This document shows positions 1 to 56,603 of a stretch of DNA of 56,603 nucleotides, piece after piece. The notes under the pieces are model-generated. The model was not told the DNA's origin and made no database searches. It was given only the letters and a program-made list of their open reading frames with translations. Numbering within the stretch: the stretch's first letter is position 1; the number at the start of each line of letters is the position of its first letter. The stretch spans positions 1-56,603 of the forward strand of contig BJHH01000009.1 of the NCBI GenBank assembly GCA_014192065.1. Direction: 5' to 3'. The translations under genes and the position numbers were made by a program. The DNA is from Gemmatimonadota bacterium. Lineage in GTDB: Bacteria > Gemmatimonadota > Gemmatimonadetes > Gemmatimonadales > Gemmatimonadaceae.

Positions 1-3
1 TCC

Positions 4-76
4 GACCCGGTAGCTCAGTTGGTAGAGCAGCGGCCTTTTAAGCCGTAGGTCGTGGGTTCGATCCCCACCCGGGTCA
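4..76 (+). tRNA. tRNA-Lys (anticodon TTT)
   Basis: A complete cloverleaf is visible. The 7-bp acceptor GACCCGG (4-10) pairs with CCGGGTC (69-75), A76 is the discriminator, and the T arm carries GGTTCGATCC. The anticodon loop CTTTTAA gives TTT, which reads lysine codons. CCA is not encoded. A strong hairpin follows 14 nt downstream and probably ends the transcript. Confidence 0.96.
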
Positions 77-90
77 CTCGTCGGAACGAA

Positions 91-117
91 GAAGCCCGCG
101 AGATTGTCGCGGGCTTC
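91..117 (+). terminator. Hairpin terminator after tRNA-Lys
   Basis: A perfect 11-bp stem (91-101 with 107-117, GAAGCCCGCGA / TCGCGGGCTTC) encloses a 5-nt loop and is followed by GTTGCGTT. The U tract is weak, as is usual in high-GC genomes. It sits between the tRNA and the convergent gene ending at 162, so it may serve both strands. The tRNA-Asn terminator at 10778-10807 has a closely similar stem. Confidence 0.7.
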
Positions 118-161
118 GTTGCGTTCAGTCGGTGTCGCCTAGGCGGTCAGCCCTGCCGGTG

Positions 162-911
162 TCAGCCCTGCCGGATGGCGCCCCATAGCGGGAAGAGCGT
201 CCCGAGCACCCAGAGGAGAACTGCTGCAGTGATCGCCTTCTCCTTGGTGAGTTTGCCAGCCGAGTACAGGCCAACGGCGAGCAGCACGGTGACCCAGATG
301 GTGATGACGTCGAGCCGCGTCAGCACGGCAAGCATCGCTGCACCGGTTGCGTCGGGGTCCAGGAATCGTGCCGGCCCAAGGCTCAGTTGCGACAGGTTCG
401 TCAAATGGCTCGTGTCGCTCATCAGGAGCCCCTCCACGTCGGTGATCACCCCCGCGATGATGCGTGGGACATCCCCGTACGCCGCGATCATCAGGCTCGA
501 ACCGAAGGTGATCTGGGCGCCGAGCGGCTTGCCGACGAGCCACACGCCGATGCCGACCCCGAACAGGGCTATCGGCGCACCGATCACGAGGAAGATCGGC
601 ATCAGTTTCTTCTGGAAGTTCATCCCCACCTGCATCTGCTCAGCGGTCATGGCCGGGTTGGCCTTCTGTGCAGCGGCCATCCCCTTGGCCATCTGGGCTT
701 CCATGATGGGCTCCATCACGCTCTTGCCCGAATAGAGAATCCCGCCGAGCAGGATGGCAACCACGAAGAACGCCATCCCTCCACCACTTGTTGCGCGCCG
801 CGCGAATACCCGCGCGGGCGTAGCGAAAATGTCGACGAAGTCCTCGAAGAGTCCGGGCGCGGCGGCGGGAGCTGGGGCGTTCGTGGCGTTTGGGGCGTCG
901 GGGCTGGTCAT
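162..911 (-). CDS. Yip1-domain integral membrane protein
   Basis: 249 aa. The reading frame is open further upstream, but ATG at 911 is chosen because AAGGA lies 8 nt before it and because the preceding residues are Arg/Pro-rich junk. An Ala/Pro-rich N-terminus (about residues 1-20) precedes an amphipathic segment and about five hydrophobic helices, the pattern of Yip1/PF04893 proteins. Bacterial members of this family have no firmly established role and are thought to act in membranes. It lies about 100 bp downstream of the glycosyltransferase on the same strand and may be co-transcribed. The family call rests on overall pattern, not on a catalytic motif. Confidence 0.72.
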   Translation of the reverse strand: MTSPDAPNATNAPAPAAAPGLFEDFVDIFATPARVFARRATSGGGMAFFVVAILLGGILYSGKSVMEPIMEAQMAKGMAAAQKANPAMTAEQMQVGMNFQKKLMPIFLVIGAPIALFGVGIGVWLVGKPLGAQITFGSSLMIAAYGDVPRIIAGVITDVEGLLMSDTSHLTNLSQLSLGPARFLDPDATGAAMLAVLTRLDVITIWVTVLLAVGLYSAGKLTKEKAITAAVLLWVLGTLFPLWGAIRQG

Positions 912-1009
912 GGCGGGTTTCCTTGGCGAGAGGCTCAGGAGCAATGCTGGCGGCGCGTGGTCTGGGCCGCAAGTCGCAGGGGTGAGACCAAGCGGAGCGA
1001 GAGCCGCCG

Positions 1010-2209
1010 TCAGGAGTGACGCAGGGGCGGCCGAAGCTCGCGGCCGGCCGCGGCGTCTGCGCAAATGCGGCGGTACGCGCTGTCGAGCCGGTCGAGTTCG
1101 GATTCCCAACCGAGCGCCTGCGCGGTCGCGAGGGCGCCAGCGGCGAGCCGGTCCCGGCACTCTGATTCGGTCAGCAGGTGGAGCATCGCTCGCGACATCG
1201 CGTCGGCGTCGCCCGCCGGGCACGCAATTCCGTTCTCGCCGTGCCGCAGGTGCTCGCCAACGCCGCCCACCGGAACCGCGATGACGGGCAGTCCGCTGGC
1301 CATCGCCTCGAGTACCACGAGTCCGAGTGTTTCGGTGGTCGAGGCGAAGGCGAACGCATCGGCGGTCGCGTACAGTTCCGGAAGTTCGGTCGTCCGGTCG
1401 AGGTTGCCGAGAAAGACGGTCCCCGTCGGCGCCATCTGGCGCAGCCTGATCTCATCCGGGCCGCTGCCGGCGATCACGAGCTGTGCGGCATCCGGCCCGA
1501 TCTGCTCGCGAAGCTTGGCGAAGGCGCGGATCACGGTGCCCACATCCTTTTCCGGCGCGAGCCGCCCAACGTATAGATAGGTGAAGGCACTGCGTACGCC
1601 GAGCGTCGTCCGTAGCGTCGCAGACCGCCGCGCCGGCGAGAAGAGGTTCAGGTCAACGCCGCGGCCCCAGACCTCCACATTGTGCACTTGCATCCGTGCC
1701 AATGCGCCCCGGGCGACCTCCGACGGTGTGAAGGTCCGCCAAGCCCGCCGGTGAACGGATCCGATGTACCGCTCAACTCCGCCCGCCAGCCGGCCGAGTC
1801 CGTAGACATCGGCGTACTGCCTGAAGTTCGTATGGTAGGAGGTGACCACCGGCACTCGGTAGCGTTCCGCGGCCCACATCCCAAGGCGGCCGATGACGAA
1901 CTCAGTCGCGCAATGCACGATGTCCGGGCGGGCTCGCTTGATGACTCCGGCGATGGTCCACACATCGGGCAGGGCCACGCGGAGTTCGGGGTAGCGTGGT
2001 GCCGGCACTGAGGGAATGCTGTGGACGCGAGCGAGGGCGGCGTTGGCGCCCCTGGGTGGCCGCGCCCCGGGCACCTGCTGTGGGTAGCGTGGCGCGATGA
2101 CCTCCACCTCCCATCCGCGGGCAATGAGGCCGCGCACCGACAGCTCGGTCACGACGGTGACGCCGTTGACCTGAGGCAGATAGGTGTCCGTGCAGTAGAC
2201 GACGCGCAT
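1010..2209 (-). CDS. GT4-family glycosyltransferase (GDP-mannose-dependent mannosyltransferase-like)
   Basis: 399 aa, GT-B fold. The N-terminal acceptor domain opens with DTYLPQVNG (8-16), typical of MgtA/PimB-type mannosyltransferases, followed by TSYHTNF near 123. The C-terminal donor domain has VGRLAPEKD (R216, K221), GSGPD, and the E-x7-E pair E293/E301 in TETLGLVVLEAMASGLPV. It should transfer a sugar from a nucleotide donor to a lipid or glycolipid acceptor at the cytoplasmic membrane. A paralogue lies at 4051-5292 on the other strand, with a phosphodiesterase and a PAP2 phosphatase between, suggesting glycolipid synthesis. The exact donor and acceptor cannot be read from the sequence. 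Confidence 0.9.
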   Translation of the reverse strand: MRVVYCTDTYLPQVNGVTVVTELSVRGLIARGWEVEVIAPRYPQQVPGARPPRGANAALARVHSIPSVPAPRYPELRVALPDVWTIAGVIKRARPDIVHCATEFVIGRLGMWAAERYRVPVVTSYHTNFRQYADVYGLGRLAGGVERYIGSVHRRAWRTFTPSEVARGALARMQVHNVEVWGRGVDLNLFSPARRSATLRTTLGVRSAFTYLYVGRLAPEKDVGTVIRAFAKLREQIGPDAAQLVIAGSGPDEIRLRQMAPTGTVFLGNLDRTTELPELYATADAFAFASTTETLGLVVLEAMASGLPVIAVPVGGVGEHLRHGENGIACPAGDADAMSRAMLHLLTESECRDRLAAGALATAQALGWESELDRLDSAYRRICADAAAGRELRPPLRHS

Positions 2210-2414
2210 GATGACTGACCAATCAGCGCGGCGTCAGAAACGACGGTGTGACGGCCACGTCACAGCCGAGCCACCACAAACGTGCGTGGTGCCATGATTT
2301 CGTTACCTACCCGCCGCTTGGCTGTGTTCTGGTCGTCGCCACCCGGTGCGTCTTTATGGTGTCAGCAGGCGGGTAGGCGCGCTAAGCGCGCCGAAACTCC
2401 TAGTCGGAGGCAGC

Positions 2415-3296
2415 GTGACGGAGCAACTCATCATCTCGAGCGGTGTGCGGCGCGTGATCGTCGTGGTGCTCGACGGGCTCCGGCCCGATGCGATCACTCG
2501 GTTCGGCTTGCAAAACATCTTGCGGCTCGCCCGCAACGGGGCGTCGACATTCGACGCGCGAACGGTGTCGCCTTCGGTCACCGCCGCGGCGATGGGGAGT
2601 TTGCTCACCGGAGCGGCGCCGTCGCACCATGGCCTCGAGAGTGAACGGTTCCACATTCCGCGCGCGAAGGGCGCGTTGCATCCGGTGGCGCACGAACTCG
2701 CACGCTGCGGAATGCCGTCCTCAGGGTTCATGGCGCACGTGCCTTGGCTGATTCGCCCGCTCGCCCGGCGGATTGCGAGAACGCTTGGCCTGACGACAGT
2801 GCGCTTTCGAGGGAACAATGCGACCCAAGTCCTCGAGGCGGCGCGGACGCAGCTGCGCATCCAGGACACGGGGTTGATCCTGTTGCACTGGGCTGACGCT
2901 GACCGCGCCGGTCACGAGCATGGATGGATGTCGGATGCCTACGGCCAGGCTGCGGTGGCGATGGATAGGGCGTTGGGGCAGTTGATGCGTGTGGTGGACC
3001 TGTCGGATCGGTCCACGGTCATGATTGCGCTCGCCGATCACGGTGGCGGGGGTAGGGCGCTTCGGCACCACAATAGCGATCACCCGGCGGACCGAACCAT
3101 CCCGGTCATTTTTGCGGGCGGCGGCGTGCGCCCGGGAACGCTGCCAGCCGGCATATCACTGCTTGATGTTCCCGCGACCATTCTGGCCCTGCTCGGCATC
3201 CCACGGCCCGCGAGCTACGCCGGCCAATCGCTGGTGCCGCGCGGGATGATGGCTTCGCCGCCTGCTGTACCGCTCGCGGCGGCGTCGGCGGCCTGA
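2415..3296 (+). CDS. Type I phosphodiesterase / nucleotide pyrophosphatase family protein
   Basis: 293 aa from GTG 2415, chosen because GGAGG lies 4 nt upstream. An ATG at 2346 in the same frame has no ribosome site. It belongs to the alkaline-phosphatase superfamily and all expected metal positions are visible: VVVLDG (D20), SPSVTAA with likely nucleophile T56, HWADADRAGHEHG, ADHGG and HNSDH. There is no signal peptide, so it probably acts in the cytoplasm, unlike most family members. It is followed with a TGATG overlap or a short gap by a PAP2 phosphatase, so the pair likely acts on phosphodiester or phosphate headgroups. The substrate is unknown. Confidence 0.88.
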   Translation: MTEQLIISSGVRRVIVVVLDGLRPDAITRFGLQNILRLARNGASTFDARTVSPSVTAAAMGSLLTGAAPSHHGLESERFHIPRAKGALHPVAHELARCGMPSSGFMAHVPWLIRPLARRIARTLGLTTVRFRGNNATQVLEAARTQLRIQDTGLILLHWADADRAGHEHGWMSDAYGQAAVAMDRALGQLMRVVDLSDRSTVMIALADHGGGGRALRHHNSDHPADRTIPVIFAGGGVRPGTLPAGISLLDVPATILALLGIPRPASYAGQSLVPRGMMASPPAVPLAAASAA

Positions 3297-3410
3297 TGAC
3301 CACGCCTTCCCTCTCAGCAGAAACCGCGCCGGGTGACAACCCGTACCACGCATTGCCCAATAACCCGTTGCAGAATCCGCCTTCTCCTCACACGCTGGCT
3401 CCAACCCCGC

Positions 3411-3424
3411 TAAATTCACTGCTC
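3411..3424 (+). promoter_or_regulatory. -10 box and leaderless-type start region for PAP2 gene
   Basis: TAAATT (3411-3416) lies 8 nt before ATG 3425. There is no Shine-Dalgarno. The layout matches other starts in this window and argues for 3425 as the start of the PAP2 protein. Confidence 0.45.
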
Positions 3425-3952
3425 ATGGACAGCGTGTTGGTTCACCGGCTGGAGCACGCGGACCGCGAGCTGTTTCTGCGGTGGGTGCTCGCGGAATCGG
3501 CATCGGTCACCTCTCGCCAGTTCTGGACGTTGCTCACACATGGCGGTGGTGTTGCGGTGAGCGTGGCGTTCGCATTAGTCCCGCTCCTGCTCGCCGAGGG
3601 GCAGCTCAAGGTTGCGGCCGTTCAGGCGGCGTGGGCGCTGACGATCTCGCACCTCATCGTGCAGGTGATCAAGCGCAACGTCGAGCGGGAGCGTCCGCAC
3701 CAGGCCATCGCCACGGTGGCGCATGTCGCCATCCCTGATCGGTTCTCTTTTCCGTCGGGGCACTCGGCGTCGGTCATGAGCGTGGCGTTCATTCATGCGG
3801 CGAACTTCCATTCGCTCGCTGTGCCGATGCTGATGCTCGCCGCGCTCGTTGGGTTTTCGCGGGTGCGCCTTGGCGTGCATTATCCGGGCGACGTGCTCGT
3901 TGGGCAACTGATCGCGATTGCCACAGGTGTCGCCGTGCGCGCGCTCTGGTAG
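3425..3952 (+). CDS. PAP2-family lipid phosphatase
   Basis: 175 aa from ATG 3425. An upstream ATG at 3296 overlaps the preceding stop codon (TGATG) and would add 43 Pro-rich, non-conserved residues, so that start is less likely but possible. All three PAP2 motifs are complete: K83-x6-R90P91, PSGH (110-113), and SRVRLGVHYPGD with R146, H152 and D156. Four to five membrane helices surround them. Family members remove phosphate from lipid phosphates such as phosphatidic acid or undecaprenyl pyrophosphate, with the active site facing the periplasm. It sits between a phosphodiesterase and a GT4 glycosyltransferase. Confidence 0.92.
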   Translation: MDSVLVHRLEHADRELFLRWVLAESASVTSRQFWTLLTHGGGVAVSVAFALVPLLLAEGQLKVAAVQAAWALTISHLIVQVIKRNVERERPHQAIATVAHVAIPDRFSFPSGHSASVMSVAFIHAANFHSLAVPMLMLAALVGFSRVRLGVHYPGDVLVGQLIAIATGVAVRALW

Positions 3953-4036
3953 GGCAGGGAGTACTGCAGCAACATCACAGGAGCAGGCGGGGCTTTGCCG
4001 GTGCGGAACTGGCAACTGATGCGGCGCACTCCCAAG

Positions 4037-4050
4037 TAGATTTGCCGATG
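4037..4050 (+). promoter_or_regulatory. -10 box near glycosyltransferase start
   Basis: TAGATT (4037-4042) is 5 nt before ATG 4048 and 8 nt before ATG 4051. No Shine-Dalgarno is seen. The usual 6-10 nt spacing in this window favours ATG 4051. Confidence 0.45.
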
Positions 4051-5292
4051 ATGTCCGATGCACGCGCGGACGGGCTGCGGCTCGCGATCTTCACCGACAC
4101 CTACCCGCCGCAGGTCAACGGCGTAGCGCGCACGCTGGCGCGTCTCGCGCAGGCCATCGAGCAGCGTGGCGGCGCTGTGCGGATCGTGACCATCGCGGAC
4201 CCCGGCGCGAGTTCCGATGCGGCGCCCGATACGGCGCCCGATTCGGCGCCCGATTCGGCGCCCGATTCACAGGTCGAGCGCTGGCCCAGTATCCCGTTCT
4301 GGGCGTACCCCCAGCTTCGCATTGCCGCGCCGTCGCGGCAGCGTGCGCTCGATCTGATCGATCAGTGGAAGCCGAACCTGGTGCACGTGGCCACGGAGTT
4401 CGGCGTGGGCCTCGCAGGACTCTTTGCCGCCGAAGAGGCGGGCGTGCCCGTGGTCACGAGCTACCACACGCATTTCAAGGCCTATCTCGAGTTCTACAAC
4501 TTGTCAGCCCTCGGCCCGGTCGCGTGGCCCTATCTGCGTTGGTTTCACAACCGCGGCAGGCGGACCTTTGCGCCGTCCGGCATTGTCGCGCGCGAGCTCG
4601 AACAGATGGGATTCGAGAATATGCGCGTCTGGTCGCGCGGCGTGGATGGCTCGCGGTTTAGTCCGTCATTTCGCTCCGAGGCCATGCGGGCGCACCTGGG
4701 CGTGACGCGCCCCGACCAGGTGGTCGTGTCGTACGTCGGCCGGCTGGCGCGTGAAAAAGACTTGATCGTGTTGATGCGGGCGATGCACGCCATGCGCGAG
4801 CGCGCGGGCGATCGCGCGGGCGATCGCGTGGTCTTCGCGATCGTGGGTGATGGGCCGGCCGAGGCGGAGTGCCGCGCGGCTGCACCTGCTGGCACGGTGT
4901 TCACTGGCAAGCTGACGGGCCGCGAACTCGCGGCGGCGTATGCGTCGGCCGACATCTTTGCCTTTCCATCGATCACCGAGACCTTCGGTAATGTGGTGCT
5001 TGAGGCGATGGCGAGCGGGCTCGCAGTCGTCGCGCCCGACATCGGCGCCACCACTGAATACGCGACACCAGAAACGGCGGTGCAATTCAGGGCCAAGGAC
5101 GCCGAGTCGTTCGCAGGCCAACTGCTGCGGTTGGTGGACGATGCGGCGTTGCGTGCCCGGATCGCCGCGTCGGGCCTCGCGTTCGCCCGCGCGACGACCT
5201 GGGACTCGATCTTCGACCGGCTGGTGCGCGACTATCGCGACGTCGTGGCGTCTGCCCAGGCGCCGCTCCCTCGGTCCGCCACGAAGCGCTGA
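4051..5292 (+). CDS. GT4-family glycosyltransferase (MgtA-like)
   Basis: 413 aa from ATG 4051 (ATG 4048 and TTG 4042 are in-frame alternatives). It has the same architecture as the gene at 1010-2209: DTYPPQVNGVARTL near the N-terminus, TSYHTHFK in the acceptor domain, VGRLAREKD in the donor domain, and the E-x7-E pair in TETFGNVVLEAMASGLAV. Family members move mannose or a similar sugar onto lipid acceptors. Two in-frame tandem repeats disturb it: four 12-nt units at 4221-4268 giving an APD(T/S) run, and a 12-nt duplication at 4801-4824. Both fall in surface-loop positions and leave motifs intact. Confidence 0.9.
   Translation: MSDARADGLRLAIFTDTYPPQVNGVARTLARLAQAIEQRGGAVRIVTIADPGASSDAAPDTAPDSAPDSAPDSQVERWPSIPFWAYPQLRIAAPSRQRALDLIDQWKPNLVHVATEFGVGLAGLFAAEEAGVPVVTSYHTHFKAYLEFYNLSALGPVAWPYLRWFHNRGRRTFAPSGIVARELEQMGFENMRVWSRGVDGSRFSPSFRSEAMRAHLGVTRPDQVVVSYVGRLAREKDLIVLMRAMHAMRERAGDRAGDRVVFAIVGDGPAEAECRAAAPAGTVFTGKLTGRELAAAYASADIFAFPSITETFGNVVLEAMASGLAVVAPDIGATTEYATPETAVQFRAKDAESFAGQLLRLVDDAALRARIAASGLAFARATTWDSIFDRLVRDYRDVVASAQAPLPRSATKR
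4221..4268 (+). repeat. 12-bp tandem repeat, four copies, inside a coding region
   Basis: Four units of GGCGCCCGATWC run head to tail (4221, 4233, 4245, 4257), the first with one change. Translated, they give repeating Ala-Pro-Asp-Ser/Thr in the glycosyltransferase. Confidence 0.9.
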
Positions 5293-5311
5293 GCGGCCGT
5301 TCTCACGGGAA

Positions 5312-5327
5312 TGTTCCGCGTGGAACG
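5312..5327. other. parS-like 16-bp palindrome
   Basis: TGTTCCGCGTGGAACG is a near-palindrome. It matches 14 of 16 positions of the ParB site form TGTTCCACGTGGAACA. It lies in the 97-bp gap between a glycosyltransferase and a lytic transglycosylase. The central mismatch may make it a poor or fortuitous site. Confidence 0.3.
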
Positions 5328-5389
5328 TGCATCTCATCGAAATCGCGGCAAGGGCTGGCACGAGGAGTCGCAAAAGCCGAACATACGAA

Positions 5390-6877
5390 ATGCGATTGAC
5401 CGGACGGGTCTGGCGGGGTGTCGTGGCTGGGGTAGCGCTTGCGAGCCTGGCCGCTGGCTGCATGCCGCTCAGGCGCCTCGTGTCGGTGGCCCCGATCCCA
5501 CGCCAGAGCATCGACTCGGCACAGGGGCTGGTTGGGGCTGCGATCGCGCCCGGGCACCCGTCGTTGGCAGTTCCGGCAGAGCTGGCGGGGCGAGGGGGTG
5601 CGGAATCGTCAGCTGCCCTCACTGGAACGGTGGGTCATTCGGCGGTCGATCTGGTTCGCGAACTACCGATCGATTCTGCGGTGCCCGCGCCTCTTTCCGA
5701 GGTCGCCGCCGCTCCAACGCCCCCTCCCATTGTCTGGGACCTCGAGGTGGAGGCCAACGCGGCGCGCACGCGAGTTGCCTATTTCTCCGAGGTATTTTCT
5801 GGGCGCGCACGGCCGGCGTTCGAGCTGGCCCTCAGCAGGCAGACCCGGTTCGCCGGCATGATTGGCGACCGGCTCAGAGCCAACGGCCTGCCGCAGGACC
5901 TGACCTACCTCGCGCTCATCGAGAGCTGGTACAATCCTGACGCCTACTCCAAGGCGGCAGCGGTCGGAATGTGGCAGTTCATGGCCGGCACGGCGCGTGG
6001 CGTTGGGCTGCGCGTTGACTGGTGGGTGGACGAACGGCGCGACCCGGTGCGGAGTACCGAGGGCGCGGTGCGGCTGCTTGGTTCGCTCCACGACGCGTAT
6101 GGCTCGTTCTTTCTCGCCGTGGCCGCGTACAATGGCGGATCGGGACGTGTCTCGCGCGGGCTGGCCCAGTTCGCGTCGCGTATTGAGCCGTTCACTGGAG
6201 AGGACCGCTTCTTCGCGCTCTCGGACACCAAGTATCTGCGCACGGAAACGCGCGACTACGTGCCGAAACTGATCGCCGCCGCGCTCGTGGCCAAACAGCC
6301 GGATAAGTACAGCCTCACGGTCGACTCGGTGCCGGCGTATGCGGTCGACAGCGTCTGGGCTCCCGGTGGCGCGCCGATCCCTGCGATCGCACGTGCGGCC
6401 GGCGTGGAGACCGCTCTGGTCACGCAACTGAATCTGCATCTGCTCCGCGGCATGGTCCCGCCGGGCGATTCGCTCTGGGTGCGGGTCCCGACCGGTACGG
6501 CGACCGATTTCGAGTCGCGCTATGCCGCGCTCGATTCGGCCGATCGCGTGGCGCTCACTCGCGTTGTCTCAAAGAAGGGCGAGTCGATCACCTCGATTGC
6601 GCGCAAGCACGCGCTGACGGCGAAGCAGCTCAACTGGTTCAATCCACAGGCTCAGCGGCTCAAGTCGGGGAACCTCGTGGCGGGGCAGCCTCTCTTCGTG
6701 CCTTCTGCGGCTGTGGTTGCTGCCGCGCGCGACGTGCCCAATCCGTCAATCGAGCGCTACCCGCAGCGAACGCGGCGTCCCGTGTCGCGTGCGACGACGA
6801 GCGCGGCCTCGAAGTCCGTACCGAAGCCAGCAGCGAAGCCAGTCACAAAACCGCCGGCCGCTACCCAGAAGCGCTAG
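5390..6877 (+). CDS. MltD-like membrane-bound lytic murein transglycosylase with LysM
   Basis: 495 aa from ATG 5390; the open frame extends upstream but only this start gives a signal peptide. Residues 1-24 form a lipoprotein signal with lipobox LAAGC (C24). A Pro/Ala linker follows to about 115. The SLT domain (about 165-260) carries catalytic E178 in ALIESWYNP, then GMWQFM and AAYNGG. A LysM-like domain occupies about 390-437, and the tail is Lys/Pro-rich. It cleaves peptidoglycan glycan strands to 1,6-anhydro products, anchored in the outer membrane. Its stop overlaps the convergent moaC stop in the shared bases CTAG. Confidence 0.93.
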   Translation: MRLTGRVWRGVVAGVALASLAAGCMPLRRLVSVAPIPRQSIDSAQGLVGAAIAPGHPSLAVPAELAGRGGAESSAALTGTVGHSAVDLVRELPIDSAVPAPLSEVAAAPTPPPIVWDLEVEANAARTRVAYFSEVFSGRARPAFELALSRQTRFAGMIGDRLRANGLPQDLTYLALIESWYNPDAYSKAAAVGMWQFMAGTARGVGLRVDWWVDERRDPVRSTEGAVRLLGSLHDAYGSFFLAVAAYNGGSGRVSRGLAQFASRIEPFTGEDRFFALSDTKYLRTETRDYVPKLIAAALVAKQPDKYSLTVDSVPAYAVDSVWAPGGAPIPAIARAAGVETALVTQLNLHLLRGMVPPGDSLWVRVPTGTATDFESRYAALDSADRVALTRVVSKKGESITSIARKHALTAKQLNWFNPQAQRLKSGNLVAGQPLFVPSAAVVAAARDVPNPSIERYPQRTRRPVSRATTSAASKSVPKPAAKPVTKPPAATQKR

Positions 6878-7455
6878 CGGGCCCTGAAGTGGCCGCTGCG
6901 TCCACCGGATTTTTCGAGCAGTCGCACCGCGCCGATCCGCATCCGTTTGTCGGCGCTCTTCACCATGTCGTACACAGTGAGCAGCGCCACCGACACGGCT
7001 GTGAGCGCTTCCATTTCCACGCCGGTTGGTGCCACCGTCGCCACGGTGGCTTCGACACGAATCGTTGGCGGCGTCGCGACCAGCGTCAGCGTGATCTCCA
7101 CGTGCGAGAGCGCCAGCGGGTGGCAGAGCGGGATGAGTTCCGCCGTCCGCTTAGCCGCCTGGATCCCGGCGAGGCGCGCTACGCCAAGCACATCGCCTTT
7201 CTTGATCGTGTTGCGGCGTACCGCCAGCCAGGCGGCGCGCGTCATCCGGATTTCGCCTGCGGCCCGCGCGCGGCGTTCGGTGGGCAGTTTCGCGCCCACG
7301 TCCACCATCTGCGCCGCGCCGCGTGCGCCGACGTGCGACAAGGTGGCCTTCGCGGGCAACGATGATTTCTTGCGTGACGACGGCGTTGCGCGCGACGACG
7401 GTTTTGCCGGCGACGACGGCGGCTTCGCGGGTGACTTCCGCACCTTGGCGGTCAT
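6874..7455 (-). CDS. moaC: Cyclic pyranopterin monophosphate synthase MoaC
   Basis: 193 aa. It converts the GTP-derived intermediate made by MoaA to cyclic pyranopterin monophosphate in molybdenum cofactor synthesis. The core begins near residue 38 and contains ELIPLCHPLALSHVEI and MEALTAVSVALLTVYDMVK, the conserved catalytic stretches. The first 37 residues are a Lys/Ser/Pro-rich basic extension not part of the usual 160-aa enzyme. The start ATG overlaps the holB stop by 4 nt (ATGA), so translation is coupled to the clamp-loader gene. No other moa gene is present here. Confidence 0.94.
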   Translation of the reverse strand: MTAKVRKSPAKPPSSPAKPSSRATPSSRKKSSLPAKATLSHVGARGAAQMVDVGAKLPTERRARAAGEIRMTRAAWLAVRRNTIKKGDVLGVARLAGIQAAKRTAELIPLCHPLALSHVEITLTLVATPPTIRVEATVATVAPTGVEMEALTAVSVALLTVYDMVKSADKRMRIGAVRLLEKSGGRSGHFRAR

Positions 7456-8513
7456 CGGAGCGTCTCGGCGAGCTGCGTCATGAGGCGGAATGTCGCGAGT
7501 TGAGGTACCAGGTTGCGCTCGGCGTCACGTTTGGTCTCCTCGACCATCATCACGGCGCGCGCACCGGCGCCCGCGCTGACCTCATCGCCGGCGGCGGCGG
7601 CGGCGCGGGCCTGCTCGTGCAGTAGTTCGGTGAGTGCGTCGAGCATATCGGTGAAGGCGCCGCGCGCCTTGGTGCTGCCCTGGGCGTACGCCACACGGTA
7701 CAGGTTGTCACGTCGCCGAGAGACCGTGTCGAGCAGGGTGCGCGCACGCGCGAGCGCCGCGGCCTTGGCGTCCGCTTCGAGTAATGCCCCGGGCGCTCCG
7801 TGCGCGAGCCGCACGAGGTCGTCTACGGCCTTGCCTTTGACGAGCGCCTCGGCGGCGGGGAGCGCGAGGAACTCCTGCATCGCGGCATCGCTGAGTGGCC
7901 GCGTGCGCACCTCGATGACCCGCGAACGAATGGTCGGGAGCAGCGCGCCCGGCTCGCTCGACGTCAGGATCACGGTGGTGTCGGCGGGCGGCTCTTCAAG
8001 GAGCTTGAGGAATGCGTTGGCGGCTTCCGGACTCGCGGCCTGCGGCACCATCCGGTCGGCCTCGCCCACGACAAACACCTTTCGCTTGGCGAGCGACGGC
8101 GTCAGGGTCGCTCGCTGGACGAGCAGCCGTGCGCCGTAGAGGAAAATGCCGGCGCTGCCGTCGGGACGCGGATACAGGCCATTGCCGGCAATGCGTTCGG
8201 CCACGGCCTCCGCGTATTCCTGCTGTACGTCGTCGAGCGCGGCATCGGTTCCGTCCTTCATCCGCGGCGTCGGAAAGATCCAGAGCAGGTCCGGATGGGC
8301 CCCGGCGGCGATGTACTGGCAGTGCTGGCAGGCGCCGCAGGGTGATGCGGCGTCGGGGCAGAGCAGCCGCTGCGCCAGCCAGAGCGCGAGCCGTTGCTTG
8401 CCGATGCCGGCCGGGCCGGTGAAGAGGAGGCTCGACGCGAGCGAGCCGCGCCGGACCTGTTCGTCCAGTCGCGCACGCAGCGCGTCGTGACCTATGAGCG
8501 GCGGGAGCGGCAC
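7452..8513 (-). CDS. holB: DNA polymerase III delta' subunit-like clamp loader protein
   Basis: 353 aa from GTG 8513. Upstream codons are open but antisense to the DmpA gene, and a -10 box sits 6 nt before this GTG. AAA+ ATPase fold: GPAGIGKQ (Walker A), a cysteine cluster in LLCPDAASPCGACQHC matching the zinc finger of delta', KLLEEPP, and SRV in the IRSR sensor region. It forms part of the clamp loader that opens the beta clamp at replication. The spacer between the zinc finger and sensor 1 is long and rich in Asp/Ala. It is followed by moaC with a 4-nt overlap. Confidence 0.88.
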   Translation of the reverse strand: MPLPPLIGHDALRARLDEQVRRGSLASSLLFTGPAGIGKQRLALWLAQRLLCPDAASPCGACQHCQYIAAGAHPDLLWIFPTPRMKDGTDAALDDVQQEYAEAVAERIAGNGLYPRPDGSAGIFLYGARLLVQRATLTPSLAKRKVFVVGEADRMVPQAASPEAANAFLKLLEEPPADTTVILTSSEPGALLPTIRSRVIEVRTRPLSDAAMQEFLALPAAEALVKGKAVDDLVRLAHGAPGALLEADAKAAALARARTLLDTVSRRRDNLYRVAYAQGSTKARGAFTDMLDALTELLHEQARAAAAAGDEVSAGAGARAVMMVEETKRDAERNLVPQLATFRLMTQLAETLR

Positions 8514-8532
8514 AATCGTAAGATAGTGTCCA
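8513..8532. promoter_or_regulatory. Bidirectional promoter with a shared -10 element
   Basis: The seven bases TAAGATA (8519-8525) read as TAAGAT on the plus strand, 7 nt before ATG 8532, and as TATCTT on the minus strand, 6 nt before GTG 8513. Only 18 bp separate the two start codons, and neither has a Shine-Dalgarno. No clear -35 is seen on either side. Confidence 0.55.
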
Positions 8533-9704
8533 TGACTCCGATGCGTTTCGCCAGCGCCGCGGTTGCCGCGGCGACCCTCTGTGTAGCCGTTGCCGCGCCA
8601 CTCCAGGCGCAGGCGCCGGCCACGTCCACATCTTCCGCCCCGCGCCTCCGCGCGCGCGAGCTCGGTATCGCGCCCGGGGTCTTCGCGCCGGGGCCTCTCA
8701 ATGCGATCACCGACGTGGCCGGAGTGAAGGTCGGTCAGGTGACAGTGGACGACGGGTCGCGGGTGCACACCGGCATCACCGCCATTCTGCCGCATCCGGG
8801 CAACGCCTACCTCTCGCGCGTGCCGGCTGCCGTCTATATCGGCAATGCGTTCGGTAAGCTCGTCGGCACGACGCAGCTGCGCGAACTCGGCGAACTCGAA
8901 ACGCCGATCCTGCTCACCTGCACACTCTGCGTCTGGAAGGCCGCGGACGCGATGACCGAGTGGATGCTCGCTCAGCCAGGGATGGAGCGTATCCGGTCGA
9001 TCAATCCGGTCGTTGGCGAAACGAACGACGGCGGGCTGAACGACATTCGCTCGCGGCCGATCACCGCCGAACAGGTGCAGCGCGCGCTCGACAGCGCCAG
9101 CGACGGCGCGGTGGAGGAGGGGAGCGTGGGTGCGGGGCGCGGCACTGTCGCCTTCGGCTGGAAGGGCGGGATCGGGACGTCATCGCGAAAACTGCCGGTG
9201 TCGCTGGGCGGGCACACATTGGGGGTGCTCGTGCAGACGAACTACGGGGGCATTCTCCAGATGGACGGCGCGCCGGTCGGTCGTGAACTCGGTCAATACG
9301 CGTACAAGAACGAAACGAGCACCGAACGGGGCGACGGCTCGGTGATGATTATTGTCGCGACCGATGCCCCGTTGTCGGACCGGAATCTTGAGCGGCTGGC
9401 GGCGCGTGCGATGCTGGGCATTGGGCGCACCGGATCGAGCGCGTCCAACGGATCGGGTGACTATGTGGTCGCGTTCTCGACGGCCGCCGAAGTACGCAGG
9501 GCGTGGGACGCGCGGCGGCATACGACCACGGAACTGTCGAACGAAGAATCGTCGGCGTTGTTCGAGGCGGCCATCGAGGCCACCGAGGAGGCGGCGTACA
9601 ACTCGATGTTGAAGGCCACGCCGGTCAGATCGAATGGCCGCACAGTGGAGCCGCTGCCCATCGACAAGGTGAAGGAAATCCTGGCGAAATACCGGCCGCG
9701 ATAA
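8532..9704 (+). CDS. P1-family aminopeptidase/esterase (DmpA-like), exported
   Basis: 390 aa. A Sec signal peptide covers about residues 1-27 (ends in AQA). The rest matches DmpA/BapA self-cleaving N-terminal nucleophile hydrolases: QTNYGG supplies the oxyanion Asn (N237), GDGS|VMIIVATDAP contains the autocleavage Gly-Ser with nucleophile S270, and SNGSGDYVVAFST supplies S308/D310. Members release N-terminal or beta-amino acids from peptides and esters. It probably matures in the periplasm. It is divergent from holB across an 18-bp gap and convergent with purE. Confidence 0.93.
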   Translation: MTPMRFASAAVAAATLCVAVAAPLQAQAPATSTSSAPRLRARELGIAPGVFAPGPLNAITDVAGVKVGQVTVDDGSRVHTGITAILPHPGNAYLSRVPAAVYIGNAFGKLVGTTQLRELGELETPILLTCTLCVWKAADAMTEWMLAQPGMERIRSINPVVGETNDGGLNDIRSRPITAEQVQRALDSASDGAVEEGSVGAGRGTVAFGWKGGIGTSSRKLPVSLGGHTLGVLVQTNYGGILQMDGAPVGRELGQYAYKNETSTERGDGSVMIIVATDAPLSDRNLERLAARAMLGIGRTGSSASNGSGDYVVAFSTAAEVRRAWDARRHTTTELSNEESSALFEAAIEATEEAAYNSMLKATPVRSNGRTVEPLPIDKVKEILAKYRPR

Positions 9705-9721
9705 GAGGCCGCGGCCACGTA

Positions 9722-10207
9722 TCAGGGCAGCGTCTGCGCCAGCACGGCCTCGGCCCTGACCGCGCGCCACGCACGCATCGCGTCGCGGAGTTCTGGTCGT
9801 TTGGTGCCGATGATCTGCACGGCCAGCACGCCGGCGTTGGTCGCGCCCCACTTGCCGATGGCGAGCGTGCCAACGGGAATCCCCGCCGGCATCTGCACCA
9901 TGGCGAGCAGCGCGTCGAGGCCGCCGAGCGGCGTTGACGCGATGGGTACGGCGAGCACGGGCAGGACGGTCTTTGCTGCGATGAAGCCGCCGAGGTGCGC
10001 CGCGCCGCCAGCCGCGCAGATGATGACCTGCAGTCCGCGCGACTCGGCGCTTGCCGCATAATCGAGCGCCGCGTCAGGCGTGCGATGCGCGGAGAGGACT
10101 CTGGCTTCCCAGACGATGCCGAACTCGGTGAGCACGTCGCAACAGGGCTTCAGGGTCTCGAAGTCGTTCTTCGAGCCCATCAGGATACCGACTTCGGGAT
10201 TCGTCAT
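9722..10207 (-). CDS. purE: N5-carboxyaminoimidazole ribonucleotide mutase PurE
   Basis: 161 aa, the usual length of class I PurE. It interconverts N5-CAIR and CAIR in purine synthesis. Conserved motifs are MGSKND (10-15), SAHRTP (39-44), [16 protein letters not shown] and [14 protein letters not shown] -10-like CATATT sits 7 nt before the ATG (10215-10220), so it may be transcribed on its own although DoxX lies upstream on the same strand. purK is not in the window. Confidence 0.96.
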
Positions 10208-10280
10208 AGCGGGAAATATGGCGAGCGCACAAGTTCTTGTTGCCGGCCACGGCCAGCCGAGACGGGGCTGGAGACGCGGA

Positions 10281-10712
10281 TTACCGAGCGGTCGGCGCTG
10301 TCACAGCCCGTCGCGCATCCAGACTCCAGGGTCCGGCGCCGGCGGCTGAGAAATAGAGCCAGACGAAGCAGAACAGCGCCGCGGGGCCGCCGCCGTTCAT
10401 GGAGGGCCAGAATCCGCCAGGCGCGTGAAACTGGAAGTAGGCGACGGCCATCATCCCCGACAGCAGAAATGCGACGGGCCGGGTGAATAAGCCGACCAGC
10501 AGCAGGGCGCCGCCGAACGTTTCGAGGGCCCCGCTGATCCAGAACTGCGACAGGAACGCCGCGGTGTCGCCGTTCGGGGGCATCCCGGCAGGAAACGCAA
10601 AGAGCTTCGTCGTGCCGGAGAGGACAAAGATGAAGGCGGCAGCGATCCGCAAGATGCTCGACAGGTACGGCGCGCAGGCCGACCATCTGGTCACGATTCC
10701 TGGATTAGTCAT
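10281..10712 (-). CDS. DoxX-family membrane protein
   Basis: 143 aa, four hydrophobic helices, with the family pattern of RIAAAFIFVLSGTTKL at the first helix, ETFGGALLLVGLFTRPVA in the middle, and a Phe/Gly-rich stretch before the last helix. GGAG lies 6 nt before the ATG. DoxX proteins are small inner-membrane proteins, some linked to thiosulfate:quinone oxidoreductase or redox stress; a specific function is not indicated here. Confidence 0.85.
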   Translation of the reverse strand: MTNPGIVTRWSACAPYLSSILRIAAAFIFVLSGTTKLFAFPAGMPPNGDTAAFLSQFWISGALETFGGALLLVGLFTRPVAFLLSGMMAVAYFQFHAPGGFWPSMNGGGPAALFCFVWLYFSAAGAGPWSLDARRAVTAPTAR

Positions 10713-10777
10713 GCGTCGCTCCTGAGCTGGGTGATGAGACCGTGGATTTTTCCGCGCATGCCTTGCGCTCTTACGAC

Positions 10778-10807
10778 GAAGCCCCGCGAGGTGTCTCGCG
10801 AGGCTTC
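10778..10807 (-). terminator. Hairpin terminator after tRNA-Asn
   Basis: GAAGCC (10778-10783) pairs with GGCTTC (10802-10807) and CGCGAG (10785-10790) with CTCGCG (10795-10800), around a GTGT loop. It is placed 47 nt downstream of the tRNA on the minus strand. The stem sequence closely resembles that after tRNA-Lys. Confidence 0.65.
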
Positions 10808-10853
10808 TGTCAACTGATCCCCCACCATTCGGTCCGTGGTGAAGGAAGCAAAG

Positions 10854-10925
10854 CTCCCGAGGAGGGATTTGAACCCCCGACCCGGCGATTAACAGTCGCC
10901 TGCTCTACCCCTGAGCTACTCGGGA
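10854..10925 (-). tRNA. tRNA-Asn (anticodon GTT)
   Basis: On the minus strand the acceptor TCCCGAG pairs with CTCGGGA, with discriminator G. The D arm has AGCTCAGGGGTAGAGC, the anticodon loop CTGTTAA gives GTT, and the T arm has GGTTCAAATCC. CCA is not encoded. Confidence 0.96.
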
Positions 10926-10933
10926 ATCTGCGA

Positions 10934-10962
10934 AAAATAGCCGCGGTGAAGGAGAGGGGCAA
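10934..10962 (-). promoter_or_regulatory. Sigma70-type promoter of tRNA-Asn
   Basis: On the minus strand, TTGCCC (10957-10962) and TATTTT (10934-10939) are separated by 17 nt. The tRNA begins 8 nt downstream of the -10 box. Confidence 0.7.
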
Positions 10963-10985
10963 CGGAACGAGGCATCGAAGATATT

Positions 10986-11041
10986 GGCCCCGCGGGAGGC
11001 TCCGCGGGTGGCCGCGCGCGCGGGATGCCACCCGCGGGGCC
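10986..11041 (-). terminator. Nested GC-rich hairpin downstream of the aminotransferase
   Basis: An 11-bp stem, CCGCGGGTGGC (11002-11012) with GCCACCCGCGG (11027-11037), lies inside a competing pair GGCCCCGCGGG (10986-10996) with CCCGCGGGGCC (11031-11041). It is about 40 nt after the aminotransferase stop and probably ends that transcript. No U tract is present. Confidence 0.5.
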
Positions 11042-11081
11042 GAGTTCCCAGGCTGACTAGGCGAAAGGGCAGTCGTGGGTC

Positions 11082-12416
11082 TCAGGCCAGCGCTTCGAGG
11101 AACCGTTCGATGTCGGCCATGTCATTGTAGACCGAGGGTGACAGCCGCATCCAGTCTCGTCCGAGGCGAACGTTCACCTTGGCCGCGATCAATCGCTTGG
11201 GGAGATCGCTGCTCGCGAGGCCGGCCTTTGCAAACGACACGTTGCCACCGGTCGCATTCGCCTGTGTCACGGGCGTAAAGCCGAAGCGGGGAACCTCCTG
11301 CTGCAACCGGCGGATCAGTGGCAGGCGATGGGCCTGGATATTTGCGACCCCGAGGGCCTTCACGTACGCCAGTGATGAGGCGAGGAGCGCAACGTTCACC
11401 TCGGTGCTTCCCGTGAGCGTTCCCATCTCGAAATAACTAGCGGCCGTGGGTGCGCCCCAGGAGTAGTCCACGGGCTTGTAGTCGCCGGGAGGCAGGTGCG
11501 GTGGGTAGTTCGCGTCGAGATTTGGCGCTTGGTAGTACCCGACAACAGGGCGCTGGATCTTTGGCAGCACCTCCTCGCGTGCATACAGAAAGCCGAGCCC
11601 GAAATCGCCCATCAACCACTTGAAACTCGAACAAGATGCGAAGTCGATGCCGGTGGCCTTCACATCGAACGGCTCCGCGCCCGCCGTGTGGACGATGTCG
11701 GCGTAGACGTACGCGCCGTGCGCGTGGGCGAGGTCGGCGACGGCTTTCAGGTCGTGCTGGAAACCGTTGTACATCGCAGCGGACGAGACCTCCACGAGCT
11801 TCGTCTTTCGGTCCATCGCCCGTTCGAGGTCCTTCAGATCCACTCGGAAATCAGTCGTGGGCTTCACGACCCGCACATCGAGGCCGCGCTTTTTCAGCTC
11901 GAGGAGATGCATGATGGCGCCTTCAAAATGCAGTCCGTCGGTGACGACATTGCCGTCGAACCGATGGTCGAGCCCGAGCGCGCGGACGACGAGATTCTCA
12001 CCAGCACTGGTACTCGAGACGTAGGCGATTTCGGTTGGCTTCGCGTTGATCAGCTCGGCGAAGAGCGCGCGAGGATTGGGCGTGCCGCTGCCGCCTCCGC
12101 GACCCGACGGCGGTGGCGTGGGACGTAGTGCACCTCGTAAATCCGCCGCCCGATGGGCGGCATCCACCGATACGCGCGGAATCGGATGCGTGTAGGCGGC
12201 GTTGATGTAGGTGTAGCCGTCCTCGATTGAGAAGTCGGCCTTGCGGGGAAACGTGGCCTGCGGGCCGGGCAACTCGGCCGGGGCGGCGCTCCCAGGAGGA
12301 GCGGCGAATGGCAGATCACCACGGGTGATGGCGTCGGGTCGGCCATGCGGGCCCAAGGCGGTCGTCGCGGCGAATCCGCCGAGCCCGGTGAGAAGTTCAC
12401 GTCTGTTCATGGTCAT
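11082..12416 (-). CDS. Exported PLP-dependent class V aminotransferase
   Basis: 444 aa from ATG 12416, with GGAG 7 nt upstream. The N-terminus (NRRELLTGLGGFAATTAL) is a twin-arginine-like signal peptide, so the folded enzyme is likely exported to the periplasm. The body is class V fold type I: YINAAYTHP near the start, STSAGENLVVRALG, ADIVHTAGAEPFD, and the PLP lysine in SCSSFKWLMGDFGLGF. Related enzymes are isopenicillin-N epimerase-like proteins and cysteine desulfurases; the substrate here is unknown. It follows the exported two-domain peptidase by 31 bp and is probably in the same operon. Confidence 0.87.
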   Translation of the reverse strand: MTMNRRELLTGLGGFAATTALGPHGRPDAITRGDLPFAAPPGSAAPAELPGPQATFPRKADFSIEDGYTYINAAYTHPIPRVSVDAAHRAADLRGALRPTPPPSGRGGGSGTPNPRALFAELINAKPTEIAYVSSTSAGENLVVRALGLDHRFDGNVVTDGLHFEGAIMHLLELKKRGLDVRVVKPTTDFRVDLKDLERAMDRKTKLVEVSSAAMYNGFQHDLKAVADLAHAHGAYVYADIVHTAGAEPFDVKATGIDFASCSSFKWLMGDFGLGFLYAREEVLPKIQRPVVGYYQAPNLDANYPPHLPPGDYKPVDYSWGAPTAASYFEMGTLTGSTEVNVALLASSLAYVKALGVANIQAHRLPLIRRLQQEVPRFGFTPVTQANATGGNVSFAKAGLASSDLPKRLIAAKVNVRLGRDWMRLSPSVYNDMADIERFLEALA

Positions 12417-12447
12417 AGAATGGCTCCGTGCCTTGGTGAGCAGTGGG

Positions 12448-15423
12448 TTAGCGAATCCAGGTCCGAAGTTGCTTAGCGAGAATCTGCTGACTCGCCTCGT
12501 CGGCGAAGACGCTGTGGGCCGCGGGGAGCAGGGCCACGGTCGTACGGGCGGCGGGCATGCCGACCTGCTTGAACGCGCGCTCCACCGCATGAACTGGCGT
12601 CGTCAGGTCGAAGTAGCCGCCGGTCCAGAAAAGGCGCAACGCCGGCTGCTCACGCATCGCCGCTGCGATCGCGGAGTTGGTCTCGCTTCCGCCCTCGTGA
12701 TCCCACACGATGTTGATGTCGAGGTTGAGGGTTCGGTATGACTCGAGCGTCTTGAATCGCAGATCCCGCTTGAGGTAGGCCTCGAGTGCTGGCGCGCGCG
12801 GGGTTGGCGGCGGTGACGTCTCACCAGCGAGCAGCGACGGGGCAAGCATCGATGTGCCGAAGCCCATCGCGCCGCCGTTGAACGACGGGTCGTTGAGCCC
12901 GCCGGTCTTCGTGGTGTCGCGCACGGCCGTGACGCGCGTGTCGAGCATGCCGGTGCGAAGATTCTTGTCGGCCAGGACGTTCAACATCCAGTCGTCTTTG
13001 GACAGCCGGAGATTTCGCGCAATGATGAACGCAGGCGGCACGCTGATCAGGGCCGACATCCGAGCGGCCACGCGGTCACGCTCGGCGGGCTCGAGGTTCG
13101 CGCCCTTCCCGAGCGCCGCGAGGTAATCACCACCGGCGAATGCGGTGGCTCGCGCATACACCTCCTGGACCGTGCGCACATTCCTCTCGCCCTTGCCATG
13201 GAACCAGGCCGACGCAGCCATGGTCGGGAGCGCGCCGCTGTAGGCGAGGTCGGCCGCTACGTCCGGGTTATTGCTGGCGGCACCGGCGACGACCGCGACG
13301 AGGATGACCCCATCGAATCGGAGGTCCTGTTGGTCGCGGAGCATCACGCCCGCGCGCACCGTGCCATAGCTCTCCGCTGCGAGGTAGCGCGGCGAGCGCT
13401 GGCGCCCGTGAACGCGGAGCCAGTTCCGAATGGCCTGTGCGACGGCAGCTGCGTCGCCGCTCCGCGTCCAGTACGACCGGCGCCCGGCCTCGGTCGTGAA
13501 CGGACGGCTGAAGCCGGTGCCCACTGGATCGATGAAGACGAGATCGGTCGCGTCGAGGATGCTGTGCGGATTGGGGACGGTGCTCTCGCCTGCGGTGAGT
13601 CGCGGTCCGAGTCCAAACATGTGGAGTGGCGACGATGAAGAGCCGGGCCCGCCATTGAAGACGAAGGTGACTGGTCGGCGCGCGCGATCCGACACGCCGT
13701 CGCGCAGGTACGCGATGGTCACGAGCGACGCATCGGCGCTGCCACCGCGGCTTGAAAGGAGGTGCTCCTCGACCGTGGCCGTGTAGGGTACCCGCACGCC
13801 GTCGAACGTACCGGTCTGTTTCGTGCTGACGACGGACGGACGGCGCCTGGCAAGTGTACGCGGCACTGGCGCCTCGCCCCACGTACGGCAGGTGGAGTCG
13901 GCCACTCCGGGGACGCGCACCCATTCAAATCCCGGCGCGCGCGTCGTTCCGTCCACAACGGTCGCCGGCGTTCCGCGTCGCGTAAAGCAGGGGCCGAAGG
14001 CGTCCGGGGCCGGTACGAGCGTCAACGTGCCCTTGAGGATTAGGTCCTCGAACTCGGCGCGCGCGGATGGACCGGCCTCCTTGATGATCGCGTTGATCCA
14101 CGTCTCATGTTTGAAGGGCTCGCCGCGGTCGCGGCGTTCGAACAGCTCGCGTACCATGGCGTCGAGCGTGCGGCGCCCCTGCGACCGCGCACGAATTTTC
14201 GCGTCGAGGTCCGCCAAGTAGAGGCTGCTTCGGATGTACGGCATGCGTCGCACCTTCTCGTCACCAAAGCCGATTTTCGCGATCGAGTCGGCCGAGTAGT
14301 GGCGCGCCATGCCATACCAGTACTCCTGAAACGCGGTGTTCACGGCCTTGCCGTAGTCGGCCACGGATGTGAAACCTCCGCGCATCGGCAGGAGCCGCGT
14401 GTAGTAGGTGTTCAATCCCTCACTGAACCAGCTCTGGACGCCCTGCGGCGCGTCGATCTGGCCGACGAATAGGTGGCCGAGCTCGTGCGTGATGGTCTCA
14501 CGCGGTGCTTCCCCCTCCGCGGGCGCACCGGCATTCCGCGGCGCCGCAGTCATCATGAACGACTTATCGAGCGCGGTGCCGACGCCGCGCGTCCCGCCCG
14601 TGCGGATGAACACCCGATAGCGCGGCAACGGGTTAAGGTATCCGTAGGATTTTCCCAGCCACGCGAACATCTCGGACGCCCACTGCATCTCCGCGGTGGG
14701 ATCCCAGGCCGGTGTTCCGGTCCACGCGGCGCTGAACGTGCCACCGCCTGGTGAGGTGTAGCGGCCAAGCACCCCAGCCATGATCCAACCATTGATCAGC
14801 GCCGACGGAGCGCCGCGGAGCGTGAAGTCGCCGTCTCCGAAAGAGCTAACGGCGCTCGCGCCTGGCGCGAGATCGGAGAGGTCCCACTGTACGCGCGTTG
14901 TGACGACGCCGTCGCCTTCGGGAACCACCAGAAACCCGGATCCTGCGCCGCTGATTCCGCCGGCTGCCGAGAACAGGCCGAACGGCGGGCTGCGGAGCTG
15001 AGCGGTCTGCGAGAGTGCGCGGTAGGTGTAGGTCAGCGGAAAGGTCACGCGGCGCGTGGCGCGCAGGTGCCGGTAGTACGGAAACCCGCCGGGCGCCGGC
15101 GCGTCATCCTCGACCGTGAGCGGCACTTGGCCGTCGGCGTCACGCACGGAGAGGTTTGTCGTGCGATCGGCGATACCCATGACGCCCGCATAGACGACCG
15201 GAACGGAGAGGCTGAACCGGTCACCAGCGGCGGCCGGCAATCCCGCGATTTCCGTACGGACGTCGATGGCGGCGATCTCAGCGCTGCCGTCGCGAACCGG
15301 TTTCCAGGTCTGCGAGATTGTCCCGATCGGTGCGCGCGATTCGGTGCGCGGCCCCTGTGCGGCCACACCGTTGCCGTCCAGCGCAACGGCGATGAGCAGG
15401 AATGCGAGGTGCAGCGTCCTCAT
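12448..15423 (-). CDS. Exported fusion of an M61/M1-like metallopeptidase and an S10 serine carboxypeptidase
   Basis: 991 aa from ATG 15423, with a signal peptide ending near AAQG (residue 24). The N-terminal half carries a zinc-peptidase site, HELGH (313-317) with E335 18 residues on in SEGLNTYY, in a gluzincin/M61-like setting. The C-terminal half (about 530-991) is a complete S10 peptidase: oxyanion loop NGGPGSSS (590-597), nucleophile S685 in ESYG, D939 in GYFDLTTP and H970 in AAHSVF. The two catalytic units therefore seem intact in one chain without an internal start or stop. Gene order suggests co-expression with the downstream aminotransferase. The N-terminal family assignment is less certain than the S10 one. 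Confidence 0.85.
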   Translation of the reverse strand: MRTLHLAFLLIAVALDGNGVAAQGPRTESRAPIGTISQTWKPVRDGSAEIAAIDVRTEIAGLPAAAGDRFSLSVPVVYAGVMGIADRTTNLSVRDADGQVPLTVEDDAPAPGGFPYYRHLRATRRVTFPLTYTYRALSQTAQLRSPPFGLFSAAGGISGAGSGFLVVPEGDGVVTTRVQWDLSDLAPGASAVSSFGDGDFTLRGAPSALINGWIMAGVLGRYTSPGGGTFSAAWTGTPAWDPTAEMQWASEMFAWLGKSYGYLNPLPRYRVFIRTGGTRGVGTALDKSFMMTAAPRNAGAPAEGEAPRETITHELGHLFVGQIDAPQGVQSWFSEGLNTYYTRLLPMRGGFTSVADYGKAVNTAFQEYWYGMARHYSADSIAKIGFGDEKVRRMPYIRSSLYLADLDAKIRARSQGRRTLDAMVRELFERRDRGEPFKHETWINAIIKEAGPSARAEFEDLILKGTLTLVPAPDAFGPCFTRRGTPATVVDGTTRAPGFEWVRVPGVADSTCRTWGEAPVPRTLARRRPSVVSTKQTGTFDGVRVPYTATVEEHLLSSRGGSADASLVTIAYLRDGVSDRARRPVTFVFNGGPGSSSSPLHMFGLGPRLTAGESTVPNPHSILDATDLVFIDPVGTGFSRPFTTEAGRRSYWTRSGDAAAVAQAIRNWLRVHGRQRSPRYLAAESYGTVRAGVMLRDQQDLRFDGVILVAVVAGAASNNPDVAADLAYSGALPTMAASAWFHGKGERNVRTVQEVYARATAFAGGDYLAALGKGANLEPAERDRVAARMSALISVPPAFIIARNLRLSKDDWMLNVLADKNLRTGMLDTRVTAVRDTTKTGGLNDPSFNGGAMGFGTSMLAPSLLAGETSPPPTPRAPALEAYLKRDLRFKTLESYRTLNLDINIVWDHEGGSETNSAIAAAMREQPALRLFWTGGYFDLTTPVHAVERAFKQVGMPAARTTVALLPAAHSVFADEASQQILAKQLRTWIR

Positions 15424-15551
15424 GCGGTGTGGGCCAGAAAAGGAGAAGGCTTCGGTGCCGCAGTCGCGTCCGGGCCGACAGAACATAGGACATCCGTGCC
15501 GACACCGTCCAGATGATCGGCCTTCCTGACCGTCGGAATTACTTTCGGGCT

Positions 15552-18368
15552 CTACCCAGCGTTGCGCGCCAGCAGCGGCCGTAGCCAACGCCCGGTGTGT
15601 GACGCCTCGACCGCGGCGACCTCCTCCGGCCGTCCCATCGCGACCAGCCGGCCGCCACCCTCGCCGCCATCAGGGCCGAGGTCAATCACCCAGTCGGCCA
15701 GTGCAATCACCTCGAGGTTGTGCTCGATGAGCACCACGGTATGCCCCACGTCCACGAGCCGGTCGAGCACCTGCATCAGTTTGCGGATGTCGTCGAGATG
15801 CAGCCCCGTGGTGGGCTCATCCATTACGAAGAGCTTCCGGCCTTTGCCTTTCTCGCTGGCGATGAGTTCGCGTGCGATTTTGAGCCGCTGGGCCTCGCCG
15901 CCGGAGAGCGTGGTGGCGGCCTGTCCCAGCCGCAGATACCCGAGCCCGACTTGCTGCACCTGCCAGAGAGCCTGGCCGAGTTTTTCTTCGCGCGGGAAGA
16001 ACCGGATCGCCGCATCCACCGTGAGGTCGAGCACTTCGACGACACTCTTGCCGTTGACCTTCACGTCGAGCACCGCCGCTTGGAAGCGTCGCCCCTCGCA
16101 TGCTTCGCAGGGCAGGAAGAGGTCGGCCATGAACACCATTTCCACTTCCTGATAGCCCGCGCCGTCGCAGCTGTCGCAGCGCCCGCCGGCGACGTTGAAG
16201 CTGAAGGTGCTGGCGGTGTACCGGCGCTCATGGGCCAGCGGTGCGGCGGCGAAGAGGCGGCGGATCTCGTCGAACGCCTTGATGTACGTGACGGGATTCG
16301 ATCGTGGTGTACGGCCGATGGGCTGTTGGTCCACGAGCACGACTTCGTCGATGGCCTCGGCGCCCTTGATCCGGTCGTAGGCGCCAACCCGCTCGCCGAG
16401 GTGCTGCTTGGCGCTGTGCTCGCCCGTCAGTCGTTGCTCGAGCGCGCGGTAGAGCACGTCGTGTATGAGCGTGCTCTTGCCGCTGCCCGAGACGCCGGTC
16501 ACCGCGGTGAGCGCGCCAAGCGGCACGCGAATGTCTACGCCGCGCAGGTTGTGTTCGCGGGCGCCTGTGAGTTCGATCCAGCGCTGGTCCACCGCGCGCC
16601 GCGTTGCTGGCATCGGCAGCGTCCGCTCGCCGGACAGATACTTGCCCGTGAGGGGGCTCTGCAGCGCGGCGTCGGCAATCGTGCCGGCAAAGACCACGTT
16701 GCCGCCCAACTCGCCGCTGCCGGGGCCAAGTTCAACCATCCAGTCGGCAGCCCGGATGGCGTCGAGATCGTGCTCAACCACCACGACCGTGTTTCCCCTG
16801 TCACGCAGCCGCGCGAGAATCGTGAGCAGCCGTTCGAGGTCGCGCGCGTGTAGGCCGATGCTCGGTTCGTCGAGTACGTAGGTCGTGTCGACGAGCTGCG
16901 AGCCAAGCGAGTTGGCCAGCGAAATACGCTGTGCTTCGCCGCCAGACAGCGAACGCGCGGTGCGGTCGAGGGTGAGATAGGTGAGGCCGACGTCGCAGAG
17001 GAATCGCAGGCGGTCGCGTGCCTCGCGGAGGATGTGCGCGGCGATCTCCATCTCGCCGCCGGAGAGCGCCAGCGTGTCGAGCCAGACGCGCACCAGATCT
17101 ACCGGCATCGCTGTCACCGCCGCGATCGTCTTGCCACTCACCTGCACGTTCAACGCCTCGGCCGTGAGGCGTGCGCCGCCGCAGCTTCGGCATTCCTGCG
17201 CCGTCTGGTATCGTCTGAGAAACACCCGGATGTACTGCTTGTACTTCTTGGGCTCGAGCGATTCGAGGTGCCGCACGATGCCGAGGAACCCCTTGGCTTT
17301 GCCGCGGAGCAGTGCGGTGCGCTGCGCACCGGTGAGCTGGGTCCATGGCCGGTCCATCGCGATGCCTTCACGCGCGCAAAACTCGGCGAGGGCGCGGCGT
17401 TTGTTGTCGTACCGCGGCATGGTCCAGGGGTCGATCGCGCCGTCGGCCAGCGTCCGCGTGGGGTACGGAACGATCAACGACTCGTCGTACTCGAGTGTCG
17501 CGCCGAACCCGTTGCACGTCGCGCAGGCGCCGCGTGGATTGTTGAACGAAAAAAACTGGGGCGATGGCGCGGGCGCGATGTGGCCGTCGTCGGGGCACTG
17601 CAGCTTCTGCGTGAAGCCAAGCCGATTAAGCGGGAGGTCGCTGACGGGCGGGGTGATCAGCACCACCGTGTCGCCATCGCCTTCCCGAAAGGCCGTCTCG
17701 AGCGCGTCGGTGAGGCGCGTGCGCTCGCCCTCCAATACGGCGAGGCGGTCGGCGACGACCAACAGTTCCTTCGCCTTCGCCAGGTTGGTTTTCGGTGCCA
17801 GTTCGTCTACGTGCATGCCGGTGCCGTCGGCCACAACGCGCACGAATCCTTTGGCCTTCAGCCCATCGACGATTTCGGTGTGCGTGAGCTTCGTCGACCG
17901 CTTCAGCGGAAAGGTGACGTGGAGCTTCGTGCCGGAGGGCAAGGCGAGTACGTCATTGGCCGCAGACTCTGCCGAGTCCGGCCGCAGCTCGCGGCGACAC
18001 ACCGGGCAGACGGTGCGGCCCACCCGGGCCCAGAGCAGCCGCAGGTAGTCGTAGATCTCCGTGGCAGTGCCCACGGTCGATCGGGAGGTCCGCGTCGAGT
18101 TCTTTTGCTCAATCGCCACTGCGGGCGAGAGCCCGTCGATGAAGTCGACGTCGGGTTTGTGCATCCGCTCGAGGAACTGGCGGGCGTACGCCGAGAGCGA
18201 CTCCACGTACCGACGCTGTCCTTCGGCGTAGATCGTGTCAAACGCGAGGGAGGATTTGCCCGAGCCGGACGGTCCCGTGATGACCGTGATCGCGCGGCGC
18301 GGAAGGTCGAGGCTAATGGCCTTGAGGTTGTGCTGGCGGGCACCACGAATCCGTATGCGATCCTTCAC
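15552..18368 (-). CDS. uvrA: UvrABC excinuclease subunit A
   Basis: 938 aa from GTG 18368, the standard length. UvrA is the damage-recognition ATPase of nucleotide excision repair and loads UvrB. Seen in order: GPSGSGKSSLAFD (first Walker A, about residue 32), CPVC and CATCNGFG zinc-binding stretches, LSGGEAQR signature, second Walker A GVSGSGKSTL, CDSCDGAGYQEVEM with CEACEG (zinc finger), a second LSGGEAQR, and MDEPTTGLH. A TAGCTT box lies 6 nt before the GTG with no Shine-Dalgarno, suggesting a leaderless transcript. Confidence 0.98.
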   Translation of the reverse strand: MKDRIRIRGARQHNLKAISLDLPRRAITVITGPSGSGKSSLAFDTIYAEGQRRYVESLSAYARQFLERMHKPDVDFIDGLSPAVAIEQKNSTRTSRSTVGTATEIYDYLRLLWARVGRTVCPVCRRELRPDSAESAANDVLALPSGTKLHVTFPLKRSTKLTHTEIVDGLKAKGFVRVVADGTGMHVDELAPKTNLAKAKELLVVADRLAVLEGERTRLTDALETAFREGDGDTVVLITPPVSDLPLNRLGFTQKLQCPDDGHIAPAPSPQFFSFNNPRGACATCNGFGATLEYDESLIVPYPTRTLADGAIDPWTMPRYDNKRRALAEFCAREGIAMDRPWTQLTGAQRTALLRGKAKGFLGIVRHLESLEPKKYKQYIRVFLRRYQTAQECRSCGGARLTAEALNVQVSGKTIAAVTAMPVDLVRVWLDTLALSGGEMEIAAHILREARDRLRFLCDVGLTYLTLDRTARSLSGGEAQRISLANSLGSQLVDTTYVLDEPSIGLHARDLERLLTILARLRDRGNTVVVVEHDLDAIRAADWMVELGPGSGELGGNVVFAGTIADAALQSPLTGKYLSGERTLPMPATRRAVDQRWIELTGAREHNLRGVDIRVPLGALTAVTGVSGSGKSTLIHDVLYRALEQRLTGEHSAKQHLGERVGAYDRIKGAEAIDEVVLVDQQPIGRTPRSNPVTYIKAFDEIRRLFAAAPLAHERRYTASTFSFNVAGGRCDSCDGAGYQEVEMVFMADLFLPCEACEGRRFQAAVLDVKVNGKSVVEVLDLTVDAAIRFFPREEKLGQALWQVQQVGLGYLRLGQAATTLSGGEAQRLKIARELIASEKGKGRKLFVMDEPTTGLHLDDIRKLMQVLDRLVDVGHTVVLIEHNLEVIALADWVIDLGPDGGEGGGRLVAMGRPEEVAAVEASHTGRWLRPLLARNAG

Positions 18369-18380
18369 ACTGACAAGCTA
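18369..18380 (-). promoter_or_regulatory. -10 box of uvrA, leaderless-type
   Basis: On the minus strand TAGCTT (18375-18380) is followed by six bases and then the GTG start at 18368. No SOS-box palindrome (CTG-N10-CAG or GAAC-type) is evident between 18369 and 18508. Confidence 0.5.
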
Positions 18381-18508
18381 GCCAGAGAGCGAAAAACTGG
18401 CCTCGTCGGGCCCCAAAAAATGCCTTGCCACCCCCGTGGTGGGTTGGGTAGTTTGCCTGCTGACGCCGAGATGTTGGCGTTGCTTTACACGCTCAGGGGC
18501 TGACGTAC

Positions 18509-19264
18509 ATGGAGCTATCCGTAGGCGCCCGTACAGACGTGGGGATGGTCCGCTCGGGCAACGAAGACAGTTTCTTCGCCGAGGCGGACGCTCGCCGTGG
18601 TGTGTTCGTCGTGGCCGACGGGATGGGCGGTCACGCGGCGGGCGAAGTGGCCAGCGAGATGGCGGTGCAGATCATCTGCCGCTACCTGTTGCCGCTCGAG
18701 CACGTTCGCGACGAGGCGTCTGGCGCACAGATGGCGGAGTCGCTGCGCGATGCCAACCGGACCATCTACGCACGCATGCTCGCTGAGGTGGACAAGAAGG
18801 GAATGGGGACGACGGCCTCCTGCCTCGTGCTCTCGGAGAATCAATATCTGATCGGCCAGGTTGGCGATTCGCGTATCTACCTGCTGCGCGACGGTGTGCT
18901 GCGCCAGGTGACCAAGGACCATTCGTTTGTGCAGGAGCAGATGGACGCCGGCCTGCTGACGCCAGAACAGGCGCGGCGCCATCCCTACAGCAACGTGATC
19001 ACCCGTTGCGTCGGCTCACACGAATCGGTCGAGGTCGACCTGTATCGTGGCGACGCCGTCCCGGGCGACGTCTTCCTCCTGGCGAGCGACGGGCTGACCG
19101 GCATGGTGGACGACCGTCGCCTGCAGCAGATCTTGCTTGCGCAGTCGACTGCGGGCCGGATCGTCGATGCGTTAGTGGCCGAGGCCAATGGCCGCGGCGG
19201 GCTCGATAATATCACGGCCATCGTCATTCAGGTTGGCGCCGTGCTAGTGCCCACAGCGACCTGA
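18509..19264 (+). CDS. PP2C-type serine/threonine protein phosphatase
   Basis: 251 aa, typical of bacterial Stp/PrpC phosphatases. All metal-binding motifs are present: RSGNEDS near residue 13, VADGMGGHAAGE near 36, GDSRIYLLRDG, LASDGLTGMVDD and GLDNITAIV. It removes phosphate from Ser/Thr proteins and usually opposes a Hanks-type kinase. No kinase lies next to it in this window. No transmembrane segment is present, so it is cytoplasmic. It is divergent from uvrA over about 140 bp. Confidence 0.95.
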   Translation: MELSVGARTDVGMVRSGNEDSFFAEADARRGVFVVADGMGGHAAGEVASEMAVQIICRYLLPLEHVRDEASGAQMAESLRDANRTIYARMLAEVDKKGMGTTASCLVLSENQYLIGQVGDSRIYLLRDGVLRQVTKDHSFVQEQMDAGLLTPEQARRHPYSNVITRCVGSHESVEVDLYRGDAVPGDVFLLASDGLTGMVDDRRLQQILLAQSTAGRIVDALVAEANGRGGLDNITAIVIQVGAVLVPTAT

Positions 19265-19266
19265 TC

Positions 19267-19362
19267 GCGGGCGACCCGACCGACGTGAAGGCGAACGACC
19301 CGACCGACGTGAAGGCTGGCGACCAGGCCGGAGTGAAGGCTGGCGATCCGGCCGGTGTGACA
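19267..19362 (+). repeat. 24-bp tandem repeat, four copies
   Basis: Units start at 19267, 19291, 19315 and 19339, each ending in GTGAAG or GTGACA. Translated in the frame of the small ORF they read A-(G/N)-D-(P/Q)-(T/A)-(D/G)-V-(K/T). The first two units differ by two bases; the last two are more diverged. Confidence 0.85.
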
Positions 19363-19542
19363 CCCGCTACGGTCGCGGCGGTCTCCGCGCTGTACCTCGG
19401 CAACATCCTCTACGCGATCGAGCGGTGCGCGATATCGCTTGAGGGCGAGGGAAAGGCGGAGGATGCGCAGTTCTACCGCGGCATCGGCAAGCTGTTGGCT
19501 GACGAGCGTGGCCGCGAACGGGGAGTTCGGCCTACCCCGTAG
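19285..19542 (+). CDS. Small hypothetical protein with N-terminal 8-residue repeats
   Basis: 85 aa from GTG 19285; the start is uncertain because every repeat unit offers a GTG. The N-terminal third is made of the 8-aa repeats. The remainder (residues 28-75, TPATVAAVSALYLGNILYAI then CAISLEGEGKAEDAQF) looks like a compact pair of helices and has normal coding composition. I do not recognise the family. It follows the PP2C stop by 20 bp in the same direction, so it may be co-transcribed. A minus-strand reading is also open but consists of low-complexity sequence. Confidence 0.45.
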   Translation: MKANDPTDVKAGDQAGVKAGDPAGVTPATVAAVSALYLGNILYAIERCAISLEGEGKAEDAQFYRGIGKLLADERGRERGVRPTP

Positions 19543-19570
19543 TGGAATCGTCTTGCGGTGGTTGCTACCA

Positions 19571-19660
19571 ACGGCTGCCGACGACCACCGACGACCACCG
19601 ACGACCACCGACGACCACCGACGACCACCGACGACCACCGACGACCACCGACGACCTACG
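19571..19660. repeat. 10-bp tandem repeat array 1
   Basis: Seven perfect copies of ACGACCACCG occupy 19581-19650, with degenerate units at each edge (19571-19580 and 19651-19660). The period is exactly 10 bp. On the minus strand the unit reads CGGTGGTCGT. The last unit touches the stop codon of the HD gene at 19656. Confidence 0.95.
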
Positions 19661-20882
19661 ACTGGAGTAGCTCGGCGTGCACGGCGGCGGTGGCGTCTAC
19701 GCGACTCGCGGTAAACACGCGGAGGCAGCGCGCGGACGCATACAGCTCTTCTGCGAGGCGAGGCAGGTTGATTGCCCCGGGAAGCCCGGCCTGCGTCAGG
19801 CGCTGCACGGTGCCGTCACGGTGCGAAACCAAGAGGTCGAGTCCGAGCATCTGGGTCTTTGCCGGGTAGTCGAGCAGGACCTCTGATGGATCGAGATTCA
19901 GCCGCGCGGCAATCCCTGCCTCAGCGGCGCGGACACGATCGCGGTGCTCGGCGATCCACTCGAAGTCGCCGGCCGGCAAGGCGGCCGCGGGCGCCTCGAA
20001 CGCCCGCTTGAAGAGTCGGCGCTCGCGCAGCGCGGCGAGCATCGGGTCTTTGACACTCCCGGCCGCATCAACAGCGTGCAGCAGGCCCTCGTCCGTGAAA
20101 CTGCCCAGCCCAGCCGCGCCGAGCGCACCACGTTCGACTGCGCGCTCAACGATCCGTTTGTACATCGCCGTCGCGCTTCGGCAGGCGTGATGCCAGTAGA
20201 CGTTGCGGTACATCTGGTATTTCGCGAAAAGCAGCGTCTCGACAGCCGACAGCCCCTTCTCGCGAATGCCGACCGAGGCCTGACCGGTCTGCGGGTCGGT
20301 GAGGACCAGCATTGACTGCAGCAGGCGATCCTCGTCCAGTTCGCCGTACGACACGCCACACATCCGCGCATCGCGTTGCAGGTAATCGATCTTGTCGAGG
20401 TCGAACGAGCCCGAGATGAGTCCCTGCAGCGGAGAGGCACTCGTCCCGCAGATGAGTGCGAACACGCGCTCAGGCGCGTCCGCCGCGACTTCGCCCCGAA
20501 GGATCTCCGCGACCGGGCCAATCGTGACCAGGGCCTCGGCGAGCGCCTCATGGTGTGGCGCACCGATCTCCTCGAGCGCATGGGAAAACGGGTAGTGGCC
20601 TACATCGTGCAGTAGCGCGGCGGCGGCGACAACGGCCGGCTCGTCGGTGGCGATCGACGCGAGCGCGCCTGCCTCGCGCAGGTTGGCGAGCGCGCGGCGT
20701 GCGAGGTGGTATGCGCCGAGTGCGTGCTCGAACCGGGAGTGCGTCGCGCCAGGGTAGACGAGGTGCGCGAGCCCAAGTTGGCGCACATAGCGCAAACGTT
20801 GGAGCGCGGGCGTGTCGAGCAGCCTCGCAGCGACCGGGTCGACGGCGACGGAGCCCCAGAGCGGGTCGCGGATGTAGAGCAT
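19656..20882 (-). CDS. HD-domain phosphohydrolase (dGTPase-like family)
   Basis: 408 aa from ATG 20882; the frame is open further upstream but that part overlaps the asparaginase gene on the other strand. HD metal residues are visible: ATHSRFEHALG (first His), LLHDVGHYPFSH (HD), then SFDLDKIDYLQRDA (distal Asp). This is the pattern of YdhJ/SAMHD1-like and dGTPase-related HD proteins, which hydrolyse nucleotides; the substrate is not determinable. TTACAC lies 5 nt before the start. The 3' end borders the 10-bp array. Confidence 0.9.
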   Translation of the reverse strand: MLYIRDPLWGSVAVDPVAARLLDTPALQRLRYVRQLGLAHLVYPGATHSRFEHALGAYHLARRALANLREAGALASIATDEPAVVAAAALLHDVGHYPFSHALEEIGAPHHEALAEALVTIGPVAEILRGEVAADAPERVFALICGTSASPLQGLISGSFDLDKIDYLQRDARMCGVSYGELDEDRLLQSMLVLTDPQTGQASVGIREKGLSAVETLLFAKYQMYRNVYWHHACRSATAMYKRIVERAVERGALGAAGLGSFTDEGLLHAVDAAGSVKDPMLAALRERRLFKRAFEAPAAALPAGDFEWIAEHRDRVRAAEAGIAARLNLDPSEVLLDYPAKTQMLGLDLLVSHRDGTVQRLTQAGLPGAINLPRLAEELYASARCLRVFTASRVDATAAVHAELLQS

Positions 20883-21021
20883 CGTCTGTGTAAGGTCGCA
20901 CGGCACGACGGGTGGGACAACGTCAGGACGATGATCGCCGGCTGGTGCCGCTGGGCGAGCCGCACGGCCCGACGCGGCGGCTGCCTTGCGCCTCGGTCGG
21001 TCAGGCGCAATATCCCCGTGC

Positions 21022-21510
21022 ATGAGCATTCGACTGTTTGTCACCGGCGGTACTTTCGACAAGGAGTACGACGAAGTGACGGCGACGCTCGCGTTTCGTG
21101 AGACGCATGTCCCGCGGATGCTGGCGCTCGGCCGCTGCCGCGCGGACGTCGAGGTGGAGGTGTTGCTGCTCAAGGACAGCCTCGACCTTACCGATGCCGA
21201 CCGCGCCGGAATCGTGCAGGCGTGCGTGGCGTGTGCGGAAACGCGCATCGTCATCACGCACGGGACCGACACGATCGTGGAGACCGCGCGCGCGATCGCC
21301 GCGGCGGTGCACGAACGGACCGTCGTGCTAACCGGGGCGATGGTGCCGTTTGCCTTCGGTAGTTCGGACGGACTGTTCAATCTTGGCAGCGCCCTGTCGT
21401 TCGCGCAGGTGCTGCCAGCCGGCGTCTATGTCGCCATGAACGGTCGGTACTTCCGATGGGACGACGTACGGAAGAACCGTGACCTTGGGGTGTTCGAAGC
21501 GGCCCAGTAG
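21022..21510 (+). CDS. Short asparaginase-like protein
   Basis: 162 aa from ATG 21022. It corresponds to the N-terminal domain of type I/II asparaginases only: VTGGTFDKEYDE (catalytic Thr region) near residue 7, then ITHGTDTIVETARAI (the HGTDT motif) and VLTGAMVPFAFGSSDGLFNLGSAL. The C-terminal domain is absent. I judge this to be a naturally short subfamily because both catalytic motifs and a clean end remain. CAATAT sits 8 nt before the start. It is divergent from the HD phosphohydrolase by 139 bp. Confidence 0.85.
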   Translation: MSIRLFVTGGTFDKEYDEVTATLAFRETHVPRMLALGRCRADVEVEVLLLKDSLDLTDADRAGIVQACVACAETRIVITHGTDTIVETARAIAAAVHERTVVLTGAMVPFAFGSSDGLFNLGSALSFAQVLPAGVYVAMNGRYFRWDDVRKNRDLGVFEAAQ

Positions 21511-21630
21511 TACCCGCGCCCCCGCCTCCGCCTCCGAGCCCGAGGCAATGTTTTGATTTGCTCGGCGTGATCGCGATGACGGAATCTGGCGCCGTCCCCC
21601 ACACCGTAGTCAGCGACAGCCAAGAAGAGG
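21511..21630. other. Intergenic stretch before array 2
   Basis: A 120-bp non-coding stretch between the asparaginase-like gene and the repeat array. It begins with C-rich imperfect CCGCCTCCG repeats (about 21518-21540). I see no gene or convincing promoter in it. Confidence 0.4.
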
Positions 21631-21700
21631 CCGCAGGTGGCCGCGGGTGGCCGCGGGTGGCCGTAGGTGGCCACGGGTTTTCACGGGTTTTCACGGGTAC
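21631..21700. repeat. 10-bp tandem repeat array 2, left of the GxxExxY gene
   Basis: Seven consecutive 10-bp units with exact period. The first four are CCGCGGGTGG-type (21631-21670) and the last three are TCACGGGTTT-type (21671-21700). The core CGGGT faces the gene. The GGTGGCCG part resembles array 1 read on the minus strand (GGTGGTCG), and the CACGGGT part resembles array 3 read on the minus strand. Confidence 0.9.
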
Positions 21701-21706
21701 GGCGCG

Positions 21707-22132
21707 ATGGACATCGAAACGGACGAACGATCGGATGCGCACCTTCAGCACGCGGCGATCACGAAGCAGGTCATCGTCGCGTTTTACGAGGTGTACAATG
21801 AGCTCGGTGAGGGCTTCCTCGAGTCGGTCTATCAGGCTGCCCTGGGGCGCGTGCTCTGCGACGCCGGTCTCGGCGTGGTGCGTGAACAGGCGATCGAGGT
21901 GTTCTTCCGCGGCGCGGTGATCGGGCGGTTTTTCGCCGACCTCGTTGTCGAAGAGCGCGTCGTGGTCGAGTTGAAGGCGATGAAGGCGCTGCGAGCAGAA
22001 CATGAGGCGCAACTAATTCACTACCTGCGGGCCACAGGAATCGAGGTTGGCCTGCTCCTCAACTTTGGGCCGCGCCCTGAGTTCAAGCGGATGGTGTATT
22101 CGAATATTCTGAAGCGATCACTGCGGCTGTAT
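21707..22132 (+). CDS. GxxExxY-family protein with PD-(D/E)XK nuclease-like site; no stop codon of its own
   Basis: The conserved domain spans residues 1-142 from ATG 21707. It has the diagnostic G36-x2-E39-x2-Y42 (GFLESVY) and a nuclease-like D78...E88-x-K90 in FADLVVEERVVVELKAM, then HYLRATGIEVGLLLNFG and the family's closing MVYSN. Family function is unknown; the fold suggests a nuclease. The ORF does not stop after the domain: it continues through array 3 as a Cys/Thr/Arg-rich tail and stays open to 23164, antisense to pckA. The formal end is therefore 23164, but I mark only the conserved part. The start is 7 nt after array 2, with no ribosome site visible. Confidence 0.75.
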
Positions 22133-22200
22133 ACCCGTGGTGACCCGTCCGTTTGTACCCGTTGTACCCGTTGTACCCGTGGTTACCCGTGTAAACCCGC
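22133..22200. repeat. 9-10-bp tandem repeat array 3, right of the GxxExxY gene
   Basis: ACCCG cores start at 22133, 22143, 22157, 22166, 22175, 22185 and 22195, so the period is mostly 9-10 bp with one 14-bp step. Read on the minus strand the units are CACGGGTA-type, the same core as the right half of array 2 but in inverted orientation. Confidence 0.88.
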
Positions 22201-22243
22201 GGCAACAGTAGCAGTCATCCCCGCGTCACCTCGGAATACACGT

Positions 22244-22277
22244 GGGGCCCGGCACCAGAATCTCAGCGCCGGGCCCC
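22244..22277 (-). terminator. Terminator hairpin of pckA
   Basis: A perfect 10-bp stem, GGGGCCCGGC (22244-22253) with GCCGGGCCCC (22268-22277), encloses a 14-nt loop and lies 21 nt after the pckA stop. The U tract is missing. Confidence 0.7.
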
Positions 22278-22297
22278 AATCCCCACACGGCGTCGGA

Positions 22298-23920
<1,623 letters not shown>

Positions 23921-23945
23921 GGATGAGGAGAGTGTGGTAATTGGA

Positions 23946-26330
23946 TCAGCGAGCCGTGCGGGACGGAGCATCTGTCCGTTCCGCGCGGGCACGCACAGGT
24001 TGTTCGGCGGTGAACGTCTCGCCATTCGTGACGCTTATTTCGCCGGTGGTGCCGACGGGGATGTACGTGCCGCTGGTGGTACGCACCCGCCACTGCGCAT
24101 CGATCACGGCGACGGCCGCCATGTTGACGATGTCCTGCACATCGGCGCCCTGTTCCAGCACGTGCACTGGATTGGCCATGCCGACGAGGATGGGGCCGAT
24201 CGCGGTGGCCCCGCCCAGTTCTGTGAGCAACTTGTACGCGATGTTGCCGGCGCTCAGGTTCGGGAAGATCAACACGTTGGCCGACTCGGTGAGGCGGCTG
24301 AACGGGTAGCGCTTGGCGAGTTCTTCGTCGTTGCAGGCGAGATCAGCCTGCATTTCGCCATCCACTTGGAGCGTAGGCCGTCGCTCGCGCACGATGCGCA
24401 CCGCCTCGGCCATTTTTGCGGAATGCGGGTGCTTGACCGATCCGAAGTTCGAAAATGAGAGCATCGCGATCTTGGGAACCTGTCCAAAATTTGCGACCAA
24501 TCCGGCCGCCGAAATCGCGATCTGGGCGATCTGCTCGGCGGTCGGGTCGATGTTCACCGTCGTGTCGCCAAAGAACACGACGCGGCGTTCGAAGACGAGC
24601 ATGTAGAGGCCGGCGGCGAGCTTCGTGACGTGGTGCGCGCCAATGACTTCAAGGGCCGGGCGAATCGTTTCGGGGTAGTGCTTGCCGAGCCCGCCCACGA
24701 TGCCGTCAGCGTCGCCCACGGCCACCATCACGCAGCCGAAGTAGACCCCCTTGTACAGCCGCTGCTCCGCTTCTGAGAGCGACAGTCCTTTGCGCTGGCG
24801 GAGTTCAAAGAGGTACTGCGCGTACCGTTCGCGATCCGGAGACGTGCCGGGGTCCTCGATCCGGATCCCTCCGAGGGAAATACCGTGGGTATCGGCGGTG
24901 CGGCGGATGCGGTCGGCTCGGCCAAGCAGAATCGGGTGGGCGATTCCCTCGTCCACCATGATCTGCGCCGCGCGCAGCACTTTGAGGTCCTCGCCTTCGG
25001 CGAACACGATGCGCTTTGGGTCGTGCTGGGCGCGATTGATGATGCCGCGCATCAGCCCGCGCGCGCGCCCGAGCCGAAGCTCCAGCACGTCGCGGTACTG
25101 CTCGAGGTCGATCATCTCACGAGCGACACCGCTGGCGACTGCTGCCCACGCGACGGCTGGCGCGACCCAGAGTAGGACGCGTGGGTCGAAGGTGAACGGA
25201 ATGAGGTAGTCCCGCCCAAACTTTACCGACGACAGCCCGTACAGCTGCGAGACGCTGTCTGGCACGTCTTCCTTGGCCAGCGCGGCGAGCGCGCGCGTCG
25301 CGGCCATCTTCATTTCCTCGTTGATCTCCGTGGCACGCACGTCGAGCGCCCCGCGGAAGATGAACGGAAAGCAGAGTACGTTGTTGACCTGATTCGGAAA
25401 GTCGCTGCGACCGGTGGCAACGATGGCGTCGTCGCGCACGGCGTGCACTTCGGCAGGCAGGATTTCTGGAACGGGGTTGGCGAGCGCAAAGATGATTGGC
25501 TTCGGTCCCATGGCCCGGACCATCGCCTGCGACATCGCGCCCGCCGCGGAGAGGCCAACGAAAACATCGGCGCCCTGCAGCGCTTCTTCGAGCGTGCGGT
25601 TGGTGGTCGTAATCGCAAACCGAGCCTTGTACGGGTCCATATGCTCGGGCGTGCGTTCTGTGTGGATCACACCGACCCGGTCACACATGGTGATGTGTTC
25701 GCGCTTTACGCCCAGGGCCACATAGTGCTCGCCGGTCGAAATGGCCGCTGCACCAGCGCCGGAGAACACCACGCGGACTTCCTCGATCTTTTTGCCGACC
25801 ACCTCGAGCGCGTTGAGCAGTGCGGCGCCCGAGATGATCGCGGTGCCGTGCTGGTCGTCGTGGAAGACGGGAATCTTCATCGTCTTCCGCAGCGTCTCCT
25901 CGATGTAGAAGCAGTCGGGGGCGCGGATGTCCTCGAGGTTGATTCCGCCAACTGTCGGCTCCAGGAGCTGGCAGAAACGGATCATGTCATCGGGCGATTC
26001 CGATCCGACTTCGAGGTCGAACACATCGATGTCGGCAAAAGTCTTGAACAGGTTGCCTTTGCCTTCCATCACCGGCTTGCCAGCGGCCGCGCCGATGTTG
26101 CCGAGTCCCAGGACGGCCGTGCCGTTGGTGACGACGGCGACCAGGTTGCCCTTGGCCGTGTACTTGTAGACGTCTTCCGGGTTGGCGTGAATCTCGAGGC
26201 AGGGTTCGGCGACGCCAGGGGAGTAGGCGAGCGCAAGATCGCGCTGGTTGGTCAGCGGCTTCGTCGGAACAACGGCGATCTTTCCGGGGCGGCCGCGCGC
26301 GTGGTAGTCCAGCGCATCTTCACGTTTCAT
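23946..26330 (-). CDS. maeB: NADP-dependent malic enzyme with phosphotransacetylase-like domain (MaeB)
   Basis: 794 aa. Residues 1 to about 400 form the malic enzyme: [31 protein letters not shown], the metal/substrate site HDDQHGTA, and the nucleotide fold VFSGAGAAA. About 430-770 is a phosphotransacetylase-like domain, usually regulatory (acetyl-CoA binding) in this family. It decarboxylates malate to pyruvate with NADP reduction. With pckA downstream, it controls carbon flow from C4 acids to pyruvate and PEP. TAAGTT lies 9 nt before the ATG without a Shine-Dalgarno. Confidence 0.97.
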
Positions 26331-26345
26331 AGAAAGTCAAACTTA
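26331..26345 (-). promoter_or_regulatory. -10 box of maeB-pckA, leaderless-type
   Basis: On the minus strand TAAGTT (26340-26345) is followed by nine bases and the ATG at 26330. No Shine-Dalgarno lies between. Confidence 0.5.
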
Positions 26346-26446
26346 GCTCCGCCCACGCCCCTGCGGGGTCGCGGATTCGGGAAATGTTCGGACGAAATAC
26401 GTCGCCGAATTCTGGACCGAAGCTCCGCTTGACGACCGCTGGGCCG

Positions 26447-27286
26447 TTAGCTCCGCTTGAGCACCGCCACGTACAGGTTGACGACCGCGAGCGCCAATCC
26501 GCACGCGCAGACGACCGCCGCGCCCGTCGGTAGGTCGAGCCGGTATGACCCCCAGAGCCCCACGAGGCTGGCCGACGTGGCGATACTGCCGCCGACGATC
26601 AAACGCCACTTCCAGGATCGCGCAAGCATCACGGCGCAGACGGCGGGCACGATCAGATAGGCAAAGGTCAGCAGCACGCCCGCGACCCGGACGAAGCTGA
26701 CGACAATCAGCGCGAAAGCGGCGTAGAAGAGAAAATCCCAGGTCCGTACTCGCATCCCACTCGCGACGGCGGCGTCGGGGTCCTTCGAGATGAGCGCAAA
26801 TCTCCGGTGGAACGCCGCGTAAAAGCCGCCCAATCCGAGAAAGAGGATCGCGCGCTGTCCAACGTCCTCGGCCGACACGTTGAGGATGTCGCCCGTGAGC
26901 AGATGCTCGAGTTCTTCTTTGCCACCCGAGACTCGGCTCAGCAGGAGGATGACGCCGGCCGCCGCGACGACGAACGTGATGCCGATGATCGCCTCCTGCG
27001 GGACGTTGTGCTGACGGCTGGACCGCGACCAGCTGAAGAGCGCGGCGCCGAGGAAGGTCACGCCGAGCGAAATCCAGAACGTCATGCGGTCATCGAAGTG
27101 GTAGCCCATGATGAGCGCCACGCAGGTGCCGAAGGTCGCGACCTGCGCCAGCGCGAGATCGACGAAGATCACTTCGCGCTGTACGACGTGCAGTCCGAGA
27201 TACACGAGGAGCGGAGGGAGGATGAGGCAGGCCGCGAGCGGCCACTTCATAACCTCCCAGACGACACCAAGATCGACGGGATTCAT
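26447..27286 (-). CDS. Metal ABC transporter permease (ZnuB/MntB-like)
   Basis: 279 aa with about eight membrane helices, matching the ABC-3 permease family: REVIFVDLALAQVATFG near residue 39, EAIIGITFVVAAAG, LTGDIL, and VSFVRVAGVLLTFAYLIVPAVCA. It forms the membrane channel for zinc or manganese uptake. The ATG overlaps the stop of the binding-protein gene by 4 nt (ATGA). The cognate ATPase gene is not next to it, which is unusual; the ATPase must be encoded elsewhere or shared. Confidence 0.93.
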   Translation of the reverse strand: MNPVDLGVVWEVMKWPLAACLILPPLLVYLGLHVVQREVIFVDLALAQVATFGTCVALIMGYHFDDRMTFWISLGVTFLGAALFSWSRSSRQHNVPQEAIIGITFVVAAAGVILLLSRVSGGKEELEHLLTGDILNVSAEDVGQRAILFLGLGGFYAAFHRRFALISKDPDAAVASGMRVRTWDFLFYAAFALIVVSFVRVAGVLLTFAYLIVPAVCAVMLARSWKWRLIVGGSIATSASLVGLWGSYRLDLPTGAAVVCACGLALAVVNLYVAVLKRS

Positions 27287-28251
27287 TTGCCCTCCGCGAG
27301 CGCCTTGGCCAGCGTGCCAATGATGGTGTCCATCAGCGTGAAGTAGGTGTCGGTGCCTTGGACGGCGCCGGGCTGCTGTGCCACATCGAGCACCGCGGCA
27401 CCGGCCTGCCGCGCGACGGTTTCCGCCGTTCGGCGGTTCTGGTACGGTTGGACCAGGATCACCTGCACGCGGTTCGCCTTAATCTCACCAATCACCTTCG
27501 CGAGGTGCGCGGGTGACGGGGCAATGCCGGGCTTCGGTTCGAGCTCAGCGATGATGGTCAGGCCGAACTGGTCCGCCAGATAGACGAAGTCCTTGTGGTA
27601 GGCGACGATCTTTGCGCCCCTGAATGGCGCGAGCGTCTTGTGCCACTCGGCGAGTTTCGAGTCGAGCGTGGCGTCGAACTTCTTGCGATTCGCGGCGAAC
27701 AGCGCGGCGGACGCTGGGTCCACCTGAGCCAGATGTTTTGCAATTTCGGCGACGACGACCTTCACGCGAACGGGATCGAGCAGGAAGTGCGGATTGCCGA
27801 GGGAATGCACGTCGCCTTTGGCCCGATCGAACGTGGTGGGCACCTCGAGCATCGCGACGCCATGCGACGCCACGATCCGCCCTGGCGCGCCCGACGCGAT
27901 CTTGTCGTTGCGAGCGCTTTCGACGAGTGGCGGCAACCAGCCCATTTCGAGTTCGGCGCCGCCATCGATGAGCACGTCGGCGCGGTTGAGCGTCACGATA
28001 TGGCTCGGCTTGGCATCAACGAAGTGCGGGTCTTCGGTCGGCTTCGCGAGGGCTTTCACCTCGACGGCAGTGCCTCCGATTTCGCGGGCCAGCGCAGCGA
28101 GGTCGGGTGTGGTGGCCACCACCTGGATCTTGCCGGCTCGGGCCTGCGGGGCCAACGGGGCAGCTGGGGCCAACGGGGCTCGCGGCGTGCCGCCGACCGG
28201 CGTGAGGAGCGCGGCGGCGAGCGCCAACTGGAGCAGTGGAATGGTCTGCAT
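27283..28251 (-). CDS. Metal ABC transporter substrate-binding protein (ZnuA-like)
   Basis: 322 aa from ATG 28251, with GAGG close upstream. A signal peptide and a Pro/Ala-rich linker cover about 1-38, then the cluster A-I fold: VVATTPDLAALAREIGG, DPHFVDAKPSH, NPHFLLDP and VAYHKDFVYLADQFGL supply the usual metal-ligand histidines. The His-rich loop found in many zinc-specific ZnuA proteins is missing, so zinc versus manganese is open. It binds metal in the periplasm and hands it to the permease encoded directly downstream. The gene follows the porin by 13 bp. Confidence 0.92.
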   Translation of the reverse strand: MQTIPLLQLALAAALLTPVGGTPRAPLAPAAPLAPQARAGKIQVVATTPDLAALAREIGGTAVEVKALAKPTEDPHFVDAKPSHIVTLNRADVLIDGGAELEMGWLPPLVESARNDKIASGAPGRIVASHGVAMLEVPTTFDRAKGDVHSLGNPHFLLDPVRVKVVVAEIAKHLAQVDPASAALFAANRKKFDATLDSKLAEWHKTLAPFRGAKIVAYHKDFVYLADQFGLTIIAELEPKPGIAPSPAHLAKVIGEIKANRVQVILVQPYQNRRTAETVARQAGAAVLDVAQQPGAVQGTDTYFTLMDTIIGTLAKALAEGK

Positions 28252-28264
28252 GGGGGCCTCGATC

Positions 28265-29632
28265 CTAGAATTTGTGAGCCGCGTGCGCGCCGAGCAGAAA
28301 CTCAAACTGCATCCATACCGAATGATCGATGCCGATGCCGGCGCGGTTGTCGTAGTTGTACTGGATTCGCAGTTTTGAGAACTCGGTCGGATACCAGGTC
28401 AGGCTTGGCGACCAGCGCGAACGGTTGGCGCGTTCGGCTGAGACGTAGGTGGCCTCGTTGGCCTCTGCGTACTCACCGCGAAGTCCCGCCACGATGCGAG
28501 GCCTGATTCCCCAGAGGAGTTGTGCGTAGGCGCCGTCGTCCTTGAGCGTCGCGCCCAGGAGCGTCGGCGTGGCATCGTCGAGCGGCACGCGGGCGTCCGT
28601 GTCGTACGCGCGCGCGATGTACTCGCTCTGAATCGAGACGAACGGAAAGCCCTGATTGGCCCGCGCGGACTTCCATTTCCAGTACAGGTCCGCGCCGAGA
28701 ATCCGCGTATCACTCGTTGCGCCGCCGGTGTTCGGGCCGAACGCACCCGATGCGCCGATCAGCAATGTCTGCGTGTCGGTGAGATCTACTGAGGTGGTCA
28801 GACGCGGGACGTAGAGCATCTCGCCGACGCCGATCACCGGTCGGTCAAACGGTGTCGCTCCGTGAATCTCGGCTGACTCGTCGGAGCGGAAGCTCGCCGT
28901 CGCGCCCGCGCTGTTCATCACCGCCAGCATCGCCTCGGCATAAAATGGTGTCGGGAGCAGCCACGAGACCCGCGCGCCCGTGCTCCGCAGACCGTCGGGG
29001 CCGAACATCCGCGTCAGCACGAGCGGCTGGTCGGCGAATGCCCAGGCGTGCGGGTGCTGCGGATTCTGTCGTCCAAACTCAGCGAAGAACTGCCCGGCCT
29101 TGATCTGCAGATTCAGCGGCAGCGAGGTCGTCACGGCATACAAGTCCTCGAGCTCAACGCCGGTCTCGCCATTGGGATCGAGCTTGTACACGATGTTGGC
29201 GACGGCCTTGAAGTACGGGTCCACCGCGCCGTCGAGCGAGAGTTCGGCGTTCCGGAGCGAGAATCCGCGGACTTTTGGATCGTGGTCGCCACGCTGTAGC
29301 GACTCGACGTCGCGCGTGCTCGACCAGCCAAAGGCGGTCTGCCCAACGAAGCTGGTGTTCATATACGCGCCGGCTGCGCGTGGTGTCATCGGCGCGGCGG
29401 TGGCTGGAGTGTTGGCGGCCGGAGTGTTGGCGGCCGGAGTGTTGGCGGCGCGCGTCAGGCTGTCGAGGCGGTTCTGAAGGCCTCGCATGGCGGTCGCGAG
29501 TGAGTCGAGGGCGCGCTGCTGGCGGCGCGCGGTGCTATCTGGCAGTTGTTGTGCGGCGACTGGCGCGGCGAGTGGCACTGCGCCAATTACGACGGCCGCG
29601 ACCAAGGTCGCGACCAGACGATGCATATTCAT
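28265..29632 (-). CDS. Outer-membrane porin-like beta-barrel protein of the metal-uptake operon
   Basis: 455 aa from ATG 29632 (GGAG 10 nt upstream; ATG 29626 possible). A signal peptide ends near AAQQL. A short coiled-coil-like segment (QQRALDSLATAMRGLQNRLDSL) is followed by an Asn-Thr-Pro-Ala-Ala repeat encoded by three 15-bp units (29406-29450). The rest alternates in strands typical of a beta-barrel and ends in the C-terminal Phe recognised by the BAM machinery. There is no TonB box or plug domain that I can see. Its place before a metal-binding protein and permease suggests a zinc or manganese porin. Confidence 0.78.
   Translation of the reverse strand: MNMHRLVATLVAAVVIGAVPLAAPVAAQQLPDSTARRQQRALDSLATAMRGLQNRLDSLTRAANTPAANTPAANTPATAAPMTPRAAGAYMNTSFVGQTAFGWSSTRDVESLQRGDHDPKVRGFSLRNAELSLDGAVDPYFKAVANIVYKLDPNGETGVELEDLYAVTTSLPLNLQIKAGQFFAEFGRQNPQHPHAWAFADQPLVLTRMFGPDGLRSTGARVSWLLPTPFYAEAMLAVMNSAGATASFRSDESAEIHGATPFDRPVIGVGEMLYVPRLTTSVDLTDTQTLLIGASGAFGPNTGGATSDTRILGADLYWKWKSARANQGFPFVSIQSEYIARAYDTDARVPLDDATPTLLGATLKDDGAYAQLLWGIRPRIVAGLRGEYAEANEATYVSAERANRSRWSPSLTWYPTEFSKLRIQYNYDNRAGIGIDHSVWMQFEFLLGAHAAHKF
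29406..29450. repeat. 15-bp tandem repeat, three copies, in porin gene
   Basis: GGAGTGTTGGCGGCC occurs at 29406, 29421 and 29436 (last base changed). It encodes repeating Ala-Ala-Asn-Thr-Pro in the linker of the porin. Confidence 0.9.
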
Positions 29633-29687
29633 GTTGTACGGGCTCCGTGGCATAACATCCCACGCGGCGATGTGCCGCGCAGGTACG

Positions 29688-30044
29688 TCAGGCTGGGAGC
29701 GAGGGCGGCGCGCGGGACCGGGTCGAGGACGGACGTGCCGCGACCGGAGTCGGAACCGCCGCGGTCACTGAGGCCATCGCACGCAACGCGGCGACGGCGG
29801 TCTCTTGCTGAGCCGACGGCATCGATGTCTGCGAACGCACCGAGCAGAGCGCGCAGGTCGCCTCGTCGTGTTGACCGACGTGCTGTGCGTCCTGCTGTTC
29901 CGCGTGCGCGCCAAGTCGCACCTGCGCGCGCGGCTCCCAGATCGCCGACGCGGCGACGAAGAGTTGCATGGCCACGACGACCACTGCCGCGGCGCGATGG
30001 CGCGCGAGGCGAAGGCGGCGGGGGGTCAACGGCAGGTTCGGCAT
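29688..30044 (-). CDS. Small exported His/Cys-containing protein
   Basis: 118 aa. Residues 1-20 are Arg-rich, followed by a hydrophobic stretch (AAAVVVVAMQLFVAASAIW), so it is either exported or anchored. The mature part holds GAHAEQQDAQHVGQHDEATCALC, a cluster of four His and two Cys spaced C-x2-C, suited to binding a metal. The C-terminal third is Ala/Pro/Ser-rich. It resembles small DUF2946-type copper/zinc-associated proteins in layout, but I do not claim the family. It is the first gene of the metal-uptake set, with TATTCT 10 nt before its ATG. Confidence 0.6.
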   Translation of the reverse strand: MPNLPLTPRRLRLARHRAAAVVVVAMQLFVAASAIWEPRAQVRLGAHAEQQDAQHVGQHDEATCALCSVRSQTSMPSAQQETAVAALRAMASVTAAVPTPVAARPSSTRSRAPPSLPA

Positions 30045-30060
30045 GGCACAGAGGAGAATA
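30045..30060 (-). promoter_or_regulatory. -10 box of the metal-uptake operon
   Basis: On the minus strand TATTCT (30055-30060) is ten bases before the ATG at 30044. I see no clear Zur-type palindrome in the 36 bp separating this ATG from nfo. Confidence 0.4.
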
Positions 30061-30080
30061 CGCTGGCGGTTGTGAATCCG

Positions 30081-31127
30081 TTAGTTGGTGAAGCCACGGA
30101 GCAGGGAGAGCATGCGCCGATCGTTGGTAGCCATGTCGTCACCCTTTGGCGTCTCGAGCACCTTGGGCACGTGAGCCAGTCGTGGGTCATTCATGATCCG
30201 GGCGAACGGTGTTGTGCCGATCGTTCCTACCCCGATCAGTTCGTGCCGGTCCTTCTTCGAGCCGAATGGCACCTTGGAGTCGTTGAGGTGCATCAGGCCG
30301 AGGCGGTCCAGTCCGATCAGATCGTCGAATGCCGTCCAGACGCCATCGTAGGCGTCAATCAGGTCGTATCCGGCCGAAAAGATGTGGGCGGTATCGAGGC
30401 ACACACCGAGGCGCGGCTGCAACGCTGCCGGAATGAGTCGGAGCAAGGCGGCCATCTCCTCAAACGTCGAGCCAATGACCGTCCCTTGGCCGGCGGTGAG
30501 TTCCATCAACAGCCGGGTGCGTCCAGGGCGCCGTTCAAGCCCCTGCGTGATCGCGTCCGCGTTGCGGGCAATGCCGCTCGCGCGGTCATCGATGAAGTTG
30601 CCGGGGTGGGAACAGAGCGCGTCGAGGCCAAGCGTATGGCAGCGCGTGAGTTCGCACTCGAAACTCTCGATCGACCGCCCGCGAATCGCCGGGTCAGGTG
30701 AGGCGAGGTTGATCAGGTAACTGTCGTGCGAGTTCGTGAACTGCACGCCGCTCGTCGCGAGCGCCGCGCGAAAAGCGCCTGCCGCGACCTCGTCGATGAT
30801 CGGTTCCTTCCACTGGTTGGGCGTCTTGGTGAAGATCTGCATCGCCGTGGCGCCGATAAGATCGGCGCGGGCTGGAGCCTGCGCCACGCCGCCGGCCGTC
30901 GATACATGAGCGCCGAGCGGTGGGCCGTGATATGGCGGCATCGGGCCCAGCGGCGGGACGTCGTACGGTTTGACCTTCGCGGATGCACTGGGCTTGCCGG
31001 CCCTCATGCCACCCCGTGGCTGTTCAACCCGTGGCTGTTCAACCCGTGGCTTGTTGTTTTGCCGTAGCTTTGCGCGGGTGGACGCGGGAGCGACCTTGGA
31101 TGGCTTCTTCTCCACCTTATACCCCAC
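30081..31127 (-). CDS. nfo: Deoxyribonuclease IV (AP endonuclease)
   Basis: 348 aa from GTG 31127 (start uncertain; an internal ATG gives a shorter N-terminus). The enzyme cuts DNA 5' to abasic sites. The TIM-barrel core begins near residue 70 with GAHVSTAGG and includes QIFTKTPNQW, SHDSYLINLASPD, CSHPGNF, LMELTAGQGT, CLDTAHIFSAGYD, HLNDSK and RHELIGVGTIG, which hold the three-zinc ligands. The first 70 residues are a Lys/Arg/Pro-rich extension absent from standard Nfo and encoded partly by a 15-bp tandem repeat at 31014-31052. It follows envC by 12 bp. Confidence 0.93.
   Translation of the reverse strand: MGYKVEKKPSKVAPASTRAKLRQNNKPRVEQPRVEQPRGGMRAGKPSASAKVKPYDVPPLGPMPPYHGPPLGAHVSTAGGVAQAPARADLIGATAMQIFTKTPNQWKEPIIDEVAAGAFRAALATSGVQFTNSHDSYLINLASPDPAIRGRSIESFECELTRCHTLGLDALCSHPGNFIDDRASGIARNADAITQGLERRPGRTRLLMELTAGQGTVIGSTFEEMAALLRLIPAALQPRLGVCLDTAHIFSAGYDLIDAYDGVWTAFDDLIGLDRLGLMHLNDSKVPFGSKKDRHELIGVGTIGTTPFARIMNDPRLAHVPKVLETPKGDDMATNDRRMLSLLRGFTN
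31014..31052. repeat. 15-bp tandem repeat in nfo
   Basis: CCGTGGCTGTTCAAC occurs at 31014 and 31029, with a partial third copy from 31044. It encodes repeated Val-Glu-Gln-Pro-Arg in the N-terminal extension of Nfo. Confidence 0.88.
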
Positions 31128-31139
31128 ACCGCGTGATGA

Positions 31140-32381
31140 TCATCGGTTGGCGCGCAGCCACCCGAGTGGATCCACGGCGCGTCCGTTCGGGCGGATTTCA
31201 AAATGCAGGTGCGGCTCGAGGTCGGGATCAGCACTGCCGACCGTTCCGATGACCTGCCCCTTGGTCACCTTGGCGTGCTTCGCGACGCGGGCCTGGCCGA
31301 GCGACCCATAGATCGAATAGTCACCTGACCCATGGTTCACGATGACCGTGAGGCCGTAGGTGCCGAATCGCTCCGCGTACTCGATCGTTCCGCTGCTCAC
31401 TGTCTTGACTGGGGCGCCGGCGCCGGCGCCGATACCGATGCCGTTCCAGCGCACGGTCGTGTTGTTGGCGTTCACGAGGCGGCCAAACCGGTAGAGCACC
31501 GTCCCGTCGACCGGCCAGTCGAGTTGTCCGAGATCGCTTGTCCGGAGCGTGCTCGCGGCGGCAGGCCCCGCGCCCGGCTTGGCTTCGGCCCGTCGTCGCG
31601 CCTCTTCCAGCGAGGCGAGCACGGCGGTCAGCCGCGCTTCGTCGCGTGCCACTTGGGCCAGCCTGGCGTCCACCGCTGTTCGCTGCACCTCGACCTGCGC
31701 GATGCGGCGCCCACGCTGCTGCTCGAGTCCTCGCAGACGACGCTCTTCGACGGCCTTCTCCTGGCGTGACTCTTCGGCGCCATCCCGCAGCTTGACCAGC
31801 GCGACCCGCTGCGCCGCGATCTCGTCACTGAGCGTCGCGACACGGGTCACGAGTGTGCGATCACGCAATGCCGCGAGGTGCAGATACTTGTAGCGCGCGA
31901 GCAACTCACCGAATGAGTTGGCGGAGATCAGCGCTTCGAGTGCGTGCGTTCCACCGCGCTTGTAGATCTCGCGCACGCGGTACCGCAGGATCGCACGCTT
32001 GACGACGAGTGCGTCCTGCGCCAACACGAGGTTCGCGGTCGCATCGGATTCCTCGTCAGCGATCGACACGATTTGCCGGTCGAGCGTGCGCACGACTCGG
32101 GCGGTGGCGTCGGCCTGCCGGTCGAGGTTGGCGCGCTCTTCCGACAGGCTGTGCACGGTGGACTTGAGTTCGCGCGCCTTCCGTTCGAGGTCGAGTCGCT
32201 CGCGCCGAATCCGGTCGAGTTCCTCGCGCTGTTGCTTCGCGCGATCCTGACTGGCCGGTGGTTGCTGTGCGGTGGCTGCGGTGGCTGCGGTGGCTGCGGC
32301 CAGCATCAGCGCGGCCAGCATCAGCGCGGCGCACACGAGTCGGGTGGCGCTGCAGAGCCTCGCGGCCGATGCGCAGCTCAC
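31140..32381 (-). CDS. envC: EnvC-like murein hydrolase activator (degenerate M23 domain)
   Basis: 413 aa from GTG 32381, overlapping the ftsX stop by 4 nt (GTGA). A signal peptide (about 1-39) contains tandem duplications. Residues about 40-270 form long coiled coils with high Glu/Arg/Leu content. The C-terminal LytM domain has WNGIGIGA where active enzymes have the zinc ligands H-x3-D, as in E. coli EnvC (WKGMVIGA), but it keeps HLHFEIR. It is expected to be recruited by FtsEX in the periplasm and to activate amidases for septum splitting rather than cut peptidoglycan itself. Confidence 0.9.
   Translation of the reverse strand: MSCASAARLCSATRLVCAALMLAALMLAAATAATAATAQQPPASQDRAKQQREELDRIRRERLDLERKARELKSTVHSLSEERANLDRQADATARVVRTLDRQIVSIADEESDATANLVLAQDALVVKRAILRYRVREIYKRGGTHALEALISANSFGELLARYKYLHLAALRDRTLVTRVATLSDEIAAQRVALVKLRDGAEESRQEKAVEERRLRGLEQQRGRRIAQVEVQRTAVDARLAQVARDEARLTAVLASLEEARRRAEAKPGAGPAAASTLRTSDLGQLDWPVDGTVLYRFGRLVNANNTTVRWNGIGIGAGAGAPVKTVSSGTIEYAERFGTYGLTVIVNHGSGDYSIYGSLGQARVAKHAKVTKGQVIGTVGSADPDLEPHLHFEIRPNGRAVDPLGWLRANR
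32271..32327. repeat. Short tandem repeats in the envC signal peptide
   Basis: Three copies of GGTGGCTGC (32271, 32280, 32289) are followed by two of GGCCAGCATCAGCGC (32298, 32313). They encode an Ala-Thr-Ala run and a duplicated Ala-Leu-Met-Leu-Ala in the hydrophobic core. Confidence 0.88.
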
Positions 32382-33226
32382 AGGTCCCTGAGGTGCCGGC
32401 CCACGCTGAAGGCGCTGCCGCCGAGTCCAATCAATGCACCGGCAAAGATGCCGGCGATCGACAGCCGGATGTCGAAGAACGCGGCTTCGAATGCTACCCG
32501 TCCGACGATCTCGTTGGCCAGCCAGGTCAGGAGCAACGCTAGGAGTCCGCCCATCGCGCCCTTCAGCGCGCCTTCAATGAGAAACGGTCGCCGCACGAAG
32601 CCATCCGTGGCCCCGACGAGCCGCATGATGGCGATTTCTCGGACACGAGCCAGCACCGCCATCCGGATGGTCGATCCGATAATGATCACGGCCACGATGG
32701 CAAAGGTCAGGCCGAGCGCTAGGCCCGCGAGCGTTGAAGCGTTCCGGATCTGGTGGAGCTTCTCCACCCATTCCTCGCCGAACCGGACGTCCTCGACGAA
32801 ATCGTAGGTGCGAATCCGCGCCGCCACCGCCCGTACGTGCGTGGGGTCGCGGAAGCCTGGCTTGAGCTGGATGTCGATCGACGCGGGCAGGAGCGCCGCG
32901 TCGAAGATGTCATTGAACTCGCCCAGTTCCTTGCGTGCGCGGTCGAGCGCCTGCCGCGAAGTAATGAGCGTGGCCGATGCGACCTCCGGAAACGCCTGGA
33001 TGTCGCCCAACGCGGCGGCTGACGCCTCGGGGGCTGTGCCGTCGCCGAGAAAAGCCCGCACTTCGACCCGTTCCTCAATCTGTGTGAGGGCCTGACGGAT
33101 GTTCAGCGCGACCAGCCCAAACAGGCCGAACGCAAACAGCGAGAAGGCGATCGTGGTGATCGACAGCGCGCTGAGCATCGGCGCCCGTTTGAACGCGTTG
33201 ATGGCCTCGCGCCAGGCAAGCGTCAT
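32378..33226 (-). CDS. ftsX: Cell division protein FtsX
   Basis: 282 aa, four membrane helices. An N-terminal segment (REAINAFKRAPMLSALSITTIAFSL) starts the first helix, a periplasmic domain of about 110 residues follows, and the helices near 170-190, 215-235 and 260-280 make the FtsX/MacB-type core, with the conserved REIAIMRLVGAT. It partners FtsE in the inner membrane and passes ATP-driven change to the EnvC-like protein encoded next. Its ATG overlaps the ftsE stop by 4 nt (ATGA). Confidence 0.95.
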   Translation of the reverse strand: MTLAWREAINAFKRAPMLSALSITTIAFSLFAFGLFGLVALNIRQALTQIEERVEVRAFLGDGTAPEASAAALGDIQAFPEVASATLITSRQALDRARKELGEFNDIFDAALLPASIDIQLKPGFRDPTHVRAVAARIRTYDFVEDVRFGEEWVEKLHQIRNASTLAGLALGLTFAIVAVIIIGSTIRMAVLARVREIAIMRLVGATDGFVRRPFLIEGALKGAMGGLLALLLTWLANEIVGRVAFEAAFFDIRLSIAGIFAGALIGLGGSAFSVGRHLRDL

Positions 33227-33912
33227 GGCGTATCCGCTCCCGGCATCTGCTCGGCCGAGTCGAAGACCAGCGTGCCGTCGTTGAGTTCAAGCGTCCGGCA
33301 GTTGGAGCGCTTCACCAGTTCGAGGTCGTGCGTGGCCATCATGACCGCGGTGCCCGTGGCATTGATGTCTCGCAACAGCTGGAACACGCCGCGCGTGGCG
33401 CGATCGTCGAGATTGCCCGTGGGTTCGTCGGCGACGATGGCGACGGGATCGTTGGCCAGCGCGCGCGCGATGGCCACACGTTGCTGTTCGCCGCCCGACA
33501 GTTCGCGCGGGTACGCACGTCCCTGCGACGCGAGGCCTACCTGTGCCAGCAGCTTCGCGACACGCGGGCCAATGAGCGCACGCGGCGCACCGGTGACCTC
33601 GAGAGCGAACGCGACATTCGCTTCCACGTTCCGGTCCTCGAGAAGGCGGAAGTCCTGGAAGATGATTCCGAGCTTCCGGCGGAGGCTGGCCACGTCGCGA
33701 CGCTGAAGCGTCGCCGAACTGACATTCGCCACCTTCACTTCACCGGCCGTCGGGAGTTCGTCGGCGAAGATCAACTTCAGGATCGTGCTCTTGCCGGCGC
33801 CGCTCGGGCCGGTGAGGAAAACGAACTCGCCCTTGTTCACGAAGAACGAGACGTCCTGCAGGGCGACGCCCGTTCGCGGATACTCCTTGCGGACGCGGGT
33901 GAAGCGGATCAT
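33223..33912 (-). CDS. ftsE: Cell division ATP-binding protein FtsE
   Basis: 229 aa from ATG 33912; the frame is open upstream but FtsE proteins begin with this MIxFxxVxKxYP pattern. Walker A is GPSGAGKS (35-42), followed by IFQDFRLL (Q loop), LSGGEQQR signature, VADEPTGNLD (Walker B) and ATHDLELV (H loop). It powers FtsX in coordinating peptidoglycan hydrolysis at the septum. TACATT lies 6 nt before the ATG, so the ftsE-ftsX-envC-nfo operon likely starts as a leaderless transcript. Confidence 0.96.
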   Translation of the reverse strand: MIRFTRVRKEYPRTGVALQDVSFFVNKGEFVFLTGPSGAGKSTILKLIFADELPTAGEVKVANVSSATLQRRDVASLRRKLGIIFQDFRLLEDRNVEANVAFALEVTGAPRALIGPRVAKLLAQVGLASQGRAYPRELSGGEQQRVAIARALANDPVAIVADEPTGNLDDRATRGVFQLLRDINATGTAVMMATHDLELVKRSNCRTLELNDGTLVFDSAEQMPGADTP

Positions 33913-33924
33913 TTGGGGAATGTA
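33913..33924 (-). promoter_or_regulatory. -10 box of ftsE operon, leaderless-type
   Basis: On the minus strand TACATT (33919-33924) is six bases before ATG 33912. There is no Shine-Dalgarno. Confidence 0.45.
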
Positions 33925-33967
33925 TCCGAACGTCTCGCCACGGAATGCGACTCGGCTGCTCGCGGTG

Positions 33968-35119
33968 CTATTGGAGTGCTTGTGCGATGTCGGCGATGAG
34001 GTCGCCGGCGTCCTCGATCCCGATCGAGATGCGGACGAAACCATCGGGAATCCCGATACGCGCGCGTTCGGCACTCGAGAGTCGCGCATGCGAGCTGTAG
34101 CGTGGCTCGCTCACGAGCGAGTCCACGCCGCCGAGGCTGGTCGCGTGTTGGAACAGTTTGAGGCGCCGGAGAAATCGGTCGGTGGCCTTGCCGCCACCGG
34201 CCAGATCGATCGCCATCATGCCGCCGAACCCGTCGAGCATCGACTTCGCGATCTCGTGGTCGGGGTGGCTTGCGAGGCCGGGGTAGTGCACGCGCTTGAT
34301 CTCGCTGCAGCCATCGCACCACGTGGCGATGCGCATCGCGTTTTCGTTCTGGCGCTGCACGCGCACGTCCAGCGTCTTGAGCCCGCGCTCGAGCAACCAG
34401 GCGGCAAATGGATCCGCCGCGTGGCCCCAGACCTTCATCTTGGCGAGCACTTTCTCGATGTACAAAGCCGTGCCAGCGACCACGCCGAGCATCGCGTCGT
34501 GATGGCCGTTGAGGTACTTCGTGCCCGAGTGGATGACGACGTCGGCGCCATGCTCGAGCGGTCGCATGTTGATCGGGCTGGCAAAGGTCGAATCCACAAC
34601 GAGGGCGAGGCCGGCTTCCTTCGAGAGCGCCGCAATCGGCTTGAGGTCGACCACTCGGCAGGTCGGATTGATGGGCGATTCGACGAATACGGCGCGCGTG
34701 TTCTTGCGGATCCGCTTGCGCCACGCCCGAGTGTCGTACGGATCGACGAACGTGACGTCGATGCCGTTCTGGGTGAACTCTTCGGTGAAGAGCCGGTGCG
34801 TGCCACCGTAGATGAAGGCACTCGTGAGCAGGTGGTCGCCGGGGCGGAGCAGGGCGAGCATCGCGCACGCGGTCGCGCCCATGCCGCTGGAGAGCAGCAG
34901 CGCGGCCTCGGCGCCTTCGAGTAGCGCGAGCCGTTGCTGCACCCGCACGAGGTTCGGCGTGTTGCCGTACCGCGTGTACAGCAGCCCGGTTTCGGTGCCG
35001 ATTTCTTGGATGAAGTTGACGGACTGGACCAGCGGTGGCGCGACAGGGTCACCGGTGCGGTGCGGGCCCGTACCACCGTGGATCGCTAGCGTCGCGCGCG
35101 CGTTCTTCTTTCGACTCAT
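33968..35119 (-). CDS. Cystathionine gamma-synthase/lyase family PLP enzyme
   Basis: 383 aa from ATG 35119, the normal length for the Cys/Met metabolism PLP family. Seen in order: TRYGNTPN near residue 49, LLSSGMGATACAMLAL, AFIYGGTHRL, VESPINPTCRVVDL, VDSTFASP, the PLP lysine in HSGTKYLNGH, and SLGGVDSLVSEPRYSSH near the C-terminus. It may act as cystathionine gamma-synthase, gamma-lyase or O-succinyl/acetylhomoserine sulfhydrylase; sequence motifs alone do not separate these. A TACCTT box lies 7 nt before the ATG. The ftsE operon follows 55 bp downstream. Confidence 0.93.
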   Translation of the reverse strand: MSRKKNARATLAIHGGTGPHRTGDPVAPPLVQSVNFIQEIGTETGLLYTRYGNTPNLVRVQQRLALLEGAEAALLLSSGMGATACAMLALLRPGDHLLTSAFIYGGTHRLFTEEFTQNGIDVTFVDPYDTRAWRKRIRKNTRAVFVESPINPTCRVVDLKPIAALSKEAGLALVVDSTFASPINMRPLEHGADVVIHSGTKYLNGHHDAMLGVVAGTALYIEKVLAKMKVWGHAADPFAAWLLERGLKTLDVRVQRQNENAMRIATWCDGCSEIKRVHYPGLASHPDHEIAKSMLDGFGGMMAIDLAGGGKATDRFLRRLKLFQHATSLGGVDSLVSEPRYSSHARLSSAERARIGIPDGFVRISIGIEDAGDLIADIAQALQ

Positions 35120-35132
35120 GGGCCGAAAGGTA
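35120..35132 (-). promoter_or_regulatory. -10 box before the cystathionine synthase/lyase gene
   Basis: On the minus strand TACCTT (35127-35132) is seven bases before ATG 35119, directly after the stop of the upstream 102-aa gene. Confidence 0.42.
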
Positions 35133-35138
35133 TCCTGC

Positions 35139-35447
35139 TCAGGCGTGAGCGGGAGTGATGATTGGTCGGTCGGCGTCGTTGGTCCGCACGAGCCGGACCA
35201 CGTCGGTCGTTGACAGGCTGACAATGTCGCGCACGATCACTCCGCCCCGTGCTACGGAGTCGTCAATGCGCACGGTGGCCAAGCTGTGCCCCCGCGGACC
35301 GTATACCCAGACGAGTTCCCCTTCCTCCACCATCCGGACGTGGGCCTCGAATGGCTGCAGTCGGATTTCGGGGCCGCGGTCGGTGTCGCGCAGTTTCGTG
35401 GCGATGAATCCGATCACCTGCAACGGCGGGTTGTACCGCTGGCCCAT
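35139..35447 (-). CDS. Hypothetical 102-aa protein, beta-rich
   Basis: The start ATG overlaps the stop of the preceding STAS gene by one base (TGATG), so the gene belongs to the same operon. Residues 28-85 (LQPFEAHVRMVEEGELVWVY, then ATVRIDDSVARGGVIVRDIV) alternate in short strands, resembling the C-terminal dinucleotide-binding beta-barrel of molybdopterin oxidoreductases or aspartate-decarboxylase-like folds. No catalytic residues can be named. I do not recognise a family with confidence. Confidence 0.7.
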   Translation of the reverse strand: MGQRYNPPLQVIGFIATKLRDTDRGPEIRLQPFEAHVRMVEEGELVWVYGPRGHSLATVRIDDSVARGGVIVRDIVSLSTTDVVRLVRTNDADRPIITPAHA

Positions 35448-35992
35448 CAGGCCGCGACGCCGATCGGCGCGAAGGTGGAGCCTTCACGCTTGAGCAGGCG
35501 CCGGTCGAGCAGGGCCTCGAGGACGACGAGGATGTCGGCGCTTTCGCGCGCGCTTTCGCGTGCCAAATCGGCCACGTCGCTCGCGCCGCGCAGGTGCACC
35601 AGCTGCCAAAGTGCGCGTTCGTCGTCGCTCGCCGCGCCGATCAGTCGGGCCGCGCCGTCGGCGAAGTGGACCACCAGCGCGAGTCCATGATGGAGCAGGA
35701 CGTCCTCGATGGCTTCGACGTGCGCGTCGGTGATTCCGTGGAAAACCAGTGAAGACGGACGCGCGCCGCGCCGCGCGAGGTCCAGCAACAACTTCGCCAC
35801 GACTTCGTCCGCGCACGAGTAGTCCATCATCCCGATGTGCGTGAAGTCGAGTGTCGCGACGTCGCCTTCGGACAGGCCCGCCAGTTCTGCCTCAATGCAG
35901 CGGCGCACGGCCGCGCCGGTGGACCGGGTGACCAGATCCGCGTATGGCAGGCTCGCCGAATGGCGCAGCACATGACCCACGTCGATGTGCAT
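35447..35992 (-). CDS. STAS-like protein with C-terminal helix-turn-helix-like region
   Basis: 181 aa from ATG 35992, overlapping the upstream stop by one base (TGATG); GTG 35995 is possible. The middle (about 26-110), with ATLDFTHIGMMDYSCADEVVAKLLLDL, follows the STAS/DUF4325 pattern including a central Ser-Cys near residue 59. Residues 120-175 (DERALWQLVHLRGASDVADLA, LEALLDRRLLKREG) look like a winged helix. It probably acts as an anti-anti-sigma-type partner of the HATPase protein encoded just upstream. Confidence 0.72.
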   Translation of the reverse strand: MHIDVGHVLRHSASLPYADLVTRSTGAAVRRCIEAELAGLSEGDVATLDFTHIGMMDYSCADEVVAKLLLDLARRGARPSSLVFHGITDAHVEAIEDVLLHHGLALVVHFADGAARLIGAASDDERALWQLVHLRGASDVADLARESARESADILVVLEALLDRRLLKREGSTFAPIGVAA

Positions 35993-36879
35993 CACGCGGC
36001 CGACTTCTCCGGAATCGTGATTTGCAGCTGGGAACCCGGAAAGGGCGCCAGGTTGTCGCGGCGCGGGACATCGTCGTCCCACGGCGGCACCAGGGCGATT
36101 CGGGCCGTGCCGCTTCGCACGGACAGTTTGCCGTCCCATCGATGGACATACCCCCGGATCCCCTTCAGGCCTTGACCGCGCCCCGGGTCCCCATAGCGGC
36201 TGATTCCATTGACGACGGCAGTCTCGAGCGCGAATCCGTCGTCCCACCGGTCGGTGAGCGGGCGGCGGGGGCTCGATTCCAAGGAACGCCGGAATCCCAC
36301 GCCCGCGTCGCACACCGCGATGACACACACCTGACGACCACCGAGCCGTTTCCGATACTGGTACACCTGGACCATCACCCAACCGCCACGACCGGCGTGC
36401 TCGACGATATTCTGGCACGCCTCGGACAGCGCCATCGTGAAGCCCATCGTGGCTCGCGAGATCAGGTGCAGCCGGTTGGTGAGGATCTGCGTGGCCTTGT
36501 CCTTGATGCGCTCGACGACCGTGTGCACGTCATCGCTCTGCGTGATCGGTGTCAGTTCGAGCAGGACATCGCTTTCGCTCGCCGAGCGGGGTCGGGGCAC
36601 CACACCCTGCACATCGTACAGCTCCTCGGCGTAGCGAAAAAACCCTGCGCGCGCCCAGTACGTGAGCTTGTCGGCGTCTTCGGGCGGGAGAAACGTGGGT
36701 CGTTCGGACCGGGTCTGCGCGAGCGTCAGCAGTGCCGTGAGGCCGTACGGCGACGCGAAGCTGCAGTGGCGCGCATCAACAATGACCTTGGCGTCAGGCG
36801 GGTGTGCCGCGAGTTGGTCGAGTACCTGTTCGAACGACAGGTCGTCAAGCGACGACGGCACGGTGATGACGGCAGTCAC
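35992..36879 (-). CDS. STAS-HATPase fusion, anti-sigma regulatory kinase-like
   Basis: 295 aa from GTG 36879, overlapping the pfkB stop by 4 nt (GTGA). Residues 1-90 have a STAS-like core (VIVDARHCSFASPYGLTALL). Residues 130-290 form a GHKL ATPase: N box with E153, N157, E160, H161, then D191AGVG and GQGLKG (235-240). Proteins of this type phosphorylate or bind STAS partners and hold sigma factors inactive. Having both halves of a partner switch in one chain, followed by another STAS gene, is unusual. No sigma factor gene lies nearby. Confidence 0.82.
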   Translation of the reverse strand: MTAVITVPSSLDDLSFEQVLDQLAAHPPDAKVIVDARHCSFASPYGLTALLTLAQTRSERPTFLPPEDADKLTYWARAGFFRYAEELYDVQGVVPRPRSASESDVLLELTPITQSDDVHTVVERIKDKATQILTNRLHLISRATMGFTMALSEACQNIVEHAGRGGWVMVQVYQYRKRLGGRQVCVIAVCDAGVGFRRSLESSPRRPLTDRWDDGFALETAVVNGISRYGDPGRGQGLKGIRGYVHRWDGKLSVRSGTARIALVPPWDDDVPRRDNLAPFPGSQLQITIPEKSAA

Positions 36880-37862
36880 GTGGAACTCAGCTCTCCCCGG
36901 AGATAGTGTGCGAGGCCGGTGGCTCCGCGGTGCTCGACGTTCTTCGACGCGGCGCGCATCGCGGCGCCTAACGCGTCAGTAATAGTATCATCAGCGAGCA
37001 GTCTCGAAAAGAACGTGGCGCCCCACACGTCGCCGCAGCCGGTGGGGTCTCCCCCTTGCGCAACCTGCGAGCGTTCTACCGGAAAAAGCGCGGTGCGAAC
37101 CGGGCCGGGACTGGCGCCGAGCGCGTGCGCACGGTTGGGGTCGAGGTCGGTGAGACGAGTGAATGACGGGACGGCGAAATACACGGCGCCGCGCGGTCCA
37201 AGCGTGACCGAGAGCACGTGAACGCCGGAGTGCAACGCAACGGCCGACAGGGCCAGCGGGTCTGCGGCCATCATCGACATCTCGTCTTCATTGACTTGCA
37301 GCAAGTCGGCGCACCGGCACCAGGCGGCGGCGTCGGGCAGGGGCTGCAGCATGCGCAGTCCGTCGTCGCGCAGCCCCATGACCAATGAATGGAGGTCGAG
37401 ATAGATGGGGCCGCGGAAATGCTGCCGCAGCAGCTGCATCGTTGGCAGGTCGAGCTCCCAGCCGCTGATCAGGTTGATGTACAGGGCATCGAGGTCGCCG
37501 AGCAGCGGCGCCAGCCCGATCCAGCTCCAGCCTGGGACGCCGCCGGTGAGCACTTCACTCCGGCGCACGTCGTCGCGGTAGACGAGTTCGACGCGGTTGT
37601 TCGGGAATGGGACCACGATCGGATGTGCGTCCGGCGCGAGACGCCGCAGCTTGCGGAGAAAATCGTGCGCACGCGGCGCGAGGTCCTGGCCCACCTTCAC
37701 CAGCGGCACCAGCTCCCAGTCGTTCGGCAGCGCCGCGTCGAACCCCGCGAGCGCGTAGGTGATCCCGCCCCATTCTTCAATAGGTGAGGTCCGCACGTCC
37801 CGGCCGTGAATCAGGTCCCAGACGAAGGTGCCGATCACCCCGACGCGCTTTCGCTTCACCAC
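36876..37862 (-). CDS. PfkB-family carbohydrate kinase
   Basis: 328 aa from GTG 37862 (GTG 37859 equally possible), 4 nt after the ROK stop. A ribokinase fold is indicated by GVIGTFVWDLIHG at the N-terminus, NNRVELVY in the substrate domain, LLQVNEDEMSMMA, LGPRGAVYF, and the PfkB signature DPTGCGDVWGATFFSRL with the catalytic Asp in GCGD. It should phosphorylate a sugar or nucleoside in the cytoplasm. The Cys in place of the common Ala in GAGD is a modest deviation. Tight coupling to a ROK kinase upstream and to regulatory genes downstream suggests a sugar-responsive unit. Confidence 0.88.
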   Translation of the reverse strand: MVKRKRVGVIGTFVWDLIHGRDVRTSPIEEWGGITYALAGFDAALPNDWELVPLVKVGQDLAPRAHDFLRKLRRLAPDAHPIVVPFPNNRVELVYRDDVRRSEVLTGGVPGWSWIGLAPLLGDLDALYINLISGWELDLPTMQLLRQHFRGPIYLDLHSLVMGLRDDGLRMLQPLPDAAAWCRCADLLQVNEDEMSMMAADPLALSAVALHSGVHVLSVTLGPRGAVYFAVPSFTRLTDLDPNRAHALGASPGPVRTALFPVERSQVAQGGDPTGCGDVWGATFFSRLLADDTITDALGAAMRAASKNVEHRGATGLAHYLRGELSST

Positions 37863-37866
37863 GGGC

Positions 37867-38850
37867 TCACGCCGGTACAGGATGCTCGGCAATAAACGCG
37901 GCGACCGCGCCGACCACACCGGCCCGGCCGCCGAGCGCGCCCGGCACGATGCGTGCCGCGTCAACCGCCGGACGGAAGGCGCGTCGCCGCGCTTCGGCGC
38001 GCAACGGCGCGAGCAGTAGTTCGCCCGCTTCCGTCACGCCGCCGGCGAGCACCACGACATCTGGGTTGAACAGGTTGAGTAGGTTCGCCACGCCGGCACC
38101 GAGGTAGCGCGCGGTGTCGCGGACGACCTCGCGGGCGAGTTCATCGCCGTCTTGCGCGGCCTGGTACACCTGCTGCGCCGTGAGTGCGCTCAGGTCAGCG
38201 CCGGCAATCGTCCTGAGCAGCGACCGGACGTTCGAGTCGAGTGCCTCGCGCGCGCGTTCGGCGATCGCCGGTCCCGACGCATAGGCCTCGAGACAGCCGT
38301 AGTTCCCGCATGTGCAGCGGCGTCCCGCGGTCTCGATGGTCGTGTGTCCGATTTCGCCGGCCACGTCGCTCGCGCCATGATACAGCCGTCCATCGATGAT
38401 CAGGCCGCCGCCAATGCCGGTGCCGATGGTGATGCCGACGACATTCTTCGCGCCGCGCGCCGCGCCAATCCACCACTCGCCAAGCGTGGCGCAGTTGGCG
38501 TCGTTGTCGAGCGTGACCGTCATCCCGGTTGCCGCCGCGAGGCGCGCGCTGAGCGGGTAGTCGTGCCAGCCGAGATTCGGGGCCACCACGACGACGCCAT
38601 CTTTTCGGCGGAGTGGTCCGGGCGCGCCGATGCCGATGCCATGAAAGTCGGCGCGTTGCGCGCCGGTTTCGGCGATCGTGTCAGCGATGACTTTGTCGAT
38701 CAGCTGCGCCATCCGCGCGACCACGGCGTCGGCTCCCTCCTCAGCACGCGTCAACTCTGACTGAAAGGCGAACGCTTGGCGGCCGTCGGCGGTCATCGCG
38801 CCCGCGGCGAACTTGGTCCCGCCGAGGTCAACGCCGATGACGAGATGCAT
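37867..38850 (-). CDS. ROK-family sugar kinase (glucokinase-like)
   Basis: 327 aa. DLGGTK (8-13) is the phosphate-binding loop, GIGIGAPGPL and LDNDANCATLGE form the sugar site, ITIGTGIGGGLI the adenosine region, and EIGHTTI followed by CTCGNYGCLE gives the ROK zinc motif. There is no N-terminal helix-turn-helix, so this is a kinase rather than an NagC/Mlc-type repressor. It likely phosphorylates glucose or a related hexose. TAGTTT lies 6 nt before the ATG and probably drives the five-gene operon. Confidence 0.93.
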   Translation of the reverse strand: MHLVIGVDLGGTKFAAGAMTADGRQAFAFQSELTRAEEGADAVVARMAQLIDKVIADTIAETGAQRADFHGIGIGAPGPLRRKDGVVVVAPNLGWHDYPLSARLAAATGMTVTLDNDANCATLGEWWIGAARGAKNVVGITIGTGIGGGLIIDGRLYHGASDVAGEIGHTTIETAGRRCTCGNYGCLEAYASGPAIAERAREALDSNVRSLLRTIAGADLSALTAQQVYQAAQDGDELAREVVRDTARYLGAGVANLLNLFNPDVVVLAGGVTEAGELLLAPLRAEARRRAFRPAVDAARIVPGALGGRAGVVGAVAAFIAEHPVPA

Positions 38851-38862
38851 AGAGAAAAACTA
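38851..38862 (-). promoter_or_regulatory. -10 box of the ROK-pfkB-STAS operon, leaderless-type
   Basis: On the minus strand TAGTTT (38857-38862), preceded by CCCGT, is six bases before ATG 38850. There is no Shine-Dalgarno. Confidence 0.5.
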
Positions 38863-38940
38863 ACGGGACGGAGCGAGGGAGAAGTCGACGGGTCATGGGA
38901 GCGCTCGTGACGGGTCAGGCGTGACGCGCACGCCGAGCAG

Positions 38941-39963
38941 CTAGGCTGCGGTGACGGAGATCACGGCGTCAAATACATGTTGCACGTCGAGATCCACCAT
39001 GCACGAGAAGTGGCCAAGCGGGCACGACATCGGGCCGTGTGAGTCGCAGGGCCGGCACGGCAGGCCAGCGAACTCGGCGATCGCGTTCCGCGGAGCGAGC
39101 GGGCCAAAACCGAACGCAGGAACAGTCGGGCCGAAGAGGGCGACCGTTGGGGTGCCAACCGCACTGGCCAGATGCAGGGGCGCAGAATCATTGGTGACGA
39201 TCGCGGCGCAGCGCCCGATGAGTTCGGCAGAGGCGAGCAAGGAAAGCTGGCCCGTGGCGTCAAGCACGCGTTCCGGGCCGGCGGCCTTCGCGATCTCGTC
39301 GGCGAGCGGTCGGTCGGACGCCGCTCCCACCACGACGAGCCGGTACAGCGGCGAGAGTCGCGCGGCGAGCGCCGCGAAGTACGGCCAACGTTTCGTGCCC
39401 CAGATGCTGCCGGGGGCGAGCGCAAGCATCGGTGCGCCGTCGTCTGGCGCGTGGCGAATCAGCGCAGCGACGGCTGCCCGTTCGACCTCGCCAGGATAGA
39501 GTCGCGGACGGATAGCCGCGCTCGATCCGGATGCGACGTCGTGGCCAACAGCCAGCCGCCAGAGCCGCTCGGCGTGATGCTGCTCGCGGCGGTAGCGGCT
39601 CCGTTCCGTGTACCAAAAGCTCCCAGCCGACGTATCGAATCCCACACGTCGTTTCACGCCGCCGATTGCCGCGAGCAGTCCGCTGCGCGATGAGCCCTGC
39701 GCGAGGTACGCGTCGGTGTAGGCGCTCGCGCGAATGCGGCGCACCAGACGCCAGAACCCGAGCGGTCCGTTGTCGCGCCCGCGCTTGTCATAGACGATGA
39801 CGTGGCGGACCGCCGGATGGTTGGCCAGCAGCGGCGCGGCCGCCGGCGTGGTGATGACGTCCACTGGGCCGCGTGGCGCGAGCTCCGCGAGCAGCGGCGT
39901 CGTGAGGATGACGTCGCCGAGGAAGCTGGTCTGGATGACGAGGGACGATAGGGGCGTAGTCAG
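38941..39963 (-). CDS. GT9-family lipopolysaccharide heptosyltransferase
   Basis: 340 aa if translation starts at CTG 39963, which is preceded by GGGAG at 8-nt spacing. The first ATG/GTG/TTG in frame (GTG at 39864) would delete SLVIQTSFLGDVILTTPLL, the conserved N-terminal strand of the family, so the upstream start is needed. The C-terminal half has MLALAPGSIWGTKRWPYFAALA, IVTNDSAPLHLASAVGTPTVALFGPT (the GT9 nucleotide site), and PCRPCDSHGPMSCPLGHFSCM. It adds heptose or a similar sugar to the LPS core. It lies 12 bp after the lepA stop and in the same frame. Confidence 0.87.
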   Translation of the reverse strand: MTTPLSSLVIQTSFLGDVILTTPLLAELAPRGPVDVITTPAAAPLLANHPAVRHVIVYDKRGRDNGPLGFWRLVRRIRASAYTDAYLAQGSSRSGLLAAIGGVKRRVGFDTSAGSFWYTERSRYRREQHHAERLWRLAVGHDVASGSSAAIRPRLYPGEVERAAVAALIRHAPDDGAPMLALAPGSIWGTKRWPYFAALAARLSPLYRLVVVGAASDRPLADEIAKAAGPERVLDATGQLSLLASAELIGRCAAIVTNDSAPLHLASAVGTPTVALFGPTVPAFGFGPLAPRNAIAEFAGLPCRPCDSHGPMSCPLGHFSCMVDLDVQHVFDAVISVTAA

Positions 39964-39975
39964 TCTCCGCGCTCC

Positions 39976-41772
39976 CTAATCGACCTGCAGCACTGCGAGG
40001 AACGCTTCCTGCGGAATCTCCACGCTCCCGACCTGTTTCATCCGCTTCTTTCCTTCCTTCTGTTTCTCGAGGAGCTTGCGTTTCCGTGAGATGTCGCCAC
40101 CATAGCACTTGGCGAGCACGTCCTTCCGCAGCGGCTTCACTGTTGTGCGCGCGATGACCTTCATGCCAATCGTTGCCTGAATCGCGACTTCGAAGAGTTG
40201 GCGCGGGATCAGTTCCTTCAGCTTGTCGGCAAGCTTGCGGCCCCAGTCGTACGCTTTGTCGCCGTGGATGATCACGCTGAAGGCGTCGATCGGGTCGCCG
40301 TTGATGAGCATGTCGAGGCGCACGAGGTCACTGCGCCGATTGCCGAGGATCTCGTAGTCGAGCGAGGCATACCCGCGCGAGATCGACTTCAGCTTGTCGA
40401 AGAAGTCGAGGATGATCTCGCCGAGCGGAAACTCCCACTCAAACTCGACACGGGCCGTGTCGATGTAGTGCATCCCCTTGTACTCGCCGCGCCGGTCGGT
40501 GCCGAGCGTCATGATCGGGCCGATATACTCCGTCGGCGCCATGATGCGGGCCTTCACGTACGGCTCTTCGATGTAGTCAATCACGGCTTGCGGGGGCATG
40601 AGCGCCGGGTTTTCGATCAGCAGCAACTCGCCGTCGGTCTTGTGCACTCGGTATTCCACCGTCGGGACCGTGGTCACGAGCGAAAGGTCGAACTCGCGCT
40701 CGAGCCGCTCGCGGACGATTTCCATATGGAGCAGCCCGAGGAATCCGCAGCGGAATCCAAAACCGAGCGCTGTGGATGTTTCCGGCTGGTAGTTGAGCGA
40801 GGCGTCGTTGAGCTGGAGCTTTTCGAGTGCGTCGCGCAGATCTTCGTACCGCTGCGTGTCGGTTGGGTAGAGTCCCGCGAAGACGAACGACTTCACGGCC
40901 TGGTAGCCCGGGAGCGGCTCCTTGGCGTGGTTGCTGGCGTCGAACACGGTGTCGCCCGCACGCGTCTCACGCACGGAGCGCACGCTGGCGACGACGTAGC
41001 CAACTTCTCCGGCCGTCAGGATATCGGTCGGCACCTGCCGCAGCTGGTTGTAGCCGACTTCGGCCACTTCGTAGACGGCCTCGTTCGTGCCAAAGGTGAT
41101 CTTGGTGCCCTTGGTGATCGAGCCGTCGACGACGCGAATGCTGGGAATCGCGCCGCGATATCGGTCGTAGTACGAGTCGTAGACGAGCGCGCGCAGCGGC
41201 GCCTTCGGATCGCCCCGCGGTGGCGGGACCTTCGCGACGACCAGCTCGAGTAGTTCCTTCACGCCGACGCCTTCCTTGGCGCTCACGAGCAGGATCTCTT
41301 CTGGTTTGCAGCCAAGCAGGCCGACCACTTCCGCGCGCCGCTTCTCGGGCTCGGCGCCCGGCAGGTCGATCTTGTTCAGGATCGGGATGATCTCGAGGCC
41401 GGCCTCCATGGCGAGGAAGAGGTTCGAGAGCGTCTGCGCCTGAATGCCCTGCGACGCATCGACGACGAGGATCGCGCCCTCGCAGGCGGCCAGCGACCGG
41501 GAGACTTCATAGGTGAAGTCCACGTGGCCAGGCGTATCAATCAGGTTGAGCTCGTAGCTCAGGCCGTCGGCGGCGTTGTAGGTCATCCGGACGGCGTTCA
41601 GCTTGATCGTGATGCCACGTTCGCGTTCGAGGTCGAGCGTGTCGAGCACCTGCTCCTTCATCTCACGCTTCTGGAGCATGCCAGTGGCTTCGATCAGGCG
41701 GTCCGCGAGCGTGGACTTGCCGTGGTCGATATGGGCAACGATGCAAAAATTGCGGATACGGTCGAGCTGCAC
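39976..41772 (-). CDS. lepA: Elongation factor 4 (LepA)
   Basis: 598 aa from GTG 41772. GTPase motifs are AHIDHGKST (G1), RGITIK (G2), DTPGHVDF (G3), NKIDLPGA (G4) and VSAKEG (G5). The C-terminal domain typical of EF4 (YASLDYE then [13 protein letters not shown] and [25 protein letters not shown]) is complete. It is a ribosome-associated GTPase. TATTAT at 41811-41816 on the minus strand would give a leader of about 30 nt, so unlike many neighbours it is not leaderless. Confidence 0.98.
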
Positions 41773-41892
41773 GAATTCACGGGTTCGGGGGTGCTGCCGT
41801 TCAATCTTTAATAATAGTCGCGCGTACTATAAGGACCGAGATTTCCGGCGCCGTGCCGCCATCCTTCCCCCACGTGTAGTTTTGGAACCTCA
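41773..41892. promoter_or_regulatory. Divergent promoter region lepA / DUF58 gene
   Basis: The 120-bp gap is A/T-rich in the middle. On the minus strand TATTAT (41811-41816) faces lepA. On the plus strand TACTAT (41825-41830) and TAGTTT (41877-41882) face the DUF58 gene, the latter 10 nt before its ATG. No -35 matches stand out. Confidence 0.45.
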
Positions 41893-42807
41893 ATGGCCGA
41901 TCCACGCGCGACCCGACCGGACCTCATGGACCCAGCCCTCGTAGCGGGGCTTGGTTCTATAGAGCTTGTGGCACGTCGCATTGTCGACGGCTTCATGCAG
42001 GGGCTGCATCGGTCACCCAGGAAGGGTTTTTCGGTGGAATTCGCCGACCATCGGGCCTACCAGCCTGGCGACGACCTGCGATTCATCGACTGGAAGGTGC
42101 TGGCGCGCACTGACCGTTGGCTGATGAAGATGAACACGGAGGACACCAACCTTCGCGCGACGGTCGTCCTCGACGTGAGTAAGTCCATGGAGTGGTCCGG
42201 GGCGCCTGGCCGGCTCACTAAAGCCGCCTATGCCGAGCGGCTCGCGGCGACCGTCGCCCTGTTGCTCCTGCGCCAGCGCGATTCGGTCGGCCTCATCCGG
42301 TTTGACAGCGAAGTACGCACCGTGATTCCACCGCGGGCCCGCACCATCCACTGGCACCGAATCGTGGGATCACTCATGGAGCCCGGAGCGGGTCTCGCCA
42401 GCGATGCGACGGGCGGACTGCTCGCCGCGGCGTCGCTCGTGACGCGCCCTGGGATGGTCATCCTGATTTCCGATCTGCTGATGGATCCGATCGAAGTGGC
42501 GGATGCGCTGAAGGTGCTTGCCGGCGCCGGCCACCACCTGACGGTGCTGCACATTATGGATCCTGCCGAGCGGGACCTCGGTGTGAACGCGATTGAAGCC
42601 GAGTTCCAGGACCCGGAATCCCTGCGGACGCTGGCGGCCACGGTGGCGGACGTGCGCGAGGCGTACAAGACCGCGGTGACCGAGACGATCGATGAGTGGC
42701 GCGAGCACCTGAGCGGCGCTGCGGCCAGCCATGAAATTGTGCTGACGGACCAACCATTCGGCATGCCGCTCCGGCGCGCCTTCATGAACCGACAGATCCT
42801 GCCGTGA
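41893..42807 (+). CDS. DUF58-domain protein
   Basis: 304 aa. The diagnostic DUF58 stretch FSVEFADHRAYQPGDDLRFIDWK is at about 46-68, followed by a von Willebrand A-like domain with a DVSKSMEW (D-x-S-x-S) metal site near 96. DUF58 proteins typically work with a MoxR AAA ATPase and Bat proteins in membrane or envelope assembly. Here the BatA-like gene follows with a 4-nt overlap (GTGA), but moxR is not adjacent. Confidence 0.93.
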   Translation: MADPRATRPDLMDPALVAGLGSIELVARRIVDGFMQGLHRSPRKGFSVEFADHRAYQPGDDLRFIDWKVLARTDRWLMKMNTEDTNLRATVVLDVSKSMEWSGAPGRLTKAAYAERLAATVALLLLRQRDSVGLIRFDSEVRTVIPPRARTIHWHRIVGSLMEPGAGLASDATGGLLAAASLVTRPGMVILISDLLMDPIEVADALKVLAGAGHHLTVLHIMDPAERDLGVNAIEAEFQDPESLRTLAATVADVREAYKTAVTETIDEWREHLSGAAASHEIVLTDQPFGMPLRRAFMNRQILP

Positions 42808-44621
42808 GTTTTCTCGCTCCCTTCGCGCTGCTGCTCGCCGGCGCCATCGCGATTCCGCTCGCACTCCACCTGCTCCGCCGCAAGTCTGGCGAGCACGTGG
42901 AGTTCCCAGCGCTTCAGTACCTGCTTCGGGCCCAGCGCGAGTTCTCGCGTACGCTCAAGCTGCGAAACCTGTTGCTGATGCTGATTCGCATCGCGATTGT
43001 GCTGGCGCTCGCGTTGGCGGCTGCGCGGCCCATTGGACAGATGATTGGCAGCGGCCATGCGCCGACCGCGCTCGCAGTCGTGCTCGACAACTCGTTGTCT
43101 ACGTCGATGGTGGTGAACGGTCAGCCCGTGCTCGCACGCCTCAAGGACGCGGCCAAGGCCGCGCTGGCGCGCGCCGGCAATGGCGACCGCGCCTGGCTCG
43201 TCACCGCCGACGGCAAGGTCGTGGGCGGTGACATGGAGGCGGTGCGAGACGCGGTCGATCGCACGGAAGCGTTTGCCGGTGCCGGCGACCTTGGCGGCGC
43301 CGTGTCGCGAGCCGTACAGCTCGTCGAGGCCTCGGGCATCCCCGCGCATCAGGTGGCGATTCTCACCGATGGTCAGGCGTCGGCGTGGACTGGCGTCTCT
43401 TCTCTTGATGGCGTCAGCACGACCGTCTTTGCGCCCGATGGTACGCCCCCACGCAATCGGGCGGTGGTCCGCGCGATTCCGGAACCGCCGCACTGGACGC
43501 CGCGCGGAACGATTCGCGCCACCACCACCGCCACCGACACGGCGACCTTTCGTGTGATGCTGGGCGGCAAGGCGACGGCCCGCGGCACGGCTGCGCCTGG
43601 CGCCGAAGTGGCGGTGCGGTTGCAGCCGGTCGAGCGGGGCTGGATCGCCGGTTCCGTAGAACTCGAACCTGACGAACTGCGTGGCGATGATGTGCGCTGG
43701 TTTGCCGCACACGTTGGGCCAGCGCCGGCCGTCGTGGCCGATGCAGGCGCGGGTCCATTTGCGCGCACGGCCGTCGACGCCCTCGTGCAAGAGGGCCGCG
43801 TGACGCGAGGCGCGGACGTCGTGATCGCGGGCGCAGAAGCCGCGCGCAAGCCAGCCGTGCTCTTCGCGCCGGCCGATCCGGTGCAACTGGGTGCGGCCAA
43901 CCGCGCATTGCAGCGCGCCGGCATTCCGTGGCGGTTTGGCGCCGCGCGCAGCGGCCCAGCCCCCGTGCGGGGAACCGGGCTCGACGGCGTTACCGCCACT
44001 CGGTGGTACGCGCTCGAGCCGGTCGCCGCGGGCGCCGATGCAGCCCCAGTGGACACGCTCGCCCGCGCGGGTGGCGATGCGTGGGCCGTCGCCGGCGACG
44101 GCTATGTGCTGATCGCCTCTCCGCTGACGGCGGAGGCGACCGATCTGCCGCTCCGGGCCGCGTGGGTGCCGTGGATTGGCACCGCGATTTCCGATCGACT
44201 CGGCGGTGAGGCCGGTGCCGTCATCGAGGCCGCTCCGTCGGCACGAGTCGCGCGGCCGTCCTGGTCGCGAGAGCTTGAGTGGCCTGACGGGAGCGTGCAC
44301 GCGGTGATCGATGCGCAGATGCGCGCGCCGAACCGAGCAGGCGTCTACTTCTGGCGTCGTGGCACCGCCCGTGGGGGTGCGCTCGTCGTAAACGCCGAAG
44401 TCGTCGAGAGCGATTTGTCGCGCCTCACGCCGGCGAGCTTCTCGGCAAAGTTTTCCGGCGCACCGGTGTCGGTGCTCGGCGACGCGTCGCGTTGGACAGC
44501 CACCGTCTTCGCCGTCACTGGGCGCCGGGCGCTCGAAGGCACGTTCCTGCTCCTCGCGTTGCTCCTGCTCGCCGCCGAGGCCGCAGTGACGCGGGCCGTC
44601 CCTGAAGGCGACGGCGACTAG
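42804..44621 (+). CDS. BatA-like membrane protein with vWA domain
   Basis: 605 aa from GTG 42804. The N-terminus FLAPFALLLAGAIAIPLALHLLRRKSGEHVEFPAL is the BatA signature, followed by a second helix (LRNLLLMLIRIAIVLALALAAARP). A vWA domain begins at VLDNSLSTSM (D-x-S-x-S). The long remainder (about 190-570) is Ala/Gly/Asp-rich and probably periplasmic, ending in a last helix (GTFLLLALLLLAAEAAV). It likely pairs with the upstream DUF58 protein. Function remains unproven in the family. Confidence 0.88.
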   Translation: MSFLAPFALLLAGAIAIPLALHLLRRKSGEHVEFPALQYLLRAQREFSRTLKLRNLLLMLIRIAIVLALALAAARPIGQMIGSGHAPTALAVVLDNSLSTSMVVNGQPVLARLKDAAKAALARAGNGDRAWLVTADGKVVGGDMEAVRDAVDRTEAFAGAGDLGGAVSRAVQLVEASGIPAHQVAILTDGQASAWTGVSSLDGVSTTVFAPDGTPPRNRAVVRAIPEPPHWTPRGTIRATTTATDTATFRVMLGGKATARGTAAPGAEVAVRLQPVERGWIAGSVELEPDELRGDDVRWFAAHVGPAPAVVADAGAGPFARTAVDALVQEGRVTRGADVVIAGAEAARKPAVLFAPADPVQLGAANRALQRAGIPWRFGAARSGPAPVRGTGLDGVTATRWYALEPVAAGADAAPVDTLARAGGDAWAVAGDGYVLIASPLTAEATDLPLRAAWVPWIGTAISDRLGGEAGAVIEAAPSARVARPSWSRELEWPDGSVHAVIDAQMRAPNRAGVYFWRRGTARGGALVVNAEVVESDLSRLTPASFSAKFSGAPVSVLGDASRWTATVFAVTGRRALEGTFLLLALLLLAAEAAVTRAVPEGDGD

Positions 44622-44635
44622 GTGAGGTTCTAACG

Positions 44636-47600
44636 GTGGCGCTGCCCGCGCTCCTCGAACGGATCGCGGCTCTTCCGGCGTTTACGCGGCTGACGGCGAC
44701 GCTTCCGGTGCGCACCGGTTCGATGCGTGTGGCGGGATTGCCCGGTTCGTCTGACGCGGTACTGGTCGCTGCGCTCAGCGAACGACAACCCACGCGAATG
44801 ATCGTGGTGCTGACCGACCACGTCGCCGAAGCCGAGCGATGGTTGGCGGACCTCAATTCCGTGCTCGGCGCCGAGGGCGTTGCACTCTATCCGCCGCGTG
44901 AAGGGTTCGGTGAACTCGAGCCGCACGCCGAAGTCGCCGGTGAGCGGATCGAGACGCTCTCGCGGCTTTCAGGCGGCGCGATTCGGATTCTGGTCACCAC
45001 CGCGCGGGCGACGCTGGAGCGCACGCGGCTGCCACGTGCTCTCGCCACCGCACGCCTCGAGGTGACGCGTGGCGACACGAAGCGCATCGAGGAGCTGGCG
45101 GCGCACCTCGACCGCGTGGGGTTTGAGCGCACCCAACTCGTCGAGGATGTCGCGCAGTACGCGATCCGCGGCGGCATCGTCGACATCTACGGGTTCGGGA
45201 TGGCGCAACCGATGCGCCTCGAGTTTTTCGGCGACGAGATTTCCGAAATCCGGCCCTTCGACCTGCTTACCCAGCGGTCGAGCGGGGCGGTGGAACGCTT
45301 GGTGATTCTCCCCGTCGAGTCGGTCGGCTCCGATGACGACGCCACCGAAGACACGCGTACGTCGCTGCCCGCGCTCTGGCCGCCGGAGACGCTGGTGGTG
45401 CGGGCCGACGGGGCACGCCTGCGGCCCGAACTCGTGCGGACGTGGGAAGAGGCGCTGCATCACGCCGAACTCGCCCGCCGCCGCGGCGAGGAGGTCGTCA
45501 CGCGCGACACGCTGTTCGAGAACCCTGAACGCACGCTCAGCAGACTCAAGGCATTCCCAACGGTGGAACTCGTTGGCGAGGGCTCGGCCGACACGCAGGA
45601 GACGCCGCCGCAAGGCGCATCTGAGATCGTCCGCTTTCCGCTGCAGCGCCCCGAAGCGATCGATCGCGACATGCCGCGGCTCTCGTCGATCGTGCGCGAC
45701 GGAATGAGTACGATCATCCTCTGCGACAATGCCGGTCAGGCGGAGCGGCTCGACGAACTGCTCACGGTGGGCACCGGGGGCTTTGCGTCGCCGTCGCCCG
45801 CGGGAATCGTGATCGGTGTGCTCGGTGGTGGGTTTGTGGTGCCGCCGACTGGCGACGACCGCGCGACAGGGCTGCGGGTCCTCACCGACCACGAGATCTT
45901 CCGGCGCGAGCGCCGGATGCGTCGCACGCGCAAATACGCCGCCGGCACTTCACTCGAATCCATTACGGCGCTCCAGATTGGCGACTACGTCGTGCACCTC
46001 GAGCATGGCGTTGGCATTTACCGTGGGATGAACACCATTTTCTCGGGCGAGTCCACCCTCGAGGCCATCGTCATCGAGTATGAAGGCGGCGACCGGCTCA
46101 ACGTGCCGCTCTACCGCCTCGACCAGATCGAGCGGTACCGCGCGGCGGCCGACGTCTCGCCAGATGCGCCGCCACCACGCCTGCACAAGCTGGGTGGCAA
46201 GAAGTGGACGCAGCAGCGCGACCATACGCGCCACGCGATTCAGGAGATGACGGTCGAGCTCCTGGATCTGTATGCGAGGCGCAAGATCGCCAGCCGGCCA
46301 CCGCACGTGCCCGACGGTGCTTGGCAGCGGCAGCTGGAGTCGAGCTTTCTCTTCGAGGACACGCCCGACCAGATCAAGGCAACCGACGACGTGAAACGCG
46401 ACATGGAAGCGTCGAGGCCAATGGATCGCCTGCTCGTCGGCGACGTCGGCTACGGCAAGACGGAGATTGCGGTGCGGGCTGCGTTCAAGGCTTTGCAGGG
46501 TCAGCGGCAGGTGGCAGTGCTCGTCCCGACGACGGTGCTCGCTGAACAACATCGACGGACCTTCGGCGAACGGTTTGCCGATTTTCCAGTACGGGTCGGT
46601 GTGTTGAGCCGATTCGCGGGGCCGAAGGAAACGGCGCGCGTGCTCGCCGAGGTGAAGGACGGCACGATCGACGTCGTGATTGGCACGCACCGGTTGCTCT
46701 CGCCGGACGTGGAGTTCAAGGCGCTTGGGTTGATTATCGTGGACGAAGAGCACCGGTTCGGTGTGAAGCACAAAGAGCGGCTCAAACAGCTTCGGCTCGA
46801 GACGGACGTGCTCACGCTGACGGCCACACCCATCCCGCGTACGCTGCACATTTCGCTCGCCGGTCTCCGCGATATGACGCTCATGCGGACACCGCCGCGC
46901 GACCGATCGCCGGTGCTCACCTTCGTGGAGCCGTGGGACGACGGGCTGCTGGAGGAAGGGATCACCCGCGAACTCGACCGTGGCGGTCAGGTGTTCGTGG
47001 TGCACAATCGCATTGAGACGATCGAGGCGATCGCGGACCATATGCGACGCCTCGTGCCGCGGGCACGGGTCGACGTAGGGCACGGACAGCTTCCCGTGCG
47101 CGAACTCGAGCGCGTGATGACGCGGTTCGTGACCGGCGAAACCGACGTGTTGGTCTCAACGCTGATCGTCGAAAGCGGACTCGATGTGCCCAACGCCAAC
47201 ACCATGTTCGTCAGCCGCGCTGACCACCTCGGCCTGGCCCAACTCTACCAGTTGCGCGGTCGGGTCGGGCGATCGCACCGTCGCGCGTACTGCTACCTCA
47301 TGGTGCCGGACACCGTGGACGAAAACGCGGAACGCCGGCTCAAAGTGCTCGAGCACCACACAGAGCTTGGGGCGGGGTACAGCATCGCGCTCAAGGATCT
47401 CGAGATGCGTGGTGCCGGCAATCTGCTCGGTCCGGAGCAGTCGGGATTCGTGCACGCCGTCGGTTTCGACCTCTACCTCCGGATGCTCGAGGAGACGGTC
47501 GGACGGATCAAGCGCGGAGACACCGCGCCGCCACCCCCGCCGGCCGACGTGTCGCTCGATCTGCCCGCGTACCTGCCGGACGACTACATCGAAAGTGCGG

Positions 47601-47977
47601 CGGCCAAGCTTGATGTCTACCGCCGGCTCACCACCGTAGCGGGCCCCGGTGCGATCGCCGAGGTTCGCGCCGAGGTTCGCGACCGGTTCGGACCGCTGCC
47701 GCCAGAGGCGGACCGGTACTTTGCGCTGGCGGCCCTCAGGCATCTGGGCGGGCCGCTGGGAATCGAGGGGATGCTGGTGCGCGGGGACGAGGCTCGTGTT
47801 AACTTCTCCCCTGATGCGCTACCGCGCCTGAAACCGCTGTCGGCCGCCTTTCGGGAGGTCCAGTTTCAGGTGGATGTGCGGCGAGTTCAGCCGCTGTCAT
47901 TGAAGCTGACACGACTCGGCGGCTCTCCGATACTGGACGGATTGCTCCACGCACTGAAAACGATCGCGACCGTCTGA
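44636..47977 (+). CDS. mfd: Transcription-repair coupling factor Mfd
   Basis: 1113 aa from GTG 44636, with GGTGAGG 8 nt upstream. Mfd removes stalled RNA polymerase from damaged DNA and recruits UvrA. Seen: an N-terminal UvrB-like region (YPPREGFGELEPHAE; RGGIVDIYGFG), the RNA polymerase interaction domain (LQIGDYVVHLEHGVGIYRG), the translocase with GDVGYGKTE (Walker A), VDEEHRFGVKHKERLK, TATPIPRTLH, and QLRGRVGRS, and a C-terminal domain. It starts 14 bp after the BatA-like gene. uvrA lies elsewhere in the window (15552-18368). Confidence 0.98.
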   Translation: MALPALLERIAALPAFTRLTATLPVRTGSMRVAGLPGSSDAVLVAALSERQPTRMIVVLTDHVAEAERWLADLNSVLGAEGVALYPPREGFGELEPHAEVAGERIETLSRLSGGAIRILVTTARATLERTRLPRALATARLEVTRGDTKRIEELAAHLDRVGFERTQLVEDVAQYAIRGGIVDIYGFGMAQPMRLEFFGDEISEIRPFDLLTQRSSGAVERLVILPVESVGSDDDATEDTRTSLPALWPPETLVVRADGARLRPELVRTWEEALHHAELARRRGEEVVTRDTLFENPERTLSRLKAFPTVELVGEGSADTQETPPQGASEIVRFPLQRPEAIDRDMPRLSSIVRDGMSTIILCDNAGQAERLDELLTVGTGGFASPSPAGIVIGVLGGGFVVPPTGDDRATGLRVLTDHEIFRRERRMRRTRKYAAGTSLESITALQIGDYVVHLEHGVGIYRGMNTIFSGESTLEAIVIEYEGGDRLNVPLYRLDQIERYRAAADVSPDAPPPRLHKLGGKKWTQQRDHTRHAIQEMTVELLDLYARRKIASRPPHVPDGAWQRQLESSFLFEDTPDQIKATDDVKRDMEASRPMDRLLVGDVGYGKTEIAVRAAFKALQGQRQVAVLVPTTVLAEQHRRTFGERFADFPVRVGVLSRFAGPKETARVLAEVKDGTIDVVIGTHRLLSPDVEFKALGLIIVDEEHRFGVKHKERLKQLRLETDVLTLTATPIPRTLHISLAGLRDMTLMRTPPRDRSPVLTFVEPWDDGLLEEGITRELDRGGQVFVVHNRIETIEAIADHMRRLVPRARVDVGHGQLPVRELERVMTRFVTGETDVLVSTLIVESGLDVPNANTMFVSRADHLGLAQLYQLRGRVGRSHRRAYCYLMVPDTVDENAERRLKVLEHHTELGAGYSIALKDLEMRGAGNLLGPEQSGFVHAVGFDLYLRMLEETVGRIKRGDTAPPPPPADVSLDLPAYLPDDYIESAAAKLDVYRRLTTVAGPGAIAEVRAEVRDRFGPLPPEADRYFALAALRHLGGPLGIEGMLVRGDEARVNFSPDALPRLKPLSAAFREVQFQVDVRRVQPLSLKLTRLGGSPILDGLLHALKTIATV

Positions 47978-48013
47978 GGTCGAACACTGCCCCTCCACTC
48001 AACCCACCGCTCC

Positions 48014-49513
48014 ATGCCCCGTCGCCCGGCTGCGCTCGCATTCCTTGCCCTGTCCTTCATTGGATGTGGGGCCCTGACCAGTCACTCGGACGTCGCTGCC
48101 CGCGCCGGTTCGCAGGAACTGTCGTCCGCCAAGCTGGCCGAGATGATGGCAGCCGCACAGATGCCGCCGCGCAAGGATCTGGGCCTCGCGGTCGCCAACC
48201 TCTGGGTGAACTACCAGCTGTTGGCGCAGGCCGGTGCGAAGTCCGACACGATGGCCACAGACCAGGTCGCGGACGAAGCGATGTGGGCGCAGATCGCGCA
48301 GACGAGGCTCCGGAAGTTCCAGATCGAAATGCAGAAGGGGTTCGTGGACCCGGATCCGGCGTCATTCGAGAAGGCCTACGAAAACGGCGAAGGCTTCCTC
48401 GTCGCGCAGCACATCCTGATCGCAGCCGACTCGTCGCCCGCCAAGGTGGCGGCGGCGAAGCTCAGCGCGGATAACATTCGCAAGCAACTGACCTCGGCGA
48501 ACTTCGGCGCAATGGCCAAGCGGCACAGCGCCGATCCGGGCTCGAAGGACAACGGCGGCGAGTACGTGTTCCCGGCTGGCCAGATGGTGGCCGAGTTCGA
48601 GCAGGGGACGCGCGCACTCAAGCCGGGCGACATCTCGCAGCCAATCAAGACGCAGTTCGGCTTCCATATCATCCGCCGCGAGACGTACGCGGAGGCCAAG
48701 TCGAAGTGGGACTCGACCTTTGTGTCGTCGTCGAAGCAGCGCGCCGAGAGCCTCTACATCGCTGGCATGGACAAGGCGTCGAAGATCACGGTCAAAGACG
48801 GTGCGGCCAAGACGGTGAAGGCGATCGCGGAGGACGTGGACTCGTACCGCGACGACAAGACCGTGCTGGCGACTTCAAAGTCGTTCGACCTGCGCGCCTC
48901 GCGCGTCGCACTCTGGATGGCGGCCTTCCCGGCGCAAATGCAGATCCGTCGCCAGCTGCAGCAGGCGCCCGACTCGGCAATGCCCGACTTCCTCAAGAAC
49001 CTGATGCGCAATGAGTTGATGCTGAAGGCGGCGGATAGCGCGAAAGTCGTCGTGGATTCGGCAGAGCTCACACAGATTCGCATGGCGTTCCGGCAGTCGG
49101 TGCAGAATGCGATGGGCAGCCTCGGCCTGCTGCCGTCGCAGCTCGCTGACAGCGCGAAGTCCAATGCCGAAAAGGCCACGCTCGGCGCCGCACGCGTGGA
49201 TGCCTATATGGCGAAGCTCCTCAAGAACGAGGCGCAGTTTGTCGACGTGTCCGAGCCGCTCTCGTTGGCACTCCGGCGGAAGTACACCGCGAAGGTGACG
49301 GTGGGAGGCATCGACAAGGCCGTGACGCAGGTGACCGAGGCCAAGGCCAAGGCCGACTCGCTCGCCAATGTCGACATGCCGACCTCCGACGTGCCGATGC
49401 CGGGCGCTGGGACACCGCCTGCGTCGATCTCCAAGGAGCAGATGGACGCGATGATCAAGCAGGCCGAAGAAGAAGCGAAGAAGGGTGCGGCCGCCGGCTC
49501 CAAGAAGCCGTGA
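48014..49513 (+). CDS. Parvulin-type peptidyl-prolyl isomerase lipoprotein
   Basis: 499 aa. The N-terminal signal ends in the lipobox-like FIGCG (C18), so it is probably a lipoprotein. A PpiC/parvulin domain lies at about 128-220: AQHILIAADSSPAKV, FGAMAKRHSADPGSKDNGGEYVFPAGQMV and FGFHIIRRE. The remaining helical segments and a Lys/Glu-rich C-terminus resemble SurA-like chaperone arms. It likely assists folding of envelope proteins. It ends with a TGATG-type overlap with the second chaperone gene. Confidence 0.9.
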   Translation: MPRRPAALAFLALSFIGCGALTSHSDVAARAGSQELSSAKLAEMMAAAQMPPRKDLGLAVANLWVNYQLLAQAGAKSDTMATDQVADEAMWAQIAQTRLRKFQIEMQKGFVDPDPASFEKAYENGEGFLVAQHILIAADSSPAKVAAAKLSADNIRKQLTSANFGAMAKRHSADPGSKDNGGEYVFPAGQMVAEFEQGTRALKPGDISQPIKTQFGFHIIRRETYAEAKSKWDSTFVSSSKQRAESLYIAGMDKASKITVKDGAAKTVKAIAEDVDSYRDDKTVLATSKSFDLRASRVALWMAAFPAQMQIRRQLQQAPDSAMPDFLKNLMRNELMLKAADSAKVVVDSAELTQIRMAFRQSVQNAMGSLGLLPSQLADSAKSNAEKATLGAARVDAYMAKLLKNEAQFVDVSEPLSLALRRKYTAKVTVGGIDKAVTQVTEAKAKADSLANVDMPTSDVPMPGAGTPPASISKEQMDAMIKQAEEEAKKGAAAGSKKP

Positions 49514-50952
49514 TGCTCACCGGGCGTACCGCAGGTCGGATGACCACGATCCTCGTGATCGCGGCCTGCGGCCTCGCGCCCATTCGGCAGTCGCTCGCGC
49601 AGGGCGGACCCCCGGTACCCGCGGCTCCGCAGGCTGTACCGTCGGTTCAGGCAGCTGACGTGCGTGGCGTACCGATCGATCGAATTGTGGCCGTCGTCGG
49701 CGGGCGACCGATCCTGCTCAGCGAAGTGATCGAGGAGGTCAACACGTTGCGTGCGCAGGGGCAGGCGATTCCGCAGGACTCGCTCGGCCAGCTCGCGATG
49801 ATGAAGCGCGTCATCAACGATATCGTAGACAATGAAGTGGTCGTAGCGGTAGCCAAGCAGTACAAGGCCGATGTCACGGACGAGGACGTCGCCAAGGGTG
49901 TCGACGACCGCTACAACGAAGTCCGCAAAAACTTTAAGTCGGAACCCGAGTTTCGCGAAGCAATCAAGCGCGAAGGGTTCGGCACGCCGGAAGACTACCG
50001 ACGGACGCTGCGCGAGCAGGGCAAGAAGTACCGGCTCCAGCAACTCGGCTACGATTCGCTGCGCGCCCACGGCCGCCTCTCGGCGCCGGTGCAGGTGACC
50101 GAAGATGAGGTGAACAAGGCGTTCGATGCGTCGAAGGACAAGCTGCCCAAGCGGCCGGCGACCCTCGCGTTCCGGCAGATCGTGGTGGCGCCGCACGCGT
50201 CGCTGGCGGCGAAGGCCTTGGCGCGCGCCAAGGCCGAATCGCTGCTCGTCGAGCTGCAGGCGGGAGCCGATTTTGCCACCGTCGCTCGGCGTGAGTCGAT
50301 GGATCCGGGCTCGAAGGAGCTTGGTGGCGATCTGGGCTGGGCGCGACGTGGGAGTGGTTTCGTGCCCGAGTTCGAGCGCGCGATCTTTTCGCTGCCGCCC
50401 GGGCAGTTGAGCCCAGTGGTGGAGACCAGTTTCGGCTTCCACGTGATCAAGGTCGATCGCATTCAGCCAGCCGAGGTGAAGTCGCGGCACATTCTCGTCG
50501 CGCCCAAACTCGATACGTCGGACGTGACCGTCGCGCGCTTGGTCGCAGACACCGTGCTCCAGAAATGGAGCGCTGGCACGCCATTCGATTCGCTCGTAGT
50601 GCGCTATCACGATCCGGCCGAAGAACGCAGTGTGCCAGACGGGATCGCCGTGGATTCCCTGCCGGAGATGTACAAGGCCGCGGTCGAAGGCGTCGCAGCC
50701 AAGGGGTTTAGCAAGCCTTTCGAAATTCCGGATTCGCGCGCGGGCCAGCCCAAGATCGGCATCGTGCAGGTGCTGGAGCGCAAGGAAGGCGGCGATTTCA
50801 CGGTCGCCGACCTGAAGACGCGCATCCGCAGCCAGTTGGTGCAGGAAAAACAGATTCGCCGAATGCTCGACCAGCTCCGCCGCGAGAACTATGTCCGCGT
50901 GCTGTTCGACGAGCCGGCCGCTGCGCCCGCGCCGCCCAAGCGCGTCCCGTAA
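49510..50952 (+). CDS. surA: SurA-like periplasmic chaperone with two parvulin domains
   Basis: 480 aa from GTG 49510 (ATG 49513 possible). A signal peptide ends near SLAQG (31). The SurA N-domain starts with IDRIVAVVGGRPILLSEVIEEV, continues with long helices to about 210, then parvulin domain one (LAFRQIVVAP through FGFHVIKVD, about 218-317) and a more diverged second domain (SRHILVAPKLD onward). It should chaperone outer-membrane proteins. Gene order ppiC-surA-pdxA recalls the surA-pdxA pairing in E. coli. Symbol is by domain layout, not by search. Confidence 0.9.
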   Translation: MMLTGRTAGRMTTILVIAACGLAPIRQSLAQGGPPVPAAPQAVPSVQAADVRGVPIDRIVAVVGGRPILLSEVIEEVNTLRAQGQAIPQDSLGQLAMMKRVINDIVDNEVVVAVAKQYKADVTDEDVAKGVDDRYNEVRKNFKSEPEFREAIKREGFGTPEDYRRTLREQGKKYRLQQLGYDSLRAHGRLSAPVQVTEDEVNKAFDASKDKLPKRPATLAFRQIVVAPHASLAAKALARAKAESLLVELQAGADFATVARRESMDPGSKELGGDLGWARRGSGFVPEFERAIFSLPPGQLSPVVETSFGFHVIKVDRIQPAEVKSRHILVAPKLDTSDVTVARLVADTVLQKWSAGTPFDSLVVRYHDPAEERSVPDGIAVDSLPEMYKAAVEGVAAKGFSKPFEIPDSRAGQPKIGIVQVLERKEGGDFTVADLKTRIRSQLVQEKQIRRMLDQLRRENYVRVLFDEPAAAPAPPKRVP

Positions 50953-50972
50953 CGCGTCTCGTAGTGAGTCCG

Positions 50973-51857
50973 ATGGCACGCCGCACGCGTCTCGCTCTCA
51001 CGCTCGGTGACCCGCGCGGCATCGGGCCGGAGATCGTCGCGAAGGCACTCGCCGATCCGCGGGTGCGCGACGCGATCAAGGCCACCGTCATCGGCCCGTC
51101 CGGCACCGAGGTCGCGGCCGATCTCGCCGTGGGGTCGTGGTCCGGCAGCGGTTCGGCTGCCGACGCCGGACGACTCGCCGGCCTCGCGATCGAGCGTGCC
51201 GTGCAACTCGCGAACTCCGGTGCGGTGCAGGGCATCGTGACGGCACCCATCGACAAGCACGCGCTGCTGGCCGGAGGCTACGACTTTCCAGGCCATACGG
51301 AAATGCTCGCCTCGCTCATGGGCGCGAAAACCGCGATGATGCTCGCGTCGGACCGACTCCGTGTGGTGCTCGCGACGACGCACATCGCATTGCGCGACGT
51401 GCCACGCGCCGTCACCATGAGCGCGATCGCAGACGCGGCCCGTATTACCAAGGCCGGCTTGCGTGACTGGTTCGCGATCGCGGAGCCGCGCATCGCGCTG
51501 TGCGCGATGAATCCCCACGCCGGCGACGGCGGCCGGTTCGGCACCGAAGACGACGAAATCCTCGCCCCTGCGGCGCGCGCGGCGGGTATCGCCGGCCCCT
51601 TTCCCGCGGATACGGTGTTTGTCCGCGCGATGCGTGGCGAGTTTGATGCGGTCATCGCGCCATATCACGATGTGGGGATGACCGCGATCAAGGTGGCGAG
51701 CTTTGGGCATGCCGTGAACGTGACGCTTGGGTTGCCGTTCCCGCGGACGAGCCCGGACCATGGGACCGCGATGGACATTGCCGGGCAGGGCATCGCGAGT
51801 CCGGAGTCACTGATTGCGGCGATCCTCCTCTGCGCGCGGGTCGCCGCTCGGCAGTAG
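50973..51857 (+). CDS. pdxA: 4-hydroxythreonine-4-phosphate dehydrogenase PdxA
   Basis: 294 aa from ATG 50973; GTG 50964 is an in-frame alternative. PdxA oxidises 4-phosphohydroxy-threonine in vitamin B6 synthesis. Motifs: LTLGDPRGIGPEI at the start, VTAPIDKHAL, FPGHTEMLA (metal His), TTHIALRDVP, MNPHAGDGGRFGTED (metal His) and PYHDVGMTAIK (metal His). It follows the SurA-like gene by about 20 bp and closes the operon. Confidence 0.96.
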   Translation: MARRTRLALTLGDPRGIGPEIVAKALADPRVRDAIKATVIGPSGTEVAADLAVGSWSGSGSAADAGRLAGLAIERAVQLANSGAVQGIVTAPIDKHALLAGGYDFPGHTEMLASLMGAKTAMMLASDRLRVVLATTHIALRDVPRAVTMSAIADAARITKAGLRDWFAIAEPRIALCAMNPHAGDGGRFGTEDDEILAPAARAAGIAGPFPADTVFVRAMRGEFDAVIAPYHDVGMTAIKVASFGHAVNVTLGLPFPRTSPDHGTAMDIAGQGIASPESLIAAILLCARVAARQ

Positions 51858-51898
51858 ACGGTCTACACGACGCGCGTCGGCGGTCGACAGCGCGCGGG

Positions 51899-53200
51899 CT
51901 AGGGTTGCGGCACCGTCTCGACCGTTAGCGTGTCCACGCGGCGTCCGTCCATGCTGCGGACCGTCCACGTCGCGCCACAGCCCTCGACCTTGTCCCCGGG
52001 GATCGGTAACCGGCCCAGCGCGCCGAACAGGTACCCGCCGATCGTGGTGTAGTCGTCGTCCGGGACCGTGGTTCCGAATCGCGCGTTCGCGGCGCCGATC
52101 GCCATCAGCCCAGGCACAATGGTTTCACCCGTCTCGCTGCGAGGAACGGCCAGTTCTATCGTCTCGTCGAACTCGTCACGAATCTCGCCGACGATCTCCT
52201 CGAGCAGGTCCTCCATCGTCACGAGCCCCGCGGTGCCACCGAACTCGTCGAGCACAATGGCCATGTGCTCTTTCATCCGTTTGAAGTCCGCCAGCACATC
52301 CTCAACCTCACGCGATCCCGGCACCACGTGAATGCGGCGCATACTGTGGCGCAGCGAGAAATCCGCGGAGTGGTCTACCACGGCCCAGAGCAGGTCTTTG
52401 GCGTGCATCATCCCGACCACGTGGTCGATCGATTCGTCGTATACCGGGTAACGCGAGAAGCCGCCGTCACGCACGATCGCCAGCGCCGCCTCGAGTGTGG
52501 CGGCAACGGGGATCGCGATCATCTTGGTGCGCGGCGTCATCACCTTGCGGGCGTTCTTCTCCGAAAACTCAAACACCGCGTCGATCAGATCAGCGTCCTG
52601 CGACTGGAGTTCTCCGCGCTCCCCGCTCTCCTCCACCAGGATGCGCAGTTCGGCGGGCGAGTGCACCGTGTCGTGGGCCTCACCGAGTTTTTGGCCAAAG
52701 AGGCGCAGAACACCGGACGCGGAGCGGTTGAGCACCACGGTGAAGGGCGTCATCACCCAAGCGAACGCGAGCAGTGGCGGGGCGAGCCACTTGGCAATCA
52801 GCTCGGGGTGGGTCAACGCCGCCGACCGCGGGGCCAGCTCGCCGAACACAATGTGCAGGTAGGTCACCACCAGCAGCGCCACGCCGGCGCCGATGCTCAC
52901 GCGCAGCGATGCTTCGACGGCGAACGGCAGCGTTTCGATGAACGACGCGAACGCATGGCCGAACGTGTCCTCTGCCACCCAACCCAGGGCGAGCGATGCC
53001 AGGGTGATCCCGATCTGGCTTGCCGACAGCACGCGGGCGAGATTGCCAGTAGCTGCTAGGGCAAACCGTGCGATCAGGTCGCCGTCTCGCACCATGGCCT
53101 GCAGCCGCGTCCGGCGGGCGCGCACGAGGGCGAACTCCACCGCGACGAAATAGCCGTTGAGGACCAGCAGAATAGCGATGACCGATAGCCGCGCGAGCAC
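51899..53200 (-). CDS. CNNM/CorC-type transporter-associated (hemolysin-family) protein
   Basis: About 433 aa from GTG 53200 (GTG 53206 is also in frame, adding two residues). An N-terminal DUF21/CNNM domain has about four helices (AILLVLNGYFVAVEFALVRARRTRL starts the first). A tandem CBS pair follows (VMTPRTKMIAI and MHAKDLLWAV; MVALDEFGG-like IVLDEFGGTAGLVTMEDLLEEIVGEI) and a CorC/HlyC domain forms the C-terminus (YLFGALGRLPIPGDKVEGCGATWTV). Family members are linked to magnesium or cobalt efflux. TAAGTT lies 6 nt before GTG 53200. It is divergent from the zinc exporter. Confidence 0.92.
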   Translation of the reverse strand: MLARLSVIAILLVLNGYFVAVEFALVRARRTRLQAMVRDGDLIARFALAATGNLARVLSASQIGITLASLALGWVAEDTFGHAFASFIETLPFAVEASLRVSIGAGVALLVVTYLHIVFGELAPRSAALTHPELIAKWLAPPLLAFAWVMTPFTVVLNRSASGVLRLFGQKLGEAHDTVHSPAELRILVEESGERGELQSQDADLIDAVFEFSEKNARKVMTPRTKMIAIPVAATLEAALAIVRDGGFSRYPVYDESIDHVVGMMHAKDLLWAVVDHSADFSLRHSMRRIHVVPGSREVEDVLADFKRMKEHMAIVLDEFGGTAGLVTMEDLLEEIVGEIRDEFDETIELAVPRSETGETIVPGLMAIGAANARFGTTVPDDDYTTIGGYLFGALGRLPIPGDKVEGCGATWTVRSMDGRRVDTLTVETVPQP

Positions 53201-53216
53201 AGACACAACTTACGAT
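53201..53216. promoter_or_regulatory. Overlapping divergent -10 elements, CNNM / CDF genes
   Basis: On the minus strand TAAGTT (53207-53212) is six bases before GTG 53200. On the plus strand TACGAT (53211-53216) overlaps it and faces the CDF gene. The minus-strand context AATCGTAAG is the same as at the holB/dmpA promoter (8514-8522). Confidence 0.4.
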
Positions 53217-53249
53217 TGCGTCACGGCGAATCGCCAGCATGCAGCGGGT

Positions 53250-54209
53250 GTGTCGCGCGGTCGCGTCCACGAGCATTCCCGCGCGCATGCGGGGGCGCAC
53301 GCGCACGATCTGGCGGGGGCGCCGGTGCACGGCGGCGGGCACGACAGCGCGAAGGCGCTTCGTTGGGCGCTGGTCCTCACCGCGGGGTTTCTCGTCGCCG
53401 AGGTGGTTGGCGGCATCGTCTCCAACTCGCTCACGCTGCTGGCTGACGCGGGGCACATGCTCACCGACGTCGGCGCGCTGGCTCTCTCGCTCTTCGTGAC
53501 CTGGCTTGCCCGTCAGCCGGCCACGCCACGCCGGACGTACGGATACCTCCGGTGGGAGATCCTCGCCGCCCTGCTCAATGGCGCGACCCTGCTCGCGGTG
53601 TCGGCCTGGATCGTTTGGCAGGCCGTCGGGCGGCTGCGCCACCCTGAGCCTGTGCAGACGGGCATCATGCTCGTGGTGGCCGCGCTGGGGCTCGTCGTGA
53701 ACGCCATCGCGGCCAAGTTGCTGCACGGCGGCGCTAGGCACTCGCTTAACCTGCGCGGTGCCTACCTGCACGTGGTCAGCGACCTGCTCGGCTCGGTCGC
53801 GGCAGTTGCCGCAGCGCTCTGCGCGCGATTCCTTGGCTGGTCGCTGGCCGATCCCATTGCGTCAATCCTGATGACCGCGCTGATCGTGCGTGGGAGCTGG
53901 TCGCTCGTGCGCGAAAGCGTCGATATCCTGCTCGAGTCCACGCCGGCGCACATTGATGTCGTGCAGCTGCGGTCGGCGCTCGAGAGCGTTCCGGCCGTCG
54001 AGTCTGTGCACGACCTTCATGTCTGGACGCTGACCTCCGGCGTGGTCGCGATGAGCGCGCATGCCGTGGTCACGATGCCCGATCAGCACCAGCAGGCGCT
54101 CGAAGCCATGACGGCGCAGGCGGCTGCACACGGCATTCATCAAACGACGATCCAGATCGAAGGCCGCGCCCTCGCGGACTGCCGACCGCCAGAGAACCGC
54201 GCCGTCTGA
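53250..54209 (+). CDS. Cation diffusion facilitator, zinc efflux (CzcD/ZitB-like)
   Basis: 319 aa from GTG 53250; longer frames start inside the divergent CNNM gene. The N-terminus is His-rich (nine His in the first 35 residues), typical of zinc-binding cytosolic tails. Six helices follow; site residues are seen in LLADAGHMLTDV (H-x3-D, helix II) and YLHVVSDLLGS (H-x3-D, helix V). The C-terminal domain starts near VESVHDLHVWTLTSG. It exports zinc or related divalent cations in exchange for protons. Confidence 0.92.
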   Translation: MSRGRVHEHSRAHAGAHAHDLAGAPVHGGGHDSAKALRWALVLTAGFLVAEVVGGIVSNSLTLLADAGHMLTDVGALALSLFVTWLARQPATPRRTYGYLRWEILAALLNGATLLAVSAWIVWQAVGRLRHPEPVQTGIMLVVAALGLVVNAIAAKLLHGGARHSLNLRGAYLHVVSDLLGSVAAVAAALCARFLGWSLADPIASILMTALIVRGSWSLVRESVDILLESTPAHIDVVQLRSALESVPAVESVHDLHVWTLTSGVVAMSAHAVVTMPDQHQQALEAMTAQAAAHGIHQTTIQIEGRALADCRPPENRAV

Positions 54210-54309
54210 GCCAGGGGTGCGCCAGGGGGGGGCAGCGGCACGGAAACACGGCCTTACCCGTTACCAAACCGAGTTTGTCCCGGGGCAAGAAATTCAGGCC
54301 GTGACCCGT

Positions 54310-54324
54310 TAGATTCTACAGGCT
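54310..54324 (+). promoter_or_regulatory. -10 box of typA, leaderless-type
   Basis: TAGATT (54310-54315), preceded by CCCGT, is nine bases before ATG 54325. There is no Shine-Dalgarno. Confidence 0.5.
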
Positions 54325-56157
54325 ATGGACATCCGCAACATTGCAATTATCGCGCACGTCGACCACGGGAAAACCACCCTGGTGGACAAGATGCTGCGCC
54401 AGGCCGGTGCGTTCCGCGAGAATCAGGTCGTCGCCGAGCGTGTGATGGACTCGAATCCGCTCGAGCGCGAGCGGGGAATCACCATCCTTGCCAAGAACAC
54501 GTCCGTGCGTTGGCACGGTACGAAACTCAATATCATCGACACGCCCGGTCACGCCGACTTTGGTGGCGAAGTGGAACGTATCCTGCGCATGGTGGACGGT
54601 GTGCTGCTCATTGTGGATGCCTTCGACGGTCCGATGCCGCAGACGCGGTTTGTGCTCCGCAAGGCCCTCGCGCTGGGACGGAAGCCGATCGTCGTCATTA
54701 ACAAAATCGATCGCCCGGGCGCCGACCCGCTCAAGGCGCATGACGAAGTGCTCAACCTGCTGATTGAGCTCGAAGCCACGGAAGAGCAGCTCAACTGCCC
54801 CTTCGTCTACGCCTCTGGCCGCGACGGCACGGCGACACTCGACATGGACGTGCCGGCGGTCGATCTGACGCCGCTCTTTGAGACGGTCGTGAAGTTTGTT
54901 CCGAAGCCGCCCTCCGACGCGAGCGGCCCGTTCCAGATGCTGGTCTCCACGATCGACTACTCGCCCTACCTCGGCAGGCTCGCGATTGGCCGCGTGGAAC
55001 GGGGAACCGTGCACCTCGGCGATCAGGTCACGCTGCTGCCGCTCAACCCGGCCGAGAAGCCGGCGTTGTCCAAGGTCACAAAACTGTACGGCTTCGAGGC
55101 GCTCGAGCGGATCGAAATCGAGTCTGCCAGCGCTGGCGAAATCGTCGCGATGGCAGGCCTCGAGGGTGTCGAGATCGGCCTGACGCTCACGGAACCCGAC
55201 CACCCCGAGCGGCTCGAGGGCATTGCCGTCGAGGAGCCCACCATCTCGGTGGATTTCCTCGTCAACAACTCGCCGTTCGCCGGAAAGGAAGGAAAGTTCG
55301 TCACCTCACGGCAGATTCGTGAGCGGTTGATGCTCGAGCTGCAGAAAAATGTGGCGCTCCGCGTAGACGACACCGACTCGACCGACACGTGGACGGTGAG
55401 CGGGCGCGGTGAACTGCACCTCACGATCCTGATGGAAACCATGCGGCGCGAGGGGTTCGAGTTCCAAGTGTCGCGTCCGCGCGTGATCACGCACGAGGGG
55501 CCAGACGGCGAGAAGCTCGAGCCGTATGAGGAGTTGTCGATCGACGTGCCGGACGAGTTCATGGGCGTGGTCATCGAGCAGCTCGGACCCCGCAAGGGTC
55601 AGATGCTGGAGATGAAGCACCCTGGCCATGGGCTGGTCCGCCTGCTGTACAAGATTCCGGCGCGCGGATTGTTCGGGTACCGGTCAGAGTTCATGACCGA
55701 CACGCGCGGCACCGGCATCATTCACCACCGCTTTCTCGAGTACGGGCCGTGGGCCGGCTACCTCGCAGGTCGCGGGCGGGGTGTGCTGGTCTCGATGGAG
55801 ACCGGTACGATCGTCGGTTTCGCGCTCAACAACCTGCAGGACCGCTCCGTGCTGTTCGTCGCGCCCGGCGAGGACGTCTACGAAGGCATGATCGTGGGAC
55901 AGAATTCCCGGTTGGCTGACATGGACGTCAACCCATGCAAGGAAAAGAAGCTCAGCAATATGCGGTCCAAGGGTGCGGACGAGCATATCATGCTCGAGCC
56001 ACCTCGGCTGTTGACGCTTGAAGGGGCGCTTGAGTATATCGAAAGCGACGAATTGATTGAGGTGACGCCGAAGGCGGTTCGTCTGCGGAAGCGGCTGCTG
56101 GCCGGCAACGACCGGAAGAAGACCTCACGCGAGCTGAAACGCGAGCGCGAGTCGTAG
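54325..56157 (+). CDS. typA: Ribosome-associated GTPase TypA/BipA
   Basis: 610 aa, full length. GTPase motifs: AHVDHGKTT (G1), ERGITI (G2), DTPGHADF (G3), NKIDRPGA (G4) and VYASG (G5). The later domains have [20 protein letters not shown] and the BipA C-terminal domain ([33 protein letters not shown]), which binds the ribosome. It acts in ribosome assembly and stress adaptation. The lysine/arginine-rich C-terminus is normal for the family. Confidence 0.98.
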
Positions 56158-56217
56158 TATTATCTGCCGTGTCGGTTGGCTGGAGTCCTCACGAGTTACC
56201 CTGACGGAGAATCAACG

Positions 56218-56454
56218 ATGTTGGGCGGGGAAGACAGGAACGGAACGGATGCGGATCCCGTTGTGGAGCCCGTCATCGATCCCAAACTGGACGACCAGGA
56301 CCTCGAAGAGGATGGATCCGACGACGAGGCCGTCGACGGTGATGATGAGTCCGCGGACGCAGACGATGATCTGATCGACCTCGACGACGAGTGGGACGAG
56401 AAGGACCTCGGCGAGGACGACCGGCACGACAACCCGCACAAGTTCTACGAGTAG
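56218..56454 (+). CDS. Small, highly acidic hypothetical protein
   Basis: 78 aa from ATG 56218, with GGAG 8 nt upstream. About half of all residues are Asp or Glu, with a few basic residues at the end (DDRHDNPHKFYE). No domain is recognisable; it is expected to be disordered. The clear ribosome site and normal third-codon bias support a real gene. It sits between typA and tRNA-Ile and may be co-transcribed with typA. Possible roles (a charge-mimic or regulatory tail) are guesses only. Confidence 0.7.
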   Translation: MLGGEDRNGTDADPVVEPVIDPKLDDQDLEEDGSDDEAVDGDDESADADDDLIDLDDEWDEKDLGEDDRHDNPHKFYE

Positions 56455-56475
56455 ATATTGTGGGGCTCCGGCGCG

Positions 56476-56505
56476 TTGACCGGAGTCGTTCTGACCGCTT
56501 ACTTT
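56476..56505 (+). promoter_or_regulatory. Sigma70-type promoter of tRNA-Ile
   Basis: TTGACC (56476-56481) and TACTTT (56500-56505) are 18 bases apart, and the tRNA starts 24 nt after the -10 box. This is the clearest -35/-10 pair in the window. Confidence 0.75.
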
Positions 56506-56529
56506 CACGGCTCGCGAAAGTAGCAGTGC

Positions 56530-56603
<74 letters not shown>

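Follow-up and report, generated by a model that had tools for sequence, protein, structure and literature searches.

The window analysed in this study, that is, the whole stretch of 56,603 nt from a Gemmatimonadota bacterium (GCA_014192065.1, contig BJHH01000009.1, positions 1–56,603, forward strand), contains a gene of the GxxExxY family between two arrays of short repeats that face each other across it. The homologous part of the GxxExxY protein is encoded at 21,707–22,129 on the plus strand, the left terminal array lies at 21,629–21,698 (plus), and the right terminal array lies at 22,131–22,202 (minus) and overlaps the 3′ end of the GxxExxY open reading frame. The frame itself (21,707–23,164, 485 aa) stays open to 23,164, through the right array and then antisense through the downstream gene; a one-base shift would give a stop at 22,209, directly behind the right array, and the frame may thus have been changed by slippage within the repeats. 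The upstream neighbor is an asparaginase-like gene (21,022–21,510, plus) and the downstream neighbor is PEPCK (22,298–24,025, minus). The 787 bp between them (21,511–22,297) form a lineage-specific block, which is wholly missing in the congener L038, where the asparaginase-like gene and PEPCK share a CTAG stop. Within the genus, L038 alone retains the asparaginase–PEPCK order and is too diverged, and a base-exact empty site was not found there. Taken by itself, the window shows only a 787-bp block missing from one congener. Rfam matches in the window were tRNAs only.

The left array consists of seven exact 10-bp units facing the gene (consensus GGCCRCGGGT, then two copies of TTTCACGGGT), which read in order GGCCGCAGGT, GGCCGCGGGT twice, GGCCGTAGGT, GGCCACGGGT, and TTTCACGGGT twice. 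An earlier description of the locus, referred to here as the sequence-only reading, had given all seven units a CGGGT core and placed their end 6 nt before the start codon; the seven 10-bp units stand, but CGGGT is present in five of the seven, with AGGT in the other two, and the gap to the ATG at 21,707 is 8 nt. The seven ACCCG-cored units (reverse complement CGGGT) reported on the right are also there, but not at a strict 10-bp period, since their cores start at 22,133, 22,143, 22,157, 22,166, 22,175, 22,185 and 22,195, with spacings of 10, 14, 9, 9, 10 and 10. The CACGGGT core does point at the gene from both sides, as claimed, in three of seven left units and three of seven right units, and the right array is 82% complementary to the left array in a 34-nt inverted repeat (I1).

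Several measures set these arrays apart from their surroundings. The cores reach 5 (CGGGT) and 7 (ACCCG) per 80 bp at the arrays and at most 2 elsewhere in the window. The inverted left/right match at the GxxExxY gene was the best among 2,231 positions of the same geometry in the window, with a score of 30 against a null mean of 11.5 (SD 2.55) and a next best outside score of 24. The pattern ACGGGTN{3,5}ACGGGT has 8 matches in the 2.45-Mb genome, 6 of them within the two arrays, and the reversed-pattern control has 0. No gene-less pairs of the window's own array type were seen across its genome; as the type occurs as a pair at this one locus only, the copy may be old or inactive. Two other repeats were observed upstream in the window: eight near-perfect 10-bp copies of CCGACGACCA at 19,578–19,656, all in a single direction and accounting for all genome matches of this repeat, whose reverse GGTCGTCGGT resembles the left-array unit GGCCGCGGGT, and a 24-bp tandem repeat (3.5 copies, 19,270–19,354) in a small frame behind a PP2C phosphatase gene.

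The family assignment of the enclosed gene proved right, with the protein matching TIGR04256 at 125.2 bits (cut-off 35, E 1.6e-36) and PF13366 (PDDEXK_3) at 130.8 bits (cut-off 22, E 4e-38). The window protein carries G36xxE39xxY42, D78, E88xK90, Q102 and Y106, which vary little or not at all across 59 sequences, and G34, G36, E39, Y42, D78, E88, K90, Q102 and F120 are conserved without exception among these homologues. The proposed D-x9-E-x-K pattern is intact as D78-x9-E88-x-K90 and invariant in the 59 homologues. PF13366 is the only gene enclosed by the window unit, which contains neither a DDE transposase nor a Y1 (HUH) transposase. PHROGs and PADLOC searches returned marginal matches only, and no solved homologue was found by sequence search.

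The AF2 model of the window protein (pLDDT 90.1, pTM 0.82) found Cas4 of Sulfolobus (SSO0001, 4ic1) as its first fold match (Foldseek probability 1.00, E 1.2e-5), followed by Hjc resolvases and lambda exonuclease, and VIA alignment to 4ic1 gave Z 10.4 over 106 aligned residues (rmsd 5.4). The sequence match to Cas4 models was marginal (E 0.0013), and the iron–sulphur-cluster cysteines of Cas4 were absent from the invariant and nearly invariant columns of the 59 homologues. Judged by its predicted fold, the GxxExxY protein is a minimal Cas4/Hjc-like PD-(D/E)XK nuclease. Such a fold would suit an enzyme that works on hairpins, junctions or the ends of DNA, although a fold alone is no proof of function.

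Some homologues depart from the conserved residues. The second GxxExxY copy in the window's genome (L002, 1501–1866) carries E39K and E88G and is probably dead, but it is still flanked by the inverted arrays AACCGCGGAGATTCGC and GCGAATCTCCGCGGTT. Four other homologues (L009, L016, L027 and L030), common to congeners, have a degraded ExK motif and no arrays, and are possibly domesticated copies. Homologues that have lost catalytic residues were not significantly more prone to lack arrays (P=0.35, n=9).

GxxExxY loci were gathered from the window's family, Gemmatimonadaceae (31, later 91), from a wide range of phyla together with a single Methanosarcinales archaeon (80), and, as a further set, from Sphingomonadaceae. 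The enrichment of arrays in the flanks of homologues, which the sequence-only reading had suggested looking for, was strong for inverted short-period arrays. Gene-facing arrays were found in most flanks outside Gemmatimonadaceae and in about half of those within, and strict periodicity was seen in 61/158 gene flanks against 2/154 control flanks in the cross-phylum set. An array typically holds some three units of 8 bp (TTCACGCGGAGACGCGGAGACGCGGAG, for example); the period is mostly 8 bp and ranges from 8 to 11 in Gemmatimonadaceae, and the unit varies across loci (CGCAAAG, CACAGAG, CGCGAAG, CACGGAT and others), many types holding GGAG-like purine runs. Of the array pairs 250–900 bp apart, 33 enclosed GxxExxY and 6 enclosed other sequence, all six in two loci. 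Such arrays also enclose GxxExxY in the cyanobacteria Nostoc and Dolichospermum (L118, L075). In the first Gemmatimonadaceae test, which used 300-bp flanks, 2/30 loci exceeded the 99th percentile of controls, the signal being blurred by unrelated longer repeats and few controls; the later test used tighter flanks and 91 loci. By match score, about half of the Gemmatimonadaceae loci, including the closest relative (L004), have no clear pair. In one locus (L084, 4582–6438), arrays lie within the coding sequence of a predicted type I restriction specificity gene (hsdS), where they keep the frame and give repeated peptides such as SREDAKTRRGGE.

Within a locus, the left array resembles the right one more than it resembles the arrays of other loci. 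In the array-match sets, the same-locus match compared with the other-locus match was 20.3 against 11.6 in Gemmatimonadaceae (n=91; 37/91 above the 99th percentile), having been 15.5 against 10.8 in the first 31 loci, 25.3 against 14.1 in Sphingomonadaceae (n=28), and 23.1 against 11.8 across phyla (n=74), with permutation P<=5e-5 for each of the last three comparisons; the direct orientation gave no left/right match signal in the same three locus sets. At the fabD–fabG site of 19 Sphingomonadaceae species, the arrays vary between species and match within each (P=5e-5). Six of the eight GxxExxY copies of a single genome (G191) were inspected, and most have their own matched array type, including the unusual unit CGCTAAGATTTTTAAG on both flanks of L219. 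Loci with more similar proteins also have more similar arrays (Mantel r=0.44, P=0.001). At the level of sequence comparison, these shared locus-specific variants in the left and right arrays offer the best evidence that the pair may be regarded as a functional unit. Chance or slippage alone was rejected as the origin of the arrays by core density, window-wide ranking, flank enrichment and left/right matching.

The boundaries of the unit were seen in the G191 paralogues L218 and L219, which encode 84% identical proteins at different genomic places and share a stretch of similar DNA that is delimited exactly by the outer edges of their left and right arrays. At the fabD–fabG site of Sphingomonadaceae (n=30), the gene and both arrays were present together in 4 loci and all absent in 26, in most of which the fab genes lie a few bases apart. 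Arrays persisting without the gene, the outcome named beforehand as telling against a cassette, do not occur at this site, where they are gone wherever the gene is gone. The small mobile cassette proposed from the window is therefore well supported in the anatomy of the family, through the array-to-array homology of L218/L219 and the fabD–fabG site, but not by the window's own array type, which is private to one locus. Among the species-level genomes compared, fabD–fabG and the ruvC–ruvA site described below included, no base-exact empty site was found, and no target-site duplication was found in these comparisons, which gave no base-exact empty site. Gene-bearing units seldom move, because GxxExxY genes rarely duplicate within a genome: across 102 within-genome pairs, protein identity reached a maximum of 84% with a median of 44%. 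The genes are also nearly absent from plasmids (8/72,556 records).

Facing array pairs without a gene also occur in Sphingomonadaceae, where they span 40–300 bp, reach some 30 pairs in a single genome, and are often nested, one pair within another. Five loci (L235, L236, L229, L228 and L233) are Russian-doll hairpins of nested pairs with differing unit types, often with a central GCGGCTTCGCCGC palindrome. A hairpin site between ruvC and ruvA is occupied, empty or differently occupied among congeners of one genus. When a single unit type was counted as the array pattern, it was present in 14/19 genomes with GxxExxY and in 9/91 without (Fisher P=3e-8, uncorrected for shared ancestry), and array number followed GxxExxY copy number (Spearman 0.60, likewise uncorrected). 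Array presence was not associated with Y1 transposases (Y1_Tnp, PF01797) in the Sphingomonadaceae genomes (P=0.31), and a RAYT/Y1 transposase was accordingly rejected as the mover of the arrays.

These counts bear on an alternative in which the pairs are independent MITE-like hairpin repeats moved by another enzyme, with GxxExxY as a captured passenger. It would account for the gene-less pairs, which far outnumber gene-bearing pairs in G150, G187 and G191, for the arrays inside hsdS, and for the nine genomes with arrays and no detectable GxxExxY (G088, G105, G153, G156, G165, G173, G177, G178 and G186), in which either recent loss of the gene or another mover could be responsible. We nevertheless regard it as unlikely, since no gene other than GxxExxY is enclosed time and again (33 against 6 pairs), in many phyla and an archaeon, since the arrays are associated with GxxExxY and not with Y1, the transposase family covered, and since array type tracks protein relatedness.

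The reading we prefer, with a probability of roughly 60%, takes the gene together with both arrays as a single small element: the arrays are its ends, its own nuclease probably acts on them, and it has gene-less derivatives. The element measures about 0.57 kb in the window and about 0.45–0.5 kb elsewhere. Its arrays would serve as terminal inverted repeats made of tandem 8–11-bp units and not of one fixed sequence. The GxxExxY nuclease may recognize the facing pair, whether in duplex form at the ends or folded into a hairpin or cruciform, and cut there, after which the element ends would be excised or be copied into other intergenic positions, existing hairpins included. The gene-less array pairs would then be non-autonomous derivatives, with their ends handled in trans by the same nuclease, and the nesting of such pairs suggests that existing hairpins are favored targets. 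What keeps the two arrays alike might be repair of one end on the template of the other, or the need of both to suit a single enzyme. Several results speak against this reading: the rare duplication of the genes within a genome, the nine Sphingomonadaceae genomes that have arrays and no detected GxxExxY, the Gemmatimonadaceae loci that lack a clear pair, the missing link between loss of catalytic residues and loss of arrays, and the failure of the genome comparisons to turn up a target-site duplication or a base-exact empty site.

A neighboring explanation keeps the nuclease and replaces transposition with repair or homing: GxxExxY would cut tandem arrays or cruciforms, and the gene would be copied into cut arrays by recombination between flanking repeats. 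The fold, whose closest matches are Cas4 and Hjc, a Holliday-junction resolvase, is in line with this, as are the nesting of one pair inside another, the rarity of duplication within a genome and the near absence from plasmids. An interrupted array would run in one direction, however, whereas the observed arrays face each other, and the empty fabD–fabG sites have no single-direction arrays that could have served as targets, which leaves this explanation with only a small share of our confidence. Least probable is that the arrays are regulatory or structural DNA (operators, Shine–Dalgarno-like sequences or terminator hairpins) held by selection with no movement, which suits the left array directly before the start codon, the right array at the stop, the GGAG-like runs and an insertion at fabD–fabG common to many species, but is weakened by the L218/L219 boundaries and the ruvC–ruvA site and leaves unexplained the gene-less pairs at dozens of unrelated places, the nested pairs, the units that differ by species yet agree left and right at a single fixed site, and paralogue homology that stops at array edges.

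The element reading gives the observations a wider meaning. The GxxExxY family is very widespread and has no assigned function, none being given where the searched literature names it, and the facing arrays provide candidate DNA substrates. The link would also explain where the hairpin repeats found across several phyla come from, repeats of which the literature searched makes no mention, and two arrays 0.4 kb apart that change in concert would offer a manageable case in which to study how repeats evolve together. In the literature searched, the array sequences were not found printed as a bacterial repeat, and there was no description of the gene-plus-array element. We consider the chances about even that GxxExxY units represent an undescribed, widespread class of minimal mobile elements in bacteria and archaea, in which a Cas4/Hjc-like nuclease would use locus-specific arrays as substrates and drive gene-less hairpins while the arrays are rewritten in concert, similar to REPINs with another enzyme class.

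Among known systems, Cas4/RecB-like nucleases (4ic1) and Hjc are the best fold matches, and the E-D-ExK-QxxxY residues are invariant or nearly so in GxxExxY; unlike Cas4, GxxExxY is only a domain of about 115 aa, with no conserved iron–sulphur cysteines and a marginal sequence match. With MITEs and insertion sequences the unit shares inverted termini, gene-bearing and gene-less forms, and presence/absence polymorphism, and the homology of the L218/L219 copies stops at the inverted termini as in TIR transposons. It differs from them in having no DDE or HUH enzyme and in termini that are locus-specific tandem arrays evolving in concert; among the species-level genomes compared, which gave no base-exact empty site, no target-site duplication was found.

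The small dispersed repeats (SDRs) of cyanobacteria are single units of 21–27 nt, not known to have a linked gene, which form very small dispersed hairpins with nested insertions. GxxExxY-type hairpins are also very small and dispersed and show nested insertions, whereas their arrays of repeated 8-bp units enclose GxxExxY, including in the Nostoc and Dolichospermum loci. Cyanobacterial SDRs are named in the report on the RAYT/REPIN system (TnpA-REP; Bertels and Rainey 2011, PMC3116915), in which a gene is flanked by inverted short repeats, each genome has distinct low-copy genes, and many gene-less inverted pairs form hairpins scattered through intergenic space. GxxExxY shares the flanking inverted repeats, the distinct low-copy genes and, in Sphingomonadaceae, the dispersed hairpin-forming gene-less pairs. 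Its rare gene duplication and rare carriage on plasmids likewise resemble what is reported for RAYTs. The differences are that GxxExxY is a predicted PD-(D/E)XK nuclease and RAYT a Y1 HUH transposase, that the GxxExxY ends are tandem arrays of 8–11-bp units and REPs single palindromes of about 16–40 nt, and that the GxxExxY-type arrays do not track Y1_Tnp genes. RAYT/REPIN is the nearest system, with the same layout, a different enzyme and different ends. We place GxxExxY units with the small selfish hairpins that have a partner gene, a kind already known; if activity were shown, their array termini and class of enzyme would set them apart as a class of their own. If this is confirmed, populations of short hairpins would have arisen at least twice, with unrelated nucleases.
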